This document shows, one piece after another, positions 1-64,000 of a stretch of 64,000 nucleotides of DNA (the stretch's first letter is position 1; every line of letters begins with the position of its first letter). The DNA comes from Diaporthe sp. PMI_573 (taxonomy: Eukaryota > Ascomycota > Sordariomycetes > Diaporthales > Diaporthaceae). Below the pieces are notes generated by a model. The model did no database searches, had not been told where the DNA came from, and saw only the letters and a program-made list of their open reading frames with translations. Position numbers and translations under genes: made by a program. The DNA is taken from positions 310,001 through 374,000 of the forward strand of contig JAJTUP010000030.1 in NCBI GenBank assembly GCA_021399435.1. Reading direction: 5' to 3'.

Positions 1-963
1 CAAGACCGGCAGTCGTCTCTCGGGGCTCTCGACGGGTTGCCCCCAGAGCTGGTTCACGAGGTGCTCGATCATCTTGACGTGCGGTCATTGACCCGATTTT
101 CGCAAACTTGCTGCCAGGCACAGCGTGTCGTCGGGTCTCTCTCCTCATACCGAAATCTCTTGAGCCATGCGCCAGACGCACTAGCCGCACTCAGCGGGAT
201 CAAAGCCATACACCTACATTCGATATCCCAGCTCCACGCTGTCCTGAGATCGCCGCGCTGTGAGACATGTCCAGAGTATGGAGCGTTCCTGTTCCTCCCG
301 ACCTGCGACAGAGCTTGTTGGCAGTGCCTACAGTTCAGAAAAGAGCGGCTGGTGGTGCCCATAGGGGTAGCTCGCAAGGCCCTGGCCCTCACGGACGATC
401 CAGAAAAGTTCCATATGATGACTAGCATCCCAGGCAGATATGGGATCAGACAATTGGAATATGGTTACGGCCCACTCTCGGTGCCCTCAATACTCGTCGC
501 CGTAGCCCATGCCATGGAGCTAGCCATCTCAAAACATGGGTCTGTGGAACGCCTTCGGGAAAGCCTTTCACAACAAGCCATCACTGGGCCCGGGGCTCAC
601 AGTGCAAAAAAGTTACGAGATCTCCTCTGGTTCGATGGCTACTTTGATGCAAATTTGGTACCGGACGTGGGTAGCAGCCTAGTCGGCCGTTACTTTGGGC
701 GGGCGTCTATCCGATTCCCTTCACTTATGGGCTCAGACAAGATCGAGTATGGCCACTGGTGTCGGGGCTGCCAATGGATGGACGACCAGCGTCATCGGTT
801 ACCAGCTGATGTTCTCGTCCAAATCGTCCCAGCTGACGTTGACCCTGATCGCGAACTCCTCCGTATGGCCAGGATAGCATATTCTACGGCTGGGTTCTTG
901 GAACATATTCAACACTGCTATGGCGCACAAAGATTGAAATCCGAGCCTGACGAGGAACAATGA
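1..963 (+). CDS. F-box protein, 5' end outside window
   Basis: The reading frame is open from the first base and ends at TGA 961-963, so the true start lies upstream; 320 residues are visible. Visible residues about 12-45 (LDGLPPELVHEVLDHLDV...) form an F-box, the Skp1-binding motif of SCF ubiquitin ligases. A Cys cluster follows (CETCPEYG...CDRACWQC), as seen in many fungal F-box proteins that carry a small zinc-binding-like knuckle, and another CRGC lies near the C-terminus. No leucine-rich or WD repeats are seen, so the substrate is unknown. The F-box call is by motif; the ubiquitin-ligase role is inferred from the family. Confidence 0.75.
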   Translation, partial: QDRQSSLGALDGLPPELVHEVLDHLDVRSLTRFSQTCCQAQRVVGSLSSYRNLLSHAPDALAALSGIKAIHLHSISQLHAVLRSPRCETCPEYGAFLFLPTCDRACWQCLQFRKERLVVPIGVARKALALTDDPEKFHMMTSIPGRYGIRQLEYGYGPLSVPSILVAVAHAMELAISKHGSVERLRESLSQQAITGPGAHSAKKLRDLLWFDGYFDANLVPDVGSSLVGRYFGRASIRFPSLMGSDKIEYGHWCRGCQWMDDQRHRLPADVLVQIVPADVDPDRELLRMARIAYSTAGFLEHIQHCYGAQRLKSEPDEEQ

Positions 964-1102
964 ACAAGAACTGTTGATGTTAATGCTTCAGAAGCCTGAG
1001 GACATTTTTGCGACATTATCCTTGTGTGCTGATTATGTACTATCTGGAGTATGGCTTTCAGAATTCTATCATTATATCCACACTGTATGGTCTATTCCCG
1101 TC

Positions 1103-1723
1103 TCATATCTCCGGAAAGGCTTCAAGAGGGGAACTTTCTTGATCAGAATCTTGGGGGGTGTCGCGAGACTTGGATGTGCAAAGCTGTGTGCCAGTTGCAA
1201 CCAACACAACCAACATCGTAAAACAGGTCATCAAGAAGATGATGTACAGATTGGGTGACATAAAAATGCCTAGTGTACTGGTGCTCGTGTCTCCAATGCA
1301 CTTTTCAGACCGCCAAAAAGCCTTGCACATGGCGTTTGACCGCTTCGACGCGACACAGACACTGGTAGCCAGGAGCCCGTACACAAAGACTTGGGCACCC
1401 CAGCAATATGCAGAACGACGTCCACATGGCGTTGGTAGCACATCGAAGATTATTGTGGCGAGAAACAGGTGGAGGAAGCTTGCCAATGGGGCGCCTACCA
1501 AGAAGGCGCCTGGGAGGGTAGAGATTATTGTTGAGAGAGAGTATGAGACCCCAATATCCAGGAGAAGCTCGCCTAAGAACCACGCCATGAGGGAGACTGC
1601 AAGCAACGTGGTGAAGACAAAAGTATGCTTGGCAAGCTGGCTGGCCCCAAACATGCACTTATCCAGATACCTGAGACATCTGAGGTTGACTCTTGGGAAC
1701 GCATCCGCATCCGCTTTCATCAT
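1103..1723 (-). CDS. Small multi-pass membrane protein, hypothetical
   Basis: A 206-residue frame starting at ATG 1723 (the frame is open to 1744, but only GTG lies there). It holds about four hydrophobic stretches: residues ~30-55 (TFVFTTLLAVSLMAW), ~60-90, ~105-125 and ~165-190 (IIFLMTCFTMLVVLVATG). No known family was recognised. It begins only 32 bp downstream of the stop of the next membrane gene on the same strand, which is unusually tight for separate fungal genes, so it may be co-transcribed or a fortuitous hydrophobic frame. No introns are needed. Existence rests on frame length and hydrophobicity only. Confidence 0.35.
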   Translation of the reverse strand: MMKADADAFPRVNLRCLRYLDKCMFGASQLAKHTFVFTTLLAVSLMAWFLGELLLDIGVSYSLSTIISTLPGAFLVGAPLASFLHLFLATIIFDVLPTPCGRRSAYCWGAQVFVYGLLATSVCVASKRSNAMCKAFWRSEKCIGDTSTSTLGIFMSPNLYIIFLMTCFTMLVVLVATGTQLCTSKSRDTPQDSDQESSPLEAFPEI

Positions 1724-1755
1724 CCAGTGTGTGATATCTTTCACTGTTAATAACG

Positions 1756-3281
1756 TCAGTACCCTCTCGCTAATTTCTCTTGATATGAAGGATACGCACC
1801 GGTGTCAGGCGGTAAAGCGTCTGAATAACTGGGTGGTTGCAGGGTATTGTCGCTGGGGGAAATCCACCTCAGGAATCCCACCACAGGTGCGATGAGGAGG
1901 AAAACGGGCAAAATCTGCCCGAAACTCCAGGACCCGCCACGATAGTCACCCTGGGGTGTTCCGTAACCGTGAACCAAGTAGTTAGGATCAGGGTTTAGTG
2001 ATCCCTCTATCGTGTAAAATTGAGTTGAGACCTGAAGGATTCTGCTCAAGCCGTATAAGGCGAGGAAGAGAGCCCAGAGAATCTAGAGACATATGTCAGC
2101 CACAAGAGTAAACGTAGCACGCTTGCCACCTCGCGGTAGTATATACCTCGAAGAACATAGAAGACCACAGGAGCAGCCAGCTTCTCAGGATCAGAAATAC
2201 ACATAAGAATGGCCGCGCTACCAGTTCCCGCCATATAACATCCTGCCATGCTCTGGAGAAATGCTTGTCCGCCATTCGCCGGACCATCCTCTGAACGCTC
2301 GCGCTCACAGACGCCTTTTTCGATTCTGTGGTCAAGAGAAGTTTAGGGGTCATCCTCCCCAACCGGACTACAAAGCTGAAGCACATTAACGCTATGGCCA
2401 TGATTGTCGAGCCAAATTGGGCCGCAGTCTGCGTCAGTATTTTGGTGCTTCCCCACTCAAGTCCCAACGACACCGAGTGAAGATTGTTGGCCATGAACTG
2501 TGGACTAAAGAAGCAGGTTGCGTTGCAGTTCCACGTGAGTACGAGGTCCTCTCCTCCATCGTCCTCAGATATTGTGATGGCTGCTGTCGGCACCATCGCA
2601 ACTACAAGAACAATAAGAAGAATACCCATAAGTACCATGCGTACTTTGCGTTCCCAGGAGCGCCCGTGGAGGTGCTTGGACATGATGCTCAACCCAGACA
2701 AATGCGTGACAGTTGCAAACCAGGCAAGGTAGGAAACCATTTGCCAGTGGGCCCCTTTGAGGACGGGGAGGGATACGAAACCGGCAAGCAGAATTCCCAA
2801 TCCTGTCAAGATTTGCAAATCGCACATATTGAGATTTGCCTGTGAGTAAGGAATAGTCTCAGTCTCTGTGCTTCCTGGCAAGGTAGGACCTGACGAGTGG
2901 TAAACTTGCCTCTCCTAGTGCCTCATCCAGGCGATGTTGACTACGCTCCAATCGAAAAGCAAGCTTCGGGAGCCTTGTCCGGGCCCAACCTCGCAGGCTT
3001 CTTAGCACCCTGCCATCGACTGGGTTGACCGGCGCTGCATCATAAACGGCGATATCATATGCCCAGAAGTAATACAGGATCAAGAAGGCTATAGCGATAA
3101 AAGTCCCGCCAACGAAGCCGAAAATGACCTGATAGCGCGAGGAATGTCAGCAGCTTTTCTAGACATACCATGCAGAAGAGATTAGGTGTCATGAGCTTAC
3201 CCCAGTGCCGCAGAGGTCATCGATGCCCACCGGATAGTCTCCGCACGAGCTCTCGCAGTCCGAAAGCCACTCTGAAGACAT
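1756..3281 (-). CDS. Fungal multi-pass integral membrane protein, uncharacterised family
   Basis: The start at ATG 3281 gives MSSEWLSDCESSCGDYPVG, followed by an intron at 3129-3200 and then VIFGFVGGTFIAI, a transmembrane start. The order YPVGIDDLCGTG / GFVGGTF / QHRLDEAL / CDLQILTGLGIL / HWQMVSYLAWFATVTHLSGL is that of a widespread uncharacterised fungal seven-helix-like family. A second clean intron is at 2083-2146 (joins MFFE to ILWALFLALYG). The C-terminus (PPSYSDALPP...YQEKLARGY) is cytosolic-looking. The splice between DEALGEA (frame ending at 2859) and the frame beginning near 2870 could not be resolved with canonical sites of normal length, so an unusual intron or a small indel is possible. 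Function unknown; the mention of the family is from recall. Confidence 0.65.
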
Positions 3282-4044
3282 TTTTACTGTGGAGGATGCG
3301 CGAGGATTGAGAGCTCGTACTCAAGTTTTGTCCCGAAGTGGGTGTTGCATGGCGTTAAATGCCGTGCTGACGAAAGTCGGCAGCTGAAACCCGGAACCCC
3401 CACCAGGTTAGGCTACCAGATCCTTCGGGACAGGGGCTGAAGTGCCGATATCGAGAGGGTCGCAGCCGCCATCACAGGCTCTAATTACATTCCACGTGGG
3501 GGGAATCAAAAGTGCGGTTAGAGCCATATAGATGTGATGGGGATGTAGCTATTCCAAGCTACTCACAGTGCCTCATGGCTCCCGTGTGTTTCAAGGCCCC
3601 GAGACAAGTCTAACAACAACAGAACTTCGGTCCCGCAAGTCGACCTAACATGCTCAGTGACTCTTGGGGGTGGATACCAGGTTACACAGATTTCCAGCAG
3701 ACATGGCCCTAATGTTGCTGCTTGTAGATCCCCCCCCCCCTCTTTACTCCTGCGAAGCAAGTTATTTGTCAGTCAGAGCCAATTTCACAGCATCCTGGTC
3801 ACGCTTACCCTAAAAGTTAGAGTGGGAAGCAGGCGTGAGCCGGGACCACGGCAGCTGGGCCTCTCACGGTGTCGGAATATGTTGAGCTCCCCGTCAGCAG
3901 ATGCAAGGGAGCAAATCCATCTCGGGGTATCGGCCCCCATGTGGGTTATGAAAAGTGACAGCTTGTCGGTGTAGTCAGCCATGTCTCTGTTTGTAATGCG
4001 TGGTTCTGGCGGTGTAGTTGCAAACAAAGGCGAGCGACACAAGA
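3282..4044. other. Intergenic, nothing recognised
   Basis: No frame with recognisable protein similarity. It contains a 5'-flank for the membrane protein to its left and a homopolymer C run near 3730. The missing kinesin P-loop half was looked for here and not found. Confidence 0.6.
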
Positions 4045-5353
4045 ACACAGAGCAAAGTCGACGGACGATGCCATCGGTCTCATCGAAACAGCAACATCCT
4101 TCAGAAGAACCCAGCCAACGCAGAAGAATGCTGTTTCCTCCCGCTCGCATGCAATATGCAGAGTTCGTGTCGAAAGGAACACAGCCAATACCGATGCAGA
4201 CAGACTGCTTTATCTCGTTGACCTAGCGGGATCTGAGGCAGCTCGTGATGTCGCAACCCAGACTGCCGAGAGGATGAAGGAGGCGAGGGAGATCAATGCC
4301 AGTCTTTCGGTACTGAAAGACTGCATTCGAAACAAAGCTGAATCCGATGCATTGGATAACGTGGCTCTGACTGCCTCAAAGTCTGACAAGATGAAGATGA
4401 AGAAGCCACATGTCCCGTTCCGACAGAGCGCCTTGACAAGGGTTTTGAAGCATGTTTTCGATCCCGCTGGCGCACGCAATTGCAAGACTGTGGTTATCGC
4501 CTGTGTCAATCCGAGCATTGCCGATGTCGGAGCCAGCAGGAATACCCTGAGGTATGCCGAGATGTTGCGAGTACTCGTGCCAAAGGCCAAAGATGCTGGT
4601 TATAAGAGCGATGTGCCGATGACGTGGAAAAACGAGCATCTAAAGTAGTGGATTGACAAGAATGTAAGTTTTGGTGCAAGGTTGCCTCCGAGTTTTGCAG
4701 TATTCTAATGGAATATAGTCTGGTACGCCGCCTATCTTGTCAGCTGTTCTGGCACCAGTCGAGACCGGGACCCAGCTCCTCCGCCTGCCAGCCTCCGACT
4801 TTGAAGCCAGGTGCTTGATAACCCGGGGATCGACCATAGAGCAGGCGAAATCATTGCATTTGAGACTATGGGAGCTTCACATTGATTCTCAGAGAAATTC
4901 GCGACAGGACGACGGCTCGTGTGTGGAGCCTCGTATATCCGCCGGCGCTGGTGAGTCGAAAGTGACTCAACGGCTTTCCAGCCGTGAGCTGGATTCGAAA
5001 GTCTCGATGTTGCCATTCAAGGAACGCATAAGGCCCGGAATGGTCGTCAGCTGGACACCACAACACGACTTCCCGATGGGCACGCCTGGGAAGATGAATT
5101 TAGCCATGGTGTTGTGTCCAGCAGAGGCCGCGGGGCATAGGATGTGCTTGGAAGCTTGGCCGACTCAGCCAGAGCCCCTCCAGACGAGTCAGGGATGAAG
5201 TGTTACTTGTGCGCTTTGATACTTCCAAGCACCACAGTTGAATCATATGTGGTCAGCATCTGGCAACAAGTGGTGATTGAGGTTGGGGCTATGAACGCCG
5301 AGGTCTGGCTTGAGTACAATCCAGCCACACGGCTCTATTATACAGCCATATGA
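4045..5353 (+). pseudogene. Kinesin-13-like motor gene, truncated and broken
   Basis: The C-terminal half of a kinesin motor domain is clear: switch I NAVSSRSH (4127 on), switch II LVDLAGSE (about 4217), KEAREINASLSVLKDCI, PFRQSALTRVLK and NTLRYAEML. The upstream half with the ATP-binding P-loop is absent. At 4646-4648 an in-frame TAG interrupts the sequence just before WIDKN. A normal 55-bp intron (4664-4718) then leads into SGTPPILSAVLAPVETGTQLL and a C-terminal tail domain (to 5198). The last conserved block (CYLCALILPS...LEYNPATRLYYTAI, to 5353) is in another frame. The coding order, an intact intron and yet a stop, a frameshift and a missing N-terminus mark a decayed gene. The kinesin-13/KIF24-type placement is by overall look and less certain than kinesin itself. 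Confidence 0.8.
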
Positions 5354-5830
5354 AGACATATAAACGTCGTCATTCAAAAATATTATAGACTTCTTTTGTG
5401 ATTCTAATACTCTAAAGCTTCGGCCACATTGTGTTTTATAATTAACTTTTTCTTTTTACTGTCACGATAGGGTAGCCAATGCACAGCGCATTGGCAGCTG
5501 CTTTTGTGCGTGACATAATCTTACTATCTTCCTTCAGACGCAACCTGGAAACCTGTCAAGCTGGATATGCCCGAGATCCCGCTCACTGGCGAGGTTCCTA
5601 CAACAGTCTACTTCCAAGATCGGTGCCATACTGGGTTAGCTTGGCAACACTCTAGAGTGAAAATAATTAGAATCTTGCCGGCGGCAAGTTAGTCACTCGT
5701 GAGGCTTCCCCCGCATTGATGCGTTAAGAACGTCGATAACATTGGCCTGGCTTGCTACATCCGCCGTTCCTTACTCCCGTCCGGCGTATCTATTTCTCAT
5801 ATCCAAGCAAGCCAATTGGACATTCGAACG
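5354..5830. other. 5' flank of P450 gene
   Basis: No coding signal seen. A+T-rich stretch at 5370-5460; the rest is presumed promoter and leader of the P450. Confidence 0.5.
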
Positions 5831-7479
5831 ATGGCGTCTTTCACCGTCAAGCTCCTTGCCATTATCCTTCTCTTCTGCTTCGTCAAGGTCTTTTTCTTAG
5901 ACCCATTTGTCTTCAGTGCTCTCAGGCGGGTGCCCGGCCCAACTTCCTTCGCCGTTACGAAGTGGCGTCTCGCTTACGAGGACTGGAGAGGCCGCCGTAC
6001 TCGAACAATCGCCCAACTACACTCCAAGTATGGCCCAGCAGTCCGCATAGGGCCCACCGAGGTCTCCTTCAACAGCCTGGGTGCGCTCAAGACAATTTAT
6101 GGACCCGGAAGCCGCTTTGGCAGGACAGCTTTCTATCGTATGTTCGATGTATATGGTGAACAGAATCTGTTCACCTTCCACTCCTCAGAAGAGCATGGCA
6201 CCCGCAAGAAACTCCTCTCCCACGCGTACTCGAAGTCTTCTGTACTCCAGGACAAGACGACAAAAATGGTCGAAGACAAGGCGCGGCGTTACGTTGAGCT
6301 CATTGACAGTGAGCAAAATGGCGTCAGTGACGTGTTCCTGACTCTACACTACTACTCTCTCGACAACATCACCCACTTTATATATGGAGGCTCCGGGTCA
6401 ACATCTGCTCTGCAGGGTTCAGAGGCGCATCGAGCTCTCATCTCCGACGTCATGCACCCCTCTCGCCGCAGGCTGTCTTGGTGCTGGGTACATATCCCTG
6501 CGATCACGAGGTGGCTTTATTCGCGCACAGGACGCATGGGGCAACTCGTCAAGCATATCTTGCCAATGCAGCTACCGACAACATATACTGGTATACGGAC
6601 CTTCGCTCTGCATGCATTCAACAGATTCAAAATGGATCGTCAAAGCGGAAAGCCTGGTGAGATTCTTTTAAGAGGCATTGGATGATTGACACCCACCAAT
6701 TACTGACATGCCACGCAGTTGATGAAAACTCTATTATTTCTCATCTATGGAAGTACCATCAGTCGGAGCTCTCAAATGGCTTGAATGACATGCAGGTAGC
6801 ATCTGAATGTGCGGACCATTTCCTCGCCGGCATAGACACTACCAGCGACACACTCATGTTCCTCATCTGGGCACTTTCCTTGCCTGAAAACCAAAAGTTC
6901 CAGGAAAGGTTAAGGGACGAAGTTCTCAAACTACCTGAATCATCACTCAATGAACACGGGCACCCCCGAAGTGACGCTAGCGACCATTGCACGTACCTTC
7001 ATGCCGTCATCAAGGAAACTCTCAGGCTTTACGCACCATTGCCGAGCTCCGAGCCCCGTTCGGCCAGCGCGACCTCTGTCGTGGATGGGTACACCATCCC
7101 ACCTGACACTGTTGTAGCAATGTCGCCATGGATACTCCACCGTAATCTGGAGATCTTCAAGGACCCAGAGACGTTCAATCCCGAGCGATGGCTCCAACCA
7201 TCCGTCGCCGAGTTAAATCATTGGTTTTGGGCCTTTTCGAGCGGTGGTCGGATGTGTATTGGGATGCAGTAGGTCTCTGCCAGCCTGTGTGGTCTTGCCT
7301 ACGTAAATCTAACTCAGGCTAGTCTAGCAATGGCCGAAATGACAACACTCGCCGCCACACTCTATCGGAACTATCAGACATCCGTAGCTATTGGTTTCGA
7401 GAACACAACACCTGCTATCACAGCTCGCGTGGAAACCTTCTATGACGAACGCTTTCGTTCAGTACAGGCGAGTTTGTGA
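5831..7479 (+). CDS. Cytochrome P450 monooxygenase
   Basis: Three exons (5831-6656, 6719-7268, 7323-7479) give 510 residues, normal for a microsomal fungal CYP. The start is ATG 5831 (an upstream in-frame TTG is not used). Residues ~4-22 are a hydrophobic N-terminal anchor (FTVKLLAIILLFCFVKVFF) followed by the Pro-rich hinge RRVPGPTSF. Diagnostic motifs: I-helix AGIDTT (~312), ExxR KETLR (~374), PERW, and heme loop FSSGGRMCIG with the thiolate Cys at ~455. The third exon acceptor is the second of two close AGs, because only that one gives the conserved CIGMHLAMAEM. It should hydroxylate or oxidise a hydrophobic metabolite at the ER; substrate unknown. It is the first of four intact oxidation/transport genes spaced through 5.8-17.4 kb. 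Confidence 0.93.
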
Positions 7480-8240
7480 TCCAAACGTGGCAGGACCCCT
7501 TCTAATTCGACATGAACAGGAAAACACTTGTTTGATCAAGTTCGAAAAGTACACTGTTAGTCGATAACGGTGAAGGCCAACTCGACCTCCCACAAAGCCT
7601 TGGCTACAAATTGGCCTGAATTTGGGCTCCACTGAGCTCAGGGGTGTTTTGCCCCCGGTTTCCTTTGTTTCATTTAGCCTAGCTGTGCAGTTTTCTTTTC
7701 TTTTTCGGTATGGTATATTACTCCCATTGTCAATAGTGTTCTTCTGAGCCACATCTATGATAGCAGGTGCATTTTTCTGTCAGAGAGAGCTGGTCTAGTG
7801 GAGCCCTCAGTTCCCAGTTGAGGGTATGGGTGGTAGTCACTGCCAAAAACACCCTTCGTGTCTCCATGAGAAGGAATTGCAAATAGTAGATGTCTTACCA
7901 GAGCATAATGAGTGCAACAGCCCCAAAGAGATCTCAGGATTTGGCTAGGGGAGGGATTGTTCATCTTTGTATGATTTCTGAAACATTCACGTGCCTTCTG
8001 AGTAAAGTCTGTCCTAGGGAGCGTCGCTCGTGCAGGTGGTCGATGCACTTCTGAGATGCCAGTACACAAAGATGTAACCCCCACAGCTCGGTGACACTCA
8101 TTCACAGCTCTTTTTTGTCAGAACCCCATTGCCATACGAAGAATATCAGCTTTTAAGACAGCCTCAAAATGATCCCCATACACCTAGATAGCCGACTTTC
8201 TCTCTTCCTAGGCTCTGCAGTCTGCCAACCTCTGCTAAAT
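7480..8240. other. Intergenic, nothing recognised
   Basis: Contains the 3' flanks of the P450 and of the relic AAA gene. Open frames here are short and show no family features. Confidence 0.5.
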
Positions 8241-9663
8241 TCACCTTCTCTGCTGGAATCGAGCGTTGTCTTCATCAGTATGCCCGTGAACACCGTGAAG
8301 GTATTTGCTGAAACTTCCAGCGATGTTGATGACATTATCAAAATGCCTCCATCCCAATGATTGCTTCAGGAATAGAGCCTGTCTTTTGGCAGCGGCAATT
8401 GCGTTTCGGATTTGTCGACCGTTCATCTCCAACTCGGAAAGGTCATCCAGGCGGTCATTCAACTCTTCAAAGTCGGCCCTTGACCCACTGTCTTGAAGCT
8501 GATCAAAGAAGTTCTCCAATCTGTCGTCTCGAGGACCGGGAAAGGTCACGATAGTGAATAGCAATCTGAATGCGAGACTTGAATGCTTCATCGAACGTTC
8601 CGACCCGATTGCTGGTAAGAATGATGATGCCTTCGTAGTACTCCAAAATTCTCAAAAACACTGTGACCAAAGATCAATCCTCAAATTCCAACGTCCTGGA
8701 ACTGCTAACATACCAGACACAACGCTGTTGCGATGGATATCGTAGAGTGATCGTTCCTCGAGATATATATCTGCTTCGTCAAAAAGAATCACTGCCCAAC
8801 TATCAGTCTCACCCGCCCGTTGAGATGAGAGTGGGTTACAATTATACCGCAGTTCCAGGTTTTGCCGAGATATAGTACTGTTTCAAGGTACCTTTCCATT
8901 GAATCCGCGTCAGTCCCAATGTCTCCACACGTCACCCTGTAAAGAGGTCGCTCAGCCAGTTCCGCTACGCTAGTAAAGGTCAGCTGAGTCAAAAAAAAAA
9001 AAAAAAAAAGAAGGTTAAAATGTATCCCGGAATACCTCTCTGCCCTATATATTTGTTAGTTTGATATGTCATGTGCTAATTCATGGAGGGCTGGCGACGT
9101 AGCAACATACCTGCTGTCAGTGTTTTGCCCGTTCCTGGTCCCCATGAAGTAACATGACCAAGGCACCGCCTTTACCTTCAATGAAGTCATCCGAATCAGT
9201 AACTTTCCCTTGAGTCAAGACCATAGCTTTGATCATTTCCTTTGTAGGTAATGGCAGCATCAATTGGACAAAAGCCTTCTTGTTCCATTTCGGTTCACGG
9301 ATGCGATCGATGAGAAGAGACTCTGTAGGTTAAGTTAATGTGACTTCTCGTCTTCATTGAGAGAATGCAAACGTTACCCCATTTCTTAGTTCGAAAGTCA
9401 AAGCCGTTGATGTGTAGTGGCATTAGCAATAACATGTCACTGGACGGGCTTTCTTTTATACCTAATGTCATGGGTAACTTGTTCAGATTTTCGTGTCTGT
9501 CGTTGAGATGACCGCGAGCTATTGCGATGGCGCGCGGGACTAATTTCTCGGACGCGGCGGGGAAGCGAACCTGAATTATCCCAACAGCACTTGAGGGCGA
9601 CTGCTCCATTTTAGGACAGCAATACAATGGACATGTTGCCCATAATAGATTTCGAGTACACAA
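8241..9663 (-). pseudogene. AAA+ ATPase relic, frameshifted
   Basis: Reading the minus strand from 9663, conserved blocks of the fungal two-part AAA ATPase family appear in order: LHINGFDFRTKKWG, an intron, WNKKAFVQLMLPLPTKEM, EGKGGALVMLLHG, then Walker A GPGTGKTLTA in a shifted frame (one G short near 9147), AELAERPLYRVTCGDIG, Walker B ILFDEADIYLEERS, sensor region VFLRILEYYEGIIILTSNRVG, and NGRQIRNAIAAAKRQ near 8390. A second one-base loss lies near 8510, where the frame breaks between HYRDLSRSSRRQI and NFFDQLQ. Several breaks mean it cannot encode the enzyme. A full-length relative is present at 51.2-54.6 kb in this same window (compare NGRQIRNAFQTAMALAD). A 19-base A run at about 8990-9009 lies in an intron position. 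Confidence 0.8.
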
Positions 9664-10416
9664 CTGTGGGCTCTTTTACTTTCACGTCCCGTATATCAAC
9701 CGAATCAATGCCGTATGCTGCCTCAACTGCCTTGCTGCCAGTCCGTTTTGTGGGATAGGCCGTTGCAGGACTACCTACCTACCAAATAGGTATGCATATT
9801 TTCTGCTGAGGGAATCAAGACAATGGCCTCTGTGTTGACCATCTTTAAAATGCTAGCGAAAAGGACCCGAGGCACTGATTGAAAACTATGACCAACCGTT
9901 CTTAGAGTGTTGCCAATAGAAGATGCTTGTAATCGCTACCGACTTGGCCCACTTTGGGGGCGAGTGGCTGGATGCATTGAAGCTTCCTCGTCGCACGCCC
10001 CACGTAGTACGCCTCACCAACGCGTTCGAGGCAACAGCCTGCGTGTATTGTGTCACCTTATGTACTGTGGTACCTACATCGGTACGTACCTATGTACTCC
10101 CATACCCAGCCACTTTAGCTTATTATTGCGCTGACCATGCTGCAGGTGCAATTCTCATGTGGCACGAAAGGAGGGGCAACATTACATAAAGAAAGCAATG
10201 CGACACATCAAACCATGGGCAACGACCAAAGAGCCCAGCTGAGACCCTGCCTAAGAACCCAAGCATTTATTGATCTCGATTTCCCGCCCTCCCCTGAGAC
10301 GCGTGACGTCTACAAACCCTCTCTCCTGCTCATCAGCTTGGTTCTCACCACCACTTTCACATCTTCTCATCTCCGTTCCTTGTCATAATCCTGGCCGTCT
10401 CGTCTTCGAAGTCAAT
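9664..10416. other. 5' flank of SDR gene
   Basis: No gene recognised. The last 100 bases are C/T-rich, as expected for a fungal promoter/leader. The decayed AAA gene's N-terminus may extend slightly into the left edge. Confidence 0.45.
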
Positions 10417-11464
10417 ATGGTTGGCGCTACAGCAATCACAGAGAGCAATGTGGCCTACGCACGTGAGCAACACAGCGGGCTCGTGTGTGTCTTCGCAGGC
10501 GCTACTGCCGGCATCGGTCGGGCTACCCTTGAGCGATTGGCTACCATGCTGCACTCCTCAACCTTCTACATTATAGGGAGGGACAAACAACGCCACGCTC
10601 CCTGGCTGGATCAGCTTCGAGCGACTTCTTCGAGCAGCAAGTTTATCTACGTCGAGGGACAGGTGTCTCTAATCTTAGATATCGATAAAGCATGCAACCA
10701 AATCCTCTCAGCTGAACGCAAGGTCGACATACTGTGCATGAGCCCAGGTGGCATGCCCTTTGCCGGAGCAAAATGTATAAACTGAAGCCCGATTCTCAAT
10801 AAGGCCTGCATACTAACACGGAAGCACCCCAGATACCGAGGAAGGACTCGAGACATGCTTTGCAGTCTCGTACTACGCACGTCTCAGACTGGTCTCAAAC
10901 TTACTGCCACTCTTAAACCAACGTGGAGAGCGTCCTGCGCACGTTCTGTCCATCCTCAATGGCACCAAGGAGACCAAGATTGATGAGGAAGATCTAAACC
11001 TTGACAAGCAGTGGGGAATTCGCCCGGTTGTCAACCACACCACGCTCTTGACAAGCCTGTCATTTGACTATCTTGCAGCACAAGCTCCGCAGGGGAACAT
11101 TGTCTTCTTACATGCCACTCCAGGCTTCGTCAACACCAATACCCCTCGTACAAAGGAGCACCTGCCATCCAGGGAGAAGGTTGGAATCCTCCAATGGGCT
11201 CTCCTTTCCTTCGTACAAGTGGTCTCTGGCTGGGTTATTCGCTACTTCGGCATGAACATCAAGGAGTCTGGTGAAAGGCATGCTTTCCACCTTACAAGCG
11301 GCAGCTTTGAGCCTGGTTCCTGGAGAGTGGATAAACACAGTGATGTCGTCCTGGACAATGATGTGTTAAAGGACTATGAGAGCCGCGGATGGGCGGAAAA
11401 GGCGTGGGACTTCACTCTTGGGATATGGGACAGGGCCCTTGCTCGCACACTTCCTGCACATTAG
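10417..11464 (+). CDS. Short-chain dehydrogenase/reductase (SDR)
   Basis: Two exons (10417-10774 and 10833-11464; the 58-bp intron carries a TACTAAC branch site) encode 329 residues. VCVFAGATAGIGRATLERL (residues ~24-42) is a Rossmann nucleotide-binding motif of the TGxxxGxG type, with Ala for Thr. VDILCMSPGG replaces the usual NNAG strand motif. The usual YxxxK catalytic pair is not obvious; at that place there is ETCFAVSYYARLRLVSNLLPLL, as in the divergent SDR group often found in fungal secondary-metabolite clusters. It probably performs NAD(P)H-dependent redox chemistry on a small molecule. It lies between the P450 and the dioxygenase/MFS pair. Fold confident, reaction unknown. Confidence 0.88.
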
Positions 11465-11918
11465 ACCGACTGTTCTCAGACAAATAGATTGCTTGCAAAA
11501 AGACTAGGATCAGTCTGTGCGAAGGGTCTTGTCTAGTAATTCGCGCTTGTATAAGTTAGGGGGCCGAAACACTGTTGTTGCTTGCAAAGTAATTAAAGGA
11601 AGAACAATTAATCACTTTGGGACATTTTCAGATTTCCTCCGTGTGGACGCTGATTCATGCCCGCAGAAAGCATCTGTAGAAACATGATAAGTGAAATTGA
11701 CAGCTCCTGAAAATTTCCTCCGTTCGCGCATGATCGATGTATGTCTCATTGCCACCAAAAAGTTTGGATTATCTGACATCTCAGTTTCCAAGGCCTCAAA
11801 AGTTTGGACAGGATGTCCTTTACCAATGATTAGAACTTGCCCCTGAGCTTGAGGCCGGCAAGTTTGAAACGAAGTCCGCAGAATACCAAGCACGCAGAAA
11901 CCAACAGAGCAGCGGCAT
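11465..11918. other. Intergenic, nothing recognised
   Basis: A 104-residue minus-strand frame (11612-11926) has no recognisable features and is not called. Confidence 0.4.
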
Positions 11919-13274
11919 ATGTCCATGCTGCTGTCCAGTCAAGCGAGTCCCCGTCATGCTGTAGAACACCACCTGCGCCCGGGCCACCAGATCGTCATAG
12001 AGCTAGCCAGAGCACTTAGCAAGATTGCAGACGTCCTGCCTCGGGCGGATTTGGCAATGAGATTGTATAGAACACCTCGAATGAGAATGGCTGTAGTACG
12101 GCTATGGTCAACAATCTCCAATTATTCTTCGAGGCCCTGAAATGGCTCAACAAAGGCAAAATTTCTCATACAATTGGAGCGGTGTTGAATCCTTGGTCTC
12201 TCAACTTCGCAGACACATTAAAGGACTGTGAAGCACAAGCAGCCACTTTACAGAGTGAAGCCGAAAGTGCAATGCAGGCCGAAATCCGGGATATGCATAT
12301 CCTTCTACAAGCCACCCAAAGCCAGCTATTGAAAACAGAGTCGATCCTAGCCAAGTCATTAGCAGGTATGAATTTCCTTGTTGATAGATTGGACACTTCA
12401 AGTTTATTGTTACACCACAATTCTAACAGTGTGTGGTTTTATAGAACAGCAAACATTCAATAAAACAATCCACAGCGACTTGTCGATGCAGCGTGTATGG
12501 ACCGCGAGGAACCTATTACCCACAATCTCTGCCCTGCCCTGTTTTCCAAGGCTACCAGAGGCAAATAGGTGCTGGGAGTACTGTTCATCCCTTCGGAAAC
12601 GGTCCCATCGAGTCTTCGGATATGTCAAGCCGAAAAACGTACTCAATCTAGAGAAATGGTCTTCAGACACCCAGAGTTCAGTTCTGGTGGCAACGAATGC
12701 ACAAGATCATATCATTCGAGATTTCATATTGGAAGTGGCAGAGTTAATTCGACAGAGCCCGCATCCTGTGTTCTGGATCCTACCGTGTCACCGCTATTGG
12801 GATTCTGAATATTTCCTCGTGGACATCGTGAGTGCTATGGTGCTCCAGGCCATACAGCTCAATCCGGAGCAGCTGATTTCCCGTCACGACGCCATTACGT
12901 CCTCGGATCTCAAGGGGGCAAAAGCCGTGGAGGATTGGCTACGAATATTGCACCGAGCCCTCTCAGGCCTCCCGCAGATCTTCATCGTCATTGACGCAGA
13001 CATTTTATACCATGCAAGTGGGTATGACCGACAAGAGCCTACTATCATGCTACAAAAGCTGTTCAGCTTTGTCCAGTCAACAAAAGTGAAGATACTTGTA
13101 TCTGGAAAGGCTCTCAATGTTCGCTACATGTCTAGAAACTGGGATGTCAGCGTGTGGAGTAGAGTGCAGGTGAGAGACAAAACCGGTCCAGAGTCGAGAT
13201 CTAGCGTAGGACAGGCAGCACGTCGACAAGTAGATCATCGAAGGCTTGTTAGGAGCCGAAACAGAATGAAGTAG
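11919..13274 (+). pseudogene. STAND-like (DUF7708-type) protein, frameshifted
   Basis: One frame gives KIADVLPRADLAMRLYRT...AVVRLWS up to about 12100 and a second, starting near 12106, continues NNLQLFFEALKWLNKGKIS. Together they match the helical DUF7708 domain found N-terminal in fungal STAND proteins (LPRAE..MRLYPT...L..EFLLKALKWY). The shift near 12104 has no intron to explain it. Downstream, an intron (12367-12452: GTATGA...TTATAG) joins SLA to EQQTFNK, and the frame runs to 13274 with a P-loop-less NTPase-like region (VLVATNAQDHIIRDF, IFIVIDADIL). The C-terminus is basic and may be out of true frame. No Walker A is visible. It is called a pseudogene because of the frameshift and missing N-terminus, but a sequencing error is not excluded. 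Confidence 0.6.
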
Positions 13275-13432
13275 ATCTCATTGGGCGCACAGTGGGTAGA
13301 AAGTGAAGAAAAAAAACTTAATTAATGCTTTACATTGTGACTCACCCATGTGTTCTGGTTTAGGCAGGCTTTGTACTTAGAAAAACTTGACAATTTAAAT
13401 CGTTCCCTGCTCTATTACGTTACTAGGCCAGG

Positions 13433-14861
13433 TCAATCATAGAATCTAGCTTTTCTTCCCCCAATAACCTCCTGTTCACTTGCGTCACTTCGTACCTGTC
13501 CATTCTTGTTCACCCCAGCGCGGACCCGCGCCTTGACCCATTCCCCAGCGGTGATCCCAACGACATCCTCCTGCACCTTATCATACCCAAGCCTCTCCAG
13601 CACAGGGCTCCGCACCGGCCGCAGCTCGAGGTCGTCCTCAGGCCTGACGAAATACAGCACGCCCAGGCGATCAGCGTCGCGCTGGTCAGGCGGCGGCACG
13701 ACGACCCGGTGGATGCTGCTCTTGAGGAAGCCGTTGGTCAACATCTCCAGCGCGTCGGCCACGTTGACTGTGATGCTTCCCGGGTGGGGCCTGACCCATT
13801 TCCACCCGCCTTCTGGGGTGCGGACCTGTAATGCCGCGACGGGCTGGCGGAATAAGAGGGTGAGAGAGCCGAAGTCCGTGTGTCCTTTCACCCCTGGCGA
13901 TATGTCAGTGACTAAAGCTCTTGAATGACGGGAATACTTTTGAGAGAACGTGTCAATAGTCGCGGCATGTGGAGGCCCTCACGACCTTCACACTGTTTTC
14001 AAATTAAGGCATACTCGGGAAGTCGGCCAGGTCAGCGAATCAATGAAATGATGACAATGCACATACAGACATTCTCCAAAGCCTCGTTCTCCTTAGTCGA
14101 ACGACGGTGGTATTTCATGTACCGCAGATGGCAATCTGATTTCTCACTGTAGCGGTGGCTGTTCAAGAAGTAATTTTCGTCATCGAGCTCCAAGACGATG
14201 GTAAACAACACCAGCAGCTTATGCACGATGTTGTGGTGTATGTGGCGAGCAAAGTGCTCTATCTCTGCCCGGTTTGCATTGATGACTTCGGGCTGTCTCC
14301 TCTCGAACGCAGGGATGAACTTGGGGATGTTGAAGATCTCCGTATTGTCGAAGATGCCGGGCTTTATTTCCTACAAGGCTGGTCGTCAGGACACTGAAAC
14401 TAATTCCAGGGCTCCTAGGTATACACATATCATTTTCTTACCCTGAGGCCGAGGGGTTTATACCCGTTGTAGCCACCATTCTCCAGGTCGGCCCGGTACG
14501 AAAGCTTCTCTTCGGTGGGAAGGTCAAAAACGGCCTTGCCAATGGCAAACTGTCTGTCGACCTCCTCTTGGCCCAGGCCAAAATTGACGATATAGAAGAA
14601 CCCGATCGTTTGCAAGGCTCCGAAGAGCTGTTGGGCTAGAGCTTCTTTGCCGCCGGGCTCGTCGAACTTAGCCAGGTCCAGAGTGACAAGGTCGGCCCAG
14701 TCCACTGATACGTGAGGGTGACTCGTCAGTACTATGCAATCAAATGACCAGGAGCCGTGGGAAATCTCACAATCGTGCTGAGTTTCTGGGACTTGTGTGT
14801 ATGCGAGTTTCGAGACCTTTGGCTCTGTTCTTATGCTGGATGCTTCTACCAATGAGGGCAT
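13433..14861 (-). CDS. 2-oxoglutarate/Fe(II)-dependent dioxygenase, isopenicillin-N-synthase-like
   Basis: Four exons (14771-14861, 14442-14704, 14067-14370, 13433-13893) join in frame to 372 residues. The N-terminal DIOX_N part is LDWADLVTLDLAKFDEPGGK...GFFYIVNFGL. The C-terminal jelly roll supplies the iron ligands H224 and D226 (GHTDFGS) and H281 (SSIHRVVVPP), followed by DRLGVLYFVRP. The third intron (13894-14066) is long at 173 bp but is required to give NVW-VKGHTDFG. Enzymes of this type hydroxylate, desaturate or cyclise small molecules using 2-oxoglutarate and O2. It is transcribed divergently from the MFS transporter across a 626-bp gap, suggesting shared control. Substrate unknown. 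Confidence 0.92.
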
Positions 14862-15487
14862 TTTGGCGATGCACTGTCGAAAGTTGGAAGTCGTGCCGGT
14901 TGAATACGACAGTTCGATATTGTAGGAAACGGTGGTCGTCTTGTGTAGCAGATGAAGTCAGATCAGCCACCTTCGGTGCCGCACCCCGGTGTTATCCCCG
15001 GCATGTCCCAGATACCGCGGGGATGCGCCGGTTATATTCGTCATGTTGGGGTTGAGTTGCGAACAACAGCACTACTAGGCCTACTATTGGCCACTCCCAC
15101 CCCCACGAAAGCACATTGACGTACCTCGTTATGACCTCTCACCCCAGGTTATGAAAAGAACGAAATCAGAATGGGGATGCCAAGACACAAGCAGCCACGA
15201 CGTCTTCGCTGATGTGGGGGCGTCGCGTAGACTACGCTGTGGTGCGTATGGGCAAATGAGGAACTGGCAACCTATCTGTGGTTGAACCACACTAGAGTCG
15301 TGCTTCTGGTGAGAATCACACCATCGAATAATACTCCACATTGAACTCCAGGGGTGTTCGCCGCGGGTATTTTATCGAATAGCCAACGAGGTTTAGTTGT
15401 GAGAAGCAACTCGGTCAACGTCGACCTGAAGTCGTTTATGGATCTCCTCCGCAAACGTTATTTTGCTACCGAGCACTGCGACGCGTT
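14862..15487. promoter_or_regulatory. Divergent promoter, dioxygenase / MFS transporter
   Basis: 626 bp between two start codons facing away from each other. No coding signal and no clear TATA was picked out. The head-to-head layout suggests joint regulation (inference). Confidence 0.45.
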
Positions 15488-17411
15488 ATGGCAGATTCAC
15501 CGGCAGCTAAGACGGTCCCGACCGTGATCAGTGAGGGCGATGAATCGACACGAACTGTGCAGCCAAAAGATGATCTGCACTTTGCCCGTCGCGGAGCCGA
15601 TATCGAAGAGGCCATAGCGACTGCAGATATTTCCGGCTTCGACGCCGAGCGCATGCGGGCTCGCGCTTTCTTGACGGCCGAGGAAGAGAGGAAACTCATG
15701 CGCAAGGTCGACCTGCGTATTATGACCCTCTGCTCTCTCCTATTTCTTTTCAAGAACATTGACTCGGACAACATATCGAATGCCAGAATCATGAACAGAG
15801 GAACTGATAGAAATATCATGACACAACTGGGCTTGACGTCGGACGAGTACAATTTGCTCACTGTATTTTATTATGTGAGTTTGGTATTGTCCTTTGGGCT
15901 CGTACACTCTAACCTGTGTGTCAGGTTCCATACATCATTGGAGAAGCCCCGTCAAACCTGCTTTTGAAGCGGGCAAGCCCCAGCACCTGGCAGTCCAGAA
16001 TCATGATATCTTGGGGGGTCGCTCTCCTATGTCATGTACCTGTGACGAACAAGGCTGGGATATGGGCGACTCGCTTTCTTCTCGGACTGGTAAGTCCAGC
16101 ACGCTGAGTAGAGAATCTGAGCCACCGAGTTCTTGCTCACGCAGAAATCTAGGCTGAAGCCGGCATGTTTCCAGGAGTGATCTTGCAAATGTGTTACTGG
16201 TACCGCCCGGACGAGATGTCGATCCGGTTGCTTTATTTTTGTGAGTATTCCTCATGCCCCATGGAATTGGAATTTGCATCTAACGGGGGTCGTACACAGA
16301 CATCCTCGGAAATCTTTCAGGAGTGGTCAGCGGTATTCTAGCGTTTGCTTTCGACAGCATTTCAGGTGCAGGAGGACTGTCAGGATGGCAATGGTAAATA
16401 ATTACGTCCCAGTATTGATTTGAATTGACATGAGCTGATTATGGGCCCATCTGTTCAGGCTGTTCCTCGTCGAGGGTGTGGTGACAGTGATTTTCGGCGT
16501 GGTCATCTACTTTGTTCTGCCTGATTGTAAGGATGATCCTCAATTCTCACATGAACTTCAGTACGGTTTTGCTTACACTGTCTCGGCTAGTCCCACCTAC
16601 TGCAAAGTGGCTCACTGAAAAGGAAAAGGCCTTTATTCAGGCTCGCCTACCCCCTAATGCGCCTCGAGCGGAAGAAGTGGACTTCAATTTGAGCGAGATC
16701 ATCTCCTCACTGAAAGACAAACGGCTTTGGCTATTTACCCTGATCTGGGCCACCTTCACCATCGGGACTAGTGGTGTGAGGTTCTATCAACCGACAGTTA
16801 TTGCAAACCTCGGTTTCACGTCAGTATCTCAGCTGCAAGATAGTTGCAGGAGCAACACACTAACGCCGCACAGGACTATCGCACGCGCTCAGCTCCTCAA
16901 CCTGCCTATCTCAATACTATCCATCGTCGTCATCGGCATCACGGGCTGGTTTGCCGACAACGGAAGACTGCCGAGACCCGTCTACCCACTGACACTCATG
17001 GCCATCATATTGGCCTGCTACGGCGTCATGGTAGCATATCCCAGCAACGGCGCCGTGTATACAGCCACTCTCATCGGCAATGCAGTGACTTCATCTTGGT
17101 TCCCGATGATGTGGCCGTGGCGCGTGCAGACGACGTCGCGGGCAACGGGCTCGGCGTTCTCGATCGGGTTTGTCAACAGCTACGGCCAGATTGGCGGGGC
17201 GGTCGGGCCACAGATATTCCTAAGCAAGTATGCACCGAGATATACGGAGAGCTTCGGCGCCGCTATGGCCTGTGTTGGGGCCTGTGTCGCTGTTACCCTG
17301 GTGACTTGGTGGGTGACGCGGGATATCGAGCGCGAGACACGGAGGTTGAAGAGGGCAAAGGTGAAGGCCAGCAAAGATGGGTTGGCTGTTTTGGACGATG
17401 TGGTTATCTGA
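15488..17411 (+). CDS. MFS transporter, anion:cation symporter (Dal5/allantoate permease-like) family
   Basis: Seven exons (15488-15874, 15925-16089, 16153-16240, 16300-16393, 16459-16526, 16591-16819, 16874-17411) give 522 residues. A ~85-residue hydrophilic N-terminus precedes the first helix. Family marks: LMRKVDLRIMTLCSLLFLF, DSDNISNARIM, FYYVPYIIGEAPSNLLLKR, AEAGMFPGVILQMCYWYRPDE and W-FLVEGVVTVIFG; two blocks of helices flank a loop at PPTAKWLTEKEKAFIQARLP. These are features of the Dal5/Tna1-type group that moves carboxylate anions such as allantoate, nicotinate or pantothenate across the plasma membrane. Divergent partner of the dioxygenase; it could export or import a pathway compound. 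Substrate not predictable. Confidence 0.92.
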
Positions 17412-17745
17412 GACCCTGCCGCGCGGAATGTGACGTGTTAGACAGTTTCGAGCGTATAGCTTGGACTCTTGTCAGTGCAATCTTTGAATTGCCCCCAGAT
17501 GATCCCAAAAGGACACACTGATGAGTTTGATTGCCCAAGCATTTCAGAGTTATTCAAGTATATTATAAACCTCTTTGGAGACATTGTTGACTGTGTTAAT
17601 CTGCTGTGACGCGTTGAATGGTCGAGCTCGCTGATGTTGACAGCCAATTCTTTCTATGCGTGTCTTGATATTATACTATTAGTAATTAGCATTTTAATAT
17701 TGCGGACTCTGCCGCGCATTGCCATTGATGGCCTTCAGCCTTTCG
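17412..17745. other. Convergent 3' region
   Basis: Tail-to-tail gap between the MFS gene and the rhodopsin-domain gene. A+T-rich at 17640-17700; no gene seen. Confidence 0.5.
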
Positions 17746-19242
17746 TCATAACTTTAAGGAAGGTTCTCCGGCGGAGGATCTCTCTCCCGGCCACCCATAC
17801 CGGACATTTAGCGGGACTTGGGACTCTAGCTTGCTTAAGCATGGGCCCTCGTATGTGCTGCTTGCCCATGTGCCTTTTCTAGAAGGCCCGCTTCTAGTAC
17901 AAGAAATAGAGAGGTCGGTGTTTCGACCCGACTTGACGATGCGTTCGCGAGCTCTCCCTATAAATGGCCCATAACATGGCAAGCATGCCGCGATGATTGA
18001 GCAGTTTGGCTCAATCAGCATGAAGATGAATTGGTGCGACTGTTGATCTATTGTGCTCGCAGGGTCAGCCACCCTGATCTCCATTCCTCCCGCGAATTTG
18101 CCATGACTTACAAACACTCTCTGGTGATCGCGAAAATCTCTGAAGACTCTCTTCGAGGAGAACTAGGCGAACAATGGCCGCAATGCAGCAGCTTTTGAGG
18201 GCGATTGTCAGCGACTTAAGAGCCCCCCGGTCCATGGCAATTGATTTGAGGTTGGGCTTACAATGCGCCGAGCCAGAACATGGCGAAGACCATGAATTTC
18301 CTCTTGGGGGATAAGAGCATGCGGAAGACGATCGGCAGCGGGAAACACAGGACGACAATGTCAAGGGCTATGCTGCTGCCCACTTGCGCCAGCCCCATCG
18401 CTTCCATGTCCCATCGCATCCTACCTCCGTGCCATGATTCGGAAATAGGGTCAACAAGGGTTATTAGCATCTATTCAAAAGAGATTAGCCGTCTTGTCCG
18501 ATTGCTCCCTTCAGCATGCACGGAAGAAGCGACAACTGTACACTGTTCGCTAGCCGTTAACAGGAGCTGAGATACTCACCACGCTAAATATGGCACACCA
18601 CACAACAATGGCACCGATGGCCACCCAGGTACATATGGCCAGGCTTCGTGAAATTGAGAATATACGTTTGTAGAAAAGTAGGACAGATATCTTTACAGAC
18701 GATAATGGCAACTGAAGTAAGCAAGCCGTCAAGAACGCAACCTGCGCCAAGGAGGTTCGGCTGTCAGTCTTGCCCTGTGGAAATTATGGACATGGCAACC
18801 GGTGTTTCCACATACCTCCAGGGAGTCATAAGTGCCTTGAAGGCTGTTGATGTCATAAGAGCCCACCCCGGACTTGGCAGCGAAGAACCAGAACAAGACG
18901 CTCATCGGGATGGTCAGGAACTGGTGATTAGCGGTCAGCGAAAGACAGAACAGAAAAGCATAAATATATATGGGAAGCTAGACAAACCCAAGTTGCAATG
19001 ACCCACCAGTCATCTGCGTGGTAGGCCTGACCTCCCCGCCTCTTTGCCAGGAGGCGAAGACCGATAGCGACCGCCGCCAGGACGGGGAACACGACGGAGG
19101 CGACGATGAGTGGCGAGGTGATGACCGAGACCGTCGGCGTGCCGGGGACACCATCGGACAGGGATATGTCCGGCGCACTCATCTTGCAGCAGCCCAATGC
19201 TAGCTCCATGTGAAGGAATGATATCTCAATTGAAAAACCCAT
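17746..19242 (-). CDS. Rhodopsin-domain integral membrane protein (PTH11-like group, no CFEM)
   Basis: Six exons (18988-19242, 18816-18920, 18580-18741, 18262-18470, 18112-18191, 17746-18047) join in frame to 370 residues. Typical order: SPLIVASVVFPVLAAVAIGLRLLAKR, YHADDWWVIATW, FYKRIFSISRSLAICTWVAIG, GSSIALDIVVLCFPLPIVFRMLLSPKRK, CCIAAIVRLVLLEESL and FIFMLIEPNCSIIAACLPCYGP. These give about seven helices of the fungal rhodopsin-domain superfamily, which includes PTH11-type receptors. The N-terminus lacks the eight-Cys CFEM domain. Met21 (KMSAPDIS) is an alternative start and fits relatives better than Met1. A receptor role at the plasma membrane is inferred from the family. Confidence 0.88.
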
Positions 19243-19520
19243 CGATCCGGGTCGTGAGACGCAAATGCTACGCTGTAAGCAAATGTCGCCAGTTATTGGG
19301 GTAGGTAAATCATGCGTGAAACCTTTCCAAGGCCACCTTCGAGCGGACGATGCTTGGTCTTCCTACTTGTGAGCCAGGGAGAACAAAAAGATACGCGTAT
19401 AAGTGTCAAGCTGAAAGGCAATGTCGTCATCGGCGCTATTGCACAGACTGGTTGACTGACTATCGAGTTGACAACGGCTACACAACAAAGAAAATCACTC
19501 ATGTCATAGACATGTGAAGG

Positions 19521-19588
19521 CACCATCTTGGGCCCATGAGTCTGGATCGACTAGGCACCATCCGGGCCCATGAGTCTGGGTCGACTTT
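19521..19588. repeat. Two-copy ~35-bp tandem duplication
   Basis: Two adjacent near-identical units, each containing GGCACCATC..GGGCCCATGAG and TCTGG.TCGACT, differing at a few bases. Non-coding. Confidence 0.7.
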
Positions 19589-19759
19589 TCTTGGCGTCTT
19601 TCAAAGATGGCTCTCGATTGGACGCATTGATGCGATGGACACTGAGGGCCTCGCAGAGCCGGTGGCCAGCGACCACGTATTGAGCCAGTGATCACGTGTC
19701 GTTCATGTCGTCTCGAGATGCAACTCCGAGTCTACACCAGAACAATAACGGGCGAATAC

Positions 19760-20165
19760 GAATACGATGAATTGTGCATCTGTTGGAACTGCTCTGTGAC
19801 AGTTCCAATACGGGGGCTGTCTTTAAATGTGCGCAGTTCAGATGATGGGAGCAGCTCAAAGTTTGTAAAGCGTACCTACAGGATATAAAAGGTACAGAGG
19901 GGAAAAGATGCAGGGTGGTGTGAAAGGTGCAGGAGGGCAAAGGAGGTAGGGGATTTAATTGTTAGACGGCCAATTTAAACGCTGAAGTATTTAGACCTCT
20001 TTGGATGCCATGCACCTTCCACGTGCTCCTGTACCTTTCAGGCCCTCCTACACTTTTTACTTGCTCCTGGACTATTCCCAAAATGAACTGTTCCTAAATT
20101 TGAGCTGCCCCCACCTTGGAACTGTTATACAGCAGCTCCAAGAGGTGCACAATTTACTCACTCGG
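19760..20165. mobile_element. Foldback / MITE-like inverted-repeat element
   Basis: The left arm (about 19770-19855) and the reverse complement of the right arm (about 20060-20150) align well: both contain AATTGTGCA-CT-TTGGA-CTGCT, then ACAGTTCCAA and GGGGGC, then AAAT and CAGTTCA. By eye roughly four in five bases match over about 80 positions. Looser similarity continues inward (GAAAGGT-CAGGAG on both arms). There is no transposase frame between the arms, as expected for a non-autonomous element. Exact ends and target-site duplication were not determined. Confidence 0.55.
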
Positions 20166-21650
20166 AGCAGCATAAGCACGGTTCCAAGCAGTAGACCGCA
20201 TAATTAGGTAGTCGCCTGGTACTCAAGGCGTCTGGAAGGGGTGTGTAACCTGGGGACGCTACGGCAGTGGTGGGCGCAGATAAAGTTTGCTATTTTTCGA
20301 AGCACGGGAATTCGCGTCTGCCGCCCAGCTGCACGGCACATGATTAAGCAAACAGAGCAACAGAGACCCAAACTTGCTTCCCTAATCGCGTTCGATAAGG
20401 GTTTCGACTTGTCCTTCGCTTTCGATGTCCGAGGGGCTAATAAGAAGCGTATCTTAATCCTTCACCGAGATGATCATGACCGATCTTGGAGGGAATCTAG
20501 CCCATGCCACTCAGGGATATAGGCCAGGATGCACAACCCCCCGCCGTTGGGACGCAGATGATCTGATAAGATGACAGAAATTGTGGGTGTAAAGACGGCT
20601 TGGCATGTGTCTAGGTTCACTACTACCTAGGAACGTGGGCGCCTAGGGGCACACCGGACTTAGTCGGCTTGCAGGCATAATACTCTAGTACGATTCTATT
20701 GCGTCGATATTGATACAAGACCGACTGTATTGTATATCATGATACAGTGTAACAAGCTTGAAGGGAGCAGAAGCCATGTTATATTGGTATCTTGAGCTTT
20801 GTTTGATCTGGGCCACTGCTCCCGATGTAACTGCATCGCGCTGCAAAACATCTGAACCATTCCCAGTTGCCAGGGGATCTACGCTAGCCGACCACGAGCC
20901 CCTGAACCTTGCCAGGGCGGAAGGATCCGGACCTGCAGCTCAGGAAGACCAATGAGATTGCTGTAGATACGCCCCGAGCTGGACCTGACAGGCAGAGGTC
21001 CCCTTCTTTTCTGCAGGCCCGTGCCAATATGGTTGGTCACAGGGTGAGTACGCCTGCTACGTACACCGTATTGTCACATGCTATGGGCCGAGGGTACGGT
21101 GTGCTTGAAATGTTCCACCTCATATGGAAGGTCCACATTATGTGGCGCAGTCTGTGCGGGCCAATCTTGGAATTTTCCAGGCCCCAAGCCTCTCGGCCAT
21201 GTGCCAATTTGGAGCTAAATCAAACTTCCAAGACACGTGTCGTGTCTCGTATGCGTATGCTTTTGTTGGGAGTGGCAATGGAGCGAACGAGAATATGGCA
21301 GCATTGCACGGGAGGCGCTGCCGTGTTTTGAAATTGCCCCCACAAAAGGAGACACCCCTACTTGTACAACAACGTGCCTGCTGTCGACCACGGACCCAAG
21401 GACCCAAGGACCCAGGGACCAAGGGGTTCGCTCAATGATGTAATCTGTCCTTCACCTGCGCCATGGACTGGTGCAGGACTGGTGTGCCCTGCATGAATGC
21501 TCGATTTGGCCTTTCTTGAATCGAAACACGGGCTAGACCACACACTACCTTGGCGCGCTTCTTGGCCCCTTGCCAAACCTTCCCACCGATCACCTTGCGG
21601 GGGATATTTTCTTTTTCTTTTTCTGTCCTCCTCAATCCCAATCCCTAAAC
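20166..21650. other. Long intergenic stretch
   Basis: No convincing gene. It includes a short (GGACCCAA)n-like repeat near 21390-21425. The frames at 20758-21438 lack recognisable features and overlap in conflicting phases. Confidence 0.45.
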
Positions 21651-21714
21651 TGGTCGTTCGTTCGATCGTTCGTTCGTTTGTTCGTTCCTTTCTCACCTCA
21701 ACTGCGCGACCATC
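21650..21714 (+). promoter_or_regulatory. TTCG-type tetranucleotide repeat leader of the desaturase gene
   Basis: A TTCG/TCGT-rich tetranucleotide tract (21651-21690) and CT-rich DNA precede the desaturase ATG, a usual fungal core promoter/leader composition. Its length is likely to vary between strains. Confidence 0.5.
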
Positions 21715-23412
21715 ATGGCGCAGCAGTCTTCGACATCGGCCACGGCCACGGCCACGGCCACGACGACTGCGACTGTGACGGCGACTGCGACGGCGACGGC
21801 AGCGATGCGGACGGTGTCTCTGATACCAGATGCCAACGAGTCCCTCCTAAGGCCTGGCCAGAAGCCCAGCTACATGACGCGCCGCGGACCGCACATCTCT
21901 GAGCAGCCATGGACGCTCACCAACTGGTACCTCCACATTGACTGGTTCAAGACGACGCTCCTTGTCTTCATCCCCCTCGTTGCGATTTACTATGCATGCT
22001 ACACGCCACTCACGCGCCCGACCCTGATCTTCTCCGTCCTGCTGCACCTCTGGTCCGGCATTGGTATCACAGCAGGGTACCACCGCCTCTGGTCTCACTG
22101 CTCCTACAGGGCAACCCTGCCCCTACAGCTCTTCCTGGGCTTCGGTGGCGCCAGCGCCCTCGAGGGCTCCATCCGCTTCTGGAGTTGGGGCCACCGCGCC
22201 CACCACAGGTTCACCGACACCGACGCCGACCCGTATACTGTTCACAAGGGCTGTGAGTCAAGATCCAGTCCTCCCATCCCCTCCATCTTTGGATCAGCCC
22301 CCCCCCTTGCACCAATTGCCCGGCCGACTGAGGGGTTAAAGGCTGCATGTGATGCCCTATGGTGTCCCCCGGTATTCTGTGCAACCGAACGTGATGCTGA
22401 TCTCGGGACACGATACATAGTGTGGCACGCACACATGGGCTGGCTCCTCACCAACCAAGACTACAAGAAACACGGCCGCACCGACATCTCCGACCTCTCC
22501 AACGACCCCTTCGTCGTCTGGCAGCACAAGTACTATGCCCCGATATCTATATTCTTCGCCTGGGTCATGCCGCCCTTGGTCGCCGGGTTTGGGTGGGGGG
22601 ATTGGAAGGGCGGGCTCATCTACGCCGGTGTCCTCCGCGTCGTGACGGTCCAACAGAGCTCCTTCACCATCAACAGCCTCGGGCACTATCTTGGCGACCA
22701 GCCCTTCGACGACAGGCGCTCTCCCCGCGACCATTGGATCTCGTCCCTGTTCAGCCTCGGCGAGGGGTACCACAACTTTCACCATGAGGTATGAGAACAC
22801 AGCGCCCACGTCGTGCATCGGCGTCCGCATTTATTTGCCCGGTTCTCCCACTAACCTGCCCACCAACAGTTTCCTACCGACTACCGCAACACCACGAGGT
22901 GGTTGACCTACGACCCGAACAAGTGGTGCATCGCCACCTGGAAATGGATGGGCCTGGCGAGCGACCTGCGCACCTTCTCCCAGAACGAGATCGACAAGGG
23001 CAAGCTCCAGCAGGAGCAGAAGAAGCTGGACCGGAAGCTGGGCGTCCTCGACTGGGGCAAGCCGCTCACCATGCTACCCCTGATGGAGTGGGACGACTTT
23101 GTCGAGCAGTCGAGGTCCCGCGCCCTGATAGCCGTCGCCGGCCTGGTGCACGACGTGACGGACTTTGTGCACGAGCACCCGGGCGGGAGGGGGCTAATCT
23201 CGACCGCCATCGGCAAGGACGCCACCGCCATGTTCAACGGGGGCGTGTACAACCACTCCAACGCGGCGCGGAACCTGCTGGCCAAGTACCGGGTCGGCAT
23301 CATCCGCGGCGGCGGCGAGGTTGAGATCTGGAAGGTGCGCGCGCAGAAGCGCGCCGAGATGATACGGGATTATGATTATTCTATCGTTGGTTCCAAGGAG
23401 CATATGCAGTAG
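21715..23412 (+). CDS. ole1: Delta-9 (stearoyl-CoA) fatty acid desaturase with C-terminal cytochrome b5
   Basis: Exons 21715-22252, 22421-22788 and 22870-23412 give 482 residues, the usual OLE1 size. The three histidine boxes that hold the di-iron centre are HRLWSH (123-128), HRAHHR (160-165) and HNFHH (297-301), with four hydrophobic segments around them. The C-terminal domain has the b5 heme motif HPGG (~404) in [13 protein letters not shown] and supplies electrons in cis. It inserts the first double bond in acyl-CoA at the ER. The first ~30 residues are a Ser/Thr/Ala run coded by a GGCCAC/GCGACT-type microsatellite. Intron 1 (168 bp) is a multiple of three without a stop; splicing is assumed because it restores HKGLWHAHMGW. 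Confidence 0.95.
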
Positions 23413-23665
23413 ATGAATGCATCAGCGCAGCGCGGTTTGGGCGGGATAGAAATGCAAAACATGAACTAGACTAGACGGGTTAGGTGGGTTGGCTTGCTGT
23501 TGTTTCGACTTATACATACAATTGTCCCAATCCGGTCCGAAATATACTAATGGGGCTGGGTCTTGATACCATACCATACCGACTTCAACCATCGCGCATG
23601 CAATTCCAGACCCAACGGTGATTTATCCCCCAGGTGCCTTGGCTGTTGTCATACATATATCTTCG

Positions 23666-24913
23666 TCACGAGTACCACAAGGCGTTAGAACAGCACCCCC
23701 CACCGTCATCAATATCAAGATGCGCCACCACCGCCGCCGAGCCGGCATCCACGTCCAGCCTCCAGACCTCCACGAACCCCGTCGAGTTGTCCGTCAGCAC
23801 CGCGATCTCATCAGCATACGGGCTCGGCGACAGGATATTCGAAAACCCCCCGCTCGACGACGTCGCCTCGATAAAGTTTTGCTTGACGATCGCGCCCCAC
23901 TCATCCAGCGAGAACACCGACACGTACCCCGTGGTATTCGTGTGCCGTCCCCTGTTGCTGGCCCACAGGTACTTGTTGCTGGCCGACAGCGCGACCTCGT
24001 CCGCCCAGTAGCCGGTCGGGTCCTGCGACGCAGAGAGCAGGAGCGGGTACGCGAGTTCGTAGGCCGGGATGCCTGTCTCTGGGTCGATGGCGTACTGCGC
24101 GAGCTGGCTCGACCCCTCGAGGATTACGTAGAGGTATTGGCCCCGCGGGTGAACCACGACGTGGCGCGGGTCTGAACCCGGCGTGGGCCCCGTCAGGTTC
24201 GCCAGGACCGAAACCTCGCCCGTGTCCCGGTCGACCGCGTGCGTCCAGAGGGTATTCCCCGTATCGTCGGCCGAGTACAGGATCCTTGAGTCCCGGCTCA
24301 GGGCGACCCCATGGACGCCCGAGATGTTGGGGAAGTAGGTATAGTTCTGGACCACGCCGTCCAGCACCCCATCCTGGTCAACAGAAAGCACCGCCCCGCA
24401 GCCTGCGTTTATGCCGGTGCCCCTTACTGACGAAAAAAAGGTCCCGTAGGCGTTGTGGGGCGGGCGGGGGTCCGCCACCACGAAGATGGAGGTCGCGGTG
24501 CAGTCTTCGCCGCCCGCGGGGATGGTGGACCTGTGCGAGATGGATGTGGCGTTGGTTATTGAGTAGCTTACGAACTTTGGGGTTTGGGCCTGGTTGGATT
24601 GGCCGTAGGCTGTGGTGTAGAGGTTTTTCTTGTCGTGCTGTGTGGGTGTGTGTTTCTTTGCTTAGCGACTGGTGTGTTTGAGAAAAGGGGGCAAGGGATG
24701 GGATGGAGTGAGTGGAAGCATATGTACGTTGAAGGCAATCCAGTTTCCTGCGTATGGCACGGAGGTGTTGGCAATCAGGTTCAGGGTTAGTGCCTCATCG
24801 TCAAACTCGACCGTGTACAGGGATTTGGTGCTGAATGTCCCGATGATGAGCTCGTGTATGGCAGCATGTGCCCCGAGGATCAGGCTTGAAAGGGTAATGA
24901 GGGAGGTATACAT
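23666..24913 (-). CDS. Secreted lactonase-type seven-bladed beta-propeller protein
   Basis: Start ATG 24913; exons 24728-24913 and 23666-24637 (90-bp intron) give 385 residues. The N-terminus MYTSLITLSSLILGAHA is a signal peptide. The body carries repeating propeller blades: ELIIGTFSTKSLYTVEFD, GVHGVALSRDSRILYSAD, DPRHVVVHPRGQYLYVILEG, DEVALSASNKYLWASNRGR and VEVWRLDVDAG. DPRHVVVHPRGQYLYV is the signature blade of the 6-phosphogluconolactonase / carboxy-cis,cis-muconate cyclase family (PF10282). Because it is exported it is not likely to serve the pentose phosphate pathway; an extracellular lactone or aromatic-acid substrate is possible. Cysteines near the C-terminus (GGGCCSN) may form a disulfide. 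Confidence 0.88.
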
Positions 24914-25230
24914 GATGTGTTCAATAGGTGCTGTGGCGCATACGTCCAAGTCTTGGCCGGCATGACGCCAAGAATGAATTTTCAAGATGTTTATATTTCG
25001 CTGGAGATCTTTACATGAACGGAGCACCCCGCCCCTCCCCCTTCGTGATGCTCCTCGTTCCATGCGAGCGTAAGCACAACTTCCCCGCAATGGGAGCAAA
25101 TTGTATCGTCAGGACAGCGAGTATTACCGTCTGCTGATCGTCGTTTCTGCAGACCAGGGAAGAGGGGTATGTCGTATGAGGGGAAGTATTACATTGTCCA
25201 CCCGGCATCCACCCAGGAGGCTGAACATTC
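24914..25230. other. 5' flank of lactonase-like gene
   Basis: No coding signal recognised. Confidence 0.45.
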
Positions 25231-25930
25231 GCTTCTAAGGTAATCTATATCAAAGGAAATCTATATCTATTTAATATCTATATCTATACAGATTAAAAAC
25301 GAAACCACTTAGGGCTGCTAAAGAGCAGTCAGAAGGCTAAGCAGACAGCAGACAGACCAATAAACAGTATAATAAAAAAACACAGTATAGCTAAAGCTTT
25401 GGTATAATTAAGTCGTTTACTAGACGAATAGTCTCTGTAATTAGTGTCTTCTTCCACTAAGGCACTGTGTATTATTGATTTTTAAACAGGGGGGCTTAAA
25501 CCTCTGCCCTTTTGACTTAGAATTAAGATGGCTTTAAGAACTATTACTGTTTGGAAATAGACTATTTGGCCAAAAGACTAAAGTTTTATATTAAAGATTT
25601 AGATCCCAAGCAGTATATAAGACCTGTGCTGTTATAATAGAAGCCCTATAGGTAGGGAGCCTAGTGCCTAACTAAATGTGTCTCAGAACTACTCATTACT
25701 TAACCTTAGTAACAGCTAAGTTTAGCCTAGGTATATCTTAAGGCAGGACTCTTGTTAATCAGCTGGGCCCATTATCCTAGGCCTACTCTTTTAACATGTT
25801 AGGCCGACTATGAACCTAAGCAGTAACAGCCTTGGCAGCTGTCTGAGGCTGGTCTTTGTGGCTTACACACCGATAGTCGAAATAGCCGTCACAGTGCTTT
25901 GAATACTTACATATAGGATATATCGGCAAT
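25231..25930. repeat. A+T-rich, TpA-rich stretch, probable RIP-mutated relic
   Basis: Base composition changes sharply to A+T with many TA steps (for example ATCTATATCTATTTAATATC), and no long frame survives. In Pezizomycotina this pattern is commonly left by repeat-induced point mutation of a transposon copy. The parent element is not identifiable by eye. Confidence 0.5.
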
Positions 25931-27323
25931 GACAAAGCGGGGATTGTTCCATTGAAATTTGGTACTTTTCGGCGCTGGTGCTGTCAGTGGACATCCATGG
26001 ATGTAGCGGACCTAGAACCAGGGTTGCAGCATGACAAGCGTGTTGAATTCCTGCTTCGAATGTCTCAGCAAAGGCTCCTTCCGGGACCTAGACAAACATC
26101 TCTCTTCGTAGACTTTCTTCAGCTATGATCATGCGCCTATTGCCTTCAGGAGGTGAGCTGGGACGCTCCCATAGACAAGCCGGTATCTAACCAATTTACT
26201 TGTTAGGCTTGGGATGTGTCCAGCGTGCTTATAATAGACAGCCAGGTGCGTGGGACATGTCTGACACATGCCTCTCGCACAGAAACCCCCCACCCCCCAG
26301 AATTAATGCCGCTTCCCCGCTCTACGGCACGGGACGGCTGGGGCCTAGGCCCAGTTTTATTCGCCAAAATCCCCAGCCAATGGAGTAGCGTTCGGCGGAA
26401 AGAGGTTCACAAGGCTCAGGCACAGCTCAGCAGCCGTGACGTGGATGACAGGATCTTCCTGCGACTGCCCAGAAAGAGCCCATCCCGAAAGGCCCTACCC
26501 ACAGAGGTGAAGCTGACCCTGGGCCGGAAACGAATCAAGTCCGACCAAATCGAGCATAATCAGGAAATGATTTACCACCAAGGCGGCTAACGAGGAAGCA
26601 CACGAACGAATGCTCCACCCATGGGCCCTTCCTCGGCAAGCTCGGACTGACATGGGAGGGGCAGAGACCTTGGTCACGACCAGTGCCGCCTCGTGGCGCT
26701 GTTGCCAAGGGAGTTGCATGTTCCGAGATCCGATGTAAATGACCAGCCCTTGAGCCGGGAGGACCTCCGAGGAAGTGTGTCGCCCTTCAGTCCACAAAAT
26801 GTCGCTGGTGTTTTCGTCCGTTCTGACGGCGACCTTTAAAAATTCTATCGGCGAAGCCCCTGGAACATGGTCTCCTCGTGCTTGCCCCGGCCCTTGCCCG
26901 AGGCCAGCTAGACTGTCCTGTAGAGTCCTCTGACCCCAGAGGCTAGACATGATGAAATTTCAAATGACCCATAAAAGGCCTCATACTGGCCCATGGGAAC
27001 CGATGACGATAACACAGGTTGCTGGTAACTCCTCTAGCAAGACGGGATTCCATCTGTACGAGGATATGAGATTGTCACAGACAGAAACACTCGACGATGG
27101 TCGATGCTGATGAGGTGGCATTGTGGCTCACTGTTAGCAATATGTGGTGCAAGTTGCAAAGGCGGGAGAATGATTCTATTAGGTTTCCTAGGGAAAGCTC
27201 TCCCTGGGTGACTATTTGAACCAAAACCATGGTTGACTGAGCAGTTCGGGCGCTCATTCGCTCCCCCTTCCTGTCCGTAGCAATATGAATGCTCTTTGTT
27301 CAACTAAATACATGGAATGTATT
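25931..27323. other. Gene-poor region, possible retroelement fragment
   Basis: A 124-residue plus-strand frame (26216-26590) contains VRRKEVHKAQ and DDRIFLRLPRKSPSRKALP, weakly like the gag-like ORF1 of fungal LINEs, but it is too short and isolated to call. The opposing 151-residue frame (26495-26950) has no features. The rest shows nothing. Confidence 0.3.
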
Positions 27324-27854
27324 TTACTCGCTAATCAGAGACCAGACCGCATCATCATCGACACCAGGCTTAGCCTCACGCTTCTCGCTGATCAGGGACC
27401 AGACCGCATCATCATCAACAGCAGGTTTAGCCGCACGCTTCTCGCTGATCAGAGACCAGACCGCATCGTCATCAACACCAGCGGCACGCTTCTCGCTGAT
27501 CAGAGACCACACCGCATCGTCGTCGACGCCAGGCTTAGCCTCACGCTTCTCGCTGATCAGAGACCAAACCGCATCATCATCAACACCAGGCTTAGCCTCA
27601 CGCTTCTCGCTGATCAGAGACCAGACCGCATCGTCATCAACACCAGGTTGAGCGGCACGCTTCTCGCTGATCAGAGACCAAACCGCATCGTCATCGACAC
27701 CGGCTCCAGGGCCTGTCTTCGAAGTAGCTGCAGTATCATCAGTTGGCTATCGACACAAATACAGGTGATTTCACATACCATGCTTCATCGGCGGAGCGGC
27801 ATAAGCTTCAGACAGCATAAAAGCTGCGACAAGGACGAGTTGCTTGATCTGCAT
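27324..27854 (-). CDS. Kex2-processed repetitive RiPP precursor peptide (dikaritin/UstA type)
   Basis: Start ATG 27854; the first exon 27779-27854 codes MQIKQLVLVAAFMLSEAYA, a signal peptide, then APPMKH. After a 51-bp intron (27728-27778) the second exon (27324-27727) codes seven near-identical units, VDDDAVWSLISE, separated by KR followed by EAKPG, AAQPG, AAG or AAKPA. The total is 159 residues. KR is the Kex2 protease site, and the following EA/AA pairs are removable by a Ste13-type dipeptidase. Unit length is 57 nt, except one 51-nt unit lacking the Lys-Pro codons; the last unit ends ISE-stop without KR. Secreted precursor plus neighbouring UstY oxidase is the defining pair of dikaritin RiPPs. 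By analogy the core lies just before KR, here probably (V)WSLISE. A non-modified Kex2 repeat peptide is the alternative. Confidence 0.88.
27327..27700. repeat. Seven-copy coding tandem repeat
   Basis: The CTCGCTGATCAG word recurs seven times at ~51-57 nt spacing, the first copy with one change (CTCGCTAATCAG). Copies differ mostly at synonymous or linker positions, pointing to recent unequal exchange or gene conversion. Confidence 0.9.
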
Positions 27855-27964
27855 CTTTGTGATTGGAGTTTGACAAGAATTCTTGGTCAGGAGTTCGTTT
27901 TGCGTTTTGGACTTGGAGCATAAGGATAATGAGATGTGAAGAGATATCAAAGGAGTGCTGATGG

Positions 27965-27976
27965 TTTATATATTTT
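27965..27976 (-). promoter_or_regulatory. TATA box of the precursor gene
   Basis: On the minus strand AAAATATATAAA lies about 112 bases upstream of the precursor ATG, a typical spacing for a strongly expressed fungal gene with a short leader. Confidence 0.45.
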
Positions 27977-29122
27977 GAATCCAGTTCTTACTACGTCACT
28001 AACACTTTGGTGAGTGTGCATTTCGCCATGTATAATTTTATTCATTCAGCATCAGTGTTCATAAGTGGGGAAGTAGACAACACAACTACTGTTACTATGC
28101 TCCATATATTTCCGCGAAGAACCGGATACTGCAGAGGGTCAGACAGGTGGCCAACTCAATCTAGTCCGGTGAGGCACAGTGGATTCTCAAGCACCGACTA
28201 ATGATACTCCGGGCAGCGTTGTGTACTCGCGAGACTCGGTCTCGAGAGTATTTTTACGGTACCGACTTTGATGGCCCCATATTATAAACTCTACAGTTTG
28301 GCTCGTGGATCGTAGATCTCTGGAGTTTCGCCGAGGGTTTTCCGTCAAATTACACCATCATGTACAGCAAATACTATACCCAGTCCAACACCTCTTCACA
28401 CGCTTAATGTAAACAAACAAGTATTCCACAAGCTAACAATTTCAGCCATAATTTTCTCATTGCTGACAATTAGACTGCTAATGAAATCATGGTGATAAAG
28501 GCATTATAGTAGAGTCTCGGAAATGGATACATGACAGCCTCGTCCTGTTTCTGACTGGAGTGGAAGCCCGACGCAACCCGTTTCTCCCAAGAAGTGTTGC
28601 TCCAGCTGCCGTGTGACCTCGGGATGCACTGAGTGTCCAGCTCATGTTCAAACTGACAGAGCCCCCGCCAGGAAGCTGAATACCGACCTTGCCGCAGAGA
28701 GTGATTACTATTTCACGCAGTATCAGTATGAAACAGTTGCACACATTATGGACCGTACAGGGTTACCGAGGGTGTACATACGTGTACTGCAGCTGATCCA
28801 CGGTCAAAGGTTGGGACCGAGCGGAATTCGATTTCCGGGGTATTATCGCGATGACGATGCTGAGCCCAATGAAACGTAGAATTCAGTGAATACCGCCCGG
28901 TCTCGCAGGATCGCATGCGGCGGCAGAGATATGGTGGACATGCCGCCAATGAAAAATAGCATCCGCCCACGCGCCCGAGATGTTAAAACGGGACTCATCC
29001 CCTCGAAAGTGTTGAAAGGTTTTGACCATCAGGCCTCTCTTCAGGTTTCTTCCAAGACCACATCATTGATCAGTATGCCCTCTGCGAACTTCTTTCAATT
29101 TCTCAAATCTACCCAAGCCAGG
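27977..29122. promoter_or_regulatory. Divergent promoter region, precursor / UstY oxidase
   Basis: About 1.2 kb between two outward-facing start codons. Short frames here (28487-28970, both strands) show no family features. Shared regulation of the pair is inferred from layout. Confidence 0.4.
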
Positions 29123-30430
29123 ATGTCAATGCTCGAGAAGAACACTCTCCCCGAGTACAACCCCGTTTCAGACGATGGCGACTCTGAGGATGCGAGCGAG
29201 CAGGACGTCTTGATGTACAAGGCAAGAGACGCGGCCGCTCGCAAGTCACGCCTGCGCGGTCTTGTTGTCCGCACATCAGTTTTCCTGCTCTATACCTCTC
29301 TCCTCGTTGGGGCGACCTCGTGGTGGTGGATGAACGACAGGTTACACGGGCCCGGAGTTATCAAGTGTAAGCCGTAGAGCTCTCTACCACAATGCGTCAA
29401 GTTTCCTGAGGCTGACTCCTATTCCAGCACCTTTGAGGCCATATGTCAAGTATGAGGAGAAGTGGTTTCCAAAAATGGACACCACTCATTTCATGACTGC
29501 TGGACCTCCTGATGACACTGGGGAGCGCGACGCTGTTTGGGATGAACTGACTCAATGTAAGGACCACCCTGTGTCTTTAGGGAGACGTGATCGGACAACC
29601 TGCTGACGACTTTCTCTTGTATCAGTCTTCTTCTCGGAGTTCCCTCGCAAGGACATGGAACGGCTTGGGCGAGCTGATGAAGCCATACAATTGCCAAATG
29701 GTGAGTATGCTCACGAAAGAGTTACACCCCGCTCCGTGATAACCCTTGATGCACGAATTGTGGAGCTACTTGATGCGAGAAGCAAAGACTGACTGTAGCT
29801 ATAGGGAATTACCTCGTCCTGTACACCGTCAATCATCTGCTCCATTGCTTGGTAAGCCTACTGCTTCGCTGTCTTCATGCACACGGTCTGCTGACATGGT
29901 CTCAAGAAACGTCTTCATCACTCGCGGTATGCCGACCATTACTATCCAAACATGACAGATGACGAGGTGCAGAAGATGGACAAGCATGACAGTAAGCGGA
30001 GAAACTTCAAACCTTACAACATATCTCGGCCAAGAGCTAAACAGCAACTTTCTGCAGTGCATTGTATCGAGGACCTCGTCCAGCAGGTGATTTGCCATGC
30101 CGACACAGCCCCATACACCTCGCGGTGGTATGCGCGGGACCCTCGCCCCACTGGCAATTCCGACATCGCGCACGAATGCGTCAACTGGGACATGCTCAAG
30201 GGGGAGCTCAGGAGGCGGCATGTCGACCCGTGGCAGCCTGGCCTCCTGGTGCATCCTTTCCTTGGTGAGTTTGAGTCTAAGCATGCTTTGTGCGACAGAA
30301 GCTGACCTAGTTGCTTTCTACAGGTCCCGTGGTGCCGGATGGCAAGGATACCGAATTCCCTGACAGGATGTCATATCCTTCCGACTTCCGTCACGTTGGG
30401 GAGTCGCCGGAGGATGTGAAGCCTCATTGA
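29123..30430 (+). CDS. UstY-type oxidase (DUF3328), RiPP cyclase
   Basis: Seven exons (29123-29366, 29428-29556, 29626-29700, 29805-29851, 29907-29991, 30058-30264, 30324-30430) sum to 894 nt, 297 residues. MSMLEKNTLPEYNPVS is chosen as start because family members begin with a short acidic cytosolic segment; ATG 29075 is an in-frame alternative. A single transmembrane helix (~47-70, VVRTSVFLLYTSLLVGATSWWWM) is followed by a lumenal domain. Both signature copper/metal motifs HxxHC are present: HLLHC (160-164) and HDMHC (192-196), the second completed across an intron. The PSDFRHVGESPEDV end region is also typical. UstYa-family proteins form the oxidative side-chain crosslink that closes the macrocycle of ustiloxin, phomopsin and asperipin-type peptides. 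It is the divergent neighbour of the repetitive precursor, which is its likely substrate. Confidence 0.92.
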
Positions 30431-32467
30431 GACCTAAGTTTCATGGGAGTCTAGCTCCCGAAGTCTGTTTGCAACCTGTTGTCTGTTGGCTGGGAGGACT
30501 ATCCCCGCAGGCTCTTACGGAATTGCGCTTATGCTCTCAGGGGCAAGAGAAAGGAGTCACTCTGTTTTGGAGTCGAATGTGTTTCCGTGACGGAAGAGGT
30601 CTGCTCGCTTCTAGCAGCCTTCAAAGTCATTCGTGTTGGAACTGGTCACTATGAACGCCAAGCTCTTGGAGGGGATGATGGAGTTGTGGATATCTACCTT
30701 TGTACTGGTAGCCTTTTGGAGAAAATCCGAGCAGCTTCTTCTTTCGCCTTTTCAGGGGAGTATCCGACTTTGGCTAGGGATGGGCGCTAGTCTCCAGTTC
30801 GTTCCTGAGGAGCGAGCTCCAGTGGGTCAACATTTGCCGCAGTGCTTTGCATGAGATATGCTATACGTCTCAGCCTGGAATCCGGGGTTGTCTGGTTTTG
30901 AAGTCGTAAGCCGAGAGGATGGCGGTTATCCAGCCAGTGTATCCGAACAGATGCTGTCTGTTCTTTCGCATTGCAGGATTTCTGTGAAATCTGATCCTAG
31001 AAGTCCCTTCTGGAGAAGGGGAGAGGGGCCAGTGAGCTCTGGAGTCCTTTTGTTTCCGCCCACTACTGAAAGTCGCAACAGAATTCTTCTGGCTGCAGTC
31101 GGGTCCCACCGCATGATTCGGGTTGCAAAGCTGCTTATTTAATTTCGTTTTGCTTTTCGCTAGGCATCACGGTGGACTAACACCCATCATCACGGAAAGC
31201 AGACATCACTGTGGCCGTTGCTGTGGGATTCAAGTTTAGATTTCAAGGTGAACTCGACTCAAGTGTTTTCCACACAGACTAGAATATCCTCCAGTCCACT
31301 ACACATGCGGGACGATAATCAGTCTCTCTCAACAGTCAAAGGTCTCCCAGCCTGGCATGCTTTGATACCCGAAATATCCCCCATTCATCATCCTCCACAA
31401 ATCCTTGAGTCAGCTGCGCCGCTTGAATCTCTGTAAATAACCTTGAATTGGTGTAGACTATTGACTGGCTCAAGTTCAATATTGAACCCGAAGCTGTCTG
31501 GTTGGTAAACGTGCCCTCTGTATACCTACTCTAGTGGATGTATTTGCATTCCCTACTATGACTATGTTGGACCATGTGCAACATTGCAGAGACCATTTTT
31601 AAGCGTTATTTGCGACATGGATGCTCTTCGTCTTGAGTGAGAAGTCTGGGGATACGATTTATTCACTTTCCTGTAGAGTTTTGTGCCTATACGCTCATTA
31701 AGTGAGGCGGTCCCACCACCGCTTTGCAGGTCAATCCCATATTCTACTTACGATTCCACGGTATGACAGGCAAACATGGACATCTGCTTGTCATTTTTCA
31801 TTATTTCGGACGAACCGAATAGCCCACGACGGCCCCCACGAGGGGCGGCCGCCGTCAAGCTTCCTATTCTGTCGGGCAACTGTAGTATAACCAATGATCA
31901 TTACCGTGTTGGGTTATATTTCATCATATTACTTCTCGGGACTATTGCCACGTGCCAGTCACACAGCATTGAGGATCACTGGTTGGCTGACGTGGTTTCT
32001 AAAACGAGAGGTGGGGTCCAGACCCTGCTCCCGTTCTCAGCCTCCACGTGCAACACAACAACTGGGCATATAGCCTTGTGAGACCTCATGACAGTGGCGC
32101 AGGTTGTGATAATCGAGTATAGGGCGAAGTTGTGATTTCCTAGGTCGGTAATTTCATCACTTGTGCCACTCGACTGTATGCTGACTGACTGCTTGGCCGA
32201 GCGTTCACAAGATAAGGACTTCAACAGATATGCCCCTTTGGGGTTGGAAGCCTGATCAAAGCCTCGTCAGCATGAGGCTTGGTGGACCAGATATCATGAG
32301 AATATGCTGAAAACGCTGAATGCAGGGGAACTGAGGGGGGCATGGGACTTGTGAATACTACAGGCCAACTGCAGAGGTGACGGCATTAGGTATTTGAAAA
32401 ACTATAAAGAACGTCTCTGACCCGCGTTCAACACATCTGTAGAAGCTGAGAATAGTATTCAACTTAC
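30431..32467. other. Intergenic, nothing recognised
   Basis: Two kilobases without a supportable gene. Frames up to 103 residues occur but conflict in phase and show no motif; no second HxxHC protein was found. Confidence 0.45.
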
Positions 32468-33080
32468 ATGCTTCTCAAAATGTTTTCTCTCACTCATATT
32501 CGCCTCTTTGGCATTATTGCTGCTGCCAGCACGGCAATGGCAACGGGGACCAAGTTGAACATCACCGCGATCGGCACCTGCAACAACGCCTCGCGATTCG
32601 AGTGCTGGGAACTGGACCAGCCGTTCATCTCGACAGATCAGCCAGGCCTGGTGAACACAAGGGCCACGATCCTCGGAGACGTCACGAACATCTCATACAG
32701 CGTTCTACCTTCCGGCTTTAACAGCCCACTTCATCCTGCGCCGAGCAACCAGTAAGTTCCTCTAATATGAGACCACAAACAGGATACTAATGCATCGCAG
32801 ATGGGTGGTTCTACTTGGCGGACTAGGCGTAATCACTTTGCCCGACAATAGTTCCACGACGTTCACTACCGATGGGGGAGAGTTTGGATTGCTGTTCGCC
32901 ACGGATACCGCTGACCTTACCGAGGAGGGCCATGGTGGTATTTTCCCTGGCCCAACTGAGACTATTTTTCTTCAGATCCCGACCAAGAACAATGAGATAC
33001 CCAAGCATCGGGTCTTGAAAGACAATGGGCCATGCACAGTGAACGAGGTTGCTGGGTTGAGAGCTTGGGCCCTTGGTTAA
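32468..33080 (+). CDS. Small secreted protein, unknown function
   Basis: Exons 32468-32751 and 32801-33080 (a 49-bp intron with a GATACTAATGC branch site) give 187 residues. The N-terminus MLLKMFSLTHIRLFGIIAAASTAMA is a signal peptide (Met5 is an alternative start). The mature part has a Cys pair early (CNNASRFECWEL), several N-glycosylation sequons, and a beta-rich look (VLLGGLGVITLPDNSSTTFTTDGGEFGLLFATD) resembling a small cupin-like secreted family, with one late Cys. Effector-like size and export, but no direct evidence of such a role. Confidence 0.75.
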
Positions 33081-33538
33081 GCAGAACCTTCACGATCTTT
33101 AAGTCACTGGGGGATGTAGAGAGTGCGTTGCAGCATGCTGCTGCCTCTGCGCGAGCGATACTAGTGGGTCTGCACTACAACATTCATGTGAACCCTTTGA
33201 TGGAGTTTACATTATTTTTTCGCTGCCTCATGGAGCACTTTACCTAGATATGTTAGACAGGAGGCCCACGCCATTCTTTTAGCTAGAAGTCAATTCATGA
33301 ACCATTGAACTTATGTGCGTCTTGTTTTGACTTGTGGCAGTACATATAACTTTCTCATTTTCTCACAGAAGGCGTGAGAATTACACCCCGCCAGAATCCT
33401 ATTCCATGGACTCCCTCCGAGGTTCTCAGCCGACAGCAATTGGAAGTTTCGTTTACAAGTTGACACTGCTGGTTTATAGCAACAGATCAACGGGACACTT
33501 CTGCCTCGACTTTGTTCCTATGGTCATTCGTAACCCCT
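33081..33538. other. Convergent 3' region
   Basis: Tail-to-tail gap between the small secreted protein and the kinase. Nothing recognised. Confidence 0.5.
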
Positions 33539-35047
33539 CTATTCTTGCTGGGGCAGCGCCCACTTCACCATCCACTCGGACTTGAGCACCTCGTGTATTG
33601 TCAGACGCTCCTCCGGTCGGAATCTGAGCATACCACGCACCAGGTCAAGAATAGCCCGTGTCTCTTGTTCATCAAATGTCCCAGCCGCCTCTCGCTTTCT
33701 CCTGTACTTTTGCACAAACTCCTCGAAGGCATTTTCGAGACTGGGCCATGTTTCCCGGACACCAGTTGGCCGACGGGGAATTGCCGTGTTACCATCCTTA
33801 TCTTCTTCGCCCTGCCGTTCCCATTGTTCTCTCCAGCTTTCAGGAAAGTTTGAGGAGCCCAAGACGTCGATTTGCTGAGCCACGATCTCGTCTTGGGTCT
33901 CTGCCTCGCTGAAGATAAACTTCATTCCTAATATCTCCCAAATGGCCGTTCCAAGACTCCATATGTCTGAGGAAAACGACAAAGGTGAGTCCGGTTCGAA
34001 TACAGCCTCGGGCGCCTTCTTGGCCAGAGGAGTGTTGCATTCCCTCCCAAGGCGCCGCTCCGTAGCTGGGCAGAAGGCCTCGCCAAAGTCGCTGAGGATC
34101 AATCCCTGCGTGTCAGCCAGGGTAAAGTCTTGAGCTTTTTGCCCGAGGTAAAGAGGCTCCACCGCGTAGGCTGGGACGATGGCAGTGAGGGGCTTGTCAT
34201 CGACTCGGGAAATGGGTACTGTCTCAGGCTCGCCGTATTGTTCCCTGAACTCCTTGATTGAAAGTTCATCAAATGTTGACGGCAGCTTGACCAACACGTT
34301 GCGAAGATGAATATCTAGATTTCTTTTGGTTAGTTTCACCTCTATTAATCCGCTGTAGGTGGACTAAGACAGACCTCCATGCACAAAACCACGTGAGTGA
34401 ACCGCTGCAACCGCAGTCGCCAGCTTTGCAGACCAAGCGCGGGCAACTTGAATGGGAAATAGGCGACTGAATGATGCTTCTTTGAGATTTCCTTGGGCGG
34501 GAGTCAACGTGTAGCATGGGTGCGTCCCATTCGGTCCGCGAATGTCGAAAGCATCAAGAATGGTTGGCAGCGCGGCGGATGAAGCTGCGTCGGACGGTGC
34601 GCCGGGTTGTTGTGAGCTCGAAGTCGAGCCATGTAACGCTCTGAGCGTTTCTGGCTCTCGTCGAGGGAGCGAAGGACTCGAAATGCCGATCTTGACGGCG
34701 ACATAGCGTTTGTCTACCTCGTCTCGAGCGAGCCATATCGTCGAGTAGCCACCAAACCCCAGTTTCTCAACGATTCGATAGCGATCGTGCAGTAAATCGT
34801 CAATCAAAACGGGATGGTATCCACCGGGCCGGTACAACTCCAGGCGCTCAACCCCATTGATCCAATGATACCCAATTGATGAAGCGGGCGGCACAGTCGA
34901 AAATTGGGCGCCAGAGCAACAGATGCTCGGCAAACGTTGTGGGTTCTTGACTTTGAGGTTTCTTAATCGGCAGTCTTGGGCATTGACAAACGCTTTAGGA
35001 TGGGATCCGGGGAAACGAAGCCCTGAGATGAGTCTTGACCAGAGCAT
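33539..35047 (-). CDS. SRPK-like serine/threonine protein kinase
   Basis: Start ATG 35047; exons 34375-35047 and 33539-34314 (60-bp intron) give 482 residues. Motifs: YRPGGYHPVLIDDLLHDRY before the kinase fold, glycine loop GFGGYSTIW (~93), VAVK, catalytic loop HGDIHLRN (Asp 225, created by splicing), DFGEAF (300-302), KAPEAVF, and SDIWSLGTAIWEI. GGYHPV and the layout place it with fungal SR-protein-kinase-like enzymes. The catalytic loop has His-Gly-Asp-Ile-His-Leu-Arg-Asn where classical kinases have HRDxKxxN, so the usual catalytic-loop Lys is replaced; activity is uncertain. The first ~30 residues are basic and could be a targeting segment. Head-to-head with the NACHT gene about 1 kb away. 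Confidence 0.88.
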
Positions 35048-36095
35048 GGTCGAAGTCAGCCCAGTACGAAAGGAACAAACGCGATTATTGACTTTTGGAA
35101 GACGTGTCAGCCGTACCAACACAACCAAAGCGTGAGCCACTTCCGAGGGGGGTGATTAAGTAAGCGGGATGCCGAGCATGTTTGGGCACCAATGCACTGG
35201 ATGTTCCTGTCAACGGATATTCTTGGTGGACAATCTCTTCCTTCTTAGCATGCCGTCAGCTCGGGGCCGCATTGAGACTCGAAGAAGCGATCACCCCTTT
35301 GGCGCGTATGCACTTCAGCTCGCAGGTTCAGAGCTTGCCATCCAGCCCGGTTGCCATATTGTATTGCACAGTGTCTGATGGAGGGACGATGTAAAGAGCT
35401 CGTGCGAATGGTGTTGGCTGGCCGACGGGACCGAGATTTGAATTTAGCCGTGTTCAGTCCGCAGAGATGCAGCAGTGTGTGTTCCACCGCATGATAGGGG
35501 GGGTGGGGTGTTGGAAGCAATTCCATAAAAGAGAACACTAATTGAGGCTGAGCTTTCCAGCGAAATCTCTGGGAGTTCGCATTCCTCCCCCCCGTAGGGC
35601 CACGTTACCCTGAAAAGGGCATGGCAGAAGACAACAAACAGGTCTTGGTGCCTCGCATTTGGCAACACGCCCACGCCGACACATTCTGGCGCACGCCATT
35701 CTCTGCAGCCTGCTGTCATCGCGGCTGTGCTGAACGGTGTGTCTGCCCAGGCAGATTTATTGCATTTGAAGACGCAGGTTCTGCCAATGGGATGCACACG
35801 TAAATCATCCCCGCCCGAATGTGTACTACAGCATTTGGTACTACCCCAGCGCTCGCGGGTGAGGGTGCTTATCCCCATCCAAAACCCTGTTGGTAGGTGG
35901 CATCCGGACGCCGCGTTAGGCGTTCTAGGCATCCCCGATACCAACCTCGGCATTGGCAGCCGCACATATATCATCGACCCGACCTCTCCATCTTGTCAAG
36001 GTGCATGCGTTTCACCAGTTGGCAGTCTGTTCGGCTAACCACATAAGCATTCTTTCTTATTTTGCATTCCTTTGATCCCTCGCAAGCCCACCACC
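35048..36095. other. Divergent spacer, kinase / NACHT protein
   Basis: No gene recognised. A minus-strand 176-residue frame (35444-35974) has no features. Confidence 0.45.
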
Positions 36096-39000
36096 ATGTC
36101 AGGTCTGGAGCCCCTGGCGGCCCTCGGTCTGGCGGGCAACATATTTCAGTTTGTTGAGGCTGCCGCCAAAATTTGTACCATGGTCGCACAAATCAGGAGA
36201 AAATCCCTTGACGATCTGGTAAAAGAACACTTCCAGCCAGCTGAAATCGCACGCAAGATGGGGTACTGTGTTCAGGCTCTGAAAATCAACAAATACCCCA
36301 CGTGTCAAACCGAGGATGAGACGAGGCTCAACGAGATTGCGGATGATTGTATCAGCATATCGGAGGAGCTAGACTCTGTGCTTGAGCTGATCGAGAACCG
36401 ATATATCTCCGTGAGCCATGAGACCAGGAAACCAGTCAAGATCGCGAAGGAATTTAGGCTAGCTGCGCAGCTCTTGGAGACGAGAAACCGGATGCGCGAC
36501 CTCGCCAAGAAGCTAGATAATCACAAGAAACTCCTGACAGATTCTGTTGTCACTTGCATCCCAGACAGGTTACATAAGATGCACCAGGACTTAGGCGAGA
36601 CCGCCGGCAACGCCCATGGCTTTTATAAAAGCATCCTTGACGCCATTGATTCCAACGACCGGAGACTCGACGAGATGACGCAGGAGCTGAAGGAGTATGT
36701 CAAGGGGCTGGTGGAAAGGCGCTTCTCGGACGACGTGGAGGCGGCCAAGTCGCCAGACACACGCTCACAAGACTCTGTACTTCAACTGAGCGACGATATC
36801 TTTGCCTCCGGAAACTCAACGGAACTTCTCTATACCTTAATCGCTATTGCTCGTGGTATGTCGCCTACAACAATCGAGGATAGGATACTCGGATCCCTGC
36901 GATTCAGAATGATCGAAGATAGGCACATGAGCGTGAAGAAAGCGTATCAGGACACTTTCGAGTGGATCCTTCAAAGCCAGAAGCCGACTCAACCCGACCG
37001 TCCGGAGAATGGACTCCCGAAATGGCTAACGGACGGTACTGGTATCTTTTGGATTCGTGGGAAGGCCGGCTGTGGAAAATCAACCTCGATGAAATTCCTT
37101 CTGGGCAATCACCAGCTACAGCAATTGCTTCAGGAGTGGGCTGGGGAGGATGAGCTTCTGATCACGTCCTACTTCTTCTGGGCCGCTGGTTCGTCACTCC
37201 AGAAGAATCAAGAGGGTTTACTAAGATCCCTGCTCTATTCCATTCTATCCCGTCGAAAAGACCTCATCCCGAACCTTTTCCCGTTCCGCTACACCGCCAG
37301 CATGAACAAGTGAGGCCGATCCGCCGCTAGTTTCAGATGGGTCAGGAAAAGCTGACCAATTGTCGCAGGTCTGAGATATTGTTCTCGTGCTGTCAGCCCG
37401 ACTGCGATGCAGTCTTCGACAGAGCACAAGAGATGAAATTTCATCTAGAAACGAAGTAAACAAATACCTAACTCTCGATAATCCCAAGAGCTGGATCACA
37501 TTTTAGCTAACCTAACTTTTCAGGCACAAGATCGAGTCAGAGAAGGAGCAGATAAAGTTAACAGCCCTTTGCGAGACGGAATTCACACTACCAGAGCTTT
37601 ACGATGTCTTTTTGAGACTAGCACACACCCTTACCAAAGGTCTAAAGATCGTTCTCATCGTTGACGGCCTTGATGAATATAAAGGTGACCAGGCAGACCT
37701 GGTGGACTTTTTCAAGGACCTGACGTCAGGATCCACCGTCAAGGCAATCGTATCCTCACGCCCGGAGCCTTTGTTTATGAATGCTCTACAGGCCTGCCAA
37801 TCACTCCGGATGGACTTACTGATGAAGGACGATATGGAATTGTATGTCACCTCTAAACTTGAACTCCACCGGCACATGCGGCGCTTTCTTTCCACGAATG
37901 CTGGATGTCTGCAAGATATCTCCACTACTGTGGCCAAACAATCAAGCGGTGTGTTCCTATGGACAGCATTGGTAGTTAGGCTTCTGGAAGAAATGCTGGA
38001 CACCGGTTGCTTCCTGCGTGAGCTCTCCGAGGCCATTTATGCGTACCCTGTCGAAATTTCGGCATTGTTTCGCCATATGCTATTGCGTGCCAAAGAGGGA
38101 CACAAAACCGAACGTTTTCGAATCTTCACGCTTGCCCGTATGGCGGAAGAGACTGAAGGGCGCTTCCCAAGTCTCCTTCGGTTTTGGTTTTTCCTCTCAG
38201 AGTCCCCAGGTACCTCTGTTGGGGCACAATCTAGGTTTCTTGACAGGGGAGCTACTTTCCAAGATCAGCTCGATATCGCGGCCGACCGGATCCGGAGCAG
38301 ATGCTGCGGGCTACTCGAGTGCGTTACACATGCGATGAGCAAAGAGTACTACGAGGACTTCGAGGGCATTGTCAAACCCTTTCACCGAACTCTTTTCGAC
38401 TTCTTGCGGGAGCCGGAGGTCATAAAGATGATGGCGGAGCAGTCAGGAAACTTCCAACCCAATTCAAGGCTACTAGAGTCGATTCTGTTGTGGCTGAAGA
38501 AGACATGGGTGTGGCAAAGTGGGCACTCGGAAGACCTCAAGAAAATGTTGGAGTCCGCTATGGTCTATTTACGACGTTCCGAGGACCAAAGTCCATCGCC
38601 GGCGGACTACCTACAGTCGCTCGACGCGGCTACGGTGGAAGTCTGGGCGGCCTTGAAGCAAAACGCCGAGAGCTCGAGGGCCTTTCCGGACTACCAAATG
38701 CCCTGGTTCCAACTCCTCGACAAGGTTGATGTGCGCAGTGTGCATGATCTAAGACCGCATCATTGCAAAGTCTGTCTTGCGCTCTCTTATCGACTGTCTC
38801 GTATTGTCAAAGACACAACGAACGTAACTCTCGTTGAATGGGATGTCGGTTGGGGGCATGCATCCACGCTCATGATCTGCTGGGCTGTGTATACAAACGT
38901 GGAGTGTCCAATGGACCCCGAAATCACATTCATGATCCTCCATCTGGCGAGGAAGTGCAAGCTCAAAGGACCAAATCTCTGGGAGCGACCTTTATGGGAG

Positions 39001-39993
39001 ATTGTGCTACTCATGCGGCCTCTGGGACCAGCTCTGACCACATTGCCACGGTACTGCCAAGAGATAATCGCAGACTGTTCCTCTAGTTTTCGTGCATTCA
39101 ACAAGTGGGCCCACATTGTGCAGGCAATGATGAAGGCAGGGGAAACACTCCAGCATTCTTGTCCGTTGTTAGGTCATGGTCAGAAGAGCGGACGCGGGGA
39201 GAAAATCTCAGCGCGAGAGATCATCGAAAGCGGAATCACCAATTATCTTTCGAACAGAGCAGGGCGATCTTCTACATTCGAAGCCAATGGTCTTATGCCA
39301 TGCGCCACTAAGTCTTCTGATGAATCCTCAGACACTTGTGTGGATGTCGATCAACTTCACAGACTCCTAGAGAGCACCTCGATCGATGGAGATGACTGTA
39401 TGAAAGGATCTGAAAGCTGCTCGAATATTTCCCAAGAAAAGCTTCAGCAGCATGAGAGAAAGGGTAAGGAACACGACAACACACAACCAGTGGATGCAAC
39501 CGGCTGTGAAAAGCCACTGTTGCCAAAGCATCAATTAAGTCCACAGTCCGAGTCGACAGAAACCGTGCCAACTGATGAAGGGCCGAATTTTGTACAAATA
39601 ATAACACGTGAGGTTTTTGAGGCCGTTGAGAATCTGGGATCCAATACCAGAACTGAGACGCTGGTAACCTCGATCACAGAGAGACAGCGCGTCGTCGTTG
39701 ACCTCTGCAGCCGCCAGCGAAGGCAAGAGGCGGATTCTTCTTGGCCGGTAGTCGGCTTACCCTGGGTAGATTATGGTAAACAGCGGTTGGCAATCCCGGC
39801 TGCAGTTTGGACGGAGCCCACCAAAAAGAGACCTAAATTTAGACCACAAAAGCGAGCGGCCGTCATTCACCACGCTTCACGTTTGGAAGGGGAGGTAATC
39901 AGTCAATCTAGGCTCCTTCACTGGACGGTGGCCAAGGGTCCAGGATTAACGGCGGATGAGCAGCAGCGGTTGAACGATGTATTCGATAGATAG
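36096..39993 (+). CDS. NACHT-domain STAND protein (fungal NLR-like)
   Basis: Three exons (36096-37309, 37369-37455, 37524-39993) give 1256 residues. The N-terminus MSGLEPLAALGLAGNIFQFV starts the fungal STAND N-terminal helical domain, followed by a coiled-coil-rich stretch to ~260. The NACHT core has Walker A GKAGCGKST (322-330) in GIFWIRGKAGCGKST, FFWAAGSSLQKNQEGLLRSLLYSIL, Walker B IVLIVDGLDEY (~476-486), and the sensor VKAIVSSRPEP, then the winged-helix-like region with VEISALFRHML. The remaining ~550 residues show no WD, ankyrin or TPR repeat. NACHT proteins act as cytosolic signal-responsive ATPases, in fungi including heterokaryon incompatibility. The ligand and effector output here are unknown; the N-terminal domain is not obviously a HET or HeLo pore former. 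Confidence 0.9.
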
Positions 39994-40270
39994 GTAGGCT
40001 GTTAAAGTTGAGTAATTGGAGAGTCATCGCTGCCGGCATGCATGCAGCGCGTGCTTGACGGCTGTCAGTGCGAGAAATGTAGTTGATTAAGTGTGAAGGG
40101 GATTCATTCTTCAATGTTTACACAAGTGTGACAAGGAAGAAGAACCTGACAACAAATAACAGTCTGGTCAGGCGTTCTCCTTCACTCAATTATCTTGTGG
40201 AAGCTCAAATGCTCCATATAGGCGAGTAGCTTCCGTGCCCAGTGATACTATCCTCGCAATCCACAGCCCC

Positions 40271-40965
40271 TCAAACCCTTACAAACTCCCACAGCGTAGT
40301 TCCATGATGTCGTCTGACTAAGGTGCTCCCATCCCTATCAACGCACAAGACCATCAGGGTATGAGCCCACAACGGTGACAAAAGCTCGTATCCTCCCTCT
40401 GGATGTTGCCTCGGCGTCCAAAGCTCCCACTCCTTCAGGTGAGGCGCCGAGGTACGCATGCCGCAATCGCCGTCATGGCCAAGGTACTTTCCGGTCAGGG
40501 TATTCTGGAACCCGAAGTAGCCATTCTGCCTGACGCAGAGCCAGTGGGTACCAGAGTGGCCGGTAGGTCCGAGTTTCTGGAGCTTGGGTTGATCACCGAT
40601 AAGCGCGATGGCTTTTCCGCTCTGCTTTTCGATGATCTGGAAAGTATTCTCGGGCCAGGGGATAGCTCCGCGGCTGCTCCAGAGGCAGTCCGAGCCTTCC
40701 GCGGTGGTCGGGGGGGTGTTCATCGGGTAGGTGGTGCTCGACGCATCTGTGGCCGTGTCGAATCGGAAATCTTCTTGCTTCTGATCTTCAGGCATCGCAA
40801 TCTATAGATTATTGGAGGTTTTTGTCAGTAATCCATTGTCCAGATGCAGAAATAAGCGTGCTAACGCTCTGAAGACTGGACTGGACACTGTACCAAGTAT
40901 GTTCCAGTGAATGTTGCAATGAATATGACAATAAGAAACGCTCTAAATGAAGACAGCGAGAGCAT
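40271..40965 (-). CDS. Membrane-anchored beta-trefoil (fascin/lectin-like) protein
   Basis: A first exon 40894-40965 codes MLSLSSFRAFLIVIFIATF, a hydrophobic anchor or signal, and joins in phase 0 across a 92-bp intron (40802-40893) to 40271-40801, for 200 residues. If the intron is not used, translation could start at ATG 40795 and give a cytosolic 174-residue form. The second half has the trefoil signature TFQIIEKQSGKAIAL, HWLCVRQNGYFGFQNTL, GKYLGHDGDCGM, WELWTPRQHPEGGYELLSP and TTLWEFVRV, which matches a fungal fascin-like/beta-trefoil family whose members bind carbohydrate or protein. The linker is Ser/Thr/Pro-rich. Confidence 0.72.
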
Positions 40966-41967
40966 TATGGACTGTCAAGTCCAGTCTGCAAAGGCAATGA
41001 AATAATTCGGGAATATATATGGGAAGACGAACTTTTGGCGCCATTCTCCCCCTGTTTGCCTCCCATGGTGGGCCTCCCGCAGAGAAAGGAAGACGGCGAC
41101 TTCGTGTTTGAGCTAATGCAGCTGCAGTGGAATCCTAGTGGGTCTAGGTAAAACATTGAGCTGCTAAGACTGATAAGGGCATTATCGGCCCCTTCCTAAT
41201 TGAGCTATGTGAGGGTAGGGGTGAGGTAAGGTCTGCGTTATCAACGAGAGCTTGAATTCTTCCAGCCATATTCCTACTTTCCTCCCTTCGCAAATCTAGC
41301 CTACTCTGCCGCGTCTTCTATCTAAGACAACCTTGGGAGCGGGCCGTATCCTCAGCAACGTCGACCGTATGTCTTGCCGACTGAACCCTTGTCAGATAGA
41401 CACAATGCAGAGAATATTTTGCCTGGGTTTCTAGCTGATGCCGGTCTGGCCTGGTGCGCGTCTTCTAGACAACTTTGAGGGCAGTGACCCCCGCCCCGGT
41501 ACGAGTGCACAAATCGAAAGGCGCCTCGTGAATATCATCAGGACCGTCGCCGGCAACTCGTGTAGATAGGGAATATGCTACAATCTGGAAATGGTGCTGC
41601 CTCGAAAGTCTCCCCGCAGCTATGGCTACTAAGCTTGGATGCCGCACCGTGGGATGAATCCCGAGATTGCAAGCCAGGATTACTTGGAACTTACTCCTTT
41701 CGTCCGAGATACTGTCTCTTTTTACTTGCTCAGAGCCAGCAGCTAGTTATGGAATATGGAATGTCGTGTGGGGAAGAGCTGACCTTTGAAGGGATATGAA
41801 AGGACATATAGAACACAAGTAAGCCATTCCGACAGTGCTGGAAATTGTTGAATATTCAATAGCTACACTAGCTACATCGACCGGACTTCTCCCGCCTTAT
41901 TTTCAGGATGATTGAACAGAGACATGAGCATCTGTCATCTGAGGACATGCCAAGAGAAGTACTAAGG
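40966..41967. other. Intergenic, nothing recognised
   Basis: One kilobase between two minus-strand genes; the short frames present lack features. Confidence 0.5.
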
Positions 41968-43143
41968 TCAAGGGTAGCTGGGGATATCGACAACCCCGTC
42001 AGCAATGTAATTATAACACGACCCAGAGCAACCTATATTCCCACCATTTGTGATCAATAATTTCTTCTTTCCGCCAGAGGCACTTCCCTGGGGTGTCTGG
42101 ATGATGCGTAGTTCTCTTGAGTAGGCCGACCACTGTCCGACATCGATCGGCTTCCAACTATTGGGATCAAGAGCGTCGGTGTTGACAAAGATTTCCTCGC
42201 GGGAGTTTCCGTTGGCGATAAAGATTCCCTCGCTCTCATTTTCAGGTTCCGGTGTCCAGATGACATAGGGACTGCCCTGAGGGTTCAATCCACTATTTCC
42301 TGGGATAAGGGGATAGTCGGGAGCGACGGAAAACTGGAGGGGGTCCTGGGAGACCTTGTGGTGGACAGGGCAGCCGCCATTGAGACCACAAATTTCAAAG
42401 GTCATGACGTATTTCTTGGAAATGGGGCTGTATGCGACTGTTGCCATACCAGGGCGCTGTTGGAAGTCGGATTTGGCGACATCATCGACTTCTGTACTCC
42501 AGTCGCGAAGATTTCTGGTTGTTTTATGGGAGAGCTTCTGGTTATACTTGGAGTCTGCTTGGGTAGAGTAATAGCAGATGAGCTGACCCTCGTGCATCAT
42601 CAGGAACGGTTCCCAGACGGCCTTGTCGCCTGTGGTCGTAGTTTCGGGCCCTGGACCGTAGACTATGTGGCTGACGAACTCCCAGTCTTTACCGTCATTG
42701 GTGCTGGCGTAAAGATCTATGTATGCTTGGGAGAGATTTCGAGGAGTTGAGACGCCGGCAAGTAATATAGTTCCCGCGGGGTAGCCCCCGAAATCTTGAG
42801 GAAGAGAATACAGGAAAGGCTGGTACCAGTTACCCCAGCCATTGACCTGATCATCCACCCTTGAGAAGGGCTGGTACGAGGCACCACCATCAGTCGACTT
42901 GTAGATGGGGAAGTACGTGAAGGTCACGTCGGGATCATAGTCTTCCCACGACAGGAGGAGTGACAAGTCTGGCAGCTGAAGTGTCCGACCATACAGAGTG
43001 CGCCAGCTGGTGGCTTCCTGCTTGGGCATGAAGACAGCATTGTCGTTGAAGTTTGTCCACGGCTCCGCAGCTCTGGACGACAATGAAGCCGCCAGAGCTG
43101 TTGCCACAAAAGTAGCGGTAGCAAAGACGTAGCCGATAAACAT
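41968..43143 (-). CDS. Secreted GH93 exo-alpha-1,5-L-arabinanase
   Basis: Single exon, start ATG 43143 (the frame extends to a TTG at 43152, not used), 391 residues with signal peptide MFIGYVFATATFVATALA. Family blocks: YGRTLQLPDLSLLLSWEDY, FPIYKSTDGGASYQPFS, QVNGWGNWYQPFLYSLPQ, FGGYPAGTILLAG, IDLYASTNDGKDWEFVSHI, VWEPFLMMHEGQLICYYS and RPGMATVAYSP. The Asp-box-like STDGG and STNDG turns are those of a six-bladed propeller. GH93 enzymes release arabinobiose from the non-reducing end of linear alpha-1,5-L-arabinan outside the cell. Head-to-head with a Zn2Cys6 regulator. Confidence 0.92.
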   Translation of the reverse strand: MFIGYVFATATFVATALAASLSSRAAEPWTNFNDNAVFMPKQEATSWRTLYGRTLQLPDLSLLLSWEDYDPDVTFTYFPIYKSTDGGASYQPFSRVDDQVNGWGNWYQPFLYSLPQDFGGYPAGTILLAGVSTPRNLSQAYIDLYASTNDGKDWEFVSHIVYGPGPETTTTGDKAVWEPFLMMHEGQLICYYSTQADSKYNQKLSHKTTRNLRDWSTEVDDVAKSDFQQRPGMATVAYSPISKKYVMTFEICGLNGGCPVHHKVSQDPLQFSVAPDYPLIPGNSGLNPQGSPYVIWTPEPENESEGIFIANGNSREEIFVNTDALDPNSWKPIDVGQWSAYSRELRIIQTPQGSASGGKKKLLITNGGNIGCSGSCYNYIADGVVDIPSYP

Positions 43144-43255
43144 GGTGATCAACGAGGAAACTGGAGAGAAGTAGGTCGCAGAGGAACTTCCATGAAACGG
43201 CGATAGACTCGGGAGAGGTGGAATAGAAGTGTGACTGAAGGGCGAAGGGTCGGTA

Positions 43256-43265
43256 TATTTTTATA
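43256..43265 (-). promoter_or_regulatory. TATA box of the GH93 gene
   Basis: Minus strand TATAAAAATA about 112 bases before the ATG; a close match to consensus. Confidence 0.55.
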
Positions 43266-43281
43266 CCTTCTCTCTAGCACC

Positions 43282-43312
43282 GTAACATTGAGGTAGTTAC
43301 CCGCAATGTTAC
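43282..43312. promoter_or_regulatory. Inverted repeat upstream of GH93 TATA box
   Basis: Nine-base arms GTAACATTG (43282-43290) and CAATGTTAC (43304-43312) with 13 bases between them, directly upstream of the TATA box. Candidate operator; could be chance. Confidence 0.35.
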
Positions 43313-43526
43313 CAAGGAACTCATATAATCAGACCCTGAATGCGAAAGGATTCGGGTAATGGTAGCAATTGAGGATACCATAGTTCAAAGTCGTCAAAAA
43401 GTTCAGACCGATTCGAACCGGCAAGTTTCCAACTCCACCACTCTAAGAAGAAGCGCTCGTATCATGTTATGATGCTCGCGATAGCACATGACGAGCATAA
43501 GAATTCAACCATCAAGACCAGGATCC

Positions 43527-43550
43527 ACCCATTCCAAATTTGGAATGGGT
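43527..43550. promoter_or_regulatory. 24-bp perfect palindrome in divergent promoter
   Basis: A perfect dyad, half-site ACCCATTCCAAA, centred at 43538/43539, in the 892-bp gap between the GH93 gene and the divergent Zn2Cys6 gene. Such dyads are typical targets of dimeric regulators; the binding protein is not known. Confidence 0.45.
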
Positions 43551-44035
43551 TAGAACAGTCTTGGCGAAGGTGCGGCTTTGAAGCCAATGATAAGGCCGAT
43601 ATTCCGATCCTTGTATTTGCGGGGTAAGTAGACAATGGCTGTTTACGCGTTTTGAGAGTCAAGCAAACGCGATATTATTCCCGTAAAAGTTATCATACCC
43701 GTAAAAGGAACGTCACTCGAGTTATCCATTCATTACCCTGTCTTTGCCGAACACAACACACCCAAGGCGATTCTGGGGCCCGGTGAGGAGATGCGGCGTT
43801 CAAGCCAATCAGGAGAGAATATTCCCGACTTAGAGCACATGCTCACTCGGGTATAGACCACAATAGTACGATCCCCAAACGCTTTACCAAGCACGCTTAG
43901 GTACCTAGGCTACCCAACGACCCGTCATTGCTTCCGCGAACGCAGCAGCGGGGGTGAGTACTCGTCTGAGTTCCCGAGTTCCGAGGAGAGAGAAGCATTG
44001 CTCGTCCACCTCTCTCCCCATGCCCACCCAATACC

Positions 44036-45749
44036 ATGCGACCCCCTAAAGCATGCCATAGATGCCGGCAAAGCAAACGGAAATGTACTCGCCGAAGCGG
44101 CCGAGTAGGTGACGCGTGTGATCAATGCCAGGTCAAGAATTTGAAGTGTGGCAGTTCCTTGAAGCATGCGTCAGCCCGACCTCTTCCCCTGCTACCGAGG
44201 AGTGAGAGTCCAAGAGAGGCAATCCTCCCCTTGCCCAACTCGGTTGATGTGACTCTCGAAGTCGCTGTCCGTCTTGTGGATTTCTACCTTACTAAGCTCC
44301 ACAACCGGCCTCACAGCCTATTCCATCCAGTCACATTACGTGCCAAGGTCCAAGATGGCTCCATCAACAAGGCGTTACTCCTAGCAATCTGCGGCATGGC
44401 TGCGAGATTCGATGAGGGTGATCAGATAAGATCATTGGAGAATAGCTATATGGATGAATCCAAGCGCCTGCTCCTTGCCGAAATCGAGAGTATTTGCATT
44501 GACAATGTTCAAACATGCATATTGCTCGCCAATCTTTACGCTGCCCATCTGAATCCATCATCAGAGGCCTTATTCTTTCGTAAGTTCCGTGACCCTATCA
44601 TCGGCGTTGGAGGCGAGACACTCAACATTCACAGGTATTGCGGTCAACTTACTACAAATCATGGAGGCCAGCACTTGTCCAGCGGCGACAACACTGATAG
44701 ACCGTGAAATCAGAAGGAGAGCATGGTGGACTCTTTACATGGCTGACCGTTGGTCATCTTCCAGCCTCGGATTGCCTCATCAGATTCGTGATACTGACCT
44801 GGCTGTCGATCTTCCCATGGACGAAACCATGTTCGAGTCCTTGACCCCAGATGAAACTCAGCTCAACAGTCCGTGGCAACCTGGCTTATGGGCCCACAAG
44901 ATCTCCTTGGTCCGACTATTTGGTCCGATTCAGGATTTAAACCACCGCAGCGTCTATGGCAATATCAGCGTTGAGGAGCTTGAGTCGAGAGTGGCGTCTC
45001 TATCCCGGCTGTTGGAAGACTGGGAATCAGTGATTCCCCACGATGTTAGAATGAATGCAGAGAATCTCCAACGTCATATCCAAGCAGGCCACGGCGGCGC
45101 ATTTGTCGCCCTTCACCTTGGCTATCACCACTATGCGACCTTACTCTACTTTCGCTTCCTCGAACCCACAGCAGCGTCATCACCATTTACAGCACTGTAT
45201 CGCACAAAGTGCAAGTTTCATGCATCGTCGTACAGTGAGCTCCTTAAGATTGCTCGTGGAAAGGAGAACTGCGAAGTCATCTATCCCACTGTCGGCCACA
45301 TGGCTGTTGTTTCCTCGTCAGTTTTGCTCCATACGCTACTCTTCAGCGAAGAAGAAAACCTTCAAAATGCTCGAGATGCCCTCAATGACAACTTCGAAGC
45401 GATCCTCGAACTGAGGCGGTATTGGCCGAATACGGCACCCATGGTATGTCTGTCAAGCGTGAGGCACGTCTCCAACCTGAGACACGCTGACTGGTGTCAG
45501 ATCCAACGACTCGTTACATTCCAGAATTTCTGTCTACTCTCCAATGACTACAGAACACACAAGCTCGACGGCTGGATGCTTCGGTTTCTGATCGAATACT
45601 CACTGCCCCTGGGAGAGAAGGACCTGGCGCCAGTTACATCAGGCATGGACCTTGACATGGATAGCTTCTCGGCTCGTACGCAAGCTGTGGCTGAGCAGGG
45701 TAGATACACTACGTTCGAGACTGATGATGGCCTATATCAAGCTGCCTAA
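44036..45749 (+). CDS. Zn2Cys6 transcription factor
   Basis: Exons 44036-44579, 44635-45443 and 45501-45749 give 533 residues. The DNA-binding cluster is at the very N-terminus: C7, C10, C17, C28, C31 and C38 in CHRCRQSKRKC...CDQCQVKNLKC. The middle homology region has VDFYLTKLHNRPHSLFHP, IRRRAWWTLYMADRWSSSSLGLP and VTFQNFCLLSNDYRTHKLDGW. The last intron (57 bp) is a multiple of three without a stop, so retention would add 19 residues. Divergent from the GH93 gene, and its stop codon overlaps the stop of the convergent GH35-like gene. It is therefore a likely local regulator of arabinan or galactan use (inference from position). Confidence 0.92.
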
Positions 45750-47551
45750 TCAGATATGGAGTAGAAAGTCACCTCAGCGATCATGGTTCTTGCAGGGACA
45801 GTGACTGATATGGGAAAGCCACCATAATCAGGGTCCTCGTTGGGCATCATGGCAAACGCGCCACTCCTCGTTTCGTCTCCGTTCAGAACACGCACTGTTC
45901 TCAGACGACCAGTCTCCTCGTCATCAACCGCCTTTTCCTCGAACTTCAGGATACCAGTGAAAGTGCTATCCCGGGCTATCGCCTTCGCGCTGACCTGGAA
46001 GCCCCAGCCAATCAGTAGGAACGTGCCACCGCCGCGGTTGAGAACCATGCCTGCGCCTGGTCCAGGCTTTCCGAAGACGAAGCATCGATCTATTGTGATC
46101 TCGAAGTCGCCCCAGGTTTTCCTGACCGGGCTAGACAGGCCTCGAGAAGCACCGCCTGGTATCTCATCAAAGCAGAAACCGATAGATGCGTTTTGAAGAC
46201 GCTGGGCCTCAAGCACAATCGCCGAAACAGATTTGAGCAGCCCGTAATGCTTGGTGAAAGGACTCTCTTCAGGATCCACGGTATCAACACCGAATGGCGC
46301 CACCCCCATGGCCGCATGAGACCCATAGGCGATCCAGATGCGACGAGCACCATACTCGTCCCGTCGCTGTTCTGGGATGAATAGTGGCTGTTTCCGATGC
46401 CTGTACTTGGTACATGACCTCTCGTAGTCGTTCAGATAAACATCTGGGCCTAGGAAATCCAGCTGAGGCGCAAATCGCATCCACACGTCCATCACGTTGC
46501 TCACGGCGCCGCCGGAAGGGTAGTCACCCGGCATACCGCCTCCGCCGACGACGACGGGAAAGTCATTGTCTGAATCTTGTCCGGAATAGTTCATCCACAG
46601 GTTGGTGTAGTGGGGAATAGGGTATTGCTCCTTGCCCGCGCTGGCGACTTCGTTGAGGTAGAGTGCGTAGTGATATGCCATGAACAGCTCGTCAGTACGG
46701 GGACTTGATCCGAACACGGCTTCCCAGTCTCGTTTCCCAGTCGTGGAGCCTTCAGGGCGGGGCTTGAACTGGGTCAGATTCTGCTCCTTTATGTCGGGGT
46801 GCAGGTTATCCCAGTCCGAAGAAAGGAAGTCCACCAATTCCTCTGGGACCGGTTCATGGAATTTCTTTTCCGCCAGCTCAGACCCGTCTCGCGAATCTCC
46901 AAGTAGGCCGCTTTCGTTCTCGACCTGGACCATGATGACCGTGGAATGCGACTGGTCAAATTCTCGAAGGTGCTTCATGAGGGCGCCAAAAGCTCTTGCG
47001 TCGGCCTTGCGGCTCTCCGGATTGAATATGGATATGACATCGGCGGTCTCAAGACGGCCGCCGGCTTTACGCAGCTTGGCTCGTGGGAAGCGCTTTGGGT
47101 CTTGTTTGACCCATGGCGGCGCGTAGGTTGAGAGTCCTACGTTATTGTTAGCAACTTCGTGTTGAGACGCATTCCGAAATGTGGCCACGGATTTACCGTT
47201 CTTAAAAGAGCCAAACCAGAGCAGCACGAGATGCATGGAGTGCTTGCGTGCCGCGAGAATAATGTCGTCGAGAATAGAAAAGTTGAAGGAGCCTTCCTCG
47301 GGCTCGATCATTTCCCAGGTGACACACCCGAGCAAGGTGTTGATATTCGTGTCTTTCATCTTCTGCCAAACCGGCTCCATGTACTCTACCGATGTCAAAG
47401 AAGAGTTTTGGAGCTCGCCACCTCGTATGAGAAATGGACGTCCATTGACGATGAGCTGCTTGGAGTTCTCATTCTGGGCCAAGTGGGGGATGTCGATGTT
47501 CACCCGTCCCACGTTGGAGGCTCCCTGGGCTCTGACGTCTAGGAATGTCAT
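45746..47551 (-). CDS. GH35-like beta-galactosidase (DUF5597-type C-terminus)
   Basis: Single exon, 601 residues, start ATG 47551. The TIM-barrel half has QLIVNGRPFLIRGGELQNSS, NTLLGCVTWEMIEPEEGSF, LVLLWFGSFKNG, and VIMVQVENESG with the probable acid/base Glu at ~211. The C-terminal half (SPFTKHYGLLKSVSAIVLEAQ, GFCFDEI, FLLIGWGFQVSA) is the beta domain seen with DUF5597 in fungal and bacterial GH35-like proteins. No signal peptide, so probably intracellular, acting on imported galactosides or related oligosaccharides. The stop codon (45746-45748) overlaps the stop of the Zn2Cys6 gene on the other strand, a very tight tail-to-tail arrangement. Confidence 0.9.
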   Translation of the reverse strand: MTFLDVRAQGASNVGRVNIDIPHLAQNENSKQLIVNGRPFLIRGGELQNSSLTSVEYMEPVWQKMKDTNINTLLGCVTWEMIEPEEGSFNFSILDDIILAARKHSMHLVLLWFGSFKNGKSVATFRNASQHEVANNNVGLSTYAPPWVKQDPKRFPRAKLRKAGGRLETADVISIFNPESRKADARAFGALMKHLREFDQSHSTVIMVQVENESGLLGDSRDGSELAEKKFHEPVPEELVDFLSSDWDNLHPDIKEQNLTQFKPRPEGSTTGKRDWEAVFGSSPRTDELFMAYHYALYLNEVASAGKEQYPIPHYTNLWMNYSGQDSDNDFPVVVGGGGMPGDYPSGGAVSNVMDVWMRFAPQLDFLGPDVYLNDYERSCTKYRHRKQPLFIPEQRRDEYGARRIWIAYGSHAAMGVAPFGVDTVDPEESPFTKHYGLLKSVSAIVLEAQRLQNASIGFCFDEIPGGASRGLSSPVRKTWGDFEITIDRCFVFGKPGPGAGMVLNRGGGTFLLIGWGFQVSAKAIARDSTFTGILKFEEKAVDDEETGRLRTVRVLNGDETRSGAFAMMPNEDPDYGGFPISVTVPARTMIAEVTFYSISD

Positions 47552-48254
47552 TGTAACGAAGTGATAGAACGGAGTAAAAGTGTGTCGTGTATAGTAATAT
47601 GAAAGGTCAAGAGTTTAGTGAGTACTGACACAGAGAAGAACGGCATGATAGGAAGAACGTTTGGTATGTGCGAGCTCTGTGAGCCCCAAGGGGTCCTACA
47701 GTGTGGGATTGGGCCACCATGATTGGCTCATACCCCGAACATGGCTCCCGGGGATTCAACCTTCTCCGCTCGAACGATGCGGAACAACAAGCTTCTAAGT
47801 GGCCCAGACGCCGGTACCGGATCACACGCAGAGAGTACGAGACTGTCACTCGCTATGATGGACCCCAAATTCACAGGTAAAGTTATTCATTCAGATGCAA
47901 TTGAGGATGTGGGACCACCTAATCAGGGGCTGGGGTCCGGGGTATCTGAATGGTGCGCATCTCTGGCTTCTCCGATTTGGAAAGCCCCTAGACTCATCCG
48001 GAGTAGCGCAACCGTGACTTATGCCAAGCAATTATACCTGAAGGTTTGGGGTCTGAATATGGCCAACCTGGCGTTGTAATGCGAAATGCAGTGGAAGTTG
48101 CCCCTAGAGCACAGCATACAACAACATCTCGTCTTCCATCAGATGCCGCTCCTAGAAAACCTCGCGTACGATGATGAGCCGATGTTGCCGATGTTCCGAC
48201 AGTGACTCCAATCCCTCGTCTGAAACGCCCTCCTTTCCTTCAAAATATCCGATG
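47552..48254. other. 5' flank of GH35-like gene and 3' flank of STAND-like gene
   Basis: A 118-residue plus frame (47723-48079) shows no features and is not called. Confidence 0.45.
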
Positions 48255-50330
48255 TTACCGTCTGCTAAAGCTGGCGATGGACCAATCGTCATCAGAATCA
48301 GAAGTAGAAAATGAGATCGAGTCGGAGTCGACGTGGTTCCCACTCCTCGCCTTGAAAGCGCTCGCTGCCTCCGTCGCATCCGCTTGTACCAGCTCAAGGT
48401 TCAGCCCTTCCCGGTCTCCATCGATATAGTCGGGTATAAACAGCTGGTTGAAAGTATTCACCCTGAGTTTATCGGTCGACAATGGGCTGGTGATAAGCAT
48501 CTTGACTGTCTTGTTCGCTCTCGCTGCTGCCCGAAGTAAACCTCCTATTGCTTTCTCAGCGAGCAGGCCTGAGCCCAGCAAGCGGCAGGCAGAGTCAATC
48601 ACGACAACTACCGGATCGTTATCCGGTAGCTCCTCGAATAGCTGCTCGAGAAGTTCAAGTGATTTGGATATCCGGACCTGCGACTTCCGTCGGAATCCAG
48701 GGTCTTTGAGCTGCTCATGTACCATCATGCCAAGGTGCCGTTCTTTGAAATAACTCATCAGCTGGGTATTGAAGCAGTTCATCATCCCAACCGGGCCTGA
48801 ACGTTGTTCATCGTATTCTTCATTTGCATGTAGGCCGCAGAAGAAAGACAACACGGGGAAGTCGGCCTCCGAAATCAAGGTCTTTGCGACGATGGCGACG
48901 GATGACGTTAATGCATTGAAGACCTCGGCCGGCCTTGTTTCTGAGTCAATGACTAACGTTGTCGATTCCCTGGATCTAAGCCATAATCGGAGCTCTGCTG
49001 ATGCCATGACAAACTTGACGCGATCCATTTCTTTGAGACTGAGATCCCAGACACTCTCCAGGCACTTCTCGATATATGAGGAGTCACTCCGAGTTTGTCC
49101 CAGCTCTCGAAGCCACAAGTCTATGGAATCTGGTCGAGCTCGGTTTTCCGGAAGGGGAGTTTCCAAAGCTTTGAAACCAAAGTTTTCAGGACCCTTGATA
49201 GCTACCGAATTAAAATTAGCCTGAATGAAGTTCGCACCCAGCTCTAGGTACTCACGCTTCCCCGTTCGGGTGTCAACGTTGGGGTGTGCCATGAAGAGCC
49301 TGTAGAATTCGTTGTACACGGAAGTTTGAAGCTCCTCTTGCGCCAAACTTTGCCTCAAGCCTGACATAACGTTCTGCTTGTCTTGATTGTCTTTGACGGC
49401 TTGGGATTCGAGGAAACGAATTCTTTCGTACAGCGCTTCCTTTTCTTGCTTCGTCTGTCGAAGCAACTCCTCAATAGACTCGATAGCGATCATTGTTCTG
49501 ACACCATTTTCTTTCACTTGACCCAAACGTTCGCTGTCGCAGATCCTGGCTTCGGAGTCGAATTCATCAACCCGTGTTGAAAGTGTTTTAATGGCGTCTT
49601 TGATGTCATCGGCATATTCAGAGCCCTTGATAGTCGCCATCAAAACCTTCCCTACCGAACGAGTTAGGTACGGAGCAGTGACGGCATTGGGAACGGGAGG
49701 GACCATCTCTTACTCGTTAGACTTTTGGTGAGCTCACCAACGATTCTTTCCAACAGAACAAAAATTGCAACAAGTATTGCGTCGGCGCAAACCCGTAAGT
49801 TGGGTGACTTGTAGTGAACGTGTAGCTGCCGGTGAATGTGGCCCAACCTTTTGGGGATCTCGCTGATAGCCTCACAAACTTCGTCGCGCAATTCGTGTGC
49901 GCGGTGGGCAGCCTGAATCGATTTCCTTCGGTCAACGTTTGCCATGACACATTTTGTATTCATAGAGAAATTTCTGAGACCGAGGATAGGAATGAGGGAG
50001 GGCTGGAGTCAGGGGAGGCCGTCATACCGACAATATCATGGAGAAGCCGCCGCATATCACGGATCCGTACGCGTCGTTCGGCACAAAGGCCAACAACCTT
50101 TCTAGGGTCGAACTGTTCTCACCTGCGCCACGGAAAAGCCTCCGAACAAGCCCCATGCAAGTTTTGACCTGGCCTGCGCTCCTATGGTCCTCATGCAACT
50201 TTGTCGTAATCTCGAGAACATCCTTGAAGGTATAATCACTAGGCTTCTTGAGTTTTATACTGTTATCTTTATCTTTCCGCTTCTCCAGATGCTCATGGAA
50301 CTTCCGTAGTGTCATCTGGAACTCCAACAT
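48255..50330 (-). CDS. STAND-like protein with DUF7708-type helical domain, model uncertain
   Basis: Exon 1 (about 50028-50330) codes MTLRKFHEHLEKRKDKD and LLAFVPNDAYGSVICGGFS, the start of the DUF7708-type domain. Exon 2 (about 49714-49973) continues it (VDRRKSIQAAHRAHELRDEV, ISEIPKRLGHIHRQL). A clean 62-bp intron (49652-49713) leads to the long final exon, 48255-49651. That exon has a coiled coil (RLGQVKENGVRTMIAIESIE) and an NTPase-like region with Walker B VVVVIDSACRL, but a degenerate Walker A (SRESTTLVIDSE). It ends in an acidic Ser/Asp tail. With canonical sites the first intron (49974-50027) does not keep frame; a weak GTCGGT donor would. So the gene is either oddly spliced or recently broken. 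Confidence 0.6.
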
Positions 50331-51249
50331 ATGGGCATGAGATGCCTTGTGGTAATCCTGACTAGGAGCCTGTGAGATCGCGCACTCCTCTTAGCCGGGT
50401 CAATATCCTACCTACTCGGAGAAAGTCCCTCTGAGAACGAACTGGTCCATCTCTGGCACAAAATCCAAAGTTGGCCTCTTTGGGGCCGTGTCACCTAGGG
50501 TTGCGCCCTGCCTTGTCTCCAGATACTCAGCGACCGGGTTGGTCAGCAGGTGAGACCTGGACACTGGACGCAGCTCCCCGGCCATTGCAAAGATAGGAGG
50601 AAGACCGCGAAGTAGCACGCTAATACCAATTACAGAGCAATTCCAGTGAGTTGCGTTAGAGAATTGAGACGGCAATGTTGTCTGTAAAAACCGAAGGTCA
50701 CAAACTGTGCAGATTGAGATGTCCAGAAAGCCTTGTTTGGAGGGTGGGAAAGGGGCCAAGTCTCATGCGCTGTTCAGCTTTTGAAGGAGCGCTACATCTC
50801 ACACCTAATAGACACACAGCGTGCACAAGTGGGCCGGTTTGCAACAGGCAGCAATGTGTGCTGGTGGCTCATAGGGCGGCTGATCGAATTGTCTTACCCC
50901 CCTGTTGTACACGGAAATTCCCATTGGGTATCCTTCCCGAAATTCTCGCCCACCAGATGACGGGCTTGGTATGGTGTAACACACCACAGCGTGCTCGACA
51001 GGGCAAACATCAGCAGTCATAAGCCTCTTTTCCTCCAACCCCGCTCGGAAGCCTGTCTGAAATTCAGCCTCACAATTTGGCTACTTGTTAAGGCACTCGG
51101 TCTCGCTGTTACGATGCGCTTGCGCTCGTGCTGACACATCTTTACTTTCTTCTCTACAGACATTCGACGCAGGCTCTGCTCCTATTTTCCGAAGCGTTCA
51201 GTTTAGACATTCAGCCCTACACCGTCCCGTTTACTTTCGATCACCGACC
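50331..51249. other. Intergenic, divergent spacer
   Basis: Head-to-head gap between the STAND-like gene and the AAA ATPase gene. No gene recognised. Confidence 0.45.
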
Positions 51250-54200
51250 ATGAGTTCGACAGCTCAAGAACAGAATGATTCGAATCAAGACGAAGCCACC
51301 AAAAAGGAGAAGGTCTCAGAAAATGACAAGACAGCGAGTTCCGATGACGAAACCGACCATGTACAGGAGTCATCTGATGACTCAAAGATCGATCTGGCGA
51401 AGTGGACATCAAAGTTCACAAAGTACATCACGGCCTTAGAGGATCGCATCAAGGAACTTGAATCCAAGACAGATATTGGAACTGAAACAGGAAGCAAGAA
51501 AGTTCGGAGGAGCCGTGACTCTACTGAAACAGTACAATTCTTTCTGGCCAGCGATGAGCCGCGTCTAGACAGAGGGGCTACAAAGGACAGTAGATGGAAA
51601 GCGAAGGGCACTTTCATGTCGGAGGTGGACGACAATCCACTGATCAGAGTCTTATACCGGAGAACCGGAGCCGATGCCGATAGTAGCCACGAACAGGAGC
51701 AGCAGCAGAACCCGAGTCCTGGTGGCATTGACATACTGGAGATCCGCATCCATTCCAAGTCCATCGCGAACTTTGTGGATGGAAAGCTGGAATTCGAATT
51801 CAGCAAGAATGGACTTCTCCATTTTACCAAGCCTTTCCGGCCTCTTATCAGAATGTTCGCGCCCATTGAAGAGCGCCTGATGAAGCTGGTGAGCATACAC
51901 GGGTACGTCTATCCATCCATAATGAATTTATCTTCGCACGCAACTAACCTTTTGTAGACCACTGGATCCAACTGGGCCGTCTCCACCGGCCTCCGCTGGG
52001 CTTTCCCAAGATCTGGGGCCAACGCCACCATCGAGCGCATCATTACCGGTATCACCGAACTTTCACAGGACAGTATCAGCAAGTAGCCATGAGGGAAAAG
52101 CCGAGTATCAAGACCTTCGAAGCTTGTTTAATTTCATGAACACGTATCTCGGCCCCAAATTGAAACTTTACGACGACTATGTCCACGCCAGGAGGACAAA
52201 GGTGTCCTTCGAAAACCTGTGGATGCTATTCGACGTTGGGGACATTGTGTATAGTGCATCAAAGAAAGAGGGTTACAAGAGTGAGTGAATTAATTCTTGT
52301 GCGCAATACAGACGACAACACTCTGCTGCAATGCACATCCTTGCATCATATGAGCGGGATGGTTTATGGCTAACTCGTTTTCTTTTCTGACCATAGTTCA
52401 GCATAGCACGGATTCGGATGCGACAAACTACACCACTACGGCTGGCATTTTACCTCAGGCTTACAAGGTATACTAGGTACCCTGGGCGGAATCCCGCTGA
52501 AGAAAAGTCTTGCCATGGATTTCGACTCGGCGGATATCCAGACTTCGAATGGTTCCCAAAACCCAGCTGTTGGAGGCAGCAGGTATAAGCTCGGCCCTCT
52601 GCTGGTGTTCTGCTACTACCTCGACTTCAATGGATCACGGATCATAGATGTCGAGGACGCGTTCAGGTTCCCACCATTTGATGGAGAGAAGGAGGTCACT
52701 TCTCTGGATGGGTATCCACTCCGGTACAAGACCAAGTCAACCCAAATCCGTGATAATTTGGACGCAAGGGGCAGAGCCTTCATCGACATGATGATTGTTC
52801 GACACAAGAAATATGATGGCCTGGCGGCCACGGAGAAGAAAGAAGAGGCCAGTTCTGTTAGCCAGTTTCGATTCTCATCTCCTGGTGGTAAAAACGGCAA
52901 AGCTGACAGGTCACGGTGTTCAAGATCAAAAGCGACGTCATTATAGACATGGATCTCGCCATGACAGGCGAGCCATGGGTCTATTCCTGGTCCGGCACCA
53001 AGTCGTTGCAAGCATCCTGGTTCACCAAGGTGGCCAAGGAAGTCATGGAGGTTCCGAAGAGGACCTGTAATCATACCTCCTGCCACGACCCCGCCTGTGT
53101 GGAGGACGTCTACGTCGAGCAACAAAAACAGACATTTACAGATGTCTGGCCCGAGATGGATGCGAAAATGGAGGAGCACGAGCTACTGAAGATCAGCACC
53201 GAGGAGCACATCGACCGCTGCAAGAAGGTTATGGAGAGAGAAAATCTACTGGTGCTCTTCCCCGGCATAGTCTCAGGGTATTCATTGAGGAACCGCAAAT
53301 GGGGTAAGCAAAGAAGAAATTGAACCACGTGTTCATATGACTGGCCTTGAAGCTGACATATTCTCCTTTCAGTGAGGCTCGACATCAATCAGCTCCAAGA
53401 TGTCACGTATCAGGACGGCTGGAGCGAGCTGGTGCTGCCCAAAGGACACAAGAAGATGGTGCAGGCCATGGTGGAGACATTCGCAACACAATCAAGGCTG
53501 AAAACAACCCAGCGCGATACTGAGCCCTCTTCAGAAGAGACCGACAGATTCGGCTTTGATTTGGTCGAACAGAAAGGAAAAGGCTGCATCATCCTCTTAC
53601 ATGGAGCCCCGGGTGTGGGCAAAACATCGACGGCGGAGTGCGTCGCGTCTTACACACGGCGACCTTTGTTCCCCATAACGTCCGGCGATATTGGCTTCTC
53701 TCCGGAAGACATCGAGAACCGGCTGCAAGAGAACTTCAATCTCGCTCACAAATGGGGCTGCGTTCTGCTCCTCGACGAAGCCGACGTCTTCCTGTCGAAG
53801 AGGAACAAGGAGGATATCAAGAGGAACGGTCTCGTCTCGGTTTTCCTTCGAGTCCTGGAATACTATTCCGGAATTCTCATTCTCACCACCAACAGAGTGG
53901 GTGCATTTGATGAGGCGTTCCATTCGCGTATCCATCTCAGCCTGTTCTACCCTTCCCTTGATCTGAAGAAGAGCTTGAAGATATTCGACACTAATTTTCG
54001 ACGCGTCGACAAGCACAATGACGATCGGGTCAAGAGACATGACGCGCCCATGGCGATCCAGGATAAGAAAATCCGACAATACTGGAAGAGCAACTACGAA
54101 GTCCTCAAGTGGAATGGACGCCAGATCCGTAATGCATTCCAGACGGCAATGGCACTTGCCGACTGTGAAGCCCGGGAAAAGAACACATCGCCCGTCATCA

Positions 54201-54580
54201 CCGTCAAGCACTTTGAGACCATTGCCAATGCATCTGTCGATTTTGCCAAGTACATGGCAAGGGTCCAAGGAGGCGAGGCGGACCGAATCGCGGAGATTGA
54301 CAGGACGCGACTTGGTCACAACCCAGAGATTAAGAGGGAGTTGAAGAGGGTGCAAAGTGATTCTGAATCTTCCGGTTCAAACGATTCTGGATCAGAGGGC
54401 ATTTCGAACGATAGTAGTGATGAGGAGGATAGAAAGAGCCGCAGGAAGTCGAAGAAAAAGGCAAAGGATAGGGACGCTAGCAAGGAGAGAAGCAAGAAAG
54501 ACGACAAGGGAAAGAAGAAGTCTAGGACTTCCAAAGGAAGAAGTCGTAAAGACGAAGATTCTGGCAGCGAAAGTGGATGA
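51250..54580 (+). CDS. Large AAA+ ATPase of the fungal DUF7025 type, with a 2-nt frameshift
   Basis: Start ATG 51250. Exons 51250-51902, 51958-52280, 52397-52856, 52910-53303 and 53373-54580 follow the family order: acidic coiled-coil N-terminus, KLYDDYVHARRTKVSFENLWMLF, RIIDVEDAFRFPPFDGEKEVTSL, EEHIDRCKKVMERENLLVLFP, WSELVLPKGHKKMV, Walker A HGAPGVGKTS, Walker B CVLLLDEADVFLSKR, VFLRVLEYYSGILILTTNRVG, and WNGRQIRNAFQTAMALAD. A Ser/Asp/Lys-rich tail of ~90 residues ends it. In exon 3, near 52469-52472, the frame breaks: AYKVY-stop instead of AYKVLGTLGG, explained by two extra bases (TA). The exon total is two over a multiple of three, as this predicts. Either a recent null allele or an assembly error. 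No partner known; family members are inferred chaperone-like ATPases. Confidence 0.78.
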
Positions 54581-55584
54581 TAGAGTGTCAGCCGAGGTTC
54601 ACGTAGATTCCAGACTTTTTCACACTACAGCCTTGCACATGGTCAGCCCAGTGAATATGTCGAAGCACTGGCAGGTGTGGGGGCGATGGTAAGCGTGTTC
54701 CTGGCTGCACGGGACACAAGGCAGCGATTGGGACGCTTGAGATACGGCCTGGGTTCGGTTTTAAGAGAGCCAATGCCGAAGGGCGTGATACAATATCTAT
54801 CGATTGACAATACATGTGCTGCTCCATTTATTGGCGCGTCGGGCACCGTGTTGATGCCAAAAGAGCATGGTTCGATTGTGATGACCTTGTAGAAGCCTCT
54901 GAAGCGCTTAGAGGTGGATACGATTGTTGGCTTGCGTATTGTTTTGGGTTATATCGTCTTTGAATGTTAATTGTGCCAGTGATGGTATTCGTATTTGCGG
55001 GAATAGCTGACAGTTGAAAGGCTAAACTCGCTCACTATTGTCGTCCTCAGAAGGTCAAGAGCATTTGTAGTTAGAGGGTGCAGACATGTTAATTCCGGTT
55101 AATTCAGCAGCCAAGGCCCGAATTGGTCATGGGGCTCGTCTACGTAGTAATCCTCTCGGCTTTCTCCACTACCGACACAATGTAACTGGCCGGCCGAGTT
55201 TTGATTGCCGGCGCCTACCCCAGACAATTATGCCGAGTCGCGCCTTGCCCATGCCTACCCTGTTTGGCGGAGAATTGCTAAGGTCAACTTGGCTATGATG
55301 CTCCGAATACCACATGCCCGTATTATCCACTATACAGTATAGCTTGAGTCGACAACAGGCCATGCGCACCAATAGTCTTTTACCATTAAAAAGTTGCATT
55401 TTCTTACCCCGCCCCAATGAGAGCAGTCGCTTTTACGACCAGCTATTGCGAAGAAGTATGTATATATCGTGGCATGTCAAATAGTTCAAGCCCTCAAGTG
55501 CTTCAAGTGCTCATCCTACGATCCGCTGTCGGCCCCATCCGCTTCATGCGTACCCATTGGCACCCGCCATTCCTCCCCTGAATC
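54581..55584. other. Intergenic, nothing recognised
   Basis: 3' flank of the AAA gene and promoter of the GH127-type gene; no supportable frame. Confidence 0.5.
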
Positions 55585-57450
55585 ATGTTGCTGAATACCT
55601 TCCTCGGGTGTCTACCCGCGGCCCTCTTGGCTTCCGCCCAAAGCATCCCACCCATCGCCGTCCCGGAGGTAGGAGTCACCGCGTACCCCTTCGACCTGAG
55701 TCAAGTGGCGCTGAGCAGCAGCCGCTGGACAGACAACCAAAATCGAACACTAAACTATCTCCGATCTGTGAATGTTGATCGACTGCTGTACAACTTTAGG
55801 GCAACGCACAAGCTCTCCACCAACGGCGCTCAGGCAAATGGTGGATGGGACGCGCCAGACTTCCCGTTCCGCTCGCATGCTCAAGGACACTATCTCACAG
55901 CCTGGGCGCAATGCTATTCGACTTTACGCGACACCACATGCCGGGATAGCGCAACATATTTCGTGGCTGAATTGGCGAAATGCCAGGCCAACAATGGCGC
56001 TGCAGGTTTCAATACAGGATATCTGTCCGGATTTCCAGAATCGGAGTTCAACGCTCTCGAGGCTGGAACACTGAGCAACGGCAATGTGCCATACTACGCC
56101 GTTCACAAGACTATGGCTGGCCTGCTGGATGCATGGCGCATCATCGGCGACACCAAAGCGCGCGATGTCCTCCTTGCACTCAGCGGCTGGGTCGATCAAC
56201 GCACCGCGAAGCTCACCTCTGCCCAGCTGCAAAAGATGCTGGGCACCGAGTTCGGCGGCATGAACGATATCTTGGCCAACGTCTATCAGCTCACCGGAGA
56301 CAGACGATGGCTTACTGTGGCCCAGCGATTCGATCACACGGCTGTCTTTGACCCTCTCGCAAACAAACAAGACAGCTTGAGTGGCCTTCATGCCAATACG
56401 CAGGTGCCAAAATGGATCGGTGCTGCTCGAGAATACAAGGCTACCGGCACCCAACGCTACTTGGACATTGCGCGAAACGCCTGGGACTTCACCGTCAATG
56501 CTCACACATATGCCATCGGGGGCAACAGCCAGGCAGAGCACTTCCGCCCACCCAATGCAATTGCACAATATCTCACCACCGACACCGCTGAACATTGCAA
56601 CACATACAACATGCTGAAGCTGACGCGGGACTTGTGGACCATGGACCCAATGAACATCAAATACTTCGACTTCTACGAGCGTGCGTTGATGAATCACATT
56701 CTCGGGGCTCAAAACCCGGCGGATAGCCACGGTCACATTACCTACTTCACACCACTCAAGCCCGGTGGTCGACGAGGTGTTGGCCCAGCATGGGGTGGCG
56801 GTACGTGGAGTACCGACTACGACTCCTTCTGGTGTTGCCTGGGCACGGCTGTGGAGACCAATACCAAGCTTATGGATTCCATCTACTGGTACGACAACTC
56901 CGGAGTCTATGTGAACCTCTTCACACCCTCGACCTTGGACTGGACGCAGCGCAGTGTCAAGATTGCCCAGACGACAACATACCCCGTTGGTGACACAGCC
57001 ACACTGCAGGTGACCGGGACAGGAGACTGGACCATGCGCATCCGCATCCCCCAGTGGGCTTCCGGCGCAACAGTCACCGTGAACGGGCAAGCAGCAGGCG
57101 TTGCCGCGAATCCTGGGAGCTACGCGACCGTCACGCGCTCGTGGAAGTCCGGTGACACTGTCACTGTCAAGCTGCCGATGAAGCTGCGAACAGTGCCCGC
57201 CGCTGATAACCCGAGCATCGCCGCCGTGGCCTATGGACCAGTGGTCCTGAGCGGCAACTATGGCACCACTGCTCTCACTGCGTCGCCCAAGTTGGAGTTG
57301 AGCTCAATTCGCCGCACGGGTACTTCTAATCTCGCATTCACGGCGACGGCGGACGGCAAGGCGGTCAACCTGGGTCCATTCTATGATGCGCAAGACTTCA
57401 ATTATAATGTTTACTGGGCAATTACTGGCACATTGCCCACCTCTACGTAG
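55585..57450 (+). CDS. Secreted GH127-type beta-L-arabinofuranosidase (DUF1680)
   Basis: Single exon, 621 residues, signal peptide MLLNTFLGCLPAALLASAQS. The (alpha/alpha)6 barrel has VNVDRLLYNFRATHKLSTNGAQ, GGWDAPDFPFRSHAQGHYLTAWA, EFGGMNDILANVYQLTGD, HANTQVPKWIGAAREY, SQAEHFRPPN, and TAEHCNTYNMLKLTRDLW. FWCCLGTAVETNTKL (Cys 417/418) is the cysteine motif that supplies the nucleophile and zinc site in GH127. Beta domains follow. It should release terminal beta-L-arabinofuranose from arabino-oligosaccharides or hydroxyproline-linked glycans outside the cell. Having no intron in an intron-rich region and an actinobacterial-looking sequence suggests old transfer from bacteria (inference). Confidence 0.88.
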   Translation: MLLNTFLGCLPAALLASAQSIPPIAVPEVGVTAYPFDLSQVALSSSRWTDNQNRTLNYLRSVNVDRLLYNFRATHKLSTNGAQANGGWDAPDFPFRSHAQGHYLTAWAQCYSTLRDTTCRDSATYFVAELAKCQANNGAAGFNTGYLSGFPESEFNALEAGTLSNGNVPYYAVHKTMAGLLDAWRIIGDTKARDVLLALSGWVDQRTAKLTSAQLQKMLGTEFGGMNDILANVYQLTGDRRWLTVAQRFDHTAVFDPLANKQDSLSGLHANTQVPKWIGAAREYKATGTQRYLDIARNAWDFTVNAHTYAIGGNSQAEHFRPPNAIAQYLTTDTAEHCNTYNMLKLTRDLWTMDPMNIKYFDFYERALMNHILGAQNPADSHGHITYFTPLKPGGRRGVGPAWGGGTWSTDYDSFWCCLGTAVETNTKLMDSIYWYDNSGVYVNLFTPSTLDWTQRSVKIAQTTTYPVGDTATLQVTGTGDWTMRIRIPQWASGATVTVNGQAAGVAANPGSYATVTRSWKSGDTVTVKLPMKLRTVPAADNPSIAAVAYGPVVLSGNYGTTALTASPKLELSSIRRTGTSNLAFTATADGKAVNLGPFYDAQDFNYNVYWAITGTLPTST

Positions 57451-57631
57451 CACTGGCAGCAGTAGTACAGTCCGAATTCATTAGCACGCTTTGGAGGACC
57501 CCCAAGATAATAACTTGCTTTGTGACGACGTCAATCTAACGACATGGAAAATCAAAAGCCGGTTGTGCTGGACCTCCCCCACCTAGCAGGGTGTGTGGGC
57601 ACCTGGATGATGACAATATTCCATGAAGAAC

Positions 57632-59455
57632 TCAAGGCTCCCCCAATATCTCCGTCGCCTCATCATCCTCGCGGAACGGATTGTCGATACCATAGTAAGA
57701 TCTGATATACTGCGTAGCCGCGCTGTAACCGAACTCGTCGCCGAAGATACCCTCGTAGTCGAAGTCCCGGGCCTGAACTTCCGCTCCACTAGGGCCAATC
57801 AATTCAGAGTCGTCGCTCGCCTTCGAACGGATACAGTCCAGTGCTTCCTCCCAAGTGCCGCTCAATAACCTGATACCGTCGAAAATCATATTTACTCCTG
57901 GCTTAAGAACGGCCAGAAGCTTTCTCAATTCGTCGAGGTGCATAGAAAAGTTTTTCAGCGTCAGAGTCTCCAGCCTCTCCCAGGTGTCTAATAATTGCAG
58001 AGGCCCAACGGCGTCTGGGTTGGAAGGAGGATTCACGCTGAAGTTCTTGATGAAGGACAATTTCAAACTCAGAATTCGAATCTTGTGCGGGTTGGTGACG
58101 GCAGAAAGATAAGTTGATAGTCCTTCTCTCCCAAGGGAGCCGTTTATGCGAAAGCTCAAGACTTCCAGGTTCTTGGATGCCTGCCCAAGAGCAGAGATTT
58201 GATCCTGAGTGATGCCCAAGGTGGGAAAGGGGGGACGGACAGGGCCGCTTATGTCGATCTTGAATCCGGTCAAGGTGGCCCCAGCTTCACATATTGCGAG
58301 AGGCAACTCATGGAGAACCGACTGCGGATATTTGCTGGTCTGGTCGAGCCCTCCCGTCTGCCACCTTTGACCCACATGCATCCGAGTGGACCTGATCACG
58401 AACTGGAAGTCGATATCCAGATTTGGATCCTCATACAGGGCTTCGTATACGCCAAAGCGATCGGGATCGTCTTCGTCTTTCCATATATTCCGAATGTGCA
58501 GGTAGACCCTCGACCGACTTCTCGCCGCGGCCGCCGCAACAGCACGTGTAAAGCGTCCACTCCAAAGAGTATCCACTTGCTCGGTGTAGAGTTTCTGAAT
58601 GCGTGCACGTTCTTGCACAAGAAGAAACCGGAGAGAGAGCTCGGGCTCGTTGAGGCTGTCGATGTCGTCGAGGTCCGATGCAAATAGGCCTGATTTCATG
58701 AATGGTGACAAAATGTTGTAAACACGTTCGGCTTTCTTGATGTAATAATTCCTTCTTCTGCTGTAGATCCCGTCGCATTCAGATTCGTAGTGCTCGAGAA
58801 TTTCTCCCAGCCTTGCAAAGCAACTCCGAGAGAAGCGATGGAAGTTTTGGGCGGCGATGAGTCTCAAATCTGCCACATCCACCACAAACAGCCGCAGACC
58901 TTGGGATATTGTTGGATGCCTCGCGACTTGGTCCAAATGTTCGAGGGAAGACAAGCTGGGGGAGACATGGACGCAGGGAAGTAGCAAGTGAGAGCTGATC
59001 TCGCAGAGTCGGCGGCAGGTGAGCCTGATATTCTTAATTGTTGTGATGTTGCCAGCGAAGCCATAGTTTGAGTCGAAGGAGAGGGTAGTTTCATCCAAAC
59101 TGCTTTCGAAGTGGTTCACAATCTTCAGCAGCAGCTCGTCTGGAACTCGGTCTGGGAAAAGCCGGGTTCTGACACCTCGGAGCAGCCCTCGAGCACGCAG
59201 GTTGAACTTGTCCCGTACAATTTTCTGGATCTCTTCAAATTTCTGCACCAACGTCAACACATCCCGCGATTGCTGATACTCTTGCTCGGCTCTCAGCTTA
59301 TGCATAGACTCTGTCAAAGCCTCCAATGCGGAATTGACGCTGAGCAGCTGCTGGAATAAGTCGGCTGACTCGTAGTGCTCCAACGCAAGCAGCACAATTG
59401 ACTTGGCCGGCTGCAAGGCGTCTAGATCCAGAACGGTCATAAGCTCGTGATCCAT
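57632..59455 (-). CDS. F-box protein, long form
   Basis: Single exon, 607 residues, start ATG 59455. An N-terminal helical/coiled-coil region (LQQSRDV-like, EEIQKIVRDKFNLRARGLLR) precedes the F-box at ~100-165 (LFPDRVPDELLLKIVNHF...IKNIRLTCRRLCEISSHLL). The C-terminal half has degenerate leucine-rich spacing (LEVLSFRINGSL, IRILSLKLSF, LETLTLKNFSMHLDEL), consistent with a substrate-binding surface. It would act as adaptor in an SCF ubiquitin ligase. Substrate unknown; second F-box gene in the window. Confidence 0.85.
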   Translation of the reverse strand: MDHELMTVLDLDALQPAKSIVLLALEHYESADLFQQLLSVNSALEALTESMHKLRAEQEYQQSRDVLTLVQKFEEIQKIVRDKFNLRARGLLRGVRTRLFPDRVPDELLLKIVNHFESSLDETTLSFDSNYGFAGNITTIKNIRLTCRRLCEISSHLLLPCVHVSPSLSSLEHLDQVARHPTISQGLRLFVVDVADLRLIAAQNFHRFSRSCFARLGEILEHYESECDGIYSRRRNYYIKKAERVYNILSPFMKSGLFASDLDDIDSLNEPELSLRFLLVQERARIQKLYTEQVDTLWSGRFTRAVAAAAARSRSRVYLHIRNIWKDEDDPDRFGVYEALYEDPNLDIDFQFVIRSTRMHVGQRWQTGGLDQTSKYPQSVLHELPLAICEAGATLTGFKIDISGPVRPPFPTLGITQDQISALGQASKNLEVLSFRINGSLGREGLSTYLSAVTNPHKIRILSLKLSFIKNFSVNPPSNPDAVGPLQLLDTWERLETLTLKNFSMHLDELRKLLAVLKPGVNMIFDGIRLLSGTWEEALDCIRSKASDDSELIGPSGAEVQARDFDYEGIFGDEFGYSAATQYIRSYYGIDNPFREDDEATEILGEP

Positions 59456-60046
59456 TGTGGATTCGCGTAAATGGAAGGAAAACGATCCTCGTTCTGAGCA
59501 GGGCAGCTATCCAGGGAGGGTCTCGTCGGGAAGCAGTTGATAGATCTGTGATGGCCTCCACGTCTTGGTCGGTAGCACCTGGTGGGCACGCGTGCAGTCG
59601 GATGTCAATCTTGCAAACGAGACGGGCGAGTGCAAACAAAACATATCAGACCATGTTGCTTGTACAACTTAAAGCTCGGCCCTCATTTGTGCCGTCGGGC
59701 TGTTAGTGATCCCACACCTCATAACGCACCTATACCTGTCTCCACCCTTATCAATCTGTTAGCAAGAGAGGCAAGATTTGTATGCAAACACTATCATCAC
59801 ATTGCATAATTCTGTTAGTGCGCTTCTGTTTTTGGCTGCTACATCAAACCCCAATCGATCAATACTAGCGCCAACGACCAAGTGTAGATCATTTTATGCA
59901 TCCAACAAGACACCGCACTGGAGCACTTCTTGCCCTGGAGCGTGTGCTCTTAAACAACATTATGCATTGCCACTTTCATCCATCCAATCTTCTCTGTCAC
60001 TAGAAGTATGTGGGATAAAAGACCCATCTCGTAACTACCCCTAGTC
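59456..60046. other. Intergenic, nothing recognised
   Basis: Divergent spacer between the F-box gene and the decayed P450. Confidence 0.5.
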
Positions 60047-61837
60047 ATGTCTTTCTCAACCGGCCGCGGAGACTTTCACGTTGCGTGGACGCCTCAGGTG
60101 TTCCTGACCATCGTTTTCGGAACCGTTTGTCTTGCCTGATGCCCCTCCTGCCTTAGCACCGCAGGATCGAAGTAACTGGTCACTAATCTTCGTGCGTCTA
60201 GGTCATATTCTACTTGACTGTTCAATCAATCTGGCGATTGCATTTTCACCCTCTGTCCCGGTATCCGGGGCCGAGACTGGCGGCAGTGTCTGATATTTGG
60301 TTTGCTTATCATTCGTAAGATGACTCGACAGGCTGATTGATATGAGAGTTACTAAACAATGTTAGATTGACGGGCCGATGGCCGTGGGTTGTGGAACAAG
60401 CTCTCAAGAAATATGGTACGTCCCACACAAATACTTGTTGAATATTGCTTTAGCTTTGGCCTAACCCTTTACCGTGACCACAGGCGACGTTGTTCGTGTC
60501 GCTCCTAACGAGCTTGTGTTTTCTACTCCTCAGGCCTTGGCAGGTACGTACCACTATCCCAGGTCCAACCACAATAATAGTGTCTCATGCATAATTCACC
60601 CATATCTGTACGGCTCGCACGACAAATTCCTAGAGCGTTTCCCGAAGACGCAGATCAATAACCATGGAAACGACGAGCACGGCGGACTCATCTGGGAGTG
60701 GGACCCCGTGAGGCATCGCCAGGTCGCCAAGCAAATGTCGCCAGCCTTCAGTGGAAAGGCACTCAAAGCCAAGGAGCCAACCATACACAAATATGTTGAC
60801 CTCTTTGTCGAGCGCATGGAAGCCCTCGGCTTGGGCAAAGATGGCCAAGGGTTGACCTGCCTACTTGTATCAACTGGATAGTAAGTCGCACAACTCCAAC
60901 AGGATAGGGATATGGACCAGGGCAGCCACAGCCCGCTCGTCCTTGAGGTAGAGTTCCTTGTTTTCTCGTATGGCTGACCAAGGACCCATAGTCGGTGGAC
61001 ATTTCTGCTGACATGGCCTACAACCGAGAATTGAACGCACTACAAGATAGTAAGTGCTACACAAATCCCATCGCCTCACTTTACTCTAGTTGGACAGAGA
61101 AACTAATCCCACAACAGTGAAAGACCCGCCATACCTCTCCCTAATCAAGCGCATGAACCAAGCTGTAACAATCATCCAGATGTCCTGGCACTTTCCACTC
61201 ACCAGCCCCCTAAAATACATCTACCTAGCAGCCATGATCACAGGCCACTCCCACATCAGGGCGCACAGCCGCATGCAGCGGCGGACTTGCCGTACCTGAC
61301 ATGCTGTTTGAAAGAGTCTCTTCGATTCGTGCCCCCTCTTCTCACTGGGATGCCGGTTGAGAGTCTATGGGCCCTGGTGGGTAGGACGTATATCCCGAAG
61401 GGTGTACGTGACTGAACATCCCCACTTCCTATAGTTGTGGTTTCTAACCCTTGTGATGACACTAGGTTGTGTGCCAATCCAGCACCTTCGCGCTGGCACG
61501 GAATCCCCGCAACTTCCACCGCCCCCTAGAGTTCCGCCCGGAGAGGTGGCTATCCGCTGACGAGGGCCACCCACTTTTCGACCCGCACTTCGCCGCCGAC
61601 AACCGCAAGGGCTTCCAGCCTTTTAGCCAGTGGCCAAGGATGTGTTCGGGAAGGGAAATAGCGTGGTGGCAGAGCAGGGTGTTCCTCGCTAAAGTGTTGT
61701 GGAAGTTTGATCCGGAGGGCGTGCCTGGGCTTAATAACAAAGCGGATCTTGATCGGGACACGAGAGGCTGGGGGATGTATGTCAAGCCCGAGTTCCAGGT
61801 CAGGTTCATGCCTGTTGGTCAGAAGGATGCTGCGTAG
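60047..61837 (+). pseudogene. Cytochrome P450 relic (CYP65-like), deleted and frameshifted
   Basis: The N-terminal anchor (MSFSTGRGDF...VFLTIVFGTV), then [58 protein letters not shown] and DISADMAYNRELNAL can be followed through introns, but the frame breaks near 60850. After GHSHIRAHS (about 61258) the sequence jumps straight to DLPYLTCCLKESLRFVPPLL (ExxR). About 100-150 residues, including the I-helix oxygen-binding motif, are thus missing. The heme loop reads FQPFSQWPRMCSG with Trp in place of the invariant Gly. The end RPERWLSADEG...FMPVGQKDAA is otherwise good. It cannot make an active enzyme. The sequence style resembles the isotrichodermin C-15 hydroxylase-like group. Confidence 0.82.
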
Positions 61838-62328
61838 TCTGGGCATTTGTTCCTATTGCGAGCGGCATGGAGGCCTGACGTCTGCGTTTTGCTGACTTTG
61901 AGCTTCACCACAACAATTATTCTCTGCAGGCTCTCTTTTTCTGTTATTGCTCCATTCAGGCACGAGTCCAGCACCACTTCCTCCTACACAAAATACAAAC
62001 AACTTTGCGACGCTCGAATAAAATCCCATTGCTCCCTAGTGCTTATCCCAACCACCTCTTTCAACGAAGAGGAACCTTTTATCAAAGGTTAGAGTTTGCT
62101 GTGTCGAGCACTGCTCGGAATCAGTCGATTAAGATAAGATGATCTTGATGAGGATCGATGAGAAGACCAATTTATTATGTACACTTCTTTAGCATTCAGA
62201 GGCGGACCTAGCTCTCGCGAAGCTTACGTCGTATAAACCCGAGACCGAGCTCGAGCGTGCGAAACCCAACCTTTCCTGGCACTCAGAGCGATAATATCCC
62301 AACCAGCGTCACTATCGCGGACAGGCTT
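61838..62328. other. Convergent 3' region
   Basis: Nothing recognised between the P450 relic and the surface-protein gene. Confidence 0.5.
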
Positions 62329-63271
62329 TCATGACTGGAGTTCGTGCACTTGGTCCCTAGAAGAATGGCTGTCCAGCTCGGCCCGAGTGTTGTCGTTGGG
62401 GAGTTCCGGCTTCAAATACTCGGTTGGCGAAGCCGGTCTAGTCGCCGTTTGCACCACAACTTCTCTTGGGCTGCGCTTCTTTCGAATGGTCATCCACAAT
62501 AGGGCTGCGGTGGTAATGGCGGTTATTGGTATCGTGATGCTTATCGCAATTATTGTTCCCGTGGGAAGCCCATCGGTGGGTGTGGGCTGAGATGAGGGAG
62601 AGGGTGCAACAGTAGGACCCGCTGCTCCAGTCGTTGTGGTCGAAGTTACAACGAGTAAGCTATTGTTTGCAAATACACATTAGGTTTCGAACCAAAGGGA
62701 TGTAAATGAATTCTGGAGCTCCTACCTTGTAGAAGTCGCAGGGCTCAAGATAGCAGTCTGGATGCTGCTGGACGAAGTGCTCGTGATTTGTGGGGATGAC
62801 GATGTTGTTGAGGAGACTGACCCGCTGATGATGCCGAATCTCCCATTAGGAGTCCATACACATGGAATATCGGGCTCATCCAACGGGCAGAGTGCTAGGA
62901 AATAATCCCGTGTGCTTGCCAAACTTGACTCAACCATCCACGGGTAGCTACCATCGTTTGGCGTAGAGTCTGGCACATGGGCGTGTCAGCTTAACGATAA
63001 TCACCCAGGTAGGTGCCCCAGGCTGAGAGAATAGTATGAAACAGCAGAGCTTCCAACCTGTGATATTTCCCACCATTATATTGTCGCCGTACAGTAGCTG
63101 GATCTTGACCGACTCTGTAGAGTCCGCTACCCAGGTGATGTCAAATTCCTCATCTGCGATTATAACCTGGCCCCCTTGCGGAGCTGTGAAAGAGTTTGCC
63201 AGAGTCGGGCGAGCCGTGTAGAAAGAAACGCATATGAGTATGGAGGCCTTCAAACGAACTGCGGAAGACAT
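62329..63271 (-). CDS. Ser/Thr-rich single-pass surface protein (Kre9/KNH-like or Mid2-like)
   Basis: Three exons (63058-63271, 62726-62969, 62329-62659) give 262 residues. The signal peptide MSSAVRLKASILICVSFY... is followed by NSFTAPQGGQVIIADEEFDITW, like the start of the Kre9/KNH beta-sandwich (P..G....G....I.W). The ectodomain has CPLDEPDIPCVW, then a Ser/Thr stalk (SSTTSSSPQITSTSSSSIQ) likely to be O-mannosylated. One transmembrane helix (GTIIAISITIPITAITTAALLW) and a basic stop-transfer MTIRKKR precede a ~50-residue cytosolic tail ending HELQS. The layout is that of fungal wall-stress sensors. The last exon carries no long frame of its own and was found by following the splice. Confidence 0.78.
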
Positions 63272-64000
63272 CCTTCTCAAACAATGGATAATATGATAGA
63301 GAGAGAAAAGAGCCTGCGCCAGGCGGCTGTAGGTTGATCAGGGGGAGGCCGGAGTGTATCTGAAAACCAAACGGGCTGAGTCGCCACCATGTCTCAAAAG
63401 AAAGGCTGCGCCGAAAGGTTACATAGGTACTTCAAAGGTACCTCTTCTCGCAATTTCAGAAGCCGGCCAGTAATGTTACTCACACGCCTGTGTAACTGCC
63501 CAGGTGAAGGTCATGTAGTAAACAACAATGGTAGGTGCATGTCCACCTTGCCAACGCCTCTTGCTGCAGGTAAAATTATCCCATCCTACTCCGAATAGAA
63601 CCTCAACTCAGATAAATTGGCTAGACATTTGCGGGACTATGTAGCTGTCGTACGGAGCAGACCACCGCAACCTACTGATAATTGTGTGGTTTCCGGCGGC
63701 CGATGATGGCCTTGCGGGTGGTCGCCCCCACAAGCACCCCAATGTGCTTTTTTGGCGCCGCCATCCCTCAGTCATTTCGCATTTGAACCCGGCATGAAAA
63801 AAAATCAAGGACTGGCAGACGTGGTATTAGGCGCGGTTCAGCTCGGTCACCACCACGGCCGCCTTATATCATTTGGAGCTAAGGCATTGCTCTGTAGCAC
63901 AAGGAACTCGTGTGTCATTGGTTTTCTGTGGGAGCCTTACCGTCATTTGAGTGTTCACGTCTGCTGTGTAACATGGGTTCTGACATCACTTCCATCAACG
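63272..64000. other. Window end, nothing recognised
   Basis: 5' flank of the surface-protein gene; no supportable gene before the window ends. Confidence 0.45.

Follow-up and report, generated by a model that had tools for sequence, protein, structure and literature searches.

A divergent gene pair in Diaporthe sp. PMI_573, a tyrosine-free repeat precursor beside a UstYa oxidase gene, is probably a two-gene ustiloxin-type RiPP unit

Do the two divergently transcribed genes of this locus encode a peptide precursor together with the enzyme that modifies it and, if so, what kind of peptide would they make? The question was raised by the first-pass annotation of the window (the whole 64,000-nucleotide stretch of DNA analysed here), which described the pair as a precursor and oxidase of the dikaritin type. 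The genomic hallmarks of dikaritins (ust-RiPS) on which that description rested, a Kex2 repeat precursor adjoining a UstYa gene with two HxxHC motifs, are present. On sequence evidence, the pair is probably a two-gene ustiloxin-type (dikaritin-like) RiPP unit composed of a Kex2-processed repeat precursor and its own oxidase, and its product would most likely be a modified peptide that has not been reported before.

The exon borders of both genes were read from the DNA alone (Table 1). The seven KR-separated repeats previously claimed for the precursor are borne out by the gene model and the repeat analysis, which give seven copies of VDDDAVWSLISE at periods of 19, 19, 19, 17, 19 and 19 residues, with six KR sites between the copies. 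Tandem Repeats Finder describes the same region as a 57-nt unit in 6.8 copies with 87% matches (score 562). The seventh copy abuts the stop codon and lacks a KR; this position points to ...ISE as the C-terminus of the released peptide after KR has been taken off the other copies. The computed [M+H]+ is 1405.648 for unmodified GVDDDAVWSLISE, which would fall to 1403.633 on loss of 2 H and to 1401.617 on loss of 4 H, and 1419.664 for AVDDDAVWSLISE; for the untrimmed EAKP- and AA- forms it is 1830.876 and 1547.722. The N-terminus is hydrophobic as judged by hydropathy only (best 11-residue window 2.16, within residues 5-16). Repeats between dibasic sites are the arrangement of Kex2-processed repeat proteins (KEPs), and the precursor is presumably secreted.

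Table 1. Coordinates of the features discussed; positions without a prefix are those of the window, and prefixed positions those of other scanned stretches (L) or contigs (C) of the genome.
Feature	Position	Strand	Description and basis
Precursor gene	27854-27324	minus	One 51-nt intron, 159 residues; read from sequence
Precursor exon 1	27779..27854	minus	Start codon, hydrophobic signal-like stretch MQIKQLVLVAAFMLSEAYA, start of pro-region; gene model, hydropathy
Precursor intron	27728..27778	minus	51 nt, GT...AG; gene model
Precursor exon 2	27324..27727	minus	Seven VDDDAVWSLISE copies, six KR sites, XA/XP spacers, stop
Divergent intergenic stretch	27855..29074		1,220 bp, presumed site of both promoters
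UstYa/DUF3328 oxidase gene (UstY)	29075-30430	plus	Seven exons, 313 aa; gene model, Pfam, motifs
UstY exons	29075-29366, 29428-29556, 29626-29700, 29805-29851, 29907-29991, 30058-30264, 30324-30430	plus	
Lactonase-type propeller frame	23669-24661		2.7 kb from pair; Pfam
Cytochrome b5 frame	22855-23409		3.9 kb or more from pair; Pfam
Fatty-acid desaturase frame	21649-22791		3.9 kb or more from pair; Pfam
Kinase frame	33542-34363		3.1 kb from pair; Pfam
2OG-Fe oxygenase	13.4-15.0 kb		Farther than 5 kb; Pfam
MFS frame	16.5-17.4 kb		Farther than 5 kb; Pfam
Two P450 frames	6661-7269, 61466-61834		Far from pair; Pfam
L034 precursor	L034 7821-8159; C113:282820-283158	minus	Six EEPGPGYGL copies, SA and DAEASA spacers
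L029 precursor	L029 8879-9487; C79:822378-822986	plus	Eight DEPHSDAALYGPVDW-type units, KK-x-R joints
Alpha-pheromone-type precursor	L024 3530-4678; C1:1811529-1812677	plus	Five WCFWKGQGCW copies

The 12 columns of the core are identical in all seven repeats, and the codon substitutions among them, at least seven, are without exception synonymous. Seven synonymous changes out of seven would be expected by chance with a probability of 2e-5 to 1e-4 (per-substitution synonymous probability 0.21-0.27 for random single substitutions), a figure that takes the substitutions as independent and would be weakened by homogenisation or gene conversion of tandem copies. Because all codon differences in the core are synonymous, the peptide itself is probably under constraint. 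In the six KR-preceded repeats, the only amino-acid differences lie at the first position of each spacer dipeptide (E/A, K/Q) and at the residue preceding V (G/A); the second dipeptide positions (A, P) are invariant, and the single shorter spacer lacks exactly one dipeptide, in phase. All six spacers after KR parse as XA/XP dipeptides, EAKP among them, although they arose by duplication and are therefore not six independent observations. XA/XP after KR (6/6) is the spacer sequence of STE13-processed KEPs, and STE13 cleavage is accordingly a prediction from it. The only aromatic residue in the repeat is Trp (no Tyr, no Phe), and the VDDDAVWSLISE core contains no Cys.

The oxidase gene also proved to be as first described, a neighbouring gene for a presumably membrane-anchored protein with both HxxHC motifs. 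Its six introns are all of the GT...AG type, the reading frame has no internal stops, and the protein matches PF11807 with an E value of 1.1e-35. HLLHC lies at residue 176 and HDMHC, which is formed across the exon 5/exon 6 junction, at residue 208; hydropathy gives one hydrophobic stretch, at about residues 62-81, near the N-terminus. A search of the intergenic stretch for a shared promoter motif yielded only weak short repeats, three of them in two copies and one inverted (71%), and Rfam gave no match at gathering scores in the whole window. A public UstYa protein of Diaporthe sp. PMI_573 (P0006), a 177-residue partial that is 98% identical to the window UstY over 56%, seemingly represents the same locus. 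Since P0006 is partial and the precursor has no match in the public protein collection, the deposited annotation may lack the pair or contain it in broken form.

The protein collection search returned 20 relatives of UstY, one of which, P0006, is the window locus itself. The closest from another genus is a Claviceps lovelessii protein (66% identity over 92%), followed by a Pyrenochaeta protein (63%), four further Claviceps proteins (49-63%) and thirteen mostly xylarialean proteins (37-45%). All 43 alignment columns that are invariant in the 20 relatives, including both HxxHC motifs, are kept by the window UstY. In a tree of 19 rows, which leaves out P0020 and also P0006, since the latter duplicates part of the window locus, the window protein groups with the five Claviceps proteins and the Pyrenochaeta protein in one clade (100/100) that excludes the other twelve. 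Its row is marked as a long branch and the branching inside the clade is loose, so that the tree speaks neither for nor against horizontal transfer of UstY. For the C. lovelessii relative, AlphaFold2 gave a weak model (mean pLDDT 52.7, pTM 0.38), in which both motifs are drawn on helices. A search of solved structures gave four matches, all unrelated (E 0.33-0.63).

A word-seeded search of 5.8 billion proteins, which detects only proteins with exact 5-residue words in common, found no homologue of the precursor at E <= 0.01 and none at E <= 10 among 4277 candidates, and three words of the VDDDAVWSLISE core had no occurrence in the literature search. Both results agree with the earlier view that the core is not one recognised from the described dikaritins. 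The precursor has no paralogue in its own genome, where it matched its own two exons only. Pfam gave seven weak families at E <= 0.1, among which HRG (28.8 against 27 bits) and LRR_2 (24.9 against 20.9) exceeded the whole-protein cut-off, yet no single stretch passed; we read these scores as sums over the repeats and rejected homology to any of the seven. Among the papers listed for Diaporthe, RiPP and DUF3328, none describes the pair in its title or in the abstract displayed.

Is the pairing of the two genes a matter of chance? The genome (83.7 Mb, 217 contigs) contains 81 exon-level PF11807 matches; grouping them with a 700-base gap gives about 66 loci, and with a 10-kb gap 47 clusters. For about 66 loci in 83.7 Mb, a random point would have on average only 0.005 UstYa loci within 3 kb, and the adjacency of precursor and UstYa is therefore more than chance. 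A scan for repeat precursors covered 19 further stretches (L025-L043). These include 40 of the 81 matches and reach into 18 of the 47 clusters, two of which they cover in part. Besides the window precursor, the first detector found one and a looser detector two (L029 and L034), counts that are lower bounds because the first detector missed the alpha-pheromone gene and neither detector follows introns. The L034 precursor lies 2138 bases from the nearest UstYa match, with a second at 3.3 kb; its repeats bear Tyr, and its spacers after dibasic sites are XA/XP in five of five cases. The L029 precursor, 927 bases from the nearest UstYa match, likewise has Tyr-bearing repeats, and XA/XP spacers occur in none of its eight units. 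Of the three repeat precursors found near UstYa matches in this genome, two thus have STE13-type spacers, and the window precursor is the only one free of Tyr. Other repeat-bearing frames, including some in L027 and L032, antisense frames of L024/L029 and window positions 55582-57447, were judged by eye not to be of the Kex2 type.

Pfam was applied to 38 of the 150 open frames of at least 100 aa in the window and to the two spliced proteins, and the annotation of the neighbourhood is partial to that extent. Within 5 kb of the pair it matched the propeller, desaturase, cytochrome b5 and kinase frames. A larger cluster was considered and rejected, no Pfam-matched neighbour among the 38 of 150 frames being counted as part of the pair, although the desaturase may have a role. 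The two P450 frames lie so far from the pair that we do not include them as its tailoring enzymes, and the frames upstream of them (5720-6682 and 60465-60878) gave nothing in Pfam. A tyrosinase partner was also rejected, since the window has no PF00264 match; on the contig, PF00264 matches occur only at 79,386-80,019, as against 310,001-374,000 for the window. Window positions 36039-39990 hold a NACHT-type, NLR-like gene in two open frames, the first with NPHP3_N and the second with DUF7791.

How, then, does the pair compare with described systems? In the survey of Umemura 2020 (PMC7329392), 7878 Kex2 repeat proteins were found in 1345 of 1461 strains, 2560 of them without homologues; DUF3328 genes were among the 15 nearest genes for 22% of the 7878, most commonly as the next gene. 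DUF3328-linked precursors number 1758 in that survey, and their repeats carry Tyr in 65.6% and Trp in 20.5%. The ether of ustiloxins, of phomopsins and of asperipin-2a is attached to Tyr, and the asperipin-2a pathway, like the window pair, has just one DUF3328 gene (PMC7329392). The window pair shares with dikaritins the Kex2-cut dibasic repeat precursor, here with a hydrophobic N-terminus, and the adjoining UstYa/DUF3328 protein with two HxxHC motifs; it differs in having a core with Trp but no Tyr or Phe, in its XA/XP spacers and, from the ustiloxin/phomopsin subtype, in the lack of a tyrosinase in the window. We do not take a Tyr core as defining dikaritins, because, according to a lichen survey (PMC12048977), the DUF3328 enzyme has been put forward as class-defining. 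Type P-3 of Umemura, Trp-containing and grouped as Y-less, resembles the window precursor in its Tyr-less repeats with DUF3328 nearby (4 of 7 members), but it is described as W plus P and the window core has no P, a comparison made by description (PMC7329392).

As for the enzyme, the DUF3328 protein CctR (PMC12435403) shares with the window UstY the HxxHC(x)nHxxHC signature and a single N-terminal membrane helix. Alanine mutants of its HxxHC residues were inactive, it holds two coppers per monomer, and the model put forward for it has a membrane anchor and a catalytic domain that lies in the lumen; the binuclear copper site of the window UstY is predicted from CctR. CctR differs in acting on a non-ribosomal peptide, cyclochlorotine, which it hydroxylates, so that UstYa proteins can hydroxylate instead of cyclising (PMC12435403). 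By analogy only, the plant BURP copper cyclases form bonds from Trp-indole-N to carbon (PMC12186524). With regard to the spacers, Le Marquer 2019 (PMC6339444) treated the STE13 signature as a mark of hormone candidates and described it as missing from the precursors of cyclic toxins and epichloecyclins. The combination of STE13 and UstYa nevertheless has precedent, since the 76 homologues of putative basidiomycete pheromones, which go back to Le Marquer's STE13-type finds, include 17 with DUF3328 neighbours (PMC7329392). The Tyr-free core and the XA/XP spacers are unusual yet precedented, because L034 also has such spacers and the survey text reports Tyr-free UstYa-linked precursors (PMC7329392). 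The precursor thus joins the UstYa-linked Kex2 repeat precursors, a class already known, as a new member; its Tyr-free core is new, and its spacers are of the pheromone type.

The pheromone-like architecture has to be weighed against this reading. The core motif of ascomycete alpha-pheromones is WC...GQ.CW. A pattern search of the genome found five copies of WCFWKGQGCW in a single reading frame at C1:1811736-1812542, which we take to be a canonical alpha-pheromone gene; two copies follow KR plus XA/XP (EATP, EAEANP), one follows KR with another spacer, and for the remaining two the 14 residues upstream contain neither KR nor RR. On that contig, the closest UstYa match is separated from the gene by some 280 kb. 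The window precursor shares the Kex2/STE13-style order of KR followed by XA/XP, and EATP and EAEANP are the nearest parallels to its EAKP, but its core is unrelated, VDDDAVWSLISE instead of WC...GQ.CW, and Cys-free, and a UstYa gene adjoins it. With the five-copy gene elsewhere in the genome, and a DPPIV-type match about 3.8 kb from it, we rejected the window precursor as the mating pheromone gene of the fungus, an identity that we consider highly improbable.

In another alternative, the precursor would release a signal of the pheromone or hormone kind, a peptide secreted in linear form and without modification, with the UstYa protein acting on something else or on nothing. The XA/XP dipeptides at six of six KR sites, the resemblance of these to two spacers of the alpha-pheromone gene, the lack of Tyr in the core and the proposal of Le Marquer et al. 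that STE13-type repeat proteins are hormone candidates (PMC6339444) all speak for it. It has to set aside, however, a UstYa gene at a distance where so few are expected and a second XA/XP-spaced precursor (L034) that has a UstYa match of its own at 2.1 kb; moreover, putative alpha-pheromone precursors are described as lacking DUF3328 nearby, with three exceptions, in the survey passages on them (PMC7329392). We regard this alternative as unlikely, though it deserves to be kept in mind. That the repeat is instead a chance tandem repeat or a decayed gene beside an unrelated UstYa gene could be argued from the absence of a matching protein in the collection searched and from the partial state of P0006. 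The frame is nevertheless open through all seven copies, the core changes are synonymous only, the intron is properly bordered and the start is hydrophobic, and we consider this explanation improbable.

Under the preferred reading, a Kex2-processed precursor with its own UstYa oxidase, the precursor would enter the secretory pathway, where the helix-anchored UstYa, its binuclear copper domain in the lumen, would oxidise each repeat. The likeliest change would be a Trp-based cross-link or a hydroxylation, at Trp or a neighbouring residue, because Trp is the sole aromatic side chain in the repeat. The cyclic product inferred in the first-pass annotation is a candidate outcome rather than an established one, given a core without Tyr, a window without a tyrosinase match, spacers of the STE13 type and the hydroxylating activity of CctR. 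Kex2 would cut after KR, a Kex1-type carboxypeptidase would take off KR, and a STE13-type dipeptidyl peptidase would trim the XA/XP dipeptides. The genome has Kex2-type P-domain (PF01483) matches on C163 and C101 and three DPPIV_N (PF00930) matches, one of them, STE13/DAP2-like, lying at C1:1816358-1817476, about 3.8 kb from the last pheromone copy. The predicted output is up to seven copies of the 13-residue (G/A)VDDDAVWSLISE or of some shorter part of this peptide, which may serve as a signal or as a defence or interaction compound.

The precursor and UstY genes are small enough for joint transfer into a laboratory Aspergillus. If UstYa oxidises the Tyr-free repeat, the pair would be a minimal one-precursor, one-oxidase system for cross-linking or hydroxylation that does not involve Tyr. 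It would also join STE13 pheromone-style processing with UstYa modification, which appear mostly as separate features in the surveyed material (PMC7329392, PMC6339444). We suggest tentatively, as a possibility that we consider unlikely, that there is a class of hormone-like peptides using both the Kex2/STE13 route and a UstYa copper oxidase, in which the signal would be cross-linked via Trp rather than Tyr, and of which L034 may be another member.
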